The position numbers and the translations under genes were made by a program. A DNA stretch of 64,000 bases, from the NCBI GenBank assembly GCA_956465555.1, contig OY101124.1, positions 558,001 through 622,000 on the forward strand, given 5' to 3'. Source of the stretch: Nitzschia sp. pyKryTriq1 (lineage: Eukaryota; Bacillariophyta; Bacillariophyceae; Bacillariales; Bacillariaceae). The notes beneath the pieces were generated by a model that saw nothing but the letters and a program-made list of their open reading frames with translations, was not told the origin of the DNA and did no database searches. Shown one piece after another: positions 1 through 64,000 of the stretch. Position 1 is the stretch's first letter, and each line of letters opens with the position of its first letter.

Positions 1-2943
1 TCTGGCCTTGAGTGCACTGGTGGAATCCCTCGAGCAAACTGAGGATGGTCGACTTGCCACTTCCCGACTTTCCAAAGAGGCAAGTGTACGTTCCCGCCGG
101 AATAGTTGCCGAGACATCCTTGAGGACCATTGGCAGGTCGGGTGCGTACTGGAACCCAACTCTGTCCAAACACAGCTCATTTCGAACAGTCAGAGCATTG
201 GTGTTACCCTGCTTCTTTGGCACATGCCCACTCCCCGCGCTATCAAGCTCGATACGAGGATTATCATCTGCCGTTTCATCTAGTTTTCCTTCGCTAATGG
301 GCTTCAGAAGCATTGCTTTGCCTTTGATGTTCTTTGTCGATTCACCATCTTCTTGCGTATCTTCCGTATAACTACTCATGATCGGGTCCTCGTCCTCGTG
401 CACTGGCACTAGCGACAACAGCTTGTCTATATCATTGATGGCGCCCGAATAGAAGGCGACACGTCCAATAAACAAACCCAACTGCTCCAACGGCATGATG
501 ACACTACTGGCAAAGTAGTCCAAGGAAAAGAACTCCCCCGAAGTGATTTGACCTGCCGCTACCTGAAAGGCAAGCAGAATCTCCACGATCATGTGAACTA
601 ACAAAGGAGTAAAGGAGAGTAAGTAGTTGCAACGCAAGGCATAAAAATTTTGTAGTTCGTCATTCGCAGGATAGTTCCAAATTGCACTGTCGCTTGAAAC
701 TACTTACTCATGGATCCAATCGTGTTGAAGCAGTCGCCAAAGACGCTACCCCACAACAAACTCGAGAAATGACGTTTCTGATTGTAGTCAATATGATCAA
801 ACATCCGATTCTTCAAAAAGTTTTGACTCCGGTACAGGTTGGCCGCCTTTTGAATTCCGACAGTATTCTGGAATCGGCCGAGGAGCCTACCCGACGTATA
901 AGTAAAAATATCGGAGCTCTCAGTAGCTCGTTCCCCCAGGAGACTCTGAAAGAGAACAATAAGAGGAATGGCGGCCATGATAAACATGGCGTAGCTAGCG
1001 TCAAGCAAGATCAAAAAGACGATGGCAGATATCAATGAGCACATTGGAAAGAGAAAATTATGCTGAAGCTCGTTCCACAAAGCTCCCATCTTGGCCAGGT
1101 TAGCCGAGAAGGCATTGGACAGCGCTCCAGGCGAGTAATCCTTTTCCATCTCAGCGCTACAGTACAGAACGCGCCTTGTAATCTCTTTTTCAAGGCGGGC
1201 TGTGGCAGTTGACACAATCTTAGCCGCCAAGTAGGATGAGATGAAGTAGGTACCCGCATTGACAAGAGCCGACACGACGAGGTATATCATGGTGCGATAA
1301 AACTCCCTGCGATCTCCATTGCCCTCATTGCCAGCCAATTCCAACCCAGCATTCAAGAGTTGGCCAACGAGAAGGATGCACAGGTACTCGGTCAAGGACA
1401 TGGAAAGAATGAAGACGACGAGAAGGAACGCCGTGAAAGCTTGTCCGCGAATAAGATGGTTCGTGGTGCGCATCAGTACCTGGATCACACTATCGCTCCT
1501 TGCTTCCTCCAATGCACTGCTTGTGCTTTCAACGAGACTTTCTGTGACTGATTTTGCAAAGGATCCAAGACCAGCAGTCTGCTTTCTCAACCGTTCTTTC
1601 AAATATTCCTTGTCTGTCTGATAGACGAGGGACGAAAATCGGAGTTGTCCCCCAAGCTCTTGATAGCACAACGTTCTCGTGCTTGCTAATCCTGTCGAAA
1701 GCCTCTCTGGTATCGTTTTCAGTAGCATTTTCTTCATGCCAGTCAGCTGCTCTTTTTCTTTGTCTCGTTTGTCTTCTAAGGACCATTGCTCAATCCACAT
1801 CATAGTGCGATTCGAAAACTGAAAGAATTTGGCTTCGTCCAGTTCTCTTCGATTGTCATAATCCGCATCTTTCATCTCAGAAAGGAGAGTGTTCTTTTGA
1901 TCGAGCGTAAGTCCGGACGAGTCAACTATTTTCGCAATCAACTTGCATGAGACAATATCATCTCGACATAATACGACGCCTTTCGATTTCTGGACCAAAG
2001 GCTTCAGGACCGTGTGAACGAGAAGACATGAGTTCAATTGGAGCCCGCCGAGCCATCCAGCGATCGAGTAAACGAAAGCATTTTGTTCTCCCAGCTGTTG
2101 CGTGGTAGCGATTTTGGACCAGCACGCGAGGTTTGCCACCCAAATGATCACATCCACGAGCAAGGCAGAGACCACGCCGCCCTGATGAATCCCATTAGTG
2201 CCATTAAGAACAAGGAGGGCCAGACTTCGCGTGCCATACAACGCTACCAGCGCCACGGTAATGTAGTCCATCGTCTTAATGCCGTACGCCAGTTCTTCTT
2301 CTTGTTTTTCATCGAAGTGTTCCATGTAGTGCGTGTACAAGGAAACTGCCAAGGCGTACAGGAAGCATTCTAATGCGACCAAGTATGCGACACATTGGCA
2401 GGATTTTCGCTGTGAGAATTTCATCAAACGAGCGAAAGTCCGAAGCCGCCAACCCAAATTCTCAAAGTGCTGTAATTGGGGATACTTGGTCATCTTTCGT
2501 GGCTGACTAGTATTATAGTCATCATTTTCATCATCATCATCATCACGTCCTCGACCTTCTTCATATTGTGCTTCGAATTCATCAAGCAGAACAACAATGT
2601 GATGTTTTGACAGCGACGAAACTAATCTTCTTGAAGACCCGGGGTACGGATTGAGATGTCTTGAAGACCCGGGGTACGGATTGAGATGTCTTGAAGACCC
2701 GGGGTACGGATTGAGATGTGCCGCTGACATTGGCGGTATTGCTCCAGCTCCTGGCCCAATCGCTAAAAGACGAGAACTTCCGGGCCCAATCGATAAGAAA
2801 CGACGAGAACTTCCGGGCCCACCAATCAATAAACGACGAGAACTTCCGGACCCGCCAATCGATGATAAACCAATCGATAAACCATGGGCATCGTCGCCGC
2901 TGACGCTGCTTCGAAGACGATGCTGAGAAGAAGTCCTCATCAT
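1..2943 (-). CDS. ABC transporter, membrane domain plus nucleotide-binding domain (3' end beyond window)
   Basis: ATP-driven membrane transporter; substrate not predictable. Exon 1 is 2943-708 and exon 2 runs from 597 off the left edge. The 110-base intron (598-707) has GTAAGT and a pyrimidine-rich TTAG end, and the join keeps frame (GSM-IHMIVE). The first ~110 residues are low-complexity PGSSR-type repeats, including three 30-base copies at about 2632-2720. Hydrophobic segments lie near residues 190-310 and a type-1 ABC membrane domain near 500-745. Exon 2 holds a Walker A motif, GKSGSGKST, at about 47-75; the signature and Walker B lie outside the window. One nucleotide-binding domain is visible, so it may be a half transporter or the first half of a full one. 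The ATG gives an in-frame start, but the repeat region makes start choice uncertain. Confidence 0.85.
2632..2722 (-). repeat. Three tandem 30-bp repeats inside the ABC transporter N terminus
   Basis: Three consecutive near-identical 30-base units encode a decapeptide of the form NPYPGSSRHL. A second, more diverged run of PGSSRR(L/F)L units lies beside it (about 2740-2870). The unit length is a multiple of three, so copy number can change without breaking the frame. Confidence 0.9.
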
Positions 2944-3439
2944 TTTTGGATCTGAGATCTGGGCAAGAACACCACTATCAACTCAGAGAGTATAGAAGAG
3001 AGAAAGTATGAATGGTGTTTAAAGAAGCAGCAAGGAGGGACGACACACGAAAGAACAAAGCCGTGTGAGTATCATCATTCATCAATTCATTTCAGGAATC
3101 ATCCAGCAATCGCTCCTCCTTCTCATTTATCACTGTTGACCATACTGCTGGATGCTCCTCAAGGAGAATGCATCCTCACCACTGTGAATGGTGAAAACAA
3201 ACAAGAAGACGCTTTCCTCTTGTCTTACCTTTTATGTCAAAGCCCTTCTCGAGGAAGAGTCGTCTCAAAAAGAAAATGAGTTCAAACTCTGCCACCAGTA
3301 TGAACAAGGCAATGCGATAAAATAAATGAATTGCAGCCTTTCTTGGAATGCTGCAAGCTGCAAGATCCACAAAAAAGTCTATTCGCGCGAAAGATTTGAA
3401 ATTTCCACCGCCACGTCGTCTCTAGTAGCCGTGTGTTAA
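2944..3439. other. Intergenic, nothing recognised
   Basis: This contains the probable promoter of the ABC transporter. Its left part may be 5' leader. I see no long ORF or repeat. The last bases next to 3451 border the LTR fragment described separately. Confidence 0.5.
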
Positions 3440-4222
3440 AGTTCTGATACCACTCGTGACTCGTCACGTGTCTCAACTCAATATCTCCGCTCAGATATAC
3501 TTATACTTGTTACTACTACTGTGTGATCAAATACAGCAGTCACAATCCAGAATACGCTCGTCAGTATATCCCTTTTCGAATTGTGAGCTAAAGTAAATTA
3601 ATTCTATTCTACCTTTTGTCGTTTCATCCTGACTTCACGAATAGAATAAGATCATCCAAGACAACCTCGTTTGATGAAATTATTCACCTCACCCTTGATC
3701 GACTCCTCCCACTCTTTTGATTTAGGTCCGCGGAGTGCTTGGTCAATCGATGTCGGTTCTCCAGGATCTGATTCGGCGAGTACACTGGTAACCGTCTCTT
3801 CGCGCATCCTCTGGAAGCGTGCGCGATCCTCATCATCACTCAACGGTTCCAACATATTGCAGTTATCTTCGCATGCGCCACTCTCACAATAATTGCCGGC
3901 GATACCAGTATTCCCGCATTCCCAACAGTATCCAATTTCAATACCTTCATTTTCATCGTCATCATCTTCATCGGAGCTGTCAAATGGATTTTGGATCATC
4001 ATGGTTTGCTCACTCGTGACTCGTCACGTGTCTCAACTCAATATCTCCGCTCAGATATACTTATACTTGTTACTACTACTGTGTGATCAAATACAGCAGT
4101 CACAATCCAGAATACGCTCGTCAGTATATCCCTTTTCGAATTGTGAGCTAAAGTAAATTAATTCTATTCTACCTTTTGTCGTTTCATCCTGACTTCACGA
4201 ATAGAATAAGATCATCCAAGAC
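3440..4222 (-). mobile_element. Fossil Ty1/copia LTR-retrotransposon fragment with two identical LTR copies
   Basis: Two direct repeats, 3451-3662 and 4011-4222 (212 bp each), are identical by eye. Read on the minus strand, the copy at 3451-3662 is followed at once by a primer-binding-site-like sequence (3452-3441) close to the initiator-Met tRNA type used by copia elements. The 348 bp between the repeats encode an acidic stretch and then a segment (IDQALRGP...NNFIKRG) typical of the copia polyprotein just before reverse transcriptase. The order LTR, pol piece, LTR, primer site suggests a recombined remnant of two overlapping copies. It is broken and very incomplete; the identical LTRs suggest recent activity or recombination. 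Confidence 0.75.
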
Positions 4223-6145
4223 TAACTTGTCATAGATCTTCAGTTCACTTTATCTCCTTTCCCATATATCTCTCCAACACATATCGTCGATCTGATCTTA
4301 CTTTGTTTCCAATCCGGTCTTACTTTTGTATTCCAAGATCACAATCAGTTTAGTTCATATATCTTGATCATAGCATCCGAATCGATTAAATCAGTAGATT
4401 CAAGTCCCGAGTGAATCTCCAGTATATTGTATGACTCGTTTGATACGCCCGGTCGGATGCCATCCCACCTCGCTCATTGTCTAATCGTACATCAATCCGA
4501 ACTTCGCCCATCTCGCGTTAGGACCAATCAATTCATTTAGATGAGTTCGCGAGTAGTGCCCGTATACTTCAAGTTGGCATTTTGTTTCCGTTATCGAACC
4601 GTTTCTCATCGTCTGCACTTCATCCGTCGGGTCTCTCCGTGTTTGACTCTTCCGACATAAGTGCATCTTCAACAGCCGTGCACTATTTTAGAGCAATATT
4701 GTTGTTGATGACGTGCGACGTGCGTGGCCATTTTTATTTGTGACGCGACAGCACCGCCAGCACGGTCGATACAATTAATAAATGGGGTGACGTGCGTAGA
4801 CCTGCTCGTAAATGAGGGGTCGATCGGCATGTGCCGGTAGTTTTGCATGTTGACGACTCCAGCATTTCAACAATAAAAAGAGCACATCCTCGTCCTGTTC
4901 GTACAATGTTGACAAAATCATCTCACCCTTTCATCAGAACAGGACATTATTATTTTGTCACACTAACTAACAGTGATATCTTTTCCTGATCTTGTAGTTC
5001 AACCCCGAAGTTCTTTGTCAACTTCCTAAAAAATTCGGGAGGTCACGCTTTGTTCTTTTGTCCGTGTGCGAGGTGGGAGGTCATCCTACCGCTACTACCT
5101 GCCTGCAGCATGAGTAGAATTGAAAATCTTCCATTCACGTGTCGACGTGTTAACGGGTCCGCGACCAACTCGCGGTCATCCGTCCTTCCCCGGGATCGGT
5201 TGTGAATCATCGTGCTTCTCGATGATCCATCTCTCATAAATTTCAGAATGTATGTTTTTGATTCTTTCGTAGTTACTATTTTTTGTAGTTATAGTTTTTG
5301 TGGTAGTAGCTGTAGTAGCTGTAGTTAGCTCCTATTGTATCTCGCGGGCTCTATGCCCAGTAAATCTACTAGTAGACCAATCATGCCCAGCAGTAGTACT
5401 AGTAGTAGGACTACGTTCTTGTGACGCGCCATCATGGCTGCGTCACTGCCTGTTTCCTCTCCTCGCACTGTGCTGGTTTTGCCTGTGCTAGTTATTAGGT
5501 AGTCTTCCTTAGAATCTGCCTTGATGATTCGGTCCATTTCGTTGCTCTCTTTTCCAAATTGAACGGCGTGGTCCGATAACAACATGGACACAAGGAGGAC
5601 AGACGGTACAGTACTCCTAAAGGTCTCTTTCCAGCTTCTTGCCTTCTTGCTCAATGCTCATGCTAATCTACTGTACAATATTTGTACCCGCTAATGATGA
5701 ACATCTGAGGGCAGGATTTTCCAGCAGATTTGGGGCGTTTCGAAAGCCAGTGCCGTATGCCTTGGAGAACCACCATGGAGAATCATAGCTTGTTGAGACG
5801 AGGAAGAGCGTCCGTCTGTGCGCGTGAAGTGAGGACGAGTCCTTGATGCGCTGAGCAGTACAAGAACCTCCGAATAACAGATCGCCTCCGGCGGTTTGGC
5901 TATCAATGGACTACTAAATAAAGAAATAGATATTCATATTGCTATTGCTAAATAAAAATATATCAGAATCCGGGCCGATCAGCTCCTGGTAGATTCATTC
6001 ATTCCAACCGTCAAAAAGACGCTGGACGCTGGTAGACTTGTTTTCATGCAATCTGATAGACGCAACTTGCGTCGTTGGGACTACCGCCGTTCCAAGGTAC
6101 AGTATAGTTTCCGCCGCTTAAAAAAGGAAGTAGACTTTTAATCGT
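4223..6145. other. Long intergenic stretch, no supported gene
   Basis: About 1.9 kb without a convincing gene. The part next to the LTR (4223-4680) has coding-like texture on the minus strand (63 residues at 4481-4672) and may be further retroelement remnant, but I recognise no domain. 5280-5400 is rich in GTAGTAG/CTACTAG-type short repeats. Small ORFs at 5325-5654 and 5691-5906 show no domain and are not called. Confidence 0.4.
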
Positions 6146-7561
6146 CTAACGTTTTCGCTTTCGCCCTCGATTTCTAGTACTGCCATCCTCGTCGACCTTC
6201 CAGTCCTCATCGTTCTCGCCCCTGTCGCGACACGCAGAAATCGCTCCTGGGATTCCGAAAAAGGCTTGCACCAACGGAAAGAGGGCGTGAGCCCGCTGAC
6301 AATTGGTTCGCAAAATCCGATTGACACGGCTCAGACAATGAGGCCAGACTGCCGGTATCGTACCCGCCCGAGCAGATTCCAGAATAAAGGCATGTCCGCT
6401 GCGATTCTGATGCAGCAACGCGCGAATAGTACTCCGGAGTCCAATCGTCTTCATGCGCGGGGTTCCGTCGGGAATAAAGTCGTCAAAACCGACTTGACAA
6501 ACATGCGGATGTCTTCTGAGTAAGCGGATGATTCTAGAAAGGTCCAAATAGGAGCAGCAGTTGTTGTGGTTGAGCATGATTTGTTCTAGAGAATGACTGG
6601 CATCCAAGGCCTCCATCAAACCTTCTCTGTCCAGTGGAGTTCGCTCCCTGCCAATATCTCGGACATGGTTGAGTTGCGAAAGATCCAATGCCTTGAGCCT
6701 ACAGCGAGGAGATTTCAAGACATTCTTCAACGCTTGTATAGAGAGTGGTCCAAAAACAGATCCTTCCAAATCCAGTTTGGTCAGTGTCGGATGGCCCTCA
6801 ATCGCGTTCAAGATAGTTTCTAGCTGTCGATCGGACCAAAAGACCAAGCTAATATCCAAAAATTTCAACGTAGTATTGAGTTTGAGACCCCTTGCGAGAT
6901 GTTGTGCTGGGTTGGTGTGACGGAGTTGTTCGTCCTCATCGCCACTTTCATCACAACTGGCTTCATCTTGAAAGGCGCATCCTCTCAGCATGAGACCTCC
7001 TAGATTTGGATTTCGCCGTGTCGTCCGAAGACCTTGCTCGAACAAGATTTCTGCAGCTTGCGATGTGATGGGAATAGACGATAGCGAGACATAGTCCAAT
7101 CGGCCCCGGTTGCCCCGAAGGGCATCGCGAAGGACCCTGGCGACCGAGAGGGTCATGGAAGCCGGCGGTAGAAACCGAATGTTGGAGTGCGAAATGAGCT
7201 CCAAGCGAGCCGCCTGCGCCGTTTCATCCTCTCCCAGCACATCGAGTCCATCAAAAGCATTTGGTTGCTTAATAATGACTTCTCGCAGCAGATCTTCCAT
7301 GTGGTGATTGAGCTCGCACTGTTCAATATCAAGGATACATCGGCCTCTGCGTCTACTAGTACTAGAGGAGTTGTCGTTATTGGAAGAACGCTTCTTGTCA
7401 TAGGTATTGCTGACCTTGGGAGCTCGCATCAAAGCCCTCAGCATAGCGTCGACTTCTTGTCGCGAGTTCAGTTCGATTTGATGCAGCAGCGCCCGAACTA
7501 CTGTTTCGCCGGCACAGTTGGTGCCATATTGAATGCTCAAGTTGGGATCTGTGGATGCCAT
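6146..7561 (-). CDS. Leucine-rich-repeat (ribonuclease-inhibitor-like) protein
   Basis: About 471 residues from the preferred start (MASTDPNLSIQ, at 7561); an in-frame ATG 19 codons earlier would add a hydrophobic leader with no clear family support. The middle (about residues 150-330) has spaced LRR units such as NTTLKFLDIS, HPTLTKLDLEG, RCRLKALDLS and HSLEQIMLNHNN, of the long RNI type. The C-terminal third has the pattern IRALLHQNRSG..WPHCLSRVN, which I associate from memory with many diatom LRR proteins. The last residues, RGRKRKR, look like a nuclear-localisation signal. LRR domains are protein-binding scaffolds; no partner can be inferred. Single exon. Confidence 0.7.
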   Translation of the reverse strand: MASTDPNLSIQYGTNCAGETVVRALLHQIELNSRQEVDAMLRALMRAPKVSNTYDKKRSSNNDNSSSTSRRRGRCILDIEQCELNHHMEDLLREVIIKQPNAFDGLDVLGEDETAQAARLELISHSNIRFLPPASMTLSVARVLRDALRGNRGRLDYVSLSSIPITSQAAEILFEQGLRTTRRNPNLGGLMLRGCAFQDEASCDESGDEDEQLRHTNPAQHLARGLKLNTTLKFLDISLVFWSDRQLETILNAIEGHPTLTKLDLEGSVFGPLSIQALKNVLKSPRCRLKALDLSQLNHVRDIGRERTPLDREGLMEALDASHSLEQIMLNHNNCCSYLDLSRIIRLLRRHPHVCQVGFDDFIPDGTPRMKTIGLRSTIRALLHQNRSGHAFILESARAGTIPAVWPHCLSRVNRILRTNCQRAHALFPLVQAFFGIPGAISACRDRGENDEDWKVDEDGSTRNRGRKRKR

Positions 7562-8136
7562 GAGAATGCTGTACTGACTGATAATAACCAATGAAGGAAA
7601 AATTGCAAGGAAGAGCAATCTCTCTTCTCTCTGGTTCTGTGTCGGTACCGATGGGGACAGCGCCTCTGGTCTAGCTAGTGCGAAAACTAAGAGGTATTGT
7701 CAACTTGTTGAGGCTGGAGTGGCACAAAACAGAAGAATAGAAAATAGAAGTGCCAAGTTGTATCCACAGTGTAAACCTGATGCGGCCGCCATGGTCATCG
7801 AGATCATCCAGGATCCAGCAGGCAGCCGCGCCGCCCTGCCTGCCTTCCGGCCGGCCGGCCGGCCCCGCGAAAAATCTGTGTAGTCGTCGTACAGTACTGT
7901 ACAGCTGTAGGCGTTTGCCACAATCTCATTTTCTCTACCTACAGTATCATCATCATCATCATCATCATCATCTTTTCAAACCTCCACCCACCCCCCTGCC
8001 TCCAAACCTACAGTACAACCGCCAGAATGAATCGACGATGCTGTTACCACAACCTGCAGTACACCGAATACTACAAGCTCACCCTACGCTATATATCAAT
8101 ATATCCGTCCATCTCTACTTATTTTAACGTATCCGC
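7562..8136. other. Divergent intergenic region with an ATC microsatellite
   Basis: Lies between the LRR gene (leftward) and the dehydrogenase gene (rightward), so it should hold both promoters. It has a short GGCCGGCC run near 7850 and an ATC microsatellite at 7946-7972. Small ORFs here are low-complexity. Confidence 0.5.
7946..7972. repeat. (ATC)n microsatellite
   Basis: Nine uninterrupted ATC units about 165 bases upstream of the short-chain dehydrogenase start. Confidence 0.95.
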
Positions 8137-8904
8137 ATGTCCTCTTCAGCCCCCGTAACCGTCCAGGGTAAGGTCATGTTGGTGACTGGAGCCAATCGAG
8201 GAATTGGCAAGGCTTTTGTGGAAGCCTTCTTGCACCATGGCGCTACCAAAGTGTATGCTGGTGTCCGCAACTTGGCGTCTTTTCAGGGGGGAAATGACGG
8301 TCGAGTGGTACCCATATATATTGATTTGACTCAGCCCGAAAGCATTCAAGAGGCTGCCAAGCAGGCTCCCGACGTGGATATCGTCGTCAACAACGCGGGG
8401 CGGTTATCCAGGACGGTGCCGCTCGATCCGACCGCCATTGAAAATTTGGAGCAAGAAATGCAAGTCAATGTCTATGGGTTGATCCGCATGGCACAAGCCT
8501 TTCTTCCGATATTAAAAGCCAAATGGCCGACTCCTACCGGATTCGTCCAAATCAATTCCGTCGCCTCTTTTCGATGTGGCATTCCTTCGGTCGCCACTTA
8601 CAGTGCTAGCAAAGCCGCCGCATATTCTATTACTCAAGCCCTCCGACAAGATAGCAGTCCACAGGTCCGATTTGTCAGTGTTCACCCAGGACCCATCTTG
8701 ACCGATATGATTGCCCACGCCAGTGAAGAACTGGCGAAAACAGCCGAACCGCCCAGGCAAGTCGCGGAAGAAGTCATCGGTGCATTGAAATCGACAACCG
8801 AAGTTTTTCATGTCTTTCCGGATAGCAAAGCAAAAAGTCTACAAACTGTTCTCAAAGACTATACAAAGATTGTTGTTGAAGACGGCAAGGCTTATGGAGT
8901 GTAA
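8137..8904 (+). CDS. Short-chain dehydrogenase/reductase (SDR)
   Basis: 255 residues, a usual length for a classical SDR. The Rossmann nucleotide-binding motif TGANRGIG is at residues 17-24, the NNAG motif near 87-90, the catalytic serine near 140 (INSVAS) and the catalytic YSASK (Tyr155, Lys159). The helix after PG (HPGPILTDM) is also typical. It should use NAD(H) or NADP(H) to oxidise or reduce a hydroxyl/carbonyl group; the substrate is unknown. No targeting peptide is evident, so cytosolic location is likely. The start is the first ATG in frame, just after the 5' leader; single exon, intact. Confidence 0.9.
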   Translation: MSSSAPVTVQGKVMLVTGANRGIGKAFVEAFLHHGATKVYAGVRNLASFQGGNDGRVVPIYIDLTQPESIQEAAKQAPDVDIVVNNAGRLSRTVPLDPTAIENLEQEMQVNVYGLIRMAQAFLPILKAKWPTPTGFVQINSVASFRCGIPSVATYSASKAAAYSITQALRQDSSPQVRFVSVHPGPILTDMIAHASEELAKTAEPPRQVAEEVIGALKSTTEVFHVFPDSKAKSLQTVLKDYTKIVVEDGKAYGV

Positions 8905-9435
8905 TTCTTGTGCTCTGCTGTGAGGATAGAGATGAGGACATCCCTCCTTAAAAACTGGCAATTGTCACATTGGAAACTCGTATTTAAAAAAGTGTGTCTG
9001 CGGCATTGTAGGCTATGTTTGTTTCGCTAGACTTGTTGTTCTACCAGCAGTAGCAACTACCTTTGTATAATTCGGTGGTCGCAATTCGTCTTCCTGTTCG
9101 TTTGGTGCTTTACGACATACTATTAGGAAAATTATATATCAAGAACAACCTGGTGCTAGCCGCAGTGTTCCCACCACTTGCTACAGGTGCTACTTCTCAG
9201 TGTACTGTGCTCAAACTCCTACCAGTACAGTAGAGAGAGAGAGGGGGAGGGAGGGAATTAAAAAAGCGAGCACCATCACCATTGTCAGTTGGCAGAGGAC
9301 ACGTCACGAGTACCGGTACGACCCCAGCTACTGTAGGTATTACCTCGTACCAGGTACCGGTACGACCTGGACACATCTATCGGCAGCACCATGCAACATT
9401 TCTCGCCTCTGCCATCGCATCATCATCATTGCATT

Positions 9436-9962
9436 CTAGACCTCTCCCCACTCCCGCCCGCTGGCTCGAGATGGTGATGATACATGATTAAACTCATGCA
9501 TTCTTCTCTCGTCGATCTTGATGATGATGATCATTGATTCATTATTCTCTCCATCAGATGATTGATGCATTCCTCTTTTAGCTGCCAGCTATGTATGTAC
9601 TACGGTACCGGTACTAGAGACACGTCGCCTACCGTCAGTATGTGGTCTAACTCGGCGTCTCTATTACCACATCATCGTACCATGTATCATCATCATAATG
9701 CATTCCATAATCTCTCATTCTATCTCTACCGGTAGTACCAGGTACTCGTAGACCTCTCCCGGCTCCGCCCCCTCTAGTAGCTCGAGATGCTGATTCATTC
9801 ATTCGTCTCTCGTCGATCGTCAGAGATGACGATGATGATCATTGATCTCATTTTAGTACGAAGTTACGGTCTACAGTAGACTAGTAGACCTCTCCGAGAT
9901 GATGATGCATCATTCTTCAGTCTTCTCTCGTCGTCATTCTGGGATCATCTGCTGATCTCTAC
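9436..9962. repeat. Three degenerate direct repeats of a CTCTCC/CTCGTCG/GATGAT block
   Basis: Three blocks of roughly 80-110 bases begin near 9438, 9748 and 9885 and share the same order of motifs: an ACCTCTCC start, GAGATG, TCATTC, TCTCTCGTCG and GATGATCA. They are diverged and lack clear ends, so they look like old tandem or segmental duplicates, not a defined transposon. Confidence 0.55.
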
Positions 9963-10060
9963 ATGTACCCGGTACTCGTACTACAGAAATACCATGCTGT
10001 GTAGTCTTTTGCTACTTCGGCTACCGTAACGGTACCGGTTTGTCATACCGGTACCGGATT

Positions 10061-10087
10061 GATGATGATGATGATGATGATGATGAT
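10061..10087. repeat. (GAT)n microsatellite
   Basis: Nine GAT units in the intergenic region upstream of the phosphate cotransporter gene. It gives a spurious poly-Met ORF. Confidence 0.95.
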
Positions 10088-10725
10088 TCAATCTTCTGTG
10101 GATCAGATTCATTCTTCTGTTCTCTGCGAACTCCGGCGAATTCGGCCGGACTATTACACGGCATTATGCCCCACTTTAGTTGAACTTTCTCAGGCAAGGC
10201 GGAATGAAGCGAGGCGGAATGAGGCGATCGGCGGAGTGAAGTGGTTCTTGTGAAGACGAAAGACGACATGTACTTGTACCACTCGTGATAATAGCTCCTG
10301 ACGAATCAATCACCTCATCAAGAGAGAACTGTAGTACGTATTCTGGTCCCCTCGACTGAATAGACTAGATATTTCGTCCAATCAATATTTTTATGTTTCA
10401 ACCGTTGAGAACAATTTATCGCGACTGGAAAATAATATTCATCAATGCAATACGTACAGTCGTGGCGGCGAATTTGACTGAAAATATTATTTCGTTCGGG
10501 CGGGGGCATATCAGGGGCCGATATAATCTGTCACCGCGTGACAGTAAGATTCGACAAAGATTCGTGATAATTTCGATCTTCACTCTGATTGTTTCTTCTG
10601 CATTTGCATCGGAACAAGAGCGCCAGACACTCAGATCCAACCCTCTGCTGGATCCAACCTTGATCCAAGAACCATCCACTCCCCTGTTCATAATCTTTTG
10701 AAAAGAGATATCTCAACTCGAAACA

Positions 10726-12605
10726 ATGGTAAGTTGAATTGATAACATCGCAAAGATGAAACGGCATAAGCACCCTTTTCATAAGACAATTTGACTAACC
10801 CCATTCGACCTATTCAACGTGCAACGATTGCATCTTAGACTGACGTTGAAACACAAGAAGTTGAAAAGCCCGTGGGAGAGGTCAAATCTCGCAAGGAGCG
10901 CCCCACGGGGTCGATGCATGTTGGAGATACTGACTTCGATCCCAACGACCCCGCCTTTAACATGGATGCCACCTGGGGTGAGGTGTGCTCTGCCTGCTGT
11001 GTGCACACCGCCGAAGGCTGGGCGAAGGTCTTCTTGGCTATCGTCTGCATCGTCTTTTTCCTCTACTTCTTCCTCGTCGGTTTGGATTTCCTTGGAACTG
11101 GTGCCAAGGTCATGTCTGCCTGTGCCGCCGGTGCTCTTTTCGGAGATGACACCAACCCCATTGCCGGGCTCATGGTTGGTATTCTTTCTACCGTCCTTCT
11201 GCAATCTTCCTCCACCACCACTTCTTTGATTGTGTCCCTCGTCGGCGCAGATACTGTTTCTGTCAAGCAAGGTATTTACATGGTGATGGGAGCCAACATC
11301 GGAACCTCGGTCACCAATACCATCGTTGCCATGGGACACTTGGGAGACGGTGACCAACTCGAGCGCGCCTTTGCTGGAGCCACCGTCCACGATATGTTCA
11401 ACTTCATGACCGTGGCAGTCCTGCTTCCCCTGGAAGTCGCTACCGGCTACCTCTACTACCTCACCGGAGCCATGGTCAAGAACTTCCAAACCCGAGATGG
11501 AGAGGACTGGGACGGCCCCATCTCCAAGTATGTGGAGCCCCTTGGTGCGTTGGTAATCATCGAAAACAAGGATGTTACCAAGGCTGTTGCCAAGGGAGGT
11601 AACTGCGATGAGTTCTATCCCATCGTCTGCGAAGATCCCGAGAACCCTACCTATTCGACCTGCCCTGAAGTTGGTATTATCAAGTGTGACAAGGCCACCA
11701 ATAAGTGCCCCGCCTTCTTCCAAGCCGATGCTACCCGTTCGGACGATATCCTTTCTGGGGTTGTCGTCTTCATCATTGGTCTTGCCATGCTTTTCATCTG
11801 CCTCTTCGGACTTGTCGCCGTCTTGCAGAAGATGCTCATGGGTACCTCCACCCGTATTATCTACAAGGCCACCAACGTCAGCCCTTACATGGCCATGCTC
11901 GTTGGCGCTGGAATCACCATGCTTGTACAATCTTCTTCGGTCACTACTTCTGTCATGACCCCCCTTGTTGGTATTGGTTTGATTAACTTGGAACAAATGC
12001 TTCCTCTTACCCTTGGAGCCAACGTTGGTACTACCATCACCGCTCTTATGGCAGCTTTGTTGTCCGACGCCAATGCCATGCAAGTCGCCCTTGCCCACGT
12101 GTGGTTCAACATTACCGGTATTATCATCTGGTACCCCATTCCTTTCATGCGCCGTATCCCTCTCCATGCTGCCCGCCAGCTTGGAAAGGGAACACGCATC
12201 TGGAAGGGATTCCCCTTTGCTTACATTGGTGTCATGTTCTTCGGGGTACCCATTCTTTTCTTGGGTATCTCGACCATGTTCACTCAAGACTCCAAGGGAT
12301 TGACCGTGTTGGGAATCTTCGTTGTCTGCATTTTGTTCTTGGTCATCTGCTGGACTGTCTACCATTGCAAGTATCGAGGAGGTCAACAAAAGTGCTATGA
12401 GTGCATGGTGAACCGTCAAACTCGCCGTCAAATGATGGAGACTTTGCCTGAAGACATGGAATTCCTCAAAGCCAAGGTCAAGGAGCTCGCTGAGCACACC
12501 GGTCTCCCTGAGGCTGAGGAGACCCCCGAAGTCCCTGAGGCGGAAGTGCCCCTCACCAAGGAGGATAGCGCTCCAGAGGAAGGAACTGATGAGGAAGCCG
12601 CCTAG
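10726..12605 (+). CDS. Type II Na+/phosphate cotransporter (SLC34/PF02690 family)
   Basis: Sodium-coupled phosphate importer of the plasma membrane. Exon 1 is only the ATG (10726-10728); a 110-base intron (10729-10838, GTAAGT...TTAG) follows; exon 2 is 10839-12605. The mature frame begins M-TDVETQEVEKPVGEVK; total 589 residues. The two inverted half-repeats typical of the family are clear: QSSSTTTSLIVSLVGAD with GANIGTSVTNT in the first half, and QSSSVTTSVMTPLVGIG with GANVGTTITALM in the second. Between them is a Cys-containing extracellular-type loop (about residues 245-300). The C-terminal tail is Glu/Pro-rich and acidic. Without the split start the reading frame has no ATG until well inside the protein, which supports the two-exon model. 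A long antisense ORF over the gene is a shadow. Confidence 0.92.
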
Positions 12606-12860
12606 ATTTCCTATTTCCTTATGTGTCTGACATCTTGTAACTAAAGGGAGTGTCGATCCGGCTGCAGTATATCATGTATCATGTGCTGCTGCCTTGGAAC
12701 CACTCTTTTATAGTCCTACTATTCTACCTTTATCACCTTTGAACTAGGTTTAAAAATTAGTATCTGTCTCAAAAAATTCCTCTATCACCTAGTATAGACT
12801 TTTTTTAACCAGGAAACTTTTACTTTACTGGTGTAGCTACTAGAGCTACCGGTAACGTAG

Positions 12861-13973
12861 CTAATAGCACTTATTCCAGTCCACCACGTACTGCAATGGT
12901 TGTCCGCTGACATAGCGTTGGTACTGATCCACGACAAGATTGGGAACATCCTGACCCCTTGTGAGACCACTGACATGAGGAGACACTGTAACTTTCGGAT
13001 GAGTCCACAATGGATTGGAGGGTGGTAACGGTTCTTGTTCAAAAACGTCCAAAATGGCGGCCGAAATGTGGTTTTGATCCAAAGCAGCCACTATTGTTGA
13101 CGCATCGGTCACATCGCCTCGACCCGCATTGACAAAGACGGGAGACTTTCCTCCATTTGATTGATTGGCTACTTGGAAGGCCTCCAGTGACAGGAGATTG
13201 CGTGTAGCCGTTGTGGATGGTAATACCGACACGATGTAGTCGCCCGCTTGCAACGCCGTGGTGAGGTCGGTGACGGATTCATCCAAGGCCGGCTCGTCGG
13301 CTTTGGGCCGCGTCGAGTAGCCTACTACCTTCATACCAAAGGCCTTGGCCACACGAGCAATACACAATCCGATATCTCCAGCACCCAAGATGGAAAGCGT
13401 CAAATCCGACAAATACCGATATTCCAAAACCTCTTGAGATCCTACCCATTCTTTTTTCGACTGATCGCGGCGCATCAAGTCAAATTTACGTTCGTGGGAA
13501 ATTATCTGGGCCAAACACCACTCGGCAATCGGCGGCCCAAAGACACCAGCGAATCGGGTGAGAGTAAATGGTAGAGGAAATAATGTCAAGTCCTGCTTGG
13601 CCCTGAATAGTGGATCCACGCCCGCGTAGGTCGATTGGCACCACTTGAGATTCGGCAGCAGCGACGACGACGACGATGTCCCATGTTCGATGCCGCTGGT
13701 GCTGGTGCTGTTGTTGTTGTTTAAGAGAATAAGTTCTGCCAATACAGCCGGTTCGGTGATTAGAATTTCAGCAGCTTGCAATTTTTGAATGGACGACGCT
13801 TGTAAGCGACTGGGATTGAATTCTATCGTCGCACCGTAGCCGCCCAGGGCTTGCTCGTCAACAATTTCATCCAAAGGCAGTTGCGCCTGCCGCAACGCGG
13901 GCCCTATATTGCGAATGGAAGTAAAGAGTGTAATCACTGGGCGCCGGTGGGAAACAGATGATGGTGACGCCAT
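12861..13973 (-). CDS. D-isomer-specific 2-hydroxyacid dehydrogenase
   Basis: 370 residues, one exon. NAD-dependent oxidoreductase acting on 2-hydroxy/2-oxo acids (glyoxylate/hydroxypyruvate reductase-like group); exact substrate unknown. The nucleotide-binding motif GAGDIG is near residue 195, followed by VVGYSTR. The three catalytic elements of the family are present: Arg in NAGRGDV (about 284), Glu in FEQEPLP (about 312) and His in SPHVSG (about 331). No obvious organelle-targeting peptide. The start is the only ATG before the conserved domain (MASPSSVSHRRP). Its 3' end faces the phosphate cotransporter, with about 255 bases between the convergent genes. Confidence 0.9.
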   Translation of the reverse strand: MASPSSVSHRRPVITLFTSIRNIGPALRQAQLPLDEIVDEQALGGYGATIEFNPSRLQASSIQKLQAAEILITEPAVLAELILLNNNNSTSTSGIEHGTSSSSSLLPNLKWCQSTYAGVDPLFRAKQDLTLFPLPFTLTRFAGVFGPPIAEWCLAQIISHERKFDLMRRDQSKKEWVGSQEVLEYRYLSDLTLSILGAGDIGLCIARVAKAFGMKVVGYSTRPKADEPALDESVTDLTTALQAGDYIVSVLPSTTATRNLLSLEAFQVANQSNGGKSPVFVNAGRGDVTDASTIVAALDQNHISAAILDVFEQEPLPPSNPLWTHPKVTVSPHVSGLTRGQDVPNLVVDQYQRYVSGQPLQYVVDWNKCY

Positions 13974-15411
13974 GATTCTTCTTCTTGGAGAAAGCAGACG
14001 GGAACGGTTCCTACCGGTATATGGTAGGAGCTGCTGATGGTCTTCGATGATGATTCTTATATTATGATATCCATCGATACCGAGAGCACTGAGACTCCCA
14101 CCAACCTTATTCTGTGCTGTACTTTACTTGTACTCGAGAAGGTACGGTAGATACGTAGGTACAGTACAGCAACTTTGCTGTAGAACGTACAGTAAGGACA
14201 AGTACCAGTACCGTCCCGATGAACGCGGGTGTGCGAACGAATAATACAGTACAAGTACCGGTAGCAATACAGGTGTACCGGTACGTACCGATACTGTACA
14301 GGCGCGCGTCGACTTGTTATTGTCGCGGCCATTGCGTTTTTGTGTCGACGCCAACAATAACGCATCCGTTTTGAGCGATAATGTCAAGAGTCGTCAAGAG
14401 CCGCTATGTAGCTGCTGGTGGCAGACAAGAAGGTCAGGGTGACACTGACACTACCTCGTGGCCGCATTCCTACCGGTACTATGTTCCGATATTATTGCCT
14501 GAATGAATCATCATCATCTTGGATGATGATTGATGATTCTTCTTCGTCCGGTCGAATGTGTCCTCATATACAGCATCAGTATCAGTATTGAATATTATTG
14601 TGCCGACAAAAATCCCCCCCAAGAACGGACGACACGACCAACGACCCTCATCCAAGGAGCGGAGCAAGGAGCCATGTCTCCAATAAAGACGACGAAATAC
14701 AACAACTTTTTCGATCATTGATTCACTCCAGGAATGCAAATCGCATGTGGACATGCACCGAGTTATTGCGACAATAATAAGGACCAAACTCCTCCTCCTC
14801 GGGGGCTCACTCACTCAATCAATCAATCAATCACTCACTCACTCCTCCACGGGAAAGTACCAGGTAGTCTACCGTCCGCATCGGTTGGTTACGTGGATGT
14901 CGTCGCCGCCTTGCACGGATCATCATCATCGCATCTGATGGGTGGGAGCGCACTCCCTCGAATTACCGGTACTGGTACGGTACGGTAGCAATAGCCCTAC
15001 CGGTGCTGTGAAAAATGCATTTTCTCTTTTTAAATGTTGTTTTAAAATGTATGAATGAATGTTGGCGGCGATGGAACGCTCCCCAACTACCAGACTACGA
15101 ATATATACATATATATATAGAGGCACCCATCCCGCGGGGACAATGCGTTTGCTTGCTTGTGTGTGAAAAGTGAAAAAGAGATTGATTGATTGATTGATTC
15201 GCGCAATCAATCTTTGAGTTTTTTTTGGTTTTTTATTTATAATGTTCGTCGCCACCCGCCCGCCCGAACTACGAAATGAAATGACATGACATGCAATCAT
15301 CATCAGAGAGGAGACATGGATCGACTCTTCAGTATCATCATCATATGTTGGTCCATCCAATCCATCCGAAGGGATCCAGCACGATCAACAACAAAGGTCA
15401 AACGCTCCACA
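13974..15411. other. Intergenic stretch with short repeats
   Basis: About 1.4 kb with no convincing gene. It has many TACCGGTA palindromes (14256-14263, 14276-14283 among others), a CAAT/CACT tetranucleotide tract (14806-14844), an ATTG tetranucleotide tract near 15181-15200 and an ATATAT run near 15105-15118. Left part is the promoter region of the hydroxyacid dehydrogenase; right part is 3' flank of the large secreted protein gene. Confidence 0.5.
14806..14844. repeat. Tetranucleotide tract (CACT/CAAT)n
   Basis: Alternating blocks of CACT and CAAT units in intergenic DNA. Confidence 0.85.
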
Positions 15412-18400
15412 TTACTTGTAGCATTGAGAGTAGACCTTGGTATGGATGGCAACCCAGGAGACTGTTCCATTGTAGGAGTAGGAGAAGTTCGTGATTGGTT
15501 GGGTTGGCTTCACCACTTCAGTGAACTGTCCCGGGGCGCTGCTGTATGTACGAACTCCGTTCTTGGTCTTGCTGGGAAGATAGTCAGTGGGACCTGAACC
15601 AACCCAGATCTGATACTCAATGATTCCAGCACCCGCTCCAAAGTTAACGTCAACAGTGAGGTCCGTGCCATTGTATTTGACTTGGGCATCACCAACATAT
15701 GCACCTTTGGTCAGATCACAATCTGGGGCACCGGCATAGATGGCATGAGTCTTATTGTATGGCAGGGCTGCGGTCGCGATGTTGCCAATGGTCCATCCCC
15801 AGTTGTTCACACCGAGGTTTAAAGTATCGAAGCAGTTGTCGGTCGGAGCACTGGTATTGAAGACCGCATAGGCCGTGTCGCAGCAGCAGCCAGTATTGTA
15901 TGCAACGTTTGTCACCGATTTGCTGCAATAAGTGCTGGGATCGGTGTAGGTGACATTTACCGTCGATGAGCCGCAAACTCCCCTGACCCAGCCAAACTGA
16001 AAGTCGTTCTTGTACTCCGTTTGATTGGAGCAGCGCTGTTGCAGACCGGTGCCAGTACCGGTACAGATAGGAACATCAACGCAAAAGACAGGGTCAGCAC
16101 CACATTGCCCGTCGGAAACTTTGAAGGGTACGCCTGGGGATTGCCCGAGGATAGTGACGTTGATCGTGAGTGATTGGTTGTTATTGTTGCATCCATCGTT
16201 CCCCCAATTCCAGGTGAGACCACGGTATTGACTGACAGTTGTGCAGACGTCGGTGGGAAAGGGACTTGAGAGATTCGCACCAACGCAACGCGCTGTAGGC
16301 CACTGACAATCAGACGCACAAAGCTCAGTTGTCGGAATCTGGCTTGCCGCGCAAACGGTAAGGTCTTGGGGACACAGATCTTCTCCATCACCACCGCATT
16401 TGATATCGGGAGGATCGTTATCCACGACAGTGATGTTGAATGTGGCATTACCTTGATCCACATCGCAATGCTCACCAAAGGGGACAACGACTTCCTGCAC
16501 GCCGCATGTTCTGGTGACATCTTCTGTATAGGAGGTGGTGGTAACGTCAGAGCAAACTGTCTTGTTGACAGAGTAGCCCACAGAGCGGGTGCCACAGGTA
16601 ACCGTCAAAGGGTCTGGAGGAATCAGAACGTACGTCACTGGGGCAGCTGACACGGTGTAAACGACGTTGTTAGTACCAGTTCCAGCGTTGCCGCAAGTGT
16701 CTACTGGGGCCGGGTAGCTGTAGGTGAGAGTGTACCCACACTCATTTGCAGGTCCGCCCGATACAAAACGGTCAACAGTCCCACCAGCTTGACAGTTGTC
16801 GGTCCAGGGCAAGGTCATGGGGGGACCTTCAGGAACACCGTCACAGTAAGGGACAGTCTTATTGGCCGGGCAGTTCGCATTCGCAGCGACGCTGCAGTCC
16901 AAGACGGGCCCCTCGGTGTCCGTGACATTTAGATCGATAGTCTCGTTGATCGTCTCGTTGCAGTCTCCAGTAGCAGTCACAGGCACAGGCACAGGCACAG
17001 GGCTGGGACAGGCACTCGGGGCCGTCACGCTTTGATTTCTGGAGGTCGTCGCTCCACACAGCTCCTTGGATAGCGTCCAAGGGACTGGGGTGTTGCATTC
17101 GGCAGTGGTGACATCGGCAGAGGCTGAGTAGACAGCAGAGCCTTTTTCGACATCCACGAACACAGTAAGGTTCGCAGCCTCATTGCCGCAACCATCGCTT
17201 GGGCCATCATAGGTGTAATTGAGCGAGCCTCCATCGCACTCATCGTAGCTCTCACCTCTTTGGCTCGGCTCGACTGTGCCTCCATCAGCGCAGTTGTCAC
17301 TCCAGGTCAAATTACCTGGGACGTAGTCTTTGGCTGCACAGAACTCGATTGGACCAGGGGTGCACGGATCACTTGCTGGTACCAGCTCGCGTTCGTCGTT
17401 TCCGCGAATAAGATGACGAACAGGAGGAGTAGAGCGTGCAGCAACACAATCGAATTTGGGAGGATCGCTGTCCACGACAGTGATGTTGAATGTGGCATTA
17501 CCTTGATCCACATCGCAATGCTTACCAAAGGGGACAACGACTTCCTGCACAGCACACTGCTTGGTGACACCTTCTGTATAGGAGGTGGTGGTAACGTTAG
17601 AGCAAACTGTCTTGTTGACAGAGTAGCCCACAGAGGGGGTGTCACAGGTAACCGTCAAAGGGTCTGGAGGAATCAGAACGTACGTCACTGGGGCAGCTGA
17701 CACGGTGTAAACGACGTTGTCAATACCAGTTCCAGCGTTGAGACATTTGTCTACTGGGGCCGGGTAGCTGTAGGTGAGAGTGTACCCACACTCATCTGCA
17801 GGTCCGCCCGATACAAAACGGTCAACAGTCCCACCAGCTTGACAGTTGTCGGTCCAGGACAAGTTCATGGGGGGACCTTCAGGAACACCGTCACAGTAAG
17901 GGACAGTCTTATTGGCCGGGCAGTTCGCATTCGCAGCGACGCTGCAGTCCAAGACGGGCCCCTCGGTGTCCGTGACATTTAGATCGATAGTCTCGTTGAT
18001 CGTCTCGTTGCAGTCTCCAGTAGCAGTCACAGGCACAGGCACAGGCACAGGGCTGGGACAGGCACTCGGGGCCGTCACGCTTTGATTTCTGGAGGTCGTC
18101 GCTCCACACAGCTCCTTGGATAGCGTCCAAGGGACTGGGGTGTTGCATTCGGCAGTGGTGACATCGGCAGAGGCTGAGTAGACAGCAGAGCCTTTTTCGA
18201 CATCCACGGTCACAGTAAGGTTCGCAGCCTCATTGCCGCAACCATCGCTTGGGCCATCATAGGTGTAATTGAGCGAGCCTCCATCGCACTCATCGTAGCT
18301 CTCACCTCTTTGGCTCGGCTCGACTGTGCCTCCATCAGCGCAGTTGTCACTCCAGGTCAAATTACCTGGGACGTAGTCTTCGGCTGCACAGAACTCGATT

Positions 18401-18938
18401 GGACCAGGGGTGCACGGATCTTCTGTCAGCTCGCGTTCGTCGTTTCCGCGAATAAGATGACGAGCAGGAGGAGTACTAGAGCGTGCAGCAACACAATCGA
18501 ATGTGGGCTCGATTGCATCGACAAGGTCGATGGTGGTGGTTTCCTGGAAGCAAGTTTTGTCTGGACTAGTACTGTCGAAGACGTTGTCGAACGGTTTGGT
18601 GAAGTTGGTCTCAAGGCACTGCTTCGGAGCGGCACAGTTTTCATCCAGGTAGACGGTATGGCGTTCTGGTGTTGCATCAAGTTTGCGCTCAAAGGACGAG
18701 CTGCCAGGACGTTGCGCCTTGTGAGAGAAGAAGAAGCAGTGGCAGCAGCAGCGGCGGCGGCAGGAGAGAGAGGAGCAAGAAGTTGACGATGGTGTGAGAA
18801 AACGCATTGCCAATTGAGACACTATGTCTTAGTCGCAAGCCCTTCTCGTGTCTTCGCCGAGCTTACCTTGGCTGGAGCGGCGAGCGAGGAGCTGGCAGCC
18901 AAGATGACAAGAACGAACTTGTTGAAAGTGATCTCCAT
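15412..18938 (-). CDS. Large secreted cysteine-rich protein with HYR-like repeats
   Basis: About 1125 residues in two exons: 18938-18867 (24 codons) and 18717-15412; the 149-base intron has GTAAGC and a pyrimidine tract ending CACAAG. Exon 1 gives a classical signal peptide (hydrophobic FVLVILAASSSLAAPA), which an unspliced reading from 18822 lacks; that is why I prefer this start. The body is rich in Cys, Thr and NxS/T sites and has repeated units with WTDNC or WSDNC, DxDPP and GNATFNITVVD patterns, resembling HYR/Ig-like adhesion modules. Two ~350-residue units stand in tandem. The C-terminal ~170 residues (CCCDTAYAVFN...NNWGWTIG...AGAPDCDLTKG...YQIWVG) form a separate domain. It probably works outside the cell in adhesion or in the cell coat; function is inference. 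Confidence 0.8.
16400..18501 (-). repeat. Two tandem ~1050-bp coding repeats
   Basis: The segment starting FDCVAARS is present twice, at about 18501-17454 and 17453-16400. Long internal parts are identical (for example 16859-17098 against 17909-18148, offset exactly 1050 bases). Differences cluster at the ends of the units. The unit keeps the reading frame. High identity means recent duplication or ongoing gene conversion; assembly collapse or expansion is also possible. Confidence 0.9.
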
Positions 18939-19164
18939 GGTCTTCTTATTTGCGGGAGTTTCTCTGTTTTTCCAGTGTCAGACTGCGCAGTATATCTCTT
19001 TCGAAATAGACGGGATGCTGGAAAATGAGCTCTCAATCTAGGCTGCAAAAGCGATGCCCTTTCTTTCAGAGAAATGTGACGGCGATTTTTTTGGATTTTT
19101 TGGATTCTGATACAAATACGATAAATACATAAAGACACTCGTGATTGCATAGAATCGAAGAAAG

Positions 19165-19385
19165 GTGATAAACTTGACACTACGCCATTGGGATTTATGA
19201 TAGAGGACGCGGAGAAGCGCCTCATTCGTGACCCAGGGCTTATATAGATTCTCGGAGAAATGTGAGAAACTTGAGAAATAATGTGAGAAACTTGACACAA
19301 CGTCATTGGGATTTATGATGTAGAGGACGCGTAGAAGCGCCTCGTTCGTGACCCAGAGATTGTATAGAGTCGTCTCGGAACAAGG
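19165..19385. repeat. Tandem pair of a ~110-bp repeat (copies 1-2)
   Basis: Two copies begin near 19168 and 19285. Shared order: aaacttgacac, ccattgggattta, gaggacgcg, gaagcgcct, ttcgtgacccag, atatagattctcgg, gagaaatgtgag. The same unit recurs at 20045-20260. No coding content recognised. Confidence 0.8.
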
Positions 19386-20044
19386 TGAGAAACTTGACTA
19401 CGAGAACACAGATCACTAACTCCCCGCCGTCATGAACCTAGTCTACCCTTGAATCACACACAGGACAAAAATAGGACAGGCTACGCTGATTTGTGTAGAC
19501 CTGGTACAAAGGAGCATGAAGTTGAGTCTTCCCGACGGGTACCAGGTACCCAAAAGACCTTTCCACAGACAAACCGATAGCGAGAGTTGTCGTTTGTTGA
19601 TTGATGTGTTGGAGTACTGGTGACGGGAATGTTTGATGGCTGAGTAGTGAATTGATTGATGGGAGCCAATGTTTTGATGTTGTCGTCGTTGTTGTTTTTA
19701 TTTTTGTGTGCAGTTGTTGTTTTTATTTTTGTGTGCCGCGTCGTGGGAGAGCAAAAAGCAGCATGATGATGCGATCACAACACATCCGTCCCGCGGCGGG
19801 GGCCGCGGCCGGGCGACGATTCATACGTACTACAAGTACATCCAGTAGTTGAGACAAGATACATCTGAAGAGCAGGACGGAATCTCTGGATGGATGACCG
19901 CTCGGTCTTGAGGCGAGAGAGGACTCGTGACGTAGCTCCGGGTTACCCTTGTCTGCGTGAAAATAAGCCAAAATACGAGGGAAAAACGACCTCTGTGTGA
20001 TTCAAGGCTACTAACGTAACATTATTTCAAAACGAATTTGAAGA

Positions 20045-20260
20045 GCGTGAGAACACAACACCATTTTGATTTACAATAGAGGACGCGGAGAAGCGCCTCA
20101 TTCGTGACCCAGAGCAGATTGTATAGATTCTCAGAGAAATGTGAGAAACTTGAGAAATGTGAGAAACTTGACACAACGCCATTGGGATTTATGATAGAGG
20201 ACGCGGAGAAGAGCCTCATTCGTGACCCAGGGATTATATACATTCTCGGAGAAATGTCAT
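20045..20260. repeat. Tandem pair of the same ~110-bp repeat (copies 3-4)
   Basis: Copies begin near 20045 and 20158 with the same motif order as the pair at 19165-19385, about 0.8 kb away and in the same direction. Confidence 0.8.
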
Positions 20261-20764
20261 TCGACGAAGCGTACTCCTCGATTGAGAATTACAAGGGACA
20301 AACATGCATTCATCAAAGAGCGAGAAACTCAAATAAACAAGAAAGAAGACGACGATAAATGAGTCAGTCCTTCAACGGTTGAGTCTTACACCAACAGGAA
20401 GGGTGTTGCGATTTGTTGATATCAGACTCATAGGACTAACTGAAATGGACACGTCAGTCTATACATATCAAGAGGTCTAATATAGGAGAGCTCACCGAGA
20501 ATACTACATGAGAAAGGTTTGCGGGGAACTCATCTATACCACATCGGAATTTTGGCGCCCCTTGCCCGCCTGCGCGCTGTCGCTACTCCGACTGCTACGC
20601 TTCCGCCGCCGCCGACAAATGGCCTAAGGCCTTTTTCGGTCGTCCGTCCGTCGCTGCCCGTAGTGCAGCAGCCACCAGAATTAATATTTGTTCGACTCTC
20701 CCCCTTTTCCATCTTTCTCATTCACTTCATTTTCCGACGCAACACGACGACTCCTCTGTTCATC

Positions 20765-21007
20765 ATGCCGACATTCCCTCCCCTCGACGAGGAGGAGCTC
20801 AAAGCAGGCTTCCCACAAATCTGCATTGAAGATGGGAAGCCATTGGTTTATGTCTTCCCAAAGTCAGCCCTGCATTGTTGCACATCCGAGTTGAATTCGG
20901 CGGCGAACCAATATTTTTTGGCCTGGGACAGAATATGCGAAAAGTCGAATAATAGAATACAAGAAAAGGCGAAACAAAGATTATTCGACAACATGCATAC
21001 AACATGA
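20765..21007 (+). CDS. Small hypothetical ORF, rightward member of the convergent pair
   Basis: 80 residues starting MPTFPPLDEEELKAGFPQI, 32 bases after the left inverted arm. Its first ~55 residues have ordinary globular composition; the remainder runs antisense through the intron repeats of the opposite ORF and is probably not a conserved part. No domain recognised. It overlaps exon 2 and part of the intron of the minus-strand partner, so the two cannot both be under strong protein constraint in the overlap. It may be a truncated gene carried inside the inverted-repeat locus. Confidence 0.35.
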   Translation: MPTFPPLDEEELKAGFPQICIEDGKPLVYVFPKSALHCCTSELNSAANQYFLAWDRICEKSNNRIQEKAKQRLFDNMHTT

Positions 21008-21326
21008 CGGAAATTTTTGAAGTCCGAAGGGACGTACCTTGAGCAGAATATGCGAAAAGGCGAAGAATAGAATACAAGAAAATTCGAAAAAATGATTATT
21101 CGACAACATGTATACAACATGACGGAAATTTTCTAAGTCCGAAGGGACGTACCTTGAGCAGCTTGATACTGCGACCGGTCATGTCAGTGGGATCTGACAC
21201 CAGCAACTGCGCCAGATCAATGAGTTGTGATGTTCCATCCACAGCATCACTAACCTCTACATTGATGCCTGAGGCATCCCATTCGTTGTAGGAGGCAACT
21301 GTCGCCTCCAATGATTGCAAATCCAT
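20848..21326 (-). CDS. Small hypothetical two-exon gene, leftward member of the convergent pair
   Basis: Exon 1 is 21326-21153 (58 codons, starting MDLQSLEATVASYNEWD, ending IKLLK); intron 21152-20923 begins GTACGT and ends TCCCAG; exon 2 is 20922-20848 (24 codons plus stop). Phase is 0 at both sides, giving about 82 residues. The ATG sits 30 bases inside the right inverted arm, so its upstream DNA matches that of the opposing ORF. The 230-base intron is two tandem 115-base units. No domain recognised; the splice model is by eye. Confidence 0.35.
20931..21160. repeat. Two tandem 115-bp units forming an intron
   Basis: Units 20931-21045 and 21046-21160 are similar along their length (ATATGCG, GAATACAAG, ATTATTCGACAACATG, CATGACGG, GTCCGAAGGGACGTACC). 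On the minus strand each unit carries a GTACGT donor and ends in an AG acceptor, and the predicted intron is exactly two unit lengths. Confidence 0.85.
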
Positions 21327-21564
21327 GGTTGTTGGATGCAGAAGGGCAGTGTGTGAAATGAAGTGAATGAGAAAGATGGAAAAGGGGGAGAGTCGAACAA
21401 ATATTAATTCTGGTGGCTGCTGCACTACGGGCAGCGACGGACGCACGACCGAAAAAGGCCTTAGGCCATTTGTCGGCGGCGGCGGAAGCGTAGCAGTCGG
21501 AGTAGCGACGGCGCGCAGGCGGGCAAGGGGCGCCAAAATTCCGATGTGGTATAGATGAGTTCCC

Positions 21565-21955
21565 GGTACCGGTAGTCGCTACCGGTACCGGTACCACAGT
21601 AGAGGCCAGACTCGCTGGGTACACTCTACTACGTATATTGTATGTCCAGACAGTAATGTATGCATACAGGTACCGTACGTGTACGGGTACAAAAGGTGAG
21701 AGGCGATCGCTACCCAAAATTGGAACGAGATGAGCTTTCTCTCTGATATCTGGTAGCTACCGGTAGTCTACTGGTACAGTACGTCAGAAACAGTTAAGTC
21801 CAACGGAGAGAATGCACAGTACTTGATTTCAAGAATCTATTTTCAAACAACATCTACACTTGCACATGTCACATAAAATTGGTGGCAGGCTTCTTTTTAA
21901 ATGAACTTTTGAGGAATTTATTGACAGACTGACTCTGAGAAAGTCAAATAAATGA
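21565..21955. other. Intergenic, palindromic motifs
   Basis: Contains TACCGGTA palindromes (21567-21574, 21580-21587, 21586-21593) and the 3' flank of the ATPase gene; nothing else seen. Confidence 0.5.
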
Positions 21956-24900
21956 TTACTTTCGCATAGAGTCGGTCATGACATGATGGCTAGTCTTGGG
22001 TGCTGGGTCCGACGAAGGAATGATTTGCTGGTCAAAAGTAGGGTCGAAGGCGATGTCATCAATGTCTGAACCCATGCTGGCGAGGTATCGGCGGACGGCC
22101 TTCTCAGTCTCCATGACAACGAAGGTTACCACCATGAAGACAAGAACAATAACCCACTGGTACCAGTCCATACCAGCCATCTCGAAGACAACCGAGTTCA
22201 GTCCAGGTGTGTAGGTGATGAAGAGCTGGAGGACAACCATGATGGCAACAGAGTACCAGCAGAGAGGGTTTCCTGTCAAGATGGAGGTGCTGAAGGAAGA
22301 GTTGTGGCTATAACGGGCGCTGATGGTGATGGCAATAGCTCCGAAACTCAAGGTGTTCAAGGCTTGCGATCGTTGTTCAGGAACACTGTAATCGTTTTGG
22401 ACCATGAAGACACTTCCAACAGTGGTGGCAATCAAGGCGATGGTTCCAATGACGATTCGCAAGAGCAAGAATCGGCCAATCAACCGCTTTCCAAGACGGC
22501 GAGGTGGTTTGGTCATGATTCCTTCTTCGGCGGGCTCGACAGCGGCAACGAAACCAAGGGTGACGGCACAGATCAAGTTGCAGTACAAGACTTGGACGGG
22601 GGTCAAAGGACTCTGGGGCAAACCAAGGAGAATGCCGAACAACACACTCAAACCTTGAGCGTTGTTGATGGGAGTGTTGATCAACAACACCTTTCGCAAG
22701 TTGTCCCACACAGTACGTCCTTCCTTGACAGCGTACACGATGGTGGCGAAGTTATCGTCGGCCAAGATCATCTCGGATGCTTCGCGGGCCACATCGGTAC
22801 CTTCTTTGCCCATGGCAACACCCATATCTGCAGCCTTCAGGGCAGGGGCGTCATTCACACCATCACCGGTCATGGAGCAGATTTGTCCCTCAGCTTGCAA
22901 AGCCTTCACAATCTGGATCTTGTTTTGAGGAGAGGCACGGGCAAAGATGTTGTACTTCAAGACAGCCTTTCGGAGTTCCTCCTCGGTCATACCGTCAAGC
23001 TCAGGTCCAGTGATAGCATCGTTGTACTTCTCATCGACCAATCCAAGCTGATCTCCGATAGCACGAGCAGTGTCCTTGTGGTCTCCGGTAATCATGGCAA
23101 CTCGGACTCCGGCGGAGTGGGCTTCGGCGATGGCAGAAACACACTCGGGGCGTGGGGGGTCCATGATGGCGCAAAGTCCAACCATGGTCAACCATGGTTC
23201 ATCCCGTCCATTGACGAAAGAAGCGCTGAGTTGATCTCCCTCCTTCAACTCGCTCTTCTTGACAGTTCCACGGCATAGGGCCAACACACGAAGACCGTGC
23301 GAGGAAAGGATGGCGATTTGTTCCGTCCAGTACTCGAGGTTCATGGGCTCGGTCTCTCCAAGAATACCAGCCTTGACTTGGTTGGCGCAGACCTTGATCA
23401 TACGGTCAGGAGCTCCCTTGGCGTGGACAACATACTCGTCAGCAGAGACAGTGTTTCCGTCGTTTTCGGTAGAAGGCGCGTGGACAGTGGCCATAAACTT
23501 GTACTCAGAACTGAAAGGAACCTCGGCGACGATGGGCGCGTTGGCCTTCATGCCATCAACGTCGACATCAACGAAGTAAGAAGCGCGGAGAATAGAGAGC
23601 TCGGTGGGGTTTCCGAATTCACCCTCCCGAGATCCATTCTTTCCAAGGGTGCACTTCGAGCACAGAACACCTCCAACCAACGCTTGGCGGATGAAAGTAA
23701 GGCTGGGGGACTCTCCGGCTCCAACAGGGGTGGAGTCGGAAGAGACAGGGCCGTCACCCTCAGGAGCAGGAAGATCTTCAACCAAACCATCATCTTTGGC
23801 TCCACGGTACGAGTCCTCTCCGTGCATCGAGAATCCAAATTGACGCTTTCCACCATGGTGGGCACTGGGACCAGAGTGGATAACTTCAGCAGTAGACTTC
23901 CCAGCAGCTCCTGCAGCTCGGTGGGCCAAGTAGCTATCGTCACGGATGAAGTTGGTGGAAGTTCGGGTTTTGTTGTCGACGTCATTCTTGTAGTGAGCGT
24001 TGGAAGTGACGAAGGCAACGAGCGACATTTCGTTCTTGGTAAGAGTTCCAGTCTTGTCAGAGCAGATGACAGTGACCGATCCCAGTGTCTCAACAGCAGG
24101 AAGCTTTCGGATGATGGCGTTTTGCTTGGCCATCTTGGCAACACTCCACGAGTAGGTCATGGTGACGATGGCATCGAGACCTTCGGGAATCATGGCGACA
24201 GCGCAAGTGAGGGCAATGGTCAAGGAGTCAAGGGCACTTTCAGATAGTTTAAAGAAAGCAGTGCACCAGGTGATGACGGCACAGATAGAAATAAACACGG
24301 CCAAGCACTTGGCAATGAAAGCAATTTGTTCAAGCACGGCAGTCTTCTTCTCTTCGACCTTATTCACAAGACTGTTGATGGTACCAATCTCGGTGTTGTC
24401 ACCAGTCGACACAATCAAACCAACACCATATCCTTGAGAAACCAAAGTGGCACTGAAGCACATGTTCTTTCGGTCTCCCAAAGGAGTTTGCTGGGGGTTG
24501 CCGTTGGCAGCCACGATCGGATCCGTAATTTTATCGATGGGGACGGACTCGCCAGTAAGGGCAGCTTCTTGGCACGCCAAGTTGTTGACCTGAAGAAGTC
24601 GGATATCACCTGGAACACGGTCTCCGGTCTGCAAGATCACGACATCTCCGGGAACAATATCGGTACCAGCCACCTTGACTTCCTTGCCGTCACGAATCAA
24701 AATGGCGTCGCTTGAAAGCATACTCTTAAGGGCTTCGGCGGCCTTCTCGGCCGAACCTTCTTGGTAGACACCGATACACGTGTTCAAGCTGCAGATCAGG
24801 AAAATGCGCGGTGAGAAATTTTATTCGATAAATGTATTCCACTTGCAGCCTTGAGCTGTCTATATTGACTTACGTAACAACAAAGGTAATCAAACCGACT

Positions 24901-25223
24901 TCGATGAAGTTCGTCACGCGATTTTCTCCGGTAGAAATGATACCCTTGATCAAAGAAACGACGGCAACAAAGATCAAGATTCCAACCAAAACATTGTACA
25001 ATTGGGCCCAGATGCGTTGCCACAGAGTCCTTTGTTCCTTTGCCGACAGCTCGTTGGGTCCATATTCCTCCAATCGCTTTGCAGCTTCAGCAGAGGTCAG
25101 ACCAGTAGTGCGGATGTTGGGACCGAGTCCCAAAAGACTGGCACATTCTTCCTTGGTGAGGGCATGCCAGTTGGGGACAGCAGCCTTGGCGGCAGCTCCC
25201 TTTTCTTCGTCAGGTTTGCACAT
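21956..25223 (-). CDS. P2-type cation-transporting ATPase
   Basis: About 1060 residues in two exons, 25223-24874 and 24788-21956; the 85-base intron (GTAAGT...TGCAG) joins [15 protein letters not shown] in frame. Start is [13 protein letters not shown], after the leader ACAGCAAGACATCGTCAAC. Motifs: cation-ATPase N-terminal domain ([18 protein letters not shown]), actuator TGES, phosphorylation site [12 protein letters not shown] (Asp near 360), KGAPDRM nucleotide site, TGDHKDTA, and hinge [11 protein letters not shown] (about 757), then six C-terminal membrane segments. The family includes Ca2+ (SERCA/PMR1-like), Na+/K+ and ENA-type Na+ pumps; I cannot fix the ion. The M4 ion-site motif reads PEGLDAIVT, with Asp where Pro or Leu is usual. 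An insert (about residues 395-460, [13 protein letters not shown]) is less conserved. Confidence 0.92.
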
Positions 25224-26872
25224 GTTGACGATGTCTTGCTGTATGTGCTTGTGTTCAACTATCGATTGAGGAGTCGTCAAGTTGCAAATTATGAGCATGT
25301 CAGGAATCATCGACGGATAGCTACCCGAGCATCCCACTCGCGGCCTGCGAATGACGTCTGCCATCGCATGATTTCTCGGAAACAGGAAGATGCTGGCCGT
25401 ATTAGAAAAATGTTGTTCAATAATACGATCATGTTCAATCGTTGGAAATTTACAGTAGGTCCCTACACAAATCTCTTCTGCCTGCAAGAAGGTATCCAAA
25501 ATCGATTGGTGCCCTCCTTTGACATGGATCATTTCGATTGGAAATTAATCGGGAAAGGAAGACATATCCAGCACATACGTTCTCTGTTTGAGAAAGTTCA
25601 ATGGAAGGGCAATATTAATTCCTTCGAGAAACCTTCTTCGTGAAGGCTTATACTAATGATTGTCTATTGGAAAGAGAATGAAACCCGGCACTCAAAAGGA
25701 AGAAATCAGGGCATGCGTCACTACTTGTATCCGGCTATTACACGTACGCACGTATCTTTTGCACTCAAAAGGAAGAAATAGAACGAATGTGGTCATACTG
25801 GTCATTATTTGGTCCGTACTTCGTACGGGACAGATTGTCCGGACGGACAATCAATTCCGGAAGGATGGTTAACGATCGGTTGGTCCGCATCCGATCATCG
25901 ACCGACTTCTTGGTTCGATAGAGGGGTTAGTTGGTACCCATCAAGGGGATAAACCATACCGTAGACCCTCAAAAGGGTTAACACCTAAATGCACCGCCCC
26001 CAAAACACCCCATTTGGTTCGATCACTAGGAATCAATGCTAGGTTCGAACACTAGGATTCAATGCTTGGTTCGATCGATTCGACTGAAATCCTTTGTTCG
26101 GTCTACCGGGGGAAGGACAGACGCTACTTTACTACGGTAGTAGACTACTGCTAGCTAGTAGAGAGAGTGATTGTCAATCCGACAATCAGCAACACTACTG
26201 TAGATAGATGTATAGAGTAATCAATAGACTTCTATTTGTGTTACAATGATGTTGTTGTTGTACTTGTTCTTGCGATCGAGCGTCGGTCGCAAGAACAAGA
26301 GGCGTTAGATACATACTGTACCACCCTTGGTGACACGCCTTCGCTCCTCGTGGAAGCAGCTATGGGTGCCGATGCCGTGGTACTACGTGTAATTTTCAAA
26401 CCCCATTTCTACTTCCACCTGGCATACATATCTACCAATAACATCAATGCAGTCAATTAAGGATAACATTTGGTAGCATGGGTGCCCCCACTACCGTAGT
26501 TATAGGCAGTCACTAGTGACTCGTGACTCTAGATATTTCGTGTTGTAGAAAGTGCTCAGAGAGAAGCTAGTGGAAATGCCACATAGTAGTACCTACAAAC
26601 TCTATCCAGCGATTATATACTCTTAAGGTACTATGGTAACGTGCTCTTTACTTGGAAAGTTTATCTCTTTGGTATTTCTGACTCTAGAGGGGGTCGACCC
26701 AAAGCTACTTCCTTCGCAGCGCTCCGCGGCTCTCCCCTTTGGCCCAAAAGTCCTCGCACTTATACAATCCCCCCCTACACCGGTACACTACCTGTACGTG
26801 TACCTCCCCGCTGTTTACGTGGTCGGTCGTCGAATATGGCACGAAACGTAAGCAGTCGTATTTATAAAAAAA
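25224..26872. other. Intergenic stretch with short tandem repeats
   Basis: About 1.65 kb without a supported gene. Left part is promoter/leader of the ATPase; an open frame continues upstream of its ATG but lacks family support. A ~27-base unit (GGTTCGA...CACTAGGA.TCAATGCT) is repeated about three times at 26012-26085. Near 25820-25860 are short inverted repeats around GTACTTCGTAC and TTGTCCGGACGGACAA. Nothing else recognised. Confidence 0.5.
26012..26085. repeat. Three short tandem repeats (~27 bp)
   Basis: Units start at about 26016, 26042 and 26069 with TTCGA followed by CACTAGGA.TCAATGCT in the first two and a shortened third. Confidence 0.65.
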
Positions 26873-28102
26873 ATGAGATCCAGGGCTATCGCCATGGCTT
26901 TGGCTTCATGGTACGCTAGAGATCCTGTATCCGTGGAGCAGCTATTTCAACACGTTACCCCAACAGCGCTGACCCAGCTGGACGAGGGGATCCTTGCCTA
27001 TCTGTACGAAGAAGGAGAAAAAAATGATCCATCAATTCCTCCGGAATCCCATCGCGTGCTCGCAAAAGCGGCGATCCGTCGAATTGCTCACAAACAATTG
27101 GACAAATACTCGTCCATAGTCCCTTCCGAGCAACTGCAAGCCGCGCTCAAGTATCATACCCTACCTCCGACGTTGCAAACAGAACTGTGGAGCAAATACG
27201 GTGGCTCCTCTCCACCGAATACATGGTGGGACGCGTTAGAGCGCCTTCGTGAAATTTCGGGTGACGATTCTAGTCGTTTGTGGCGAATGGTTCTAGAGCA
27301 TCCCATGACGGACTACGTCCCCATGCAATGTCAAAATTGCGGCCACGAGGTACCCGATGTCGCATCAGGGCTAGGAGTAGAAGATATCGACCTGGGATTG
27401 AGCGAAGTTGAACCTGAGATTGATGACGGCGTGCTGGAATTGCGAGGTGGTTGGTTTCGGGGTCGACCGCGTGCGGCAAAGATTCTTCAGTTAGATTGTC
27501 CAAAGTGCCATTTTAGAACGCGATGGTACCGATCTAGTCATCCACAAGTCATGCTGAAGCCATACAGGTGGGGACGGCTCTGTGGAGAGCAAGAAGACCT
27601 TCGACTTGCGCTGGCAAATTATTTGGGGATTAAGGTGCGCACTTGTGTGCCGCTAGATTGGGACCATATTTGGAGTGAGTTTGGCACGGGTAGCGAGCGT
27701 AGTGGCACATCTACCCTTTCGAAAGAAGAATGGCACGTCCTAGATGATAATGCGAGAAATTTTGCCGTCCGTCTCGACGAGGGAATCGGAGGTTGGACAG
27801 GAGTCTTTGGAATTCATCCAGATCCAAGCTACTGTCAAGATCTAACCGAAGGATACCTCCAATGCTCTAATACCGGGGGTAGAAGCGGCATCGGCCGTGC
27901 CGATCCGCGTCACTCTAACGAAATGACTCGATATCGAACACTCGTGGAAGAAGCGCAGAGCGATAGACATGGGGGAAAGACGCAAGCAAAAACTGTTGTT
28001 GGCTACTTGTTACAACGGGCTGGGATGACTTCCGACGACATCACAGCAGAATTGCAGTGTGCTGCAAGAGATTATGGTGAAAGAAGTTGGTGGCAAGTTT
28101 GA
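26873..28102 (+). CDS. Hypothetical protein with a split zinc-ribbon-like motif
   Basis: 409 residues from 26873, or 402 from the internal ATG at 26894 (MALASWYARDP). I do not recognise the family. Two CxxC pairs, CQNC (about residue 153) and CPKC (about 212), flank an acidic/GGWFRGRPR segment and could bind one zinc as a split ribbon. The region after it is Trp-rich (PLDWDHIWSEFG, GGWTGVFGIHPDPSYC). No signal peptide or membrane segment. Single exon, intact, with normal coding composition over its full length, which makes a real gene likely. The preceding AT-rich leader (TATAAAAAAA) fits a 5' flank. Confidence 0.6.
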   Translation: MRSRAIAMALASWYARDPVSVEQLFQHVTPTALTQLDEGILAYLYEEGEKNDPSIPPESHRVLAKAAIRRIAHKQLDKYSSIVPSEQLQAALKYHTLPPTLQTELWSKYGGSSPPNTWWDALERLREISGDDSSRLWRMVLEHPMTDYVPMQCQNCGHEVPDVASGLGVEDIDLGLSEVEPEIDDGVLELRGGWFRGRPRAAKILQLDCPKCHFRTRWYRSSHPQVMLKPYRWGRLCGEQEDLRLALANYLGIKVRTCVPLDWDHIWSEFGTGSERSGTSTLSKEEWHVLDDNARNFAVRLDEGIGGWTGVFGIHPDPSYCQDLTEGYLQCSNTGGRSGIGRADPRHSNEMTRYRTLVEEAQSDRHGGKTQAKTVVGYLLQRAGMTSDDITAELQCAARDYGERSWWQV

Positions 28103-29288
28103 TTTTGCTGGAAAGAGCTTGGAATCGTCGACAACGACGACATGGAATCTGCACCTGCGATCCTGCTCTCTTCTTATCTGGAGGAAGAGAACAACTGTGA
28201 CATAAATACCGACGGTGCTAGAGTATTGCTCGGCAATCAAAGATATGGAGCAAGGTCATCTATTTGGCATCGGACGTTCGCCTTTTGGCTTGCTGCTTTC
28301 AGCTTGTATGGTACTGTGCATTCTGTAGTAGAGAGCTAGAGGAGTAGAGAAATACTCCTGGACGTGTTTTCGAGTCAATTGAATTGGAGAACCTGTCATC
28401 TTCTTCTCTCAAGTTGTTTCATCACTCGACTAGGACACAGAACATCCATGGTCGAGCTGGACAGGAATCATCATCAGCATCATCAATATTCCGAATAAAA
28501 TTGGGGGCATGTCTCCCGCCATAGATACTTCAACTTCTATTGCCCGTGTGCTTGTTGATGATTGTCGAAAACGATGATAAATACGTACGTACCATGTACC
28601 GGTTGGACCTTCTTTACTCGCGTGCGTACGGTACAAGTACCAGGTGCGTCGTACCGGTGTGATAATGCATGGTGAAGATTGTCAGATTAGATTACTGTTG
28701 TCTACCTCTATTCTCTACTCTACTACTAGAGAGTAGAGTAGAGAGAGTACGAGTACTTCTCTCTCTCTACTAGTAGAGAGAGAGAGTAGAGTAGAGAGCA
28801 AATGGCCAAACGCTCACGCATAAAACCGGTACGAACTTGTACGATGAAAGAGAAGCAAAAGCGCGAAGAGAGAGATGATGCTGTTGACCATCATGCATAT
28901 ATCTTTCGAATCACAGGCGTTGGGTATCATGATTTATGGCACAGTGTACTTAACGAAAATGCATCCAAGACTCCTCCAGCACATATGTATTCTTCCACTT
29001 AACCTTAAATGACTTCTTCTCTGTGATAAATGCCATATATAATAGTGCACGTAGACTAGTCTAGTTCGAAGGGGCCGGCGGCGCGGGGAATAATGAAGAA
29101 GACTTCACAAGAATAAGATGATTAACCTTCTGCCGTCTCATACTGTACACCCCCGTACCAGTACGGTACTCGGAGTAACGGTAGCGGGTGTATGCTCTGC
29201 GTCAAAGCGAGACCTGCACCACAAAATCACAACAACTACTATACGAGACGAGTACTATTTTAAAACAGCAACGCATAATTTCATTACC
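28103..29288. other. Intergenic stretch with palindromic CTCTACTAGTAGAG repeats
   Basis: No supported gene. Holds strong inverted repeats at 28712-28798 (separate entry) and TACCGGT motifs near 28598 and 28650. An ORF of 65 codons at 28142-28339 has no features. Confidence 0.5.
28712..28798. repeat. Nested CTCT/AGAG palindromes
   Basis: Two adjacent inverted repeats: one centred near 28728 (CTACTCTACT...AGTAGAGTAG-type arms) and a perfect 26-bp palindrome centred on CTAG at about 28771. The DNA could form hairpins or cruciforms. Similar arms occur at 34440-34610 and 43445-43470. Confidence 0.8.
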
Positions 29289-30056
29289 ATGACGAATCTC
29301 TCTCCTGTGACGATGAATATCAGCAACGTAGCCGGGATCTATTCCTTTTCTCGAATAATAGCCGACGACCAAGAGGAGTTTTCCTGTGGAAGTACCATGT
29401 TGACGACGTCCCCATGTGACGTTTCGAGCCAAGACATGCCTTCCTTCTGGGTGAAAGACTTGAGCTATGATAGCCCGAAGCAAAATCAGCAGACGTTATC
29501 TTCTGAAGTTTTGAAGTTCATGACGCCACGAAGAAAACGCCACACCGGATCTCGGTTGCCTACTTTCGGTGCGTTTAGTCCAAACAAAGAGCTGCTGACG
29601 ATCAGTGACCTCAGACGCCTACCGCGATCCCCAGAAAGGAGACCACAATGGAAAACACAGGACACCACAGTGGAAAGGTTCAATCACAGCACTGGAGAAA
29701 TCAATGAGGGTCTGTCTTCATGTTTGCCAAAATCATCGAACTTTCTCAGGATGCCGTTATCCGCTGGTGCAAATGATATTGCCTCTTGGACTCAAACAAG
29801 CCGTCGAAGAAGACGACGAGGAAAGCTATTGCAGGGCGTCTCGCCCAGTCTAAGATCCCTGCCACGAGAACTGGAGCTCCAGCTTGATGACGAAGATCAA
29901 CGGGATATTCGTGCTAACCCCGCAGAGAACATGAATTCCAGCATCGGCGAAGACGGACCGACGAGTAGTGTCCACCAATCAATCATTGTTGGCCACGAGT
30001 TAACAGAGGAGGAGGAGGAGTATGATTTACCGAAAGAACCACAGCTTGATCCCTAA
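29289..30056 (+). CDS. Hypothetical hydrophilic protein
   Basis: About 255 residues from the preferred ATG at 29289 (MTNLSPVTMN); an upstream in-frame ATG at 29118 would add 57 less protein-like residues. No domain recognised. It is rich in Ser, Arg and Glu, with basic patches (TPRRKRH, SRRRRRRGK) that may act as nuclear signals, and an acidic C terminus (ELTEEEEEYDLP). Probably disordered. Coding status rests only on ORF length and composition. Confidence 0.4.
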   Translation: MTNLSPVTMNISNVAGIYSFSRIIADDQEEFSCGSTMLTTSPCDVSSQDMPSFWVKDLSYDSPKQNQQTLSSEVLKFMTPRRKRHTGSRLPTFGAFSPNKELLTISDLRRLPRSPERRPQWKTQDTTVERFNHSTGEINEGLSSCLPKSSNFLRMPLSAGANDIASWTQTSRRRRRRGKLLQGVSPSLRSLPRELELQLDDEDQRDIRANPAENMNSSIGEDGPTSSVHQSIIVGHELTEEEEEYDLPKEPQLDP

Positions 30057-30790
30057 GGTCTGATAGCAAAGGATCGACGGAGGATATAGCTAGCACCATG
30101 TAACGGCCCAACGGCAGCCTGTTCGATCATCCTGATAATTTAGATCTATCCTTGAAAGTTTCAGAGCACCACAGTTTCGTAGTAGAGTAGCGTTCGTACA
30201 ACACCATCACAGAAGAGTTCTATCGAAGACTCGTCCGATTCGATTTTATGGCACTGTTTCTGTACCCACGATCTACGGTACAGTACAGTACCCCCCAGCC
30301 CGTAGCACGAGGAATAGTCCTACCGGTAGTCATACGTACCAAGTCTATGTACCTGGTACAGGAACAGATCCAAGGGTGCCGATCACCGCGCACTAACGTG
30401 GAACTCGCTTTACAGGCACGCTTGGACAATGCTCTTTCGCCCTAGCCACGCTCCGTGGCAAAGCTCGCTTGGCCTGGGGCAAGATTCTGTGGCCACGCTG
30501 CGAAGCAGACACCGCGGTTTCGATTTAACGCGCTTTTGAGTTCAGTGGAGGAAGGTGGAGCGCGCGTGATCGCTCGATCCTTGGATGTTCCAAGGTACGT
30601 CGTCATCCTATCGGTATGTATGCCCAACCGTACAACCTCACCAAGGCGATGATCGCGGTGGGGTGATCTTGATATGATGATTCGTGATCCGTCCTTCATG
30701 TTGACATTATTACAAGTTACAAGCGTAACGGTACGGTGTACGCTACGAGTACATCACATATCGCATCATCATGATGCATGATTTAAAGAT
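30057..30790. other. Intergenic, nothing recognised
   Basis: About 0.7 kb. Contains GTACGGTACAG-type short repeats near 30280 and 30730 and imperfect inverted repeats of CCACGCTCCGTGG type near 30447-30500. I considered a tRNA here and could not fold one. Confidence 0.45.
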
Positions 30791-31723
30791 ATGTCTTTCT
30801 ATTTTACTCTTGTACTTTTCTTGACGATACTTCCAGAGCTCGCTGTGTCGTTGGTCGGCCGACAAATCGATGCTGGACTGGACAGAAGGGGGTTTCTCGT
30901 CGGAGCTTCTTCCGTCGTGGTGGGCACCACTGCGTGGGTGGCAAAGCCACAAGACACTCTAGCGGCAGATAGAGTGGGGATCCGACTCGAACAAGATATT
31001 CTGAATCTTCCTCCTCCTTCCTCTGCGAGTGAATTCAACGGCGTCGACAACACATATTTTCCTCCGTTCTTGCAAGGCACATGGGACGTCACACAAACGT
31101 TGATCCGAGTAAATACTCCACTGGGCCTCAAGTTTGTGGGTGGTCCGAATGCCGACCTGGCGATTGCCGAGAAAACAATGACAGAGACGCGCTCTCAAAT
31201 CGGTGTGCCGGTTCAACTTCAACTACGATACGTTCCAACGAAATGGGGTGTCACCGAAGACCGAATCTTTAACACTCAGGCCCGATTGAATGGGTTCGCT
31301 GGTAAAACTGTCGTCGCGTCCGTCAGCTATGCCGATGTTGGAGGTTCCAACCGTAAATCGGTTCTGGCTCTTGGTGGAACTGAAAATTATCCTTTGCAAA
31401 CTACGATAACCTATTTCAAGGGTCCAGCAGCGCAGAAAAGTTTTCTGATTGCGCACGGGGCCGAGAATCTAGGAGACAGTTCCTGGGCGGGGTACGAGGT
31501 ACAGCGATCTATCTTTGCGCTGACCAACCAAAATACAGCGCCACCTATTACGACGGACACCGAATACATCTGGAAATTCGATAAAGTGGACAGCAGGTCG
31601 GTCACCGGACAGCTCCGAATTGCCTCCTATCTCAACGCTCAGAACGACAAGCTCTACTTTGAAGCTCGGAACAGGGCCGTATCACTTCTGGATTATACAC
31701 TAGTGATGAAACGGAAGGACTAG
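30791..31723 (+). CDS. Probable thylakoid-lumen protein (DUF6816-like)
   Basis: 310 residues. Residues 1-20 form a signal-peptide-like hydrophobic stretch (FYFTLVLFLTILPELAVS); near residues 32-45 a second segment, DRRGFLVGASSVVVG, has a twin arginine followed by a hydrophobic core, and ALAAD-like LAAD follows: the pattern expected for a protein imported to a complex plastid and then sent to the thylakoid lumen by the Tat route. The mature part (PPFLQGTWDVTQTL...TPLGLKFVGGPN) matches my memory of a conserved cyanobacterial/plastid family; its biochemical role is unknown to me. Single exon, intact. The plastid signal lacks a clear ASAFAP motif, so targeting is inferred. Confidence 0.65.
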   Translation: MSFYFTLVLFLTILPELAVSLVGRQIDAGLDRRGFLVGASSVVVGTTAWVAKPQDTLAADRVGIRLEQDILNLPPPSSASEFNGVDNTYFPPFLQGTWDVTQTLIRVNTPLGLKFVGGPNADLAIAEKTMTETRSQIGVPVQLQLRYVPTKWGVTEDRIFNTQARLNGFAGKTVVASVSYADVGGSNRKSVLALGGTENYPLQTTITYFKGPAAQKSFLIAHGAENLGDSSWAGYEVQRSIFALTNQNTAPPITTDTEYIWKFDKVDSRSVTGQLRIASYLNAQNDKLYFEARNRAVSLLDYTLVMKRKD

Positions 31724-31762
31724 GCTTACAACACAGAAACGCGATATCGTGTTCTTATTAGT

Positions 31763-33179
31763 CTACTCTTCATCACTTTCATCGTCATCGTCCGCGACAT
31801 CGTCATCGTCTTCAATGTCAGAAACTCCCAGATCCTCGTTTTCGAGATCGTCGTCGTCATCGTCGTTATCTTCATCATCATCGCTATCTTGTTTTGCTTG
31901 TATGTGTCGTAGCTCCTCCAATTCAGATTTCTCGCGTTCTTCTTTTCGCTGCCTCTTGGCTTGGCGCTTCTCTTCCTTGGTCTTTTGTTTTCGCTCGACG
32001 TTTCGATCTTGCTCTTCTCTCCGTTGCTTTTTCAACACGACCTTCCCTTCGGCCTTTCGTTGAATCGCCTTGGCCTCCTCGGGTGACTTATGAACGTGTG
32101 CATGAAACATTACATTGCCATCGCCGAGGCCTTGTTCCACTTTGATAAGTTGCAAGGAGAGTCGCGGTCCCAATTCCACGAGTTTGAGAGCTGATTTCGA
32201 CTGACCCCTATTTCCCCGACCTGCATAATTCTGCGCCAATTCTACAACTGCAGCATTTCCATCTTCGGGTTCCGAATCGCTTGCAATATCGACATTTGTG
32301 GATGCATTCGCCGTGCCTGCAATATAGTCTGCAATATCCTGGACCTTGTTCAAGTTGGGAATTTTCGTTTGTATCAGTCGTCGAACCTTCTTGTTGACAC
32401 CTACGGGTGTAGCTTTGATGGCATAATGTCGAACTTCGATCCTTTGCTGATTTTCACCATCTTCGCCCTCATTTTCACCGTCAATCAAATGGAACAAGAC
32501 GACCCGTCGGCACTCCTTGAGTCGGACAGTCGCTACATTGATGGCTGGGAACATATTTTGGAAGGTGATGCGCATTAGCTTGACCTGAGGGGGAGCCGAC
32601 ACATCACCGAAGTTGTTGGTAACAACAATAGGGGAGTTCTCAGTCAAAGAGTTGATATTGAAGGGACGACGTTGGAGTTTCTGAATATGTTTTGCCAAGG
32701 AAAATTGGTGAACTCGAAAGGTCAGCGTGGGCCCCTGGGGTGTTTTTGCAATTCGTAGCGACAATCGTTCATCGTTCTGGGAAAACGCTAGCATGTGGGA
32801 TATACCAAGAGGCAAACATGCGTGTTGACAGTATTTCTGTAGGGTAAGCTTTCGATAGTTTGCATCTTCTTTAAAGTTTGCTGCCGTGTAGGGCATCATC
32901 ACCTTGCGAACGTCTTGAACCAAATCTCCGACGACCATCTCACACTTTCCACGTCGAATCTAATCAGAAGATACACAGAAGAAGAAGATCAAGTCCAGTA
33001 AGAAGTTGAGATATCCAGGAATCAACGAAAGTCTAAGCAGCAAATTCATTTGAAACACCACTCACCACCAAAGATTTTGGGATTTTGGTTTCTTCTGAAG
33101 TTTTCAAAGAACTCGCCCCATTTTCCGTATCCGTGGCGTGAGTACGCGTCTTTTTTCTTTTTCTCCCTCGGCGCGGCAT
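31763..33179 (-). CDS. Brix-domain ribosome biogenesis protein, Ssf1/Peter Pan family
   Basis: Nucleolar factor for large-subunit (pre-60S) assembly. Two exons, 33179-33066 and 32959-31763; the 106-base intron (GTGAGT...GATTAG) joins PKSLV-IRRGKCEMVVGD, restoring the family's PKSxVxRxGK signature. Total about 436 residues. The N terminus is basic (MPRRGRKRKKTRTHA). The Brix domain spans about residues 30-310, with LVQDVRKVMMPYTA, CLPLGISHML, PQGPTLTFRVHQFSL, and GPRLSLQLIKVEQGL. The C terminus has a basic coiled-coil-like stretch and a long Asp/Glu/Ser tail, usual for nucleolar proteins. The unspliced frame from 32938 would lack the conserved N terminus. Confidence 0.93.
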
Positions 33180-33602
33180 TTTGGTGTGGGAATTCTAACA
33201 ATAGAGGATGCAATGGGGACGTATTTCAATGGTCATACAATCCAAAACGAAAAAGGAAGCAGACTCTGACTCTTGTTGTTGTTTTTTATCTCTGTTTTTT
33301 CTGATGGAACGATTTCTTGGAGCTGTTTTGGATTTCTTTGGTTGGTGGCGAGGATGGAGGCAGCACGTGCAGGTGGACAGACGTCAAGGACACATAGTAC
33401 TGCGTACGCGGGTCGGATAGGCACCCCGCGAGGGGCGGGGCTGGCCAGCCCCCCATTTCCGGCGTATGGGAGCTCCCCCCTCTGAAAACTAGTCCGTCTT
33501 TGCGTCGACCGATACTATTATTTTCAAACTGGCCTCTGAATTCGTTCGGTTGACTCATCGGAACAATCGGAGTCTAGAGTGTCTAGGTGCCCTAGTACTA
33601 GG

Positions 33603-33985
33603 GGCCACCCTAGAGGATACCCTGGCCACGTAGGTAGTGTAGTGTAAGCTTTTTACAAAAAGAGCACATTATTGACTAAACTATCTCGATCTGGACAGAA
33701 TAAATGAAATAAAAGTGTAAGCGGATGCAATAAAAGTGTTCGTCCTGCCTTTTTCCTTTATAAAATTTTAGCTACCTACATACCCGGGGGTAAGCCACCC
33801 TAGGGGATACCCTGGCCACGTAGGTAGTGTAGTGTAAGCTTTTTACAAAAAGAGCACATTATTGACTAAACTATCTCGATCTGGACAGAATAAATGAAAT
33901 AAAAGTGTAAGCGGATGCAATAAAAGTGTTCGTCCTTTTTCCTTTATAAAATTTTAGCTACCTACTACATACCCGGGGGTAAGCC
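33603..33985. repeat. Tandem duplication of a ~190-bp unit
   Basis: Copy 1 starts at 33603 (GCCACCCTAGAGGATACCC) and copy 2 at about 33794 (GCCACCCTAGGGGATACCC). They share the GTAAGCTTTTTACAAAAAG and ATAAAAGTGTAAGCGGATGC segments and end in ACCCGGGGGTAAGCC. The two are nearly identical, with a few small length differences. Confidence 0.9.
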
Positions 33986-34439
33986 GTGCCCTATGCACGA
34001 GGTAGTCGACAAGAATGATTGAAAGTGAAAAATATGAGCTGGAAATGAAATGTTATTTTGGAACTACTTGTTTCAAAATCAATTGTTGAGAAAAGATATC
34101 GCGCTGACTTGGCGAAATATCATTACTAGTCTTGCATGACTATCACATGGTTGACCAGATGAATCTCTTTGGGCGCTTCGAAAATACAAAGATCTCGTTG
34201 ACCAACATCTTACAAGCAAACCAAAAGCAAATAGTTTAAAGCTCACAATTTTAGAAAGCAATCTATAGCAACCTAGTTTTGCTTTATTAGGATTTATTGG
34301 TACTATCCGCAAATCAGGAGATTGCCGAGTAGTTTCAACAGGGTGTGTGGTTCTCGAATTTGGCGTGAATGGATGTTTTAGTTGCATCAGTCCAGACAAT
34401 TCGTCTGAATCAACCATTTTATTGCATTGGAATAACCTG

Positions 34440-34610
34440 TCTACTAATACTTCTCTCTAGAGAGCAAGGTATCTCTCTACTAATAGGGACCCTCCACTCT
34501 CTCTACTCTACTAGGAGTATTAGAGTAGCTCTAGTAGAGCTAGTAGAGCTAGTAGTAGGAGTAGAGAATAGAGAGGTCCCTCAAGGAGGGGGAAAGTGCG
34601 CTGCCTACTA
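34440..34610. repeat. Clustered CTCTACTA/TAGTAGAG inverted repeats
   Basis: An imperfect palindromic cluster: GGGACCCTCC and GGTCCCTCAAGG lie on opposite sides of a core built from CTCTACT and AGTAGAG units. Related to the repeats at 28712-28798. Confidence 0.6.
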
Positions 34611-34807
34611 ATTTAGCAAGTACCTTGATGGTCGAGAGGGAATCTCTCTTCCGCCGCTTTTGGAATCGTAGTAGAGAAGAGTCTACATACCTTACTTCGT
34701 ACAGTACTATACTGACCACCAGCCATACTATCATTGGATTCTATTTAGCAGATTCCATGTCAAACCAAGTTAAGATAGTCCTAGCAGGGAGAAGTACTAG
34801 TAATTTC

Positions 34808-37200
34808 TTAAGCTGCTGCGGCACTTTCCGGGTGCAAAACGGCAAAGCCGTACAAGTGGAAGCCAGTGAGACGGAGCTCTTCATCGCTACGTCCAGCTCG
34901 GCTCATGATTCGCGCCGCTTCCGACATGCATTCCACGACTCCCGAGGTGTATCCATTTTGCAGATGAACATTAGCAATGCTGTTAAGCGACCGTGCGATC
35001 GATGGATCGTTCTCTGGAAGGTTCCTTCGCTGGATGCGCAAGACTTCATTGTAGCAGTCCAAAGCGTCGTCAAGCTCACCACGTTGCTGGTGAACTTGGG
35101 CAGTGTATTGCAAGGTCAAGATAACGTCACTGTGATCGGGTCCCAAGGCGGCCCGTTCCACTCGTAGCGTTTCCTTGTAGCATTTCATCGCTTCATCCTC
35201 ATCACCGCGCTCAAGATGAATTGTGGCGATGTTATAGAGAATAATGGCCACGTCTCTGTGAGACGTTCCGAGGAGCTCTCTACGGATCTTCAGACTCTCC
35301 AAGAAGCTGTTCATGGCTAGCTCGTGCATTCCAAGCTTGAACAAGACAAGACCGATGGAATTCAATGATGAAGCAACGTCCAAGTGATTCTCACCAAGGG
35401 CGTCTCTGCGGATGCGAAGCGCTTCTTGATAGATATCCAAACTTTTCGTGTAGGACTTGTTTTGGTAGTGAATCAGACCCATGTTGGAAAGTGTCACCGC
35501 GATGCTTGGATGTGTTTCACCGAGAGAATGCACTTGGATATCAAGAGCTTCTTTGTATCTGTAGGAGTTTGGAATGGAAAGAACAGTGTCAGCCAATGGA
35601 CTGTTGGGGCGTTGGTGATACTGTACCTGGATGAGATGTAGAGCACTTACAATTTGAGAGCATAGTGATATTCGCCTCTTTGCTTGTGGATCTGTCCGAT
35701 GTTCGTAAGAGTCACCGTGATGTTTGGGTGCAAGCGGTGCAAAACTGCTCGTTCAACCTCCAGTCCTTGCTGGTACTTGTCAAGTGCGTTGTCAAAGTCG
35801 CCACGCTCGTAGTAGAGGTTTCCCATCTTGTTCAGGATGGAAGCCACCTCCGCGTGCACACCCAAGGCTTGTCGAGCAACTTTCAATGCTTCGTCATATA
35901 GCTTGAGCGCGCGCTGGTACTGCCTTTGCTCGTGGTGAATCTGAGCCATACATTTCAACATAATGGCCACGTCTCGGTGATGCTGTCCCAGCTTGGGCAC
36001 TGTTATTCGCATGAACTCTTGGTAGTACTTTAAGGCTTTGTCCAGTTCGCCTTGTTGATGAAAAGTTTGACCGGCGTTATAAACTGTCGCTGCCACATCC
36101 AAATGATCCTTTCCGAGGAGCCTTCTTCGAATTCGAAGCGCTTCCAGGTATCTCGCCAGAGCATGATCGTATTCGCCTTTAATATAGTGGACACGGCCGA
36201 CGTTGTTGAGCGTTGTAGCGACATCTGCGTGGCCGTCGCCAAAGTACTCTTTACGAATCTGGAGCGCCTCCGTGTAATACTCCATGGCTTTTGAAGTGTC
36301 GGCCTTGGGCATGTGGAAACATATCACGCCCAAACAGTTGAGAGTTGCTGCAAGCTCGATCTTGTTTAGGGAAAAGCGGAATACTTGCAGCGCCTCGTTG
36401 AAGGATCGAAGAGCTTTTTCGAGCTCGCTGTTTCTATATTGAACGTATCCAATGTTGTGAAGGATCGCGACAGCACCGATCGGGCTGGTCTTCTCAGCGC
36501 ATCGGGTAAGGTAGAGAGCCCGCAAGAAGCATTCGGTTGCTTCGCTGTCCTTGTGTTTTCGAAGGCACACCTGTCCCATGTTGTACAGAAGAACAGTCGC
36601 TGCAGCATCATGCGTGTCGATAAGCTCCATGACATGTCCCTCCATTCTTACCGGTGACGGAAAGAAGTTCATGCCCTCGTCATATTCTCGCCGTTGGTAG
36701 ATGTAGCTGTCTTTCACAGGGGTGCTCGTACTGGTACTTGGACTGCTGGCTGCTGCTGCTAGCGGTTCCTTCTCAAGGGGTAGGGAAGATATGTCGATGC
36801 AGCTGAATTGGGTATCAAGTCGTCGAAGCGAAGCTTGAAAGCAGCTCAAAGCCTCGTCGTATCTGGAGCAGCCGACATGGTCGACGCCCAAGTTGTTGAG
36901 CGCCACAATGGATTCGGCTGGCTCATCGACAAGTGGATCATGCACTAATCGTTCTGGAAGAGATTGTTGTTCTAGGGAAACATTATGCAAAATGGTCATT
37001 GGGATGGTTCTTTGCTGCTGCATGTTGTTGTTGCAAGTTGTACTGTATGTATTGCCTTTTAGAGTCGGTCGGTTGTAAAGATGTGACGGCTTGTCGTTTG
37101 TTGCTTTTCGAATGAGCCGATGCGATGGACGATGGCGGCGTTTGATCGTAGACTTTGTGGAGCGATGATGTCGTGCGTCTTCCGTTGCGAGACGACTCAT
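34808..37200 (-). CDS. Kinesin-light-chain-like tetratricopeptide repeat protein (copy with intron)
   Basis: About 766 residues. Exon 1 is 37200-35651 and exon 2 is 35558-34808; the 92-base intron (GTAAGT...CTACAG) joins YALK-L-YKEALDIQ in frame. I prefer the ATG at 37200 (MSRLATEDARHH) because the earlier in-frame ATG at 37239 reads MVPVP only from an intergenic GGTACCGGTACC motif. From about residue 90 on there are some fourteen 42-residue TPRs of kinesin-light-chain type, with the usual LG..H..VA...NN.G..H...G....AL..Y.EAL..R. TPRs bind protein partners; kinesin cargo binding cannot be assumed. The gene is head-to-head with a close paralogue at 38896. Confidence 0.88.
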
Positions 37201-37239
37201 TCTGTGTTCTGTTCGCCTCGTAGACGGTACCGGTACCAT

Positions 37240-38895
37240 ACCGGTAGCTGTATTGTAGTCGTGAACTAAAGACTGCTTTTATATTACCAGGGTGCACAGG
37301 CTTAATTGTTGATTGAAACCACTATGACTGTTTTTATAAATCCCATAAAGGAATGAGCTTCTGATTTAGAGTTTCACTGAAAATAAGTTGATTGACATTT
37401 CTACCAATTTCAGGGTCGGTCCATCCATCCGTGCATGCGTGGAGATTCAGCCAGAGGTTGAGTCATTTGGACAAAAAGGGCTATAGAAAAGAAGACTCCC
37501 CGAACCTGCAAGCTGGAATCCCTTGGTGATATTAACAATTATCAAAAGACATCTGGGGCTATTCAGGTCGCTGCATGATTTCAACTTCGTTCATTAAATT
37601 TTATTCGGAAATGTCATTGCGTAGGACAGTACTACGATTACTTGTCCCGGTTCGCACGATAGCGAGCATGCATATCGACTCATTTTATTTTCACGACCAC
37701 CAGGGCGCGAGCGCTCGCAGCCAGCAAAAATCTGCCTGCTGCGCTACAGTAGCAGTACTCGTACAGTACCGGTACCAGCACAAGTACCATCAGTCGCGGG
37801 GTGAAGTCCATTCGTTCGATCAAGCTGGTATCATAAAAGGTTCGATTTCCCACACCACAGTCATCCTCGCAAAAGGGCTTATCTTAGGGACATGGCTCTC
37901 ATTTTTATTTTTACGATCAACATTCCCGCCTGCTCATTATAAAAATGAGAAGCATCCCCAATCCATGTTCCCGCCCTTCGCTCGCTTCATTCGATCGAGA
38001 GTTGTACTGCAGAGCAGCGAGGCCAAGTTTCTTAGACGAAGAATAGGTCGGACAAACCCCACCACCATACGAATACGAATACATCATCATGATCCATCAT
38101 CACAACACAATAATATATATGCAATGACCTATGAGACTGAGGCGAACCATTCCAAATATCTAGTTCGGATGAAACCGCCAGCAATCATATCAAACATGCG
38201 TAAAATCGTCCTCGACCTTCCTCGCAGAAGAGCGAGAGCGGACGAGATTCCCTTGAATCTGGCAAGTCAACTTTGGACATCGTCGTCGTTGCGGAGATAC
38301 AAGAGTAGTCTACTTGTTCTGTTGTGAAGTATTTTTTCACCGACACCCACCACCGCGCTTACGTGGTTCGGGTACTGTAGGTCCCCAGGGGTGGGTCCAC
38401 AGTAAAGTCAGTATCAGTACAGTACACGTGTACTGTATTGTCGAGCCAACGGACGGACGCGGAAACGCGCTATGACGCTACAGGTTCGTACCGTTACTGC
38501 ACCAGCAGGTACTGCACAGGTAGATACCGGTAGTTAGTAGAACCGGGTAGAAGGTGATGATGATGTTTGCACTATTGAGGTGGCAAGATAATCCTCACAA
38601 ATAACGATTACGGCCGGTTCGTCGTGATGATCGGTCGGTCGTCGGGCTCGATGACAAAAAACAATAAAACCTCATATGCCTGGGGCGATTTTGAGAGTTT
38701 GATTTTGCTACGAGTGGTCGCGTATTGACATTTCACGACAAGAAGAGCCTTAGATCCCTTCGTCATTCGGACAAATAATCCGACTAGAAAAAAGGACAAA
38801 GGACAAGAAGAGAGCAGGCATCAGTTTCTTCTGTTTGCTTGACTTTCATATCAACTTGCAACTCTCATCGTCACTGTTGCTGAGCAACCCAAGCC
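37240..38895. other. Shared upstream region of the two TPR genes
   Basis: 1.65 kb between divergent paralogues. An open frame of 250 codons at 37575-38327 (+) has no domain, uneven composition and overlaps GTACCGGTACC repeats; I treat it as unproven. TACCGGTA motifs at 37228-37235 and 37239-37246. Confidence 0.5.
37575..38327 (+). CDS. Unproven ORF, 250 codons
   Basis: Open frame starting MISTSFIKFYSEMSLRR, with one hydrophobic stretch (about residues 95-113) and a very basic second half (FIRSRVV, RRRIGRTNP, LPRRRARADE). No domain recognised, and part is built on intergenic repeats. It may be chance or a decayed gene. Its only support is length. Confidence 0.2.
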   Translation: MISTSFIKFYSEMSLRRTVLRLLVPVRTIASMHIDSFYFHDHQGASARSQQKSACCATVAVLVQYRYQHKYHQSRGEVHSFDQAGIIKGSISHTTVILAKGLILGTWLSFLFLRSTFPPAHYKNEKHPQSMFPPFARFIRSRVVLQSSEAKFLRRRIGRTNPTTIRIRIHHHDPSSQHNNIYAMTYETEANHSKYLVRMKPPAIISNMRKIVLDLPRRRARADEIPLNLASQLWTSSSLRRYKSSLLVLL

Positions 38896-40983
38896 TTGAA
38901 GATGCACCAATTCAAAAACATGCCTCTTCTTCAAAGCACGTCCATCAAAGCCAAAAATGTGAAATTGTCCCTGGATTCCATCGAAAAAGTCGTTCGCTTG
39001 AACAATATGGGTGCTGCTTGCCTTGACGAGAACAACGTGATCGAAGCTGCTCATGCCTTTCGGAAAGCATTCTCGATACTAGGAATGGGAGGCTGCTTCA
39101 ACCTCCCTATGAATTCTGCTTCGTCGAAAACGAATGGAGTGCCCACGAATCTGTATATTTATCAACGGAAGGAATATGACGAAGGGATGAATATTTTCTC
39201 TCACGCGGTCATGATATCTTCGGCGGTGTTGCCCCGAGAGATACTTCCCACCCTACTTTACAACACGGGTCAGGTATCTGTTCTACGGAACGCAGACAAC
39301 GATGCTCTCTCATACTTTCATCAAGCGCTTGAATATGCGACTTCTGATGCCCGCCCAGCACCTTTGCACGGCGCTACTGTTGTGGCATGTCTCCATAACA
39401 TCGGCCGACTAGACTATCGAAATGGACGCCACGAAGAAGCTCTGCACGCGTTCAACCAAGCACTGGAGTACGCTCAATCAAACTACGATGAGACATCGCA
39501 TGCAATGCTAGAAATTGCTGATATTCTGAACTGTCTCGGTGTGGTGTACTTTCACCTTGAGCATTCCGAACGTGATAAAGCCATGGAAATGTACCAACGG
39601 TCTATCACTCTTCGCACGGCCGTCCTTGGATCAGATGCCTGCACGCAGGACATTGCCACGACGTACAACAATATCGGAAGAGTTCATTACATGAAAGGAG
39701 AACATGAGATGGCTTTGGTTCAATACCAAGCCGCCCTCCAAATGCGAAGACGTCTCCTCGGAGACGACCATTTGGACGTTGCTGCGACCGCCTACAACGC
39801 AGGCCAAACTCATCACCAACGTGGCGATTTAAAGGAAGCGATGCACTTGTATCAACAATTCCTGGCGATCGCAAGACATCGTCTCGGGGATAGTCATCGT
39901 GACGTTAGCATAATGCTAGAATGTATCGCACAAATTCACCACGCATGGAAAGAATATGATCATGCTCAAGCCAAGTACAGCGAGGCTATCGAGATTTGCC
40001 GCGCTGCTCTAGGAAAGTACCATCCAGAGGTCGCGAGCTCTTTGAACAAGCTTGGAAACCTCTTGTATGAAAGAGGTGAGCTCACGGAAGCGATCAAACT
40101 TTATCAAGAAGGTCTGGAAGTGGAACGCGCGTGCCTGGATGCTCTCCATCCCAACATTGTTGTGACACTTACCAACATTGGTCAGATTCACAAGATCCGA
40201 GGAGAACATCAGTTTGCCCTTCGTTTCTACGAAGAAGCTTCCACCATTCAATCTAAGACAATGGGACCCAACCATCCAAGTACAGCGGCAACATTGTCTT
40301 CCATGGCACTAATCCACTATCAAACGCGTTCGTACAACAAAGCACTGGACCTTTACCAGGAAGTCCTTCGTATCCGAAGGGAACACTTCGGAGCGGATAA
40401 CCTTGAGATCGCCTCTAGCCTGAATTCAATCGGTCTCGTTCTCTTCAAGATGGAACTGTACGAGATGGCCAATGAGGCCTTCTTCCCCAGCTTGCAGATC
40501 CGCCAAGCACTTCTTGGATATCATCACCGGGATGTCGCCGTTGTGCTTTATAACATTGCTACCGTTTACCTGGAATCTGGCGACGAAGATGATGCCATGC
40601 AGTACTATCTAGAGACTCTTCGAGTCGAACAAGTGGCTCTTGGGTATTCACACCCCGATGTTCTCTTGACCATGCAGCACATTGGGCAAGTTCATCATCA
40701 GCGAGGAGAACTCAAGGAGGCCTTGAAATACTATCAAGAAATCCTTCAGGTCCAAATGGCATTACCAGACCTCGCCGAAAAGGCAGAGGCGCTCGCACGA
40801 ACATGGAACCAAATTGGCAATCTCTATCTCCAAAAGGGAGAAACGGAATCGCTGATGGCCGCGTTTGCGGAATCATTGAGAGCCTTGAATGCCATTGGTA
40901 AATCCGAATGTGACTTGGCCATTAGTGGTCTCAACTTTTACGGTTTGGCCAAGATGCATCCCGAATGCGCCCCTGTAGCCTAA
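38896..40983 (+). CDS. Kinesin-light-chain-like tetratricopeptide repeat protein (intronless copy)
   Basis: 695 residues in one exon, MKMHQFKNMPLL to MHPECAPVA. It aligns end to end with the neighbour at 34808-37200: shared IYQR.EYDEGMN, YNNIGRVHY.KGE, GLEVERA, LNSIGLVLFK and a C terminus GLNFYGLAKMHPE against FHLYGFAVLHPE. About fourteen TPR units fill most of the protein. The place where the neighbour has its intron (YALKLYKEAL) is continuous here (FALRFYEEAS). Probably a scaffold or regulatory adaptor; partner unknown. It arose by inverted duplication with the neighbour, followed by clear divergence. Confidence 0.9.
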   Translation: MKMHQFKNMPLLQSTSIKAKNVKLSLDSIEKVVRLNNMGAACLDENNVIEAAHAFRKAFSILGMGGCFNLPMNSASSKTNGVPTNLYIYQRKEYDEGMNIFSHAVMISSAVLPREILPTLLYNTGQVSVLRNADNDALSYFHQALEYATSDARPAPLHGATVVACLHNIGRLDYRNGRHEEALHAFNQALEYAQSNYDETSHAMLEIADILNCLGVVYFHLEHSERDKAMEMYQRSITLRTAVLGSDACTQDIATTYNNIGRVHYMKGEHEMALVQYQAALQMRRRLLGDDHLDVAATAYNAGQTHHQRGDLKEAMHLYQQFLAIARHRLGDSHRDVSIMLECIAQIHHAWKEYDHAQAKYSEAIEICRAALGKYHPEVASSLNKLGNLLYERGELTEAIKLYQEGLEVERACLDALHPNIVVTLTNIGQIHKIRGEHQFALRFYEEASTIQSKTMGPNHPSTAATLSSMALIHYQTRSYNKALDLYQEVLRIRREHFGADNLEIASSLNSIGLVLFKMELYEMANEAFFPSLQIRQALLGYHHRDVAVVLYNIATVYLESGDEDDAMQYYLETLRVEQVALGYSHPDVLLTMQHIGQVHHQRGELKEALKYYQEILQVQMALPDLAEKAEALARTWNQIGNLYLQKGETESLMAAFAESLRALNAIGKSECDLAISGLNFYGLAKMHPECAPVA

Positions 40984-42039
40984 ATTTAGATGCTTTAGTA
41001 GGGTGACATTCTATCAACAATTCACTAGTAGCCATGACTCTACTAGTAGTAGAGATCAAACTGGCTCAGACACCACAAAGAAAGATATGAGTGAGATACT
41101 ACTTGATGTTTTTTATAGTAGAAGCAGGTATGGTAGCGTAGACCATGATGTTCAAAGCACAGATGTCGTACCCTTAGTAGAGAGATCGGAGAGATCCATC
41201 ATCATCCCTATCATGTACTCGTACACGACGAACGCGACGATGAGCAGCGCTCACGGAAAGCGCTGCGATGACGCGACGCGTGTACCAGGGTACGTATGTA
41301 CTTACCGGTACAGTATCAGCGTCTAGACCTAGAGGATTGGTCATCACTAAATATTAAATATCTCGCCGAATTAACGTCCTTTGCAGTTCATGCCAATAGC
41401 TCGACACCTCGAAATAAGACGCGCTTTCAGATTCTGTAGTTTGTTTGACGGTGAGACGTTTTGCTCCAGACCTCACTTTTGGGATTTTCTTTCAGCAAAA
41501 ATCACGAGTTTTTAGTACGGCACTCATGCACGATGAGCACGCGCGATCGATTTATCGCGTGATTTCTACGCGGTAATAATCATGTGGTACGATTTCTACG
41601 TATTCCACTAGGCGACCATTCAGATTTGCGCCAGCTGTAGTTACATCACGTATGATCGGTAATGAGTTGGAAGTTATGGATGCGAAGATTTCCAATTATC
41701 TCATATCTCATCATCGATATTTTGTCGGACTGTGTTTCTTCTACGTTGTGCTGGTTGGTGGATGCTCTGTTGCTACCATAATAGTTCGACGCGTTGAAGC
41801 TCCAAGCGATCTGCGGAAATTCGGCGTTCTCGAGGTCTCTACTCCTAGTACACCGGCAGTAGAGATTGAAGCGCATTACACACGCGGCGCACGCGCCACG
41901 TTTCATTTTTTCCGTGAGATCCACACACATTTTGACCCGTGGCAAAATTCCAACCGGAAGATCCATATCCAACAATAATTATTCAAGAATTTGACTTTCT
42001 CATCTCATATTGTTGATATTCTTGAACAGCTGAGAAACA
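40984..42039. other. Intergenic, no supported gene
   Basis: About 1.05 kb. CTAGTAGTAGAG-type repeats near 41040 and GTACCGGTAC-like motifs near 41285-41310. Overlapping ORFs of ~108 codons on both strands at 41646-41978 are not separable by composition; the plus one has a membrane-like segment (FVGLCFFYVVLVGGCSVATI). Confidence 0.45.
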
Positions 42040-42699
42040 ATGTGCAACTTAATGAATTCAACCTTGGTGGTGGTGGCCACCATGGCGCTATTGCATGCAT
42101 GTCGTGCTGCCAAGAACAATGTATCCGACGACACCATTGTCATTGAAACATTCGAAGATCCTATGCACACATGGCAAGAGATGAATGATCCAGTCATGGG
42201 AGGAAAGTCCACAGGTACATTTTCCATCGAGGGTGGCGTCGGGAAATTTGAGGGCGAAGTGGTGGAGGTGCCGTTCCTGCATGCCCCTGGCTTCATTCAA
42301 GCCAGGACTACCAACTCGAAAAAATACCCTGACGTCTCTTCGTGCAAGGCACTCGAGATTGTCGCCAAGACAAATACTGATTATGCAGGTTATCGTATTA
42401 GTTTTGGAAATGCCCATGCGCCAGGAGGAAAGTATTTTGCATATGGGTATAAGTCTCACTTGCAGATAGAACGCACTGATGAGTTTCAAACGGTAACGAT
42501 TCCATTCGATGAATTTACAGACTTTTGGGATGATGCTACTGGGGATCCCATCCACACGTGTCATGAAAACAAGCTGTATTGCCCAGATGAACTGACTTTG
42601 AAGAACATGGAAAGGATTGCGGTATGGGGCGAGGGCGTCGCTGGAAAAGTCTCGCTGGAGATCAGATCACTCAGCGCCGTGGGATGCAGCAGCGAATAG
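42040..42699 (+). CDS. Secreted CIA30-domain protein
   Basis: 219 residues, single exon. Residues 1-23 form a signal peptide (hydrophobic LVVVATMALLHAC). The rest is a CIA30 fold (NADH:ubiquinone oxidoreductase intermediate-associated protein 30 family): the signature W..MNDPVMGGKSTG near residues 46-62, FEGEV, GYRISFGN, the basic-aromatic YKSHLQIERTDEFQTVTIPFDEF, and IAVWGEGVAGKVSLEI near the end. In animals CIA30 acts in mitochondrial complex I assembly, but secreted or plastid versions are common in algae and their role is unclear. The signal peptide argues against a complex I role here. Confidence 0.85.
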   Translation: MCNLMNSTLVVVATMALLHACRAAKNNVSDDTIVIETFEDPMHTWQEMNDPVMGGKSTGTFSIEGGVGKFEGEVVEVPFLHAPGFIQARTTNSKKYPDVSSCKALEIVAKTNTDYAGYRISFGNAHAPGGKYFAYGYKSHLQIERTDEFQTVTIPFDEFTDFWDDATGDPIHTCHENKLYCPDELTLKNMERIAVWGEGVAGKVSLEIRSLSAVGCSSE

Positions 42700-43846
42700 A
42701 AAACCATTTTTTGAGATGTTTTAGTTGAGCTTCTACGAAATACTGTTGAGAACTACTCGTACTTCACAGCACGTATCCAGCAAATCGCCGCACGAAACCA
42801 GAAAACTACAGTGGAACTGGAATAGCGTGGCAGTTGTAGCATTCCTCGCATAGCTACAGGCGGTAGGCGCCAGGGCCGGGTTGGGCGGACTAGTCCCCCC
42901 CCCCCCCCTGCCGGTAATAAATAGATTTCATGTTTTTTTAACTCGTACTTCACAGCAATCTAACACGGGATTTTGGACGATCACTACCTGTCTGCCAAGC
43001 CTCGCCCGGTACTCTCTCTAGCTAGCGTAGAGATGAGTACTTCCGAGTAACGCCAGAATACTAATGAACCATCAAGCCCTTCTACTGGGCCGTGTCTACT
43101 AGCAGCACTACGGCAAGATGATGATCGAACCCTTGTGCGTTGAGCATTTATGGTTATCCGCGTTCTTGGTACGTTCGAGAGTGGACCCAACTTTGAATAA
43201 TGCTACTGTATTTCTACTCTCTATTACGGGTACAGCTACTACTAGCTAGTAGTACTACCCGCACCAGGTAGAACTTCAGAGTAGAGAGGCTACAGAAAGA
43301 AAAGAAACTGATCGTGCCATTTTTTCATGATAGTGATGTCAAAGTGGTTTTCAGAGAGAAGAGCTAAATACCCGGAGTGATAAGTAATGTCAGCCTGGAA
43401 GATAACGCGAACTCGAACTGACAGCTCTACAGAGAGTTCGTACTCCTACTCTCTACTAGTAGAGAGAGCTTTTAAAGGTACATACCGGTAGGGCTCATAA
43501 TGTTGGTCCTGCTACTAACGGCAAGCGATGGGCCTTTATCCTTTATGTCCCTGCCTCGCTCGGGCTTTGATCTTTCATGGCGACCTTGGGTTCGCAAAAA
43601 CCCGAATCACGTAGGAATGCAGTGGAATTCATGGTATGACGTCACGAGGAACAGGAGTCATTTCAGCCGTGTTCTCGTTGCATCCTTCTCATGCAACAAT
43701 CTCTGCTTCCGACGACGACTATTCTCAATCTTGCCACAAATCAACACCAACCATCACAACAACAACTACAACAAAGTCCATCCTGACACTGCGACAGGCA
43801 CCAAGGTCCCACTTTGCCATTCAAAGAAGCATATGATATTTCAAAG
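42700..43846. other. Intergenic region upstream of the cyclin gene
   Basis: No supported gene. A run of about 14 C at 42893-42908, CTCTACTAGTAGAG palindrome at 43445-43470, and the cyclin promoter to the right. Confidence 0.5.
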
Positions 43847-44761
43847 ATGACAATGATTATTGACGATATTAACTGCGATTCCTCCGTTGCTTACTCCTGC
43901 AACCCGGAAATGAGCTCTCTCGTCGAGACGCTTCAAAAAATGAGAGAACGAGAATCCGATTACACTGTGTCTGATTATTTGCAAAGGCCATCGCTGCTGG
44001 CACTCGAAGCACCGGTCGACATTGAATGTCGCTCACAAATGATCGAGTGGATTGTAAACATTGTCGATCACTGCAATTTCAGCAGATCGACTGCATCGAT
44101 CGCCATTAACTTTATGGATCGTTTCTTGATGGCAGCGGAATGGGTCCTTGCGGATCGAAGCGCATTTCAACTTGCCTCAATAACTTGCTTGTACACTGCC
44201 ATCAAAATCCACGAGCCTACAGTGTTATCCATCGAATCGATCGCCAGATTGACGCGCAATGCCTACCGAGAAGATCAAATTGAAACAATGGAACGTTTGA
44301 TACTCGATTCCAACAAATGGCTCATGAATCCTTCAACTCCGTTCACTTACAGTGACTACCTATGTGAGCTGGTCTCAATGATGGATCCTCGTCATAAATT
44401 TGACACTCTCAACGAGCTGACAAACTTGCAAATTGAAAGTACCATGAAAGATTACGAGCTCGGACTCCTCCCTGCCTCAACGGTCGCACTCGCAGCTGTA
44501 ACGAACGCTGTTGACAGTATGGATGTCGCTCTTCCTGAAGCCCAGGAGGCGATCGAAACCAGCTTGCATTCGCTACTCCGTGCGGACTCGAATCACCGAT
44601 TACAAGACATTCGAATTCGTCTGTACGAGGGTATTTTGACGTCTGATGCAAGCACTTCTGTACACTTGACGGCGAAGAAACACCCTACCGGTTGCAGCTC
44701 TCTCGCACAATCATTCCACTCGCCACGTACAGTGTCGAATTTGAGAGTAGTTTCACCTTAG
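43847..44761 (+). CDS. Cyclin
   Basis: 304 residues from the preferred ATG (MTMIIDDINCD); an in-frame ATG at 43814 would add 11. The N-terminal cyclin box spans about residues 30-170: YTVSDYLQRP, CRSQMIEWIVNIVDHCNFS, ASIAINFMDRFL and the FQLASITCLYTAIKIHEP helix, with Lys and Glu at the expected kinase-contact places. A shorter, weaker C-terminal box follows (about 175-265). The combination matches the diatom-expanded cyclin group from memory. Such cyclins partner a CDK and often respond to nutrients or light; none of this is visible here. Single exon. Confidence 0.88.
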   Translation: MTMIIDDINCDSSVAYSCNPEMSSLVETLQKMRERESDYTVSDYLQRPSLLALEAPVDIECRSQMIEWIVNIVDHCNFSRSTASIAINFMDRFLMAAEWVLADRSAFQLASITCLYTAIKIHEPTVLSIESIARLTRNAYREDQIETMERLILDSNKWLMNPSTPFTYSDYLCELVSMMDPRHKFDTLNELTNLQIESTMKDYELGLLPASTVALAAVTNAVDSMDVALPEAQEAIETSLHSLLRADSNHRLQDIRIRLYEGILTSDASTSVHLTAKKHPTGCSSLAQSFHSPRTVSNLRVVSP

Positions 44762-45295
44762 AGAGAAATACCGGAAACTCACTAGAAGGAAGTCCACTAA
44801 CCGCGCTTATTTTGAAAACACTTTTCTAATTGCTGGAGGACGACCCTCGCAGTTTTAGAAATTGTATATCTGCAAGAACCTCCCTCGCTACTTTTACCAG
44901 AGAAACAGAGAGGACGATCGACTCTGCTAGAGTAGAGGTTAGAAATCCAAGGTTAGTCAGCAACATCGTCGATCAACAGGAGACTTACTGGGACAACGGG
45001 ACTGTCTGATGGGCATACATACGTGTTCTCATGCCGTTCCCGTATTCTTACGAGTCGTGCCGAATTGACTCGTGCTTCCGTGTTCTCCCCCCCTTCCCCG
45101 TTCTCGCGGTTCAATAATAATATTTTAAAAAAAGCAATCGAAATCTGAGACCCGCACCACACACCACGCAAGTGTAGCTACGACTAATTGTAGCTACTAC
45201 TAGCAGCTAGTAGTTGTAGAGCTAAAACGTAGTAGACCGTAGATCCACCACCCAGGATCCAATAGCTATTATCACAATCTCCCGATCTTCTTACA
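44762..45295. other. Intergenic, nothing recognised
   Basis: About 0.5 kb between two same-direction genes. Contains GTAGCTAC/CTAGTAG motifs near 45175-45230 only. Confidence 0.5.
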
Positions 45296-46117
45296 GTGTA
45301 TAGTCTTCTTTCTTGCATGTCATTGACAAACACCAAAACCAAAAGTCTGATCGACAAGGACGACCCGCCCAGACGACGAGGACTAGTAGTAGCAGCAAGC
45401 GCACCAGCAAGTATGATTCGTCTCGCCAACGAATGGAATAATAGAACCGTCCAGATCAGTGGGGTGGGCGGGAAAATACTGGTGAACCAAGAAGATGGCA
45501 CAGTTTTGACGTCCTATAATGGTGGTGCTTCCCTGCCTTTTCAACATAGTCAGACCTTTTTAGTGCAATCTTTTCCTGATATCCCTGGCACCGTCGCCTT
45601 TCAAGTGATTTCCATCAGTGGCAGCACCAAGGAGAAGAAGAAGGCTGACGGCAGTGCTGCTGGAAAACCTCGCAGCAGCAACAGCAACAGCAACGACAAC
45701 GAGGACTACAAGCCAGCACGTTATTTGACTGTTGATCTCTACGGCGACGAGATCCGCAAAGAGGCCTCCCAGGCATTGGCTGGAGTGGCGGGAATTCTAG
45801 CGGACACGATTCCTTTGGTGATTGACTATGCCATTGGTCGGCCAACTGGAGAGACAAACTTTGAAGGCCCAGGTTTCCATTACAGCCCCATGACGGCCGT
45901 ATGCAATGATGCTGGTTCATGTTGTGCGGGTCCTCCAACCAAATTGCAACTGTTCATGCTGGTCGAGCCTATAACATGCCGTGGCAATATGAATCAATAT
46001 GGAGTTCGATCGCTGTTTGGAAGCTATTGGCGCTCTCAACACTGGGACAAGATTGTCTCTCAATCAAAACATCTGGAGCGAGATGAGACGTGGTACTTTC
46101 GAGAAGTAGCATCATAA
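45296..46117 (+). CDS. Hypothetical protein with possible beta-trefoil C terminus
   Basis: 273 residues from the first ATG; internal ATGs at 45317 and 45413 (MIRLANEWNNRTVQ) are alternatives, and the last fits best where protein-like sequence begins. The first module (VQISGVGGKILVNQEDGTV) and the last (FGSYWRSQHWDKIVSQSKHLERDETW) resemble strands of fascin-like beta-trefoil domains, which bind actin or sugars. Between them is a low-complexity KKKADGSAAGKPRSSNSNSN linker and a segment with three cysteines (CNDAGSCCAG). The fold assignment is weak; no catalytic motif seen. Confidence 0.5.
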   Translation: MYSLLSCMSLTNTKTKSLIDKDDPPRRRGLVVAASAPASMIRLANEWNNRTVQISGVGGKILVNQEDGTVLTSYNGGASLPFQHSQTFLVQSFPDIPGTVAFQVISISGSTKEKKKADGSAAGKPRSSNSNSNDNEDYKPARYLTVDLYGDEIRKEASQALAGVAGILADTIPLVIDYAIGRPTGETNFEGPGFHYSPMTAVCNDAGSCCAGPPTKLQLFMLVEPITCRGNMNQYGVRSLFGSYWRSQHWDKIVSQSKHLERDETWYFREVAS

Positions 46118-46252
46118 ACGATGTCCCAGTATGTATGGTGTGTATGGTGTGTCATTCCTAGCAGACTCACTCTGACATTATACTAGAGTACGCGTATCAT
46201 TACTCTCCTAGTACGTAGGCATATTCATGATAATCCTGTTTTCTTCTTTCAT

Positions 46253-47122
46253 TCATTCATTCCCATCTCCTTCTGTAGTCGCACCACCACCACTGCTGGT
46301 GCCAGTATTTTGGAATTCTTTTCGCAGCTCCCAGGAATTCTTATGATCTCCCGAACGATGATAGTCCCCAATTTCTCGCAAGACATCCCGAATTTCCGTT
46401 TCTGGTCGTCCTCCTGTCGCCACCTTGAGATCTTTGACAGTCCAATACTGTTGCTGACTAAAGAGTTCAAACAGGACGGATTTGGTTGTCTGGTCGTCGG
46501 TGAATTTGGCTTTTTTGTTATTGCCTAGACCAGCGGGATTGTTGGCTTGTTCGAGTAAGCGTTTGCCGTATTTATGAATGGCTTCTCCAAATCCTTTGCC
46601 GGCCGTCTTTTTATTCGATTGCTGCATGACTTGATTGGACTCCACCGGTTTGACGTATCGAGAATTGTGTACGGTCGATTGTAAAATTCTCGTCTTGCAC
46701 AGTTGACGATAACTGGCATCTTGGTGAACTTGCAAGTTTCCAGTACGAGTGACAGTTCCATGAATGTGGACACTCCCGTTGGGGCGTCTCGTAAAGGGAT
46801 GCAAGGTTGGCAATTTCTTGGTCATGGCTTGCAGAGAATACTGGAGAGGCAGCGGGGTGGCGGAATCTTGTTCGCCCTCCGCCGCCACGTTGGGGTCGAC
46901 TTGAATGTCCAAACTAGGCTTGACTGCCGGTCGGCCATTGGCGGCCTTGCCTCCCTTGCGAAAGACGAGCTCTCCCAAGACGGTACCTTCGGGCATGCGA
47001 TCCCAGGCGGCGGCCAGTTTCGGAGGCAACCGGAGCATCCAACATTCCTTGTCCGCGTCTGTAACCTTTACGTTCCCGTAGCTATCGGCTGTCACTTTTT
47101 CACTCTCTCGTCCTTCTGACAT
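46253..47122 (-). CDS. Transcription initiation factor IIF subunit beta (RAP30)
   Basis: 289 residues, single exon. Small subunit of TFIIF, which binds RNA polymerase II and brings it to the promoter. The N-terminal dimerisation part carries CWMLRLPPKLAAAWDRMPEG and LGELVFRKGG; the middle part has SLQAMTKKLPTLHPF and the conserved HGTVTRTGNLQV; a TRILQSTVHNSRYVKP segment follows. The C-terminal winged helix (about residues 205-275) reads SVLFELFSQQQYWTVKDL, RPETEIRDVLREIGDYHRSG, NSWELRKEF. The start is the first ATG, followed by an acidic Ser/Glu leader. Confidence 0.93.
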   Translation of the reverse strand: MSEGRESEKVTADSYGNVKVTDADKECWMLRLPPKLAAAWDRMPEGTVLGELVFRKGGKAANGRPAVKPSLDIQVDPNVAAEGEQDSATPLPLQYSLQAMTKKLPTLHPFTRRPNGSVHIHGTVTRTGNLQVHQDASYRQLCKTRILQSTVHNSRYVKPVESNQVMQQSNKKTAGKGFGEAIHKYGKRLLEQANNPAGLGNNKKAKFTDDQTTKSVLFELFSQQQYWTVKDLKVATGGRPETEIRDVLREIGDYHRSGDHKNSWELRKEFQNTGTSSGGGATTEGDGNE

Positions 47123-47526
47123 GTTCGCTTCTTCTTATTTGGTAATATTGAATGATCCGCTTCGTGTGAATGTCGTCGGATGTCGGACAATAAGGGCTCT
47201 TCGAAAATGGAAAATCCCAGCATGCTGCATGCTGCCTTTTGGCGGAGAGTCAGAGGAAAGTCTATCGCAACCGGTACGCCTGGTACCGGTACAGAGTACA
47301 AGTACAGGTACTTGCACCGGTACCAGGTAGCCGGACTGTCGGGGAGCAGACCAGTCTGTCCTCGTCCGTCGGGTCTGCGCGCCTGTCGGACAAAGTGTGA
47401 TCTATCGGGATCTTGGTTTTGGCGCGAGAGACGAGGGACGAATGTTCGTCGTTGCTCGGGAGAGGTGGAACAATCATCGTGACATAGGGAACAGAATTCC
47501 ACTGTAAACTCGGAACGTGCGTTAAG
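47123..47526. other. Intergenic, nothing recognised
   Basis: Promoter side of TFIIF beta, with TACCGGTA at 47284-47291 and GTACAGGTAC-type repeats around it. Confidence 0.5.
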
Positions 47527-47751
47527 TCAATTTCGATTCGTTGAATCTTCCATTCCAATTAATTCTTTCGACAAGGCCTGGACAGTCTTGACGGCACGTT
47601 CGTTTTGCGACGCAAGCTTGTTGCGAGCAGCAATGGCGTCGTCCGTTTCGGTGGAAAGCATTTCTTGACTGAGATCCTGGAGTTGAGCTTCCAATCATCG
47701 AGCTTTGAGTGCTATCGAGTGAGGATCTAAGGAGGTGTCGACATGGTGATG
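47527..47751 (-). pseudogene. Coding remnant with coiled-coil character
   Basis: Read on the minus strand, a frame ending at 47527 gives LEAQLQDLSQEMLSTETDD, then AIAARNKLASQNERAVKTVQ, and continues to a TGA: typical heptad-rich coiled-coil composition. Continuing upstream in the same frame there is an in-frame TGA at 47695-47697, then more protein-like residues (TSLDPHSIALKAR). No ATG or other exon was found. It may be the last piece of a decayed host gene, or a terminal exon whose other exons I could not see. Confidence 0.35.
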
Positions 47752-47999
47752 TTTTTGTTATTTTACAAAATTACAACCCGCACTGGGACGTCATGAAGCG
47801 CCGTATCCTCTTTTCGAATTTGTCCGATTATGGAGGGATTATGTCCTTCATCCAAACGTGTAAAGATAAACAATGGTCGTACTTTCAATCTTTACGCTAC
47901 CTACGTACGAACGCATTTACTATCCAAAAGGCTCTAGATGCTGAGAAGCCACGTAGATCGATGATGATAAAAAGCGCGTTAAAAAAGGTTGCTTGGTAA
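47709..47999 (+). CDS. Unproven small ORF
   Basis: 96 codons. The part from about residue 20 (NYNPHWDVMKRRILFSNLSD) has normal protein composition and ends KKVAW at 47999. No family recognised. It could be a fragment of a larger lost gene. Its 5' end overlaps the minus-strand remnant. Confidence 0.25.
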   Translation: MLSSEDLRRCRHGDVFVILQNYNPHWDVMKRRILFSNLSDYGGIMSFIQTCKDKQWSYFQSLRYLRTNAFTIQKALDAEKPRRSMMIKSALKKVAW

Positions 48000-48067
48000 C
48001 AATATTTCCGGTCGTGGGAAGTCACTACTAAGGGGTAGGGCCTCCCCCCTTAGAGTACCGCACGGTC

Positions 48068-48584
48068 CAGTCGGAATGCGACGATCGATGGGGCGCGGTC
48101 ATCCATAATTGTTGATTCACGAATTCGACTATCACTCCTGTATGTATTTGTTTATTTCACGTGCTTTTCTCTAAATAGCAAGGCAGGAACCCTTAAGGGG
48201 TTGTTTCGGTCGTCTATAATTGTTGTTCTCACTGTTAATTGTTTTATGATATGCTCATTCCAAAAGAAAACATTTATTGCTGTGCATCATCATTAATTCA
48301 GTTTGTCAGGTCAAATTGGTTTTATCGCTAATTGACAAGTGCGAAAGGATGTAGAGTAGCGAGTGAGAGATTCGCGCGTCCTCGCCTAGCCATCTGTATG
48401 CGCCTCTCCAATTTCGGGCTATTGCAATTTTCGGATAGGAAGCAAAACATCTAACCTGTCGGCGGGATTGCAACCTTTTTTCATAAAAAAAAATAAAAGA
48501 GCAGAAGTCGTCGCTTCTCGGTTCCGGTACTGATAGTTAGTCTACTCGTACCGGTACACACAAGAAGAAAGAGTTGTCCTAAAA
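48068..48584. repeat. Direct repeat, copy 1 of the HSF upstream segment
   Basis: Begins CAGTCGGAATGCGACGATCG and ends GAGTTGTCCTAAAA. Highly similar to 48692-49230, including an A-run (CATAAAAAAAAATAAAAG) and the CTCGTACCGGTACACA motif near its end. Confidence 0.92.
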
Positions 48585-48691
48585 AACCTCAAGTCGGATC
48601 AGACTCTACGCACGAAAGCGATGAAAGCTTCCGAAGCAATTTTTGTGTTGAAATCTTTGAAATTTTTTTTACAAATTCTCCGTGAATTCTA

Positions 48692-49230
48692 CAGTCGGAA
48701 TGCGACGATCGATGAGGCGCGGTCATCCATAATTGTTGATTCACGAATTCGACTATCACTCCTGTGTGTATTTGTTTATTTCACGTGCTTTTCTCTAAAT
48801 AGCAAGGCAGGAACCCTTAAGGGGTTGTTTCGGTCGTCTATAATTGTTGTTCTCACTGTTAATTGTTTTATGATATGCTCATTCCAAAAGAAAACATTTA
48901 TTGCTGTGCATCATCATTAATTCAGTTTGTCAGGTCAAATTGGTTTTATATCCCTAATGTACAAGTACTGCACGAAGCTAGCACTTGCGAAAGGATATAG
49001 AGTAGCTAGTGAGAGATTCGCGCGTCCTCGCCTAGCCATCTGTATGCGCCTCTCCAATTTCGGGCTATTGCAATTTTCGGATAGGAAGCAAAACATCTAA
49101 CCTGTCGGCGGGAAAGCAACCTTTTTTCATAAAAAAAAATAAAAGAGCTGAAGTCGTCGCTTCTCGGTTCCGGTACTGATAGTTAGTCTACTCGTACCGG
49201 TACACAAAAGAAGAAAGAGTTGTCCTAAAA
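48692..49230. repeat. Direct repeat, copy 2, immediately upstream of the HSF gene
   Basis: Same as copy 1, with about 22 extra bases near 48950-48990 (TACAAGTACTGCACGAAGC region) and scattered single differences. It ends 18 bases before the HSF ATG, so it should contain the promoter and leader. Confidence 0.92.
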
Positions 49231-49248
49231 TAGTACGAAGGATATCAA

Positions 49249-50105
49249 ATGACTACCCGTCGTAACATGGAGTCCTCGCCGCTACTAGCTCCCAGCAGCA
49301 ACCATGGTGGTTCCCCCCATCGAAAGGTGACAGAGAAACGGCCCGCCAAGAAACGATGCTTTCCCTGGAAACTCCATAGGATGCTTCAAGATTCTAATAG
49401 GGAGCACATTCTTTCGTGGAGTCCTGATGGACACTCCTTCAAAATTCACAACCCTAGCTTGTTTGTGAAAGAAGTGATGCCCTTTTATTTCAACCAAACA
49501 CAATATCGATCTTTTCAGAGATTGGTGAGTACTTCACTCAAAAAATGAACAAGTAGAACGCTGCCAGGACAATGATCTCTGCCTTTTGTTCTCGTTACAT
49601 CTTTCAATGTGTCTCATGTTTTGTTAAACAACATTATTTACCGCTTTTACCAAATCATTCGCAGCTGAATCTCTACAACTTTGAACCCATTGTATGTGGG
49701 CCAATGAAAGGAGGATATCAACACCCCTCTTTTACTCGTGACCACGAAGAGCATTGCCAGATAATGACCATACGGCCAAGGAATTCTGCTCATACTACTT
49801 GTCGCCGAGACGAGATCCCTCCATCGCCTGTGGTGGACAAGTTTCTCGCACAGCGACAAGAAGTAAAGGACGGGGGTATAGGAAGAACGAGTAGAGAAGG
49901 CTCTACGACTCTTGATATTGGTCTTGGGCTTTCGCATCATTCGACACTGCTGCTACCTAATAGTCGTCATTCTCTACTACATGAACTCCCATCTTCAGAG
50001 TGTGCCATCGATGACGACTCGTTGGTCCTACAGCCCCTCAATGGTGACTTGGAACCCAGACATTTCCCCCCACAACTGACATACCATAGCGAAGGGCAGG
50101 CGTAA
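49249..50105 (+). CDS. Heat-shock-factor-type transcription factor
   Basis: About 238 residues in two exons, 49249-49524 and 49665-50105; the 140-base intron (GTGAGT...TTCGCAG) splits the DNA-binding domain and joins FQRL-LNLYNFEPI, as in many HSF genes. The HSF domain runs about residues 36-125: FPWKLHRMLQD, ILSWSPDGHSFKIHNP, FVKEVMPFYFNQTQYRSFQR, then NLYNFEPIVCGPMKGGYQHP, and ends at TRDHEEHC..M. The usual QLN is LLN here. No leucine-zipper trimerisation region follows; the rest is low-complexity, so it may act without the classical HSF oligomer or is a short form. HSFs are greatly expanded in diatoms. The upstream region is duplicated. Confidence 0.9.
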
Positions 50106-50588
50106 GGGGTTCGAGAACTAGAAACTCCAAAAGGGATTCGGAGCCTCGCGTCGATGATCGATGAGAGCACAAGTCGTCGTCTTATTGTTTCTCATTCAGG
50201 TCGGAGTAGTCATACAAGCACGCCTCATCGATCGCTCGCGCCGGCGTGCCCAATTTTTTTGATTTGTTGGTCAGTTTTCGTTTTCGAGCTGTTTCCCGGG
50301 GTTTCCGCGCCCTTTTTTTCACACCGTGCTTTGACGACCGCTGTTGCGAAAATTGAATTGAAGAAAGCCGAAAGCATTAGGGGCAAGGGAGGAGTGTCGA
50401 CCATCAACGACTGCTTACTCCACTCTTCACCTCTACTCTCCACTCCCCTCTACCAGAGTGAGTAGTCGACTTCAAAGAGTACCGACAGTATCACCCCTAA
50501 CCCTGCAATCTACGGCAGGTCCATCCGTTCATACTAATATTTACCATCCATTCATTCATTCATTCATTCATTCATCCATCCCATCACT
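50106..50588. other. Intergenic, with a CATT tetranucleotide tract
   Basis: Same-direction spacer. CATT units at 50548-50575 just before the next gene; nothing else seen. Confidence 0.5.
50548..50575. repeat. (CATT)n microsatellite
   Basis: About seven CATT units ending 14 bases before the next start codon, so probably in the 5' leader. Confidence 0.85.
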
Positions 50589-52605
50589 ATGACCACGAGC
50601 CAAAAAGCATCCGCGGCAACAAGTAGCAACAGCAGCAGCAGCAGGACCAAAAATCGACTGGACCACCTTGCTACCATGTCGTCGGACGACGACAGCGATG
50701 ATGAGTTCTTGCGGCGGTATGCAGGTCGTCCCACCTTTAGCAAAAAAAAGACGGTGGCGGCGGCAGACGAAGATGGAGCAGTACCCTCCGTGGACCCATT
50801 GACTCAATCATCGGCGGAAGAAACGAGGAGCCCCGGATCTCCCATGGCAACAACAACGAAAACCAAGAAGAAGACTCTGACGGCCGAGCAGATTGAACAA
50901 AAAGGTACGCACATGCAGGCAGGATGCCATTCTCGATACAATGCAATGACACGCCACTTCTTCATTCGTCATTCGTCATTCTCTCAATCTCACTCACCCC
51001 TCATCCACACACAACTTCGCACCCTACTACTTTTGGTTGTCGGGCACAGCTCAAACATTTGTCCAAGGTTTGAACCTTGCCGTTGTGAAAGATGTTTGCG
51101 ATATGCGAAATGTGGGATGGAGAAAGACTACAACAACTACTACTTATACTAACAGTGATGGTCACACCCATACTAAAAACGGACGAAGAACAACAGTCTA
51201 CTACCCATGCATTCGCTTGCCGCTCCAAGAATCGCGGCTGTTGTTCGACAAGGGTCTCGGCAAAAACAAATGCGGGGTTCGATTTTTAGGGACTCAATGG
51301 AAGTCGGCATTGGAATGGGAACAAGTCGTTCCGACGACTTTTTACTCATTGCATCGGGCCAAGGGAGAAGGAAGAAGAATCATCGTCTCCGAGGGACAAG
51401 CTGCAGCAGCAAAGCAGCAGCAAGAGGAGGAGGAAGAGTTGAACCTCTTGGAAATAGACGATGAGAAGTGTTTGAAGCTGTTTCTAGAGCATGCATTTGG
51501 ACCGGAACCGTCCGTGGAGAAACGTATCGACGAACTAGTGATTCAAATGTCATGGGATAAGGTTCGAGAGAACAAGCTGGCCAAGGAAGCCGAGCAACGA
51601 AAGGAAGAGGAAAAGATTGCCAAGATTGCCGCGGACGTCAAAAAGGCAGCGACGAACAAGCCATTGACACCCTTCAAAACCACAAAGGATTCCGACGACG
51701 ATGATGATGATGATGACGATGATGGCGACAATGTCAGATTGTTTTCGCCAGGAAGCAAGCAGAAAAAGATTAGACTGCGACCTGGGGATCTCATCCAATA
51801 TTATTTGCCCCTTCGGGTGTTTGGCAATCCGGATGTCTTGACTCAGTCCACGATCGAAGGCATCAACGCCAAAAAGGCCATTCCTCTCAATCTTGCATCT
51901 GGCGACTTTTTAGAGCGTGATCACAAGGTTCGGAGACTGGCTCGGTGGCATAGAGGGGTCCTCATCAAGGAACCAGATTCTGGCTATATCGATGTAGGGG
52001 ATTATGAACTGCGAACCGCTGGAACCATGGATCTTGTGGGCTTCAAAGAAAGGGTCAACAGAATCAAAGGGACGAGACAAAACCATGCAAACTCTATGGA
52101 TAAGTTTTGGCAGGATGGCGCTGACGAAGAGGAAAACGCTACGGTGGACCAGGATGAAAAGACAAATGGAGCCAAAGACGACGCAACCGCCAAAACACCC
52201 AAGGAGGTTCCTACTATTCCCAAGGACGACCGCGAAGCAGATCCTACTACTCAACAAGATTGCGAGCCAACATGGCGCAAACGACTTTTGTCCTTGCTTC
52301 AAGAAACGGAAGAAAATATGAAAAAGAAGCGGCGCTTTACTCCACGGATCACACCAGACGAATTTCAGATGGTGATCAAGACTTGGTCGCTCCTCCAAGA
52401 CCGGGTTGGTCCATCGCACGGCATGATTCCCGATGAAGCCGCCAAAATCCTAGTGGACGAGTTGGACGACGACATCTCTGAGATGCGCATCAAAGCCCTT
52501 CTGTGCGGAGACCCGCAAAATGCGTTGTCCGAACGAAGCAAGTTGGAGATTTTGGCAGCGTTGAAAATTTGGTTGGACCAACAACAGACGGCCATGGCAG
52601 AATAA
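50589..52605 (+). CDS. Large acidic hypothetical protein
   Basis: About 623 residues in two exons, 50589-50904 and 51050-52605; the 145-base intron (GTACGC...GGCACAG) joins EQIEQK-A-QTFVQG in frame. The N terminus is Ser/Asp-rich and disordered. A conserved-looking core follows (about residues 110-170: GLNLAVVKDVCDMRNVGWRK... RTTVYYPCIRLPLQESRLLF), then a charged coiled stretch with an Asp run (about 320-335), a second core (about 350-430: GDLIQYYLPLRVFGNPDVLT... RWHRGVLIKEPDSGYIDVGDYEL), and a C-terminal helical tail. I recognise no family. Length and composition make it a real gene; nuclear location is possible. Confidence 0.7.
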
Positions 52606-52889
52606 ATCGGTGTCGTTCCGCTGTCGTATCGCCTTTTGGCTTGTTTTCTTCAGTATTAGTTGCAACTAATACGGTACTTGGGGGCGTCCTTTCATGCATC
52701 ATTTCTGTACTGGTAGCGAACTTCTCGTCGCCTACAATACTTTTACTTCAGTCGAGACCAATAGAACTGAAAAGAATGTCATCATGAAACAATTTGATTA
52801 CTTGTAGTGCTGATGTTACATGCAGAATGATAGTCTAGTATTGGATTGCAAAAAAGGTGCGGCGATGCGGTTCATGACGATTCACCGAT

Positions 52890-55800
52890 CTACCGCCGAT
52901 ACTGTGAAAAGCTATTGTCGAACGACGCAGATCGAACAGCGGAAGCATGGCTGGGACTGACCATGCCCGGTTGATGCGATGATGGTGCATGTCCATATTG
53001 TTGTGGTTCCATTTGCTTCGGAATGGTTAGCACCGTCAGCGTTCGGTCGTAGTCGGCCTTGCGGCTCATGATGGTAGTGATCTCGCTCACCGTCATACGG
53101 CTCACGTCCTCGCCATCAATAGCCACGATTCGATCCCCAGGAGAAATTTGATCGACCAACACGCTGGAGGTTCGAACTCCCGAAACCACAGTTCCCTTGG
53201 AATCTGCCTTGTTGGCCAGAATGATTCCCAGTTTCCCAGGTGGGGCCAAGACATCGATCTTGGTTCGTCGAGTCGCATGAGAAATGGATGTAACTGGTTG
53301 TTGCGCATTGCCAGACGATGAACGACTATGTGAAGTCGACGACTTGCGGCCGTTGCGGCTCATCCGAGACGATGTTCCTCCCGCACTTGTACCACTGACC
53401 GAGCCACCGCCGACACGAGCCGAGACGTCGTCGCGATTTTCAGTACCCGAACCAACCATCGCCAGTTGCATTTCTAAGCGTAGCAGATCGTTGGCAACGC
53501 TTCGGCTTTGTTCGGACATTTGGGACAGAAAACTCTTGGTGGACCGATGCGAGTACCGGCTGTTGCGGCTAGTGCGACTGCCTCGGCTATCTACAGAGTC
53601 TCCCGAGGATGATTTGCGTCTGTGCCCTCCAGGGCGTGATCGCCTGGACTTGGAACGATGCGATCTGTGTGATTTGTTCCCCTGTGAATTTTTGGAACGG
53701 TTCGATCTTCCGCTCAGCGACTCCAAGTCCGCTGCAATGCCCCGGGGCCCCAATGCGCCCGTGACTTCATCAAACAACCAAGATTCGGAGGCTTCATTGT
53801 CCGAGTTTTCAGACGAAGATCCCTCTTCACTGCGATTTTGCAGACCAAACTCCCGTTCTTTTCTTCGCTTCTCACGAAGCCTTTCCTTGACGGCCCGAGC
53901 TGTGCTCACAGCACCGGTATCTCCCACGGATCGATGTCCATACGAGGCACGAGAACCGTTCTTCAGTCGAGTCTGATTGGTTGCTTCCAAGCTTTGAATG
54001 ATATCGGAAACTGAAGTGCCTTCGCTGCTGGCTCCCGGATTACTGCCCGTACTATATTTTCCAAGATTATGGTGTTGACGCAGAAACGACGCAGTGATTG
54101 CAGGCGCCGAATTGACGGAAGAGGACGACGCTCGGGTACTACTTCGACCTGTTCGGCTGCCACCACGCTGTTTGTTTTTCGCCTGTGCGAGGAGCTCTGA
54201 AAGTGACGTATCAGGGCCCCCTGGTGACGAATGCGCATACTGACTACCAGTACCACTCGGACCATTGTTCGAACTGTGGTTTGCCGTTGACGATTCCCTG
54301 GGTGATACCGCAATAGCAAAGCCTCGATCAAAGTCAGAAACGTCGCGGGTCATATTCTGTCTTCCGGTAGTAGTAGCAGGAGGAGGAGGAGCCATTTCAG
54401 GCGTTTTCTTTTCTTCTCTCCACGCTGGAGGACTTGTTTCTTTGCTCTTGTTGCGTGCCGCAAATGCATTATTTCCAAACGAATTAAAGTCGACAAAGGT
54501 TACAAAGTCGGGATCCGGTGAAAAGCCACTACCACCGGAAGAGGCTCGAGACTTGGGGGATGTGAAATTGCGAGTAGCTGTTGCTGCAGAGCTTCGACTA
54601 GTGGTACTGGCCGGAGGATCCACGGGACCAGCGCTACGCGGTGTCATTCCATCATCGCTCTTGATATTTCGCGGAGAGGCGGAATTATCAAATGTGAACA
54701 TGTTGTTGTTGATGTTGTTGTGATTCTGGGAGGAAGCACTCTTGGTACTGCTCGGCTCCTTATTCGAAGACGCACTAGTACTAGGAGGGCTGATATTCCA
54801 TGCTCTCAGATCATCATCGGTTTCATTATTCACCATGAAAGTGTGAGGTTTCTGGACGACCTTGGTTTTGGGAGGAGGGGATGGCTGCTGGTATACGTGA
54901 AGAGGGCCCGGCTCCTGATGATGGTGATGATGATTTAGCATTGGTGGTGGTGGTGCTTGAGGGTAGGGCATGGTGCTCATTCCTAGCCGTTGCAACGCGG
55001 CCATCGGTTCTGTCCCAGATGCACTCGTCGACAAGGTCAAATCATCATGAAGGCCTGGAAACAATCTCTCATCTTCAAGAGTGTAGGGTGTGCCCGTTGA
55101 AATTCCCGACATGCTCGAAGAGTTGGGTTTCGAGCGAGATCTGGGAATGACACCCCGCCGACGAAGCGTCTCGTACTCGGAATCTTCTGCATCGGTCGAC
55201 AAATTGAAGGAGCTGCTCGACGCATCCGAGCGATTCATGTCATCCATGGCCTGCAGCTGACCCCGGGGCACATCGGCAGACATGACAAACATGTTATGTC
55301 CCATGCCGCCACTAGCTGCATTCGGGGGACTCAGACCATTGTTTTGTAGATCAAACTGTTGCAATTGCTGCTGGCTCAGACGCGGGGAGAGTGGCGAGCC
55401 AGTGGAATTCGAATGATTCAGAGGATTCTCATCGTGTCTCCCTCCTCCTCCGCCGCCGCCGCCGATTTGATATTTACCGTTGCTATTTGCGCTCAAGTGA
55501 TTCCGAGGCGAAAGCACTCGAGTGTGTTCCGACTGTGACTTTCCACTGGGGCTCATTATCCCCCCCATGGCGTCCACTTCTCGCTCACGGCTCGAGTTGC
55601 TCTCTCGACTAGTGACATTGGTTCGACTAAACGAGGCCGAGCGGTGGATTGCTCCATCGTTGCTTCGAGTAGGGGTGCCGCCCCCCGATCGAACGGGTGG
55701 TTGCTGCAGTTGTTGTTGTTGCTGCTGCTGGTTATTCTGACGTACAGCGCCTCCGTCCTTGTTCTTCAAAGACGGCTTGGAGGCGGATCGCCCATAATTA

Positions 55801-55892
55801 TTATTGCTGCTACTCGGAGTGGTGGGCAAAGTCGGCACGGCAACTTCGTCCGCCCCCTTCTTTCGACGGAACAACTTTTTAAAGAGACCCAT
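52890..55892 (-). CDS. PDZ-domain protein with long disordered region
   Basis: 1000 residues, single exon. Residues 2-13 (GLFKKLFRRKKG) have a Gly2 followed by a basic patch, compatible with N-myristoylation and membrane attachment. Most of the protein is Ser/Gln/Asn/Pro-rich with poly-Gly, poly-Gln and Arg-Ser stretches. One PDZ domain lies near residues 875-955: KLGIILANKADSKGTVVSGV, SPGDRIVAIDGEDVSRMT, SEITTIMSRKADYDRTLTVL; the carboxylate loop reads KLGIIL. PDZ domains bind C-terminal peptides. A scaffold under the plasma membrane is a reasonable inference, not shown. Confidence 0.8.
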   Translation of the reverse strand: MGLFKKLFRRKKGADEVAVPTLPTTPSSSNNNYGRSASKPSLKNKDGGAVRQNNQQQQQQQLQQPPVRSGGGTPTRSNDGAIHRSASFSRTNVTSRESNSSREREVDAMGGIMSPSGKSQSEHTRVLSPRNHLSANSNGKYQIGGGGGGGGRHDENPLNHSNSTGSPLSPRLSQQQLQQFDLQNNGLSPPNAASGGMGHNMFVMSADVPRGQLQAMDDMNRSDASSSSFNLSTDAEDSEYETLRRRGVIPRSRSKPNSSSMSGISTGTPYTLEDERLFPGLHDDLTLSTSASGTEPMAALQRLGMSTMPYPQAPPPPMLNHHHHHQEPGPLHVYQQPSPPPKTKVVQKPHTFMVNNETDDDLRAWNISPPSTSASSNKEPSSTKSASSQNHNNINNNMFTFDNSASPRNIKSDDGMTPRSAGPVDPPASTTSRSSAATATRNFTSPKSRASSGGSGFSPDPDFVTFVDFNSFGNNAFAARNKSKETSPPAWREEKKTPEMAPPPPATTTGRQNMTRDVSDFDRGFAIAVSPRESSTANHSSNNGPSGTGSQYAHSSPGGPDTSLSELLAQAKNKQRGGSRTGRSSTRASSSSVNSAPAITASFLRQHHNLGKYSTGSNPGASSEGTSVSDIIQSLEATNQTRLKNGSRASYGHRSVGDTGAVSTARAVKERLREKRRKEREFGLQNRSEEGSSSENSDNEASESWLFDEVTGALGPRGIAADLESLSGRSNRSKNSQGNKSHRSHRSKSRRSRPGGHRRKSSSGDSVDSRGSRTSRNSRYSHRSTKSFLSQMSEQSRSVANDLLRLEMQLAMVGSGTENRDDVSARVGGGSVSGTSAGGTSSRMSRNGRKSSTSHSRSSSGNAQQPVTSISHATRRTKIDVLAPPGKLGIILANKADSKGTVVSGVRTSSVLVDQISPGDRIVAIDGEDVSRMTVSEITTIMSRKADYDRTLTVLTIPKQMEPQQYGHAPSSHQPGMVSPSHASAVRSASFDNSFSQYRR

Positions 55893-57157
55893 GATCCAAA
55901 TTTATATGTTCGTGCAGACAGTACCCGTACGAATGTGTGCTGACCGTAATACCAAGCGTTGAACACCGCCACACGTATGCAAGCAAAATAAAAAATGCAG
56001 TGCTCTATTCGGAACCCAATGCACTTCCAAATCCTTTGGTTGCCCTGCCTTCCTTGCTACACTACTGTACTGTACGCCGAAACAGCTTTGCTCTTCTCAC
56101 AGTGTCTGTTGCAACAACCAAGTGGTGCGGTGACAAGACGCTTCGCTCTCTTCTGCGGCCAGTGCAAGGATGATGATGCTACTCCACTCTTTCCTGGTTG
56201 CACTAGCTCGACTACTCGTACCAGTATCGACGGTATTCTATCGGCCACGCCTTCGTCACCACTCTTGGCTTTGTATGCTGGTGAATGTTCCTGGTGTTGC
56301 GTTCGTTTGGTTGCGTGGTGCTCGTTTTTGGATGTGCTTTGTGCTTTGGTTGGTTCTTTCGTTCGTGGTCCATCCAACAGCAGCTAGCTAATCTAAGCGC
56401 GAGACGATCCCGTCGATCGTGGCGTCCACTGTCCTGACTCTGGATACTCGTCCGTTGTCAGTCTTTTGAAAGTGAATGCTATCTACGGTCATGAAGTATT
56501 TATTAACTAAATGTCCTTGGTATCTTTTCTACGAAAGCCAACTTTGGGCACATATAAAATACACCTACCAGATACTTAATGGCTGTGCTTCCGCTCGATT
56601 GTGTGTGTATCACGACTCACTCGACTTTGTGAAGGTCGGTCTCGTCTACTCTACTCTGATGGCAATTGTCGTAAGTCCATGGTGGTTTATCGGTTGAATT
56701 GTCGTCAGTGTGACAAGTTCTACATTGTACCGACAGTCCTCTCTACTACTAGTACCTCCTCTCACCTCGTCAAGAGGCAAGAAGCGATACGTGATGGTTC
56801 GTTCTGGTGTTGCTACTATCTTCTTTCTCGGGGTAGTAATCTAGCTAGTAGTACTACTACTCCTCGTTTCTACTACTCTCTCCTCGAATGAATGTGTGGT
56901 GCATCTCCAAGTTCTTTCGGGTGAGTCGTGAAGTGTACTTCACTCGTGGAGCAGGTTCGACCCTTTCGGTGGTCTACTACCTGGCTCTACACCAAAGAGA
57001 AAGTATCTACTGCAAAGTTAGTAGTCGTTAAATAGCAAGCAGAGATACAGTGCCAATGATAATCTAATCTAATAGAACATGGTTTTGATTCCCTTTTGTT
57101 GCTGGCAGTATGAAGTAATATAATCAAGTACTCCTAGCTGGCTGCTGAAGTCCTTTA
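55893..57157. other. Intergenic, no supported gene
   Basis: About 1.26 kb between two minus-strand genes. Contains CTACTACTAGT-type repeats near 56740-56880. Small plus-strand ORFs (56476-56697, 56601-56891) lack features. Confidence 0.5.
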
Positions 57158-58992
57158 TTAGTCTTGCGTTGTGGGATTCTGCAACGTCGTCATGACCTTC
57201 TGGCACTCTCGTTCCAACTTGAGATGCGTTCGAGTGCCAACCTCCATTGCGGTTTGTACAACAGTCTTTGCGCCTAGTTCCTTGGCACGTCGTCGGGCCT
57301 TGTTCGAGGCTCGACACAGAGAACCGATGCACTTGGCAGATAGGCACGCGTTGTGCGGCTTGTCACCGGCCTTTCCTAGCTCCGCAATCAGAGTCTTTAG
57401 GATTTCCTTATTGCCGGAGACTTCCTCAGCCTCCTCCAAGAATGATTCACAAACCGAAGAGGCCGAGCCAAGACGATCTCGGGCGCTAGGTCGGCTGCTC
57501 GTATCCTCCGGTGTCTCGTCAAATTGATCTTCATTTTCGATGACATCGAGTGCGTTGGCTAGCACCGCAAGAGCGAGATTATGAAGGATCGTCATGTGCT
57601 CGTCTTCCTCAGCTCCGGAATTCTCGTCGAATTCATCTGCGTCGCCAATTCGGCGCAACTGAACAAGAGACAAAATAGTCTGCCGAATCTCTTGGAAGGG
57701 ACCTTCGTCATAGATCACATCCTCGTCTTCATTCGCGTCAGGATCTTGAGATGTACCAAGGAGAACCACGCGGCTGGCAACCAATGCAGTGCCCTTTCCA
57801 GTCTTAATGGGATCAGTGAGTAAACACAGACTCTCCAAGCCAAGCGTTCGGGCATCCATGCGGTCCTTCATCAGCAAACCATGAGCAATCTCAATGGCGA
57901 TGATAGCATTTTCTAGTTCCGATGTCTCTTCCGACGGTGGTTCCAACGAGAGCATACGTTGAACCTTCTTCGAGTACACCACATCAAGGTCATCCCCAAA
58001 GGTCTCGACGTGTTCCTTAGAGTCAAAGTCACCGACCGCAGCGTCGAGGATATGTCTCGAGTACCGATGAAAGGCAATCGAGTCCCCTTTTCTGCGCTGA
58101 AGTTCCACGGCGATTCCTTCCGGTTGCTTAGGGCCGCCAACTTTCCAGAGAGACAGTTGCATCTCGACGTGTTCCGCCGACAACAAAGAAGCGGTTGCGG
58201 TTTCGTCGCAGTAAATTGCGTGAATACTCAACACTCTGTTGGCCTCGGAGACTCGGGCGACAACATCCTCCAACGAGTCTTCGACCAAACGAGTCGATCG
58301 TTCCAAAGGATAGAAGGCTGGAACAGGTCGGAGATTGGTGGGCGACCAGTTGCTTTGAATATCTCCAGTCGACGGTTTCTCCTTTTTCACCGAGGCGCTG
58401 AAGTAAGAGTCCTTGTCAATCACATCGGAGTTCTGCGCGAGCGAGGGGCCAGCAAGGCTGGTCGGCCGGGGTGGCCCGCCGAATCCGAAATCTGCGGAAC
58501 GAGTAGCCATCATTGGCACAGAGCTGTGTGGCATAGGAAATCAATGGTTAGCTACAGTAGTCAAGTCAGGGAGAAAGGTACACAAGCGCAGAACAAGTCC
58601 ATTGTCAACAATGAATTTTCCATTTCTGGCAGCAATCGGATGAATCAGAAGCTCAAAATGTCCGCCACGAATAAGAAAAAGCACCATATCGAAAAATTTA
58701 GCCGACTTTGGCCAAGAGATTGCATGTGGTACACACACGTGCAATGTCTCCTCTCGAGTCGTGATCGAAAGGTTTTCGTCGGCCATGGCAACGAGAGTCC
58801 ATCGGTGGCTTTCTTTTCTTCCTCAACAAGACGATCGATCTTTCAATTACGTTCCTGATCAGTAGGAGAACGACGATCTCCAACTTACCGAAATTGCGGA
58901 ACGGAGGGGGAAGGAACTTGAGCCGCTCGCGGCTTCATGTCGCCTTCATTTTGTTGCATGTTGTTGGACTGTTGCGATGATGATTCGTCCAT
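57158..58992 (-). CDS. Hypothetical protein with ARM-like helical C terminus
   Basis: About 489 residues in two exons, 58992-58889 and 58523-57158; the intron (58524-58888, GTAAGT...CACACAG, 365 bases) is the longest in the window. The first exon starts MDESSSQQSNNMQQNEG. The splice joins PQF-R-SVPMMATRS in frame. The second half is rich in helical units (LENAIIAIEIAHGLLMKDR, ARTLGLESLCLLTDPIKTGK, MTILHNLALAVLANALDVIE, KTLIAELGKAGDKPHNACLS) resembling armadillo-type repeats. No named family recognised. Shadow ORFs lie on the opposite strand. Confidence 0.7.
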
Positions 58993-59799
58993 TGTAATTC
59001 AGCTATTATAAAAATATATGGACACAGATTTCGCTTTCGATTTGTGACAAGTGAAGAGAGGGTTTCCGATAAGGGATTGTTGATTGAGTTTGTTCTTGCA
59101 ATTTCTTTCCTTGTTGTGGTTGTGATGAGGACTGAGGACCGTGTTGTTTTTGAGCTCTGTCCCGCCCGCTTCGTTGGGTCTTCTGTTGTGCGTTGCGCCT
59201 TATTTCTCTCGCTACGAGTGAGTAGCGTGGTTCGTGCGAACGAGGGAGGAATGCGCGGACGGAAGAATCACGCTGGCTATTTTTTACGCACGTAGAGTCC
59301 TACGTAAGGGCCTACGCACCACTGAGGGACACTCCAATCGCTCCCGTTTATTGGTTCTCCGCTAAATCGTGCTTTGGCAAACTTCCTCCGCGGAGTATTA
59401 CTGTAGAGTGAGAAGAAATTTCTCAACAAAAAATGGCATCTTGACATTCCGGATTCCTTCCCTGAGCTGTTGGATGTTGGATGGCCCTCCTCGCCAACAT
59501 CTCTAAATAAATCGATGAAGGATGATGTCAACGACGTCACACAACACGCATGCCGCACCGGTATTCTTCGTTCTTCCGACCGTTGTTGCTGTTGCTGTTG
59601 CTGTTGCTGTTGCGCAATAAGCTGTTGCTGTTTTTGCTTTGAGATGCTTGATGGGGTGCAAAATGGCAAGACTGGTCGATTAGAATATCAACAGTAGAAC
59701 CAACAGACAGTCAGGATCTTGTATCCATTTCCATCTTCGAGACAGATACTTGATTGAGATATTGTTCGCTGGGTAGCGGACTAGTCTACTCGTACAATA
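58993..59799. other. Divergent intergenic region with a CTG/TTG tract
   Basis: Should hold promoters of the ARM-like gene and the TspO-like gene. A (GTTGCT)n-type tract at 59582-59612 makes a poly-Gln ORF on the minus strand that I reject. Confidence 0.5.
59582..59612. repeat. (TTGCTG)n hexanucleotide tract
   Basis: About five TTGCTG units followed by related TTGCTGTTT sequence; it creates a spurious poly-Gln frame on the minus strand. Confidence 0.85.
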
Positions 59800-60813
59800 A
59801 TGAGTTTCGCAGGTGTCAAGCTAAATTCGCCTCAGCTTGTGGGCGCTTTGGGTGTTTCCTGTGTGGTTTCGCTGCCATTCCTAAAAGGAGCCTTCCAGAA
59901 GGAGAGCATTCCTTGGGTCGTCGTTCAGGGAGTCAATCTCTGCGCATTCGGTGTCTCTTTCTGGAGTGTTGCAAAGCCTGGTCGAAATGGTGGTGCGAAG
60001 GAATCACCAAAAGCAATCGAGGAAAATGAGCAGCCCTCTTCATCTAATGTTCCGGTAAAACCAAAGAAGAAAAAGAAAGTGTCGGTGCCGAGAGTCCGAA
60101 CCCTTTTGCCACCCGATGGCTGGTCGTTCTTGATATGGGCGCCTATTTTTGTTGGCGAATGTCTTATGGTCGGGACGCAGGTAGCCTTGGCGGAAACGTC
60201 TCCACTGGTTCCGATTGTGCGGGAGGTGACCGGTCCCTACGTTTTTGCTAAAGCCTTTCAGGTCCTCTGGACGACTAGTTTTCAACCCGAGTACTACCAG
60301 GGAATGTACAAGTACATCGCTGCGTTGAATTTGTCAGGGCTTGCGTTATCCCTGTCGTTTTGCCATCGGGCCTACACTGATAAATCGGCGCGTGGGAAAT
60401 ATTCGACGATGGATTTTATTTTGAACTTCCTGCCGCTTTCGCTTCACTTTGGATGGACAACGGTGACTTCTTTGGTTAATTGGAACGCTTCTTATGCGAT
60501 TGAAAAGGATGTTTCTACACAGGAGATTGCATATCTAGGTCATGCTTCTGTCATTGCCATTACCGCGGCAGGAACTGGAGTTACATTGAAGAGAACGGCA
60601 CCCTTGTACGGATTAGTGATTGCATGGGCTCTGTCGGCCGTAGCATCTGGGGTCTCGAAACGTATTGAAGGTGCGGAGCAGGAGAAAAAGAGGGATGAAG
60701 AGTTTATTGAAGCGGCTAAGCGACAAAGGAGGCTCAGTATCGGTGGAGCAACACTGTGTATGGCAGCCACGTTGGTGGCTGCATTTTGGAAAAAGAATGC
60801 GAAATCAAGATGA
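59800..60813 (+). CDS. TspO/MBR-like integral membrane protein
   Basis: 337 residues. The start is MSFAGVKLNSPQL, after a short leader. Hydrophobic segments lie near residues 12-30, 38-56, 110-130, 170-192, 205-225, 240-260, 265-285 and 310-330. The stretch LLPPDGWSFLIWAPIFVGE (about 103-121) resembles the PxGWxFxIWxxIYxGE signature of TspO-related proteins, and HFGWTTVTSLVNWN the later GWxTxAxxxN element. TspO proteins bind tetrapyrroles or cholesterol in membranes; the ligand here is unknown. A Lys-rich cytosolic-type loop (PKKKKKVSV) precedes the core. Single exon, intact. Confidence 0.7.
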   Translation: MSFAGVKLNSPQLVGALGVSCVVSLPFLKGAFQKESIPWVVVQGVNLCAFGVSFWSVAKPGRNGGAKESPKAIEENEQPSSSNVPVKPKKKKKVSVPRVRTLLPPDGWSFLIWAPIFVGECLMVGTQVALAETSPLVPIVREVTGPYVFAKAFQVLWTTSFQPEYYQGMYKYIAALNLSGLALSLSFCHRAYTDKSARGKYSTMDFILNFLPLSLHFGWTTVTSLVNWNASYAIEKDVSTQEIAYLGHASVIAITAAGTGVTLKRTAPLYGLVIAWALSAVASGVSKRIEGAEQEKKRDEEFIEAAKRQRRLSIGGATLCMAATLVAAFWKKNAKSR

Positions 60814-61011
60814 CTTTGACTAGCAATGACGAGCGAGATGATCAATTCATTGTAGAACTATACGAGTAGTGCATGTCATGTTATTATTATTTGTCAAAGT
60901 ACCAGGTACCGGCTACTCTAGTACAACAAATGCATCGACTCCTAGAGAATGGGTTTCCTACTTCTGGAGCCAGATCGATTACCGATTTTTCAGCTTAATT
61001 GTAGCTATTGC

Positions 61012-61992
61012 CTACACATCCTTCAGCCAAGTTTCAAGCTTTTTTGCAATCGTATTGACTTGAGCCACGCTAAGATTGTTGTCCTTGTCACCTTTGAGGA
61101 ACCGAGTGAGCCTCAAATGCGAAAGTTCCATGCTGGCCGCCATTCCAGCCACCACTGCTTCCACCTTCTTCTCCTCCAAAGTCGCAGTTTTATCCCATAC
61201 CTTCAAACCCAATGCAAGGTGCTCCAGCTGCATATTTTTATTCGGCTTGGGAGTCGTTTGGTGGTCATGGTGGTGGTGGTGGTGGTCGTCGTCGTCGTCC
61301 TCGAGTCTTTTCATTTCGGCCACGATGCATTGTTTCGAAGCCTCGATCGGACAAAAAGGCTGCCCGTCCTTCGACCCTTGTTTGGAATTATGAATATAGT
61401 TGATAGTTTGCGACGACTTTGAAAGTTTTCCAGATTGACGAAGCTTTCGACGCTTGACCGAGGGTGGCTCATAGGATGGACGTACCGATCGCTTGGTTGT
61501 TCCATGGGACGACCGAAATGAAAATTGACTTGAAATGGATGACTCGAAGGACTCAGACAGAGGAAGCTCTCGTTTCGCATTATTGGAAACCTGGGGCGTT
61601 GGTAAGGTAGCCGCATGAAGGCGGGGAGAACGACGACGCGCTTGTACTTTCTTTCGTGGTCCTGTCGCGTTGGCTGTGCAACTCTCTGCGGTGGTGCTGA
61701 TGTAGTATTGCCCCTCGGCACGCCCAGCGTTACCAATTTGTATAGAGCGAGTCTCTTGATTAGGGATCACGGCACCAGTTGTGACAAATCGTCTCTTGAC
61801 CCGTCTGTTTCTTGCATTGTTCTCCTTGTCCGTCTTTGCCGCGTCGTGGTTGTTTCCAAGCAGGACAGAGGATTTTCTTTTGCCGTTTGGTGGTAGGTCT
61901 ACTAGTGCCGACGACAAAGAATCATCATCCAGCTGACCTTCACTTTTCCAAAATTCACTAGTTGATTTGGATATGAGTTCTTCGAGCGACAT
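61012..61992 (-). CDS. Basic nuclear-type hypothetical protein
   Basis: 326 residues, single exon. It has a TDKENNARNRR segment (a KEN box by sequence), basic patches (NRRVKRRF, PRKKVQARRRSPR, VKRRKLR), an Asp/His run (EDDDDDHHHHHHDH) and a helical C-terminal end (about 250-326, LALGLKVWDKTATLEEKKVE, then LSVAQVNTIAKKLETWLKDV). I recognise no named domain. A nuclear protein whose level could be controlled by the anaphase-promoting complex is a guess from the KEN box only. The gene faces the TspO-like gene tail-to-tail, with about 200 bases between stops. Confidence 0.55.
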   Translation of the reverse strand: MSLEELISKSTSEFWKSEGQLDDDSLSSALVDLPPNGKRKSSVLLGNNHDAAKTDKENNARNRRVKRRFVTTGAVIPNQETRSIQIGNAGRAEGQYYISTTAESCTANATGPRKKVQARRRSPRLHAATLPTPQVSNNAKRELPLSESFESSISSQFSFRSSHGTTKRSVRPSYEPPSVKRRKLRQSGKLSKSSQTINYIHNSKQGSKDGQPFCPIEASKQCIVAEMKRLEDDDDDHHHHHHDHQTTPKPNKNMQLEHLALGLKVWDKTATLEEKKVEAVVAGMAASMELSHLRLTRFLKGDKDNNLSVAQVNTIAKKLETWLKDV

Positions 61993-62939
61993 ATTCGAGG
62001 AAGATGATACGCTAGAGTAGGCTAATGTTGTTTGGTTGTTGCGATATGAACATCGTCGAGTTGTTGGACTCTACCGCGGTATAATACCGTAGTAGAATTG
62101 ATGAAATTCGTTGATCCAAAAAATAATTCAAATTTCCAGAGGGTCGAATGGGTCGCACATTGATGCGCCGGCTCGCTCGCGCCCAACAGGCGACTGCTAA
62201 ACCACCGCACGCGTGAGTTCGCAGGCTATTTCCTTAGAAATACTTTATACGTTTCTGTTGAATAAGGGAATGATCGGCCGAGATTAGGCGAAGATTGATC
62301 GAATGCATGCTCATGCATCGATCTTCTTCCCGCTCCGTCCGTCCGCGAAAGCAAGGAAGCAACGAACAGCTAGCGAAACTCCAAACTCGCATTGTTGCCA
62401 TAGGCATTGTCAAGGTGAGAATTGAACAAGTAAAAGTAGTTGGCCATGGGGAAAGTGCTGTTTTTTAGATGCATACGTCTATTGGTGACTAAGCTTCGGG
62501 CGATAATGTCATTCCGAGTCATTGAGAGTGGGTGGTGTTTCGATCGTTTCGGGCGGGAAAGGATATCTTGTGTTGTGTCCCGCCCGCACGAGATTTTCTC
62601 ACTGAAGAGCTCCGGTCTCCGCACGAAACTGGAATGTTTTTCCTTGAGGTCACAAGCACAAGAATCGCAACTATCTGATTCGTAGTATTAGCAGCAGCAG
62701 CATCGTCTAGGATCATTCATACATGCGGCGGGTCGTCATCTCCCTCTCCCTTTTCGTGCATTTTCTATGTACCGGTAGCCGTTGGGCAACGTCAACGTAT
62801 CATCACCCTAATGCGCGCCGGTCGCACTTTACTTGTAGTTTTTGGAATTCCGATCTCACATTTTCTCGTTTCTTCTGCCATTCATCTTTTATTCATTCAT
62901 TCAGTGTTATACTTTCTTATTTTCAACTAGACTAAAATC
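61993..62939. other. Divergent intergenic region before the V-ATPase gene
   Basis: About 0.95 kb. No supported gene; contains promoters of the basic nuclear-type gene and the V-ATPase gene. A CATTCATTCATTCA run lies near 62893-62903. Confidence 0.5.
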
Positions 62940-64000
62940 ATGAGCTACGGCATAGAAGAAAAGGAGTCCGACTATGGATTCATCTTCAAGGTCTCCGGAC
63001 CTCTTGTTGTCGCTGACGGCATGAGTGGATCTGCGATGTACGAGCTTGTCCGTGTCGGACACAACAAGCTTGTCGGAGAAATTATTAAGCTTGAGGGAGA
63101 CACCGCCTCCATTCAAGTATACGAGGATACCTCTGGTCTTACCGTCGGTGATCCCGTCCTCCGAAAGAAGCAACCTTTGTCTGTGGAGCTCGGTCCTGGT
63201 ATCATGGGAACTATTTTCGATGGTATCCAACGTCCTTTGGAGCACATTTTCATGGAGAGCGGTGACGTTTACGTCCCCAAGGGTGTTGACGTTCCTTGTC
63301 TCTCTCGTACTATCTCTTGGACGTACACTCCTGGAAACTTCAAGGAAGGCATGCCCATCACTGGTGGAGATGTCATCGGTGTTGTGTACGAGAACGAACT
63401 TATCGATTCGCACAAGATCTTGTGTCCTCCCAATGTCTACGGTGTTGTGAGCAAGATTTACACCACTGGAACCGATGGAAAGGAAACCTTCAACGTCGAC
63501 GATGTGGTCATGGAAGTTTTCAACGAAGCCAGGAACAAGACTCACAAGTTGACTTTGAGTCACTTCTGGCCCGTCCGTCGGCCTAGACCCATCGCCGAGA
63601 AGCTTCCCGGTAACGCCCCTCTTATCACTGGCCTTCGTGTTATTGACGGTCTTTTCCCCTCTGTCCTTGGAGGAACGTGCGCTGTCCCTGGTGCCTTTGG
63701 ATGCGGAAAGACTGTCATTTCTCAATCTTTGTCCAAATTCTCCAACTCCGACTGCATCGTTTACGTCGGATGCGGTGAACGTGGTAACGAGATGGCTGAA
63801 GTGTTGTGCGATTTCCCCGAACTTACCATGACTATCAAGGATGAGGCTGGACAAGACAAGGAAGTTGGTATCATGAAGCGCACAACTCTTGTCGCCAACA
63901 CTTCCAACATGCCCGTGGCCGCTCGTGAGGCCTCCATTTACACCGGTATCACTCTTGCCGAATACTTCCGCGACCAGGGAATGAATGTTTCGATGATGGC
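62940..64000 (+). CDS. V-type proton ATPase catalytic subunit A (3' end beyond window)
   Basis: At least 353 residues, open to the right edge, no intron seen so far. It opens [20 protein letters not shown], followed by the beta-barrel domain ([26 protein letters not shown]), the family's non-homologous insert ([20 protein letters not shown]) and the nucleotide-binding domain with Walker [10 protein letters not shown] (about 251-259) and [12 protein letters not shown]. It hydrolyses ATP to power proton pumping into vacuoles and, in diatoms, other acidic compartments. The start is the first ATG after a pyrimidine-rich leader. An antisense frame (62907-63854) is a shadow. Confidence 0.97.

Follow-up and report, generated by a model that had tools for sequence, protein, structure and literature searches.

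A Probable Nonautonomous Derivative of a Two-Gene MuDR-Like Transposon with Convergent Gene Starts in the Diatom Nitzschia sp. pyKryTriq1

A 64,000-nucleotide stretch of the Nitzschia sp. pyKryTriq1 genome (positions 558,001 to 622,000 of contig OY101124.1; referred to here as the window) contains two small open reading frames (ORFs) that face each other between long, nearly mirror-image arms. This raises the question of whether the locus is a pair of genes driven by duplicated promoters, a transposon that has captured pieces of host genes, or a remnant of something larger. An initial sequence-only reading left the first two of these standing side by side, and we have addressed them by searching the genome for copies, relatives, and parents of each component.

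ARCHITECTURE OF THE WINDOW ELEMENT

The arms are 99% complementary, although not identical, and are separated by a spacer of 623 nt. Long terminal inverted repeats are a feature of Mutator-like elements (MULEs), and those in the window extend for 209 bp. The sequence-only reading had described these near-mirror arms and had placed an ATG about 30 bases beyond each of them, and both observations are borne out: the plus-strand ATG at 20765 is 33 nt from its arm and the minus-strand ATG at 21326 is 29 nt from its arm, so that each lies about 240 nt inside the end of the element. The features are as follows, with presumed roles indicated.

20524..20732, plus strand: left arm (terminal inverted repeat), 209 nt, presumably supplying the promoter and 5' leader for gene B
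20529..20558, plus strand: left terminal 30-base motif, candidate transposase-binding end, containing a TTTGGCGC box at 20551-20558
20765..21007, plus strand: gene B remnant ORF, beginning MPTFPPLDEEEL, with similarity over its first 38 residues to gene B of the C3 element described below
20848..20922, minus strand: presumed gene A exon 2, beginning AKKYWFAAEFNSDVQQ, with its stop at 20848
20872..20873: presumed internal deletion junction, where the beginning of gene B meets exon 2 of gene A; the similarity to copy L011 ends at the identical base
20923..21152, minus strand: presumed gene A intron, GT...AG, 230 nt
21153..21326, minus strand: gene A exon 1, MDLQSLEATV...KLLK, 58 amino acids, transposase-like N terminus
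21356..21564, minus strand: right arm (terminal inverted repeat), presumably supplying the promoter and 5' leader for gene A
21530..21559, minus strand: right terminal 30-base motif, candidate transposase-binding end, containing a TTTGGCGC box at 21530-21537

The two ORFs do face each other, but the overlap that had been claimed for them is absent when they are read from their ATGs, with the plus-strand ORF spanning 20765-21007 and the minus-strand ORF 21096-21326. Overlap arises only if the minus-strand gene is spliced to the predicted exon 2, a model that is supported by its homologues (see below). The presumed intron is largely made up of a 115-bp unit present twice in tandem (20922-21036 and 21037-21151; 90% alike), and the presumed exon 2 is transposase-like only as far as about position 20873. 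We also note that just to the left of the element, at 20053-20257, there are direct repeats of about 60 nt and 26 nt (90% and 88% alike, respectively) with a spacing of 115 to 118 nt.

Pfam gives nothing near a cut-off for the two window ORFs, Rfam has no matches in the window, and a tblastn comparison of gene A with viral contigs finds no relatives; among solved structures, gene A has no matches and the best for gene B has an E value of 0.53.

COPIES OF THE ARM IN THE GENOME

Copies were sought in the genome to which the window belongs (20 contigs, 40.65 Mb), where eight silicon-transporter matches above the cut-off, a family typical of diatoms, agree with a diatom host. With the arm as the query there are at least 20 matches at at least 13 loci, and the terminal 30-mer has 18 matches, 17 of them exact and one with two mismatches, compared with none for a reversed control. 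The two-mismatch match adds a 14th locus, and a diverged arm used as the query points to a possible 15th (C15:1232390-1232460). Six of the 14 loci examined are two-armed, including the window and those at C1:3915110-3915882, C7:1641624-1642291, C7:402833-403480, C10:1145095-1146967, and C16:102919-103592, with arms ranging from 209 to 251 bp. Two strongly deleted copies have a short second end (20 bp in L013, and identified by eye in L027), and the remaining six are single arms, of which L017 and L021 are shortened. The family includes subfamilies A (the window, L010, L011, L012, and L017) and B (L013 to L016 and L018), which have the first ~139 bp in common and differ in their interiors. The inserts between the arms vary from copy to copy, and some copies have neither ORF.

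The TTTGGCGC box, E2F-like by sequence and noted in the arms from the outset, is present in 19 of 20 arms compared, roughly 28 bases from the terminus; this conservation is readily accounted for by descent, because copies of a single family inherit it, and cell-cycle control through the box is accordingly hypothetical. Genome searches with the arm, the 30-mer, or gene A turned up no copy of the window family that encodes a transposase catalytic domain.

Two of the two-armed copies have features of their own. The arms of L012 (C1:3915110-3915882) are perfect over 244 bp and are composed of arm bases 1 to 115 followed by interior sequence, and its interior retains a stump of an older arm, bases 151 to 209; one end seems to have been copied in inverse onto the other. 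Inside L016 (C10:1145095-1146967) lies an insertion of 1,201 bp that carries identical direct repeats of 346 bp and is flanked by a 5-base target duplication; by eye it appears to be copia-like.

A RELATED FAMILY WITH TWO FACING GENES

A profile search of the genome for the MULE domain (PF10551) identifies two places, one of which is above the cut-off. This is an element at C3:2335743-2339721, 3,979 bp long with 149-bp perfect inverted repeats, in which the domain scores 33.2 bits against a cut-off of 27.6 (29.6 bits in a second run, in which PF21056 passes as well), with a partial match covering profile positions 2 to 58 of 99. The element codes for a transposase and a small gene B that face each other, one starting just inside each repeat, with ATGs about 247 and 303 nt from the element ends. 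Gene B of this element has only subthreshold C2H2 zinc-finger matches. Protein searches extend this family, which we refer to as family M, to 12 loci, seven with both genes, three with the transposase part only, and two with the small gene only; a weak 18-residue gene B match on C16 (E = 0.028) is left out of this count. The genome search also gives a transposase match at C16:992534. At all seven loci with both genes the two are convergent.

The other PF10551 hit, at C4:2739946 with 25.5 bits, falls short of the cut-off; over the 18.9 kb read, its longest inverted repeats are 19 to 27 bases, and it was set aside. It sits within a 716-codon open frame (C4:2739061-2741209) that has no long inverted repeats in its vicinity and may encode a domesticated transposase.

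A more distant homologue of the C3 transposase is found by genome search at C2:3847738 (29% identity, E = 3.6e-22; score 70, shuffle maximum 52), and it provides a bridge to the window. The surrounding 3,001 bases (L063, C2:3846800-3849800) have no long inverted repeats, and the homologue itself has no Pfam match. The window minus-strand gene begins MDLQSL and the C2 homologue MDIQSL, and both have a phase 0 intron two residues before KYWF (K^AKKYWF in the window and D^VNKYWF in the homologue); the intron of the C3 transposase is one residue off (R^EQHKLWF). The gene A N terminus scores 88 locally against the C2 homologue, with none of 10000 shuffles reaching this value (maximum, 64), in a test that placed the C2 splice point seven residues before the better one. 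Directly against the C3 transposase, gene A has a local score of 57, reached by 1 of 5000 shuffles (maximum, 66), and a global score of 42, reached by none of 5000 (maximum, 27). The gene B N terminus compared with C3 gene B gives a local score of 53 (0 of 5000 shuffles; maximum, 49) and a global score of 45 (shuffle maximum, 19). The N-terminal stretches compared, 75 and 38 residues, were picked by eye after inspection. Homology of the encoded protein to a MULE transposase is supported over the N terminus only and is weaker in the direct comparison of the window with C3. In whole-genome searches the window proteins, at E values up to 1, reach only copies of their own family and not the C3 family, and C3 gene B as a query does not find the window. 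Between the two families the terminal repeats have only weak similarity, with 5, 3, and 287 of 2000 shuffles reaching the scores of three arms.

INSERTION FOOTPRINTS AND TERMINI

MULEs generally create target-site duplications of 8 to 11 bp, according to a survey of the superfamily (PMC6446971), and the window family does not have this feature. None of the eight two-ended copies has a convincing duplication; the longest direct repeats near their ends are 0, 3, 3, 4, 4, 4, 5, and 7 bases, and 1 of 56 mismatched-flank control pairs also reaches 7. Seven copies of family M are similar, with no convincing duplication and repeats of 2, 2, 3, 3, 3, 4, and 6 bases compared with up to 7 in the control; a 5-base repeat at the same offset is seen in the copy at C2:1863645, a length that 1 of 42 control pairs reaches as well. 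The comparison is able to detect duplications, because the 5 repeated bases flanking the 1,201-bp insertion within L016 are seen. However, the diatom group in the same survey is entered as "No TSD," and a missing duplication thus does not exclude membership of that group.

The outermost bases are unusual in a different way. Outside the CTCATC core, the two ends match in inverse over 5 to 8 bases in seven of the eight two-ended copies (1 base in L016), and these bases differ between copies. GGGAA is common to four of the eight and may simply be the family's end. The terminal variants do not follow the division into subfamilies A and B.

NATURE OF THE WINDOW ELEMENT

We consider it very likely that the window element is a nonautonomous derivative, arisen by internal deletion, of a MuDR-like diatom MULE with two convergent genes. 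The MuDR-type plan, in which there are convergent genes, one per terminal repeat, is evident in the window from its two gene starts, and the best reading of the ORFs is that they are transposon remnants rather than captured host genes. The earlier proposal of a nonautonomous DNA transposon with long terminal inverted repeats that may contain promoters is supported, with related arms at 14 loci and varied inserts as such a transposon predicts. Its further suggestion of captured gene pieces is not: the beginnings of both ORFs look like those of the gene pair in MULE-type elements elsewhere in this genome, and searches at E values up to 1 reveal no host parent.

Several other explanations deserve consideration. 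A Pack-MULE-like transposon carrying captured pieces of two host genes could present two coding-looking starts and an intron between its arms, with inserts that vary between copies, but every genome match to the ORFs (E up to 1) sits in a window-family copy, and both starts resemble MULE genes at an equal distance inside their repeats. We reject captured host genes, as these searches give neither ORF the parent that would define a Pack-MULE, and regard this origin as very improbable. It is also quite unlikely that the element belongs to another superfamily, or is a fold-back element with long inverted repeats, whose MULE likeness reflects chance or an old fusion. The absence of target-site duplications in all eight two-ended copies, the inverse copying of one end of L012 onto the other, and the modest direct similarity of gene A in the window and C3 are in keeping with such an element, but against it stand two independent gene starts, each correctly oriented and positioned, together with the shared intron and the score between gene A and the C2 homologue, which exceeds the shuffle maximum (88 and 64).

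The recurrence of the arms bears on the remaining two explanations. Inverted duplication of a single gene promoter, now driving two convergent genes, would account for the arms preceding two ATGs in the same relation, but it is contradicted by arms at 14 loci, some of which lack either ORF, and we see scarcely any prospect that this mirror-image promoter model is correct. An assembly fold-back artefact, which the sequence-only reading had named among the outcomes that would undo it, is suggested by the near-perfect palindrome of the arms; the probability of this is negligible, as the arms are 99% alike and not identical, the two inserts are different, and further loci with flanks of their own have the same architecture.

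PROPOSED MECHANISM

A full-length relative of the window element would carry facing genes, with transposase gene A expressed from the right arm and the small gene B from the left arm. A deletion would then have taken out the middle, leaving the terminal repeats, both gene starts, and the first intron. Each arm presumably acts as a promoter and 5' leader, and the arms may also provide binding sites for transposase acting in trans. In the parent, one arm would drive the transposase and the opposite arm a second protein, and the window copy would be mobile only with transposase supplied by another copy. With the middle deleted, overlap of the transcripts would be expected if both arms fire, and the overlapping transcripts could form double-stranded RNA; antisense transcription at the window element is possible.

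A more speculative proposal, and one that we think doubtful, is that this diatom MULE lineage inserts without target-site duplication and restores its ends by using one arm as the template for the other, perhaps through fold-back synthesis on a linear intermediate. If true, arm copying would account for perfect arms with copy-specific outermost bases, for the 244-bp inverse copy in L012 together with its inner stump of an older arm, and for the terminal variants common to both subfamilies. The repeated lack of target-site duplications raises the question of whether the insertion step of diatom MULEs differs from that of other MULEs.

RELATION TO KNOWN SYSTEMS

One close comparison is within the same genome. 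Like family M, the window element has two convergent genes just inside long repeats and no convincing target-site duplication; it differs in that the repeats are weakly alike in sequence and that family M retains part of the MULE domain. Among the elements in the MULE survey (PMC6446971), Mutyl of Yarrowia (MutA/MutB) also has its second ORF in antisense, but its entry gives 22-bp repeats and 9- to 10-bp duplications. The survey's MULE-Diatoms (group 37, Table 1) are listed with 123- to 124-bp repeats, one ORF, and "No TSD and not indicated." By description, these elements share with the window family a stramenopile host, long terminal repeats, and the lack of a TSD, whereas the arms described here are at least 209 bp and the C3 relatives have a pair of genes that face each other. 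The literature searched, which covers few subscription papers, did not yield any account of diatom MULEs with two convergent genes. The MuDR plan can now be placed in a diatom lineage, for which the survey table enters a single ORF.

The arrangement had been put forward as an undescribed one, but convergent genes with promoters in the terminal repeats are the plan of maize MuDR, which has ~215-bp terminal repeats containing transposase-binding sites according to the account in PMC3440606. The window element resembles MuDR as described there in having terminal repeats of similar length and two convergent gene starts. It differs from MuDR in that only the gene starts are kept, in having no convincing 8- to 11-bp target-site duplication, and in its host lineage. 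In maize, the same account attributes MuDR antisense transcripts to termination failure between the genes. Shortened copies with two promoters are obvious candidates for controlling the full-length element through antisense or small RNA, and Mu killer in maize offers a parallel.
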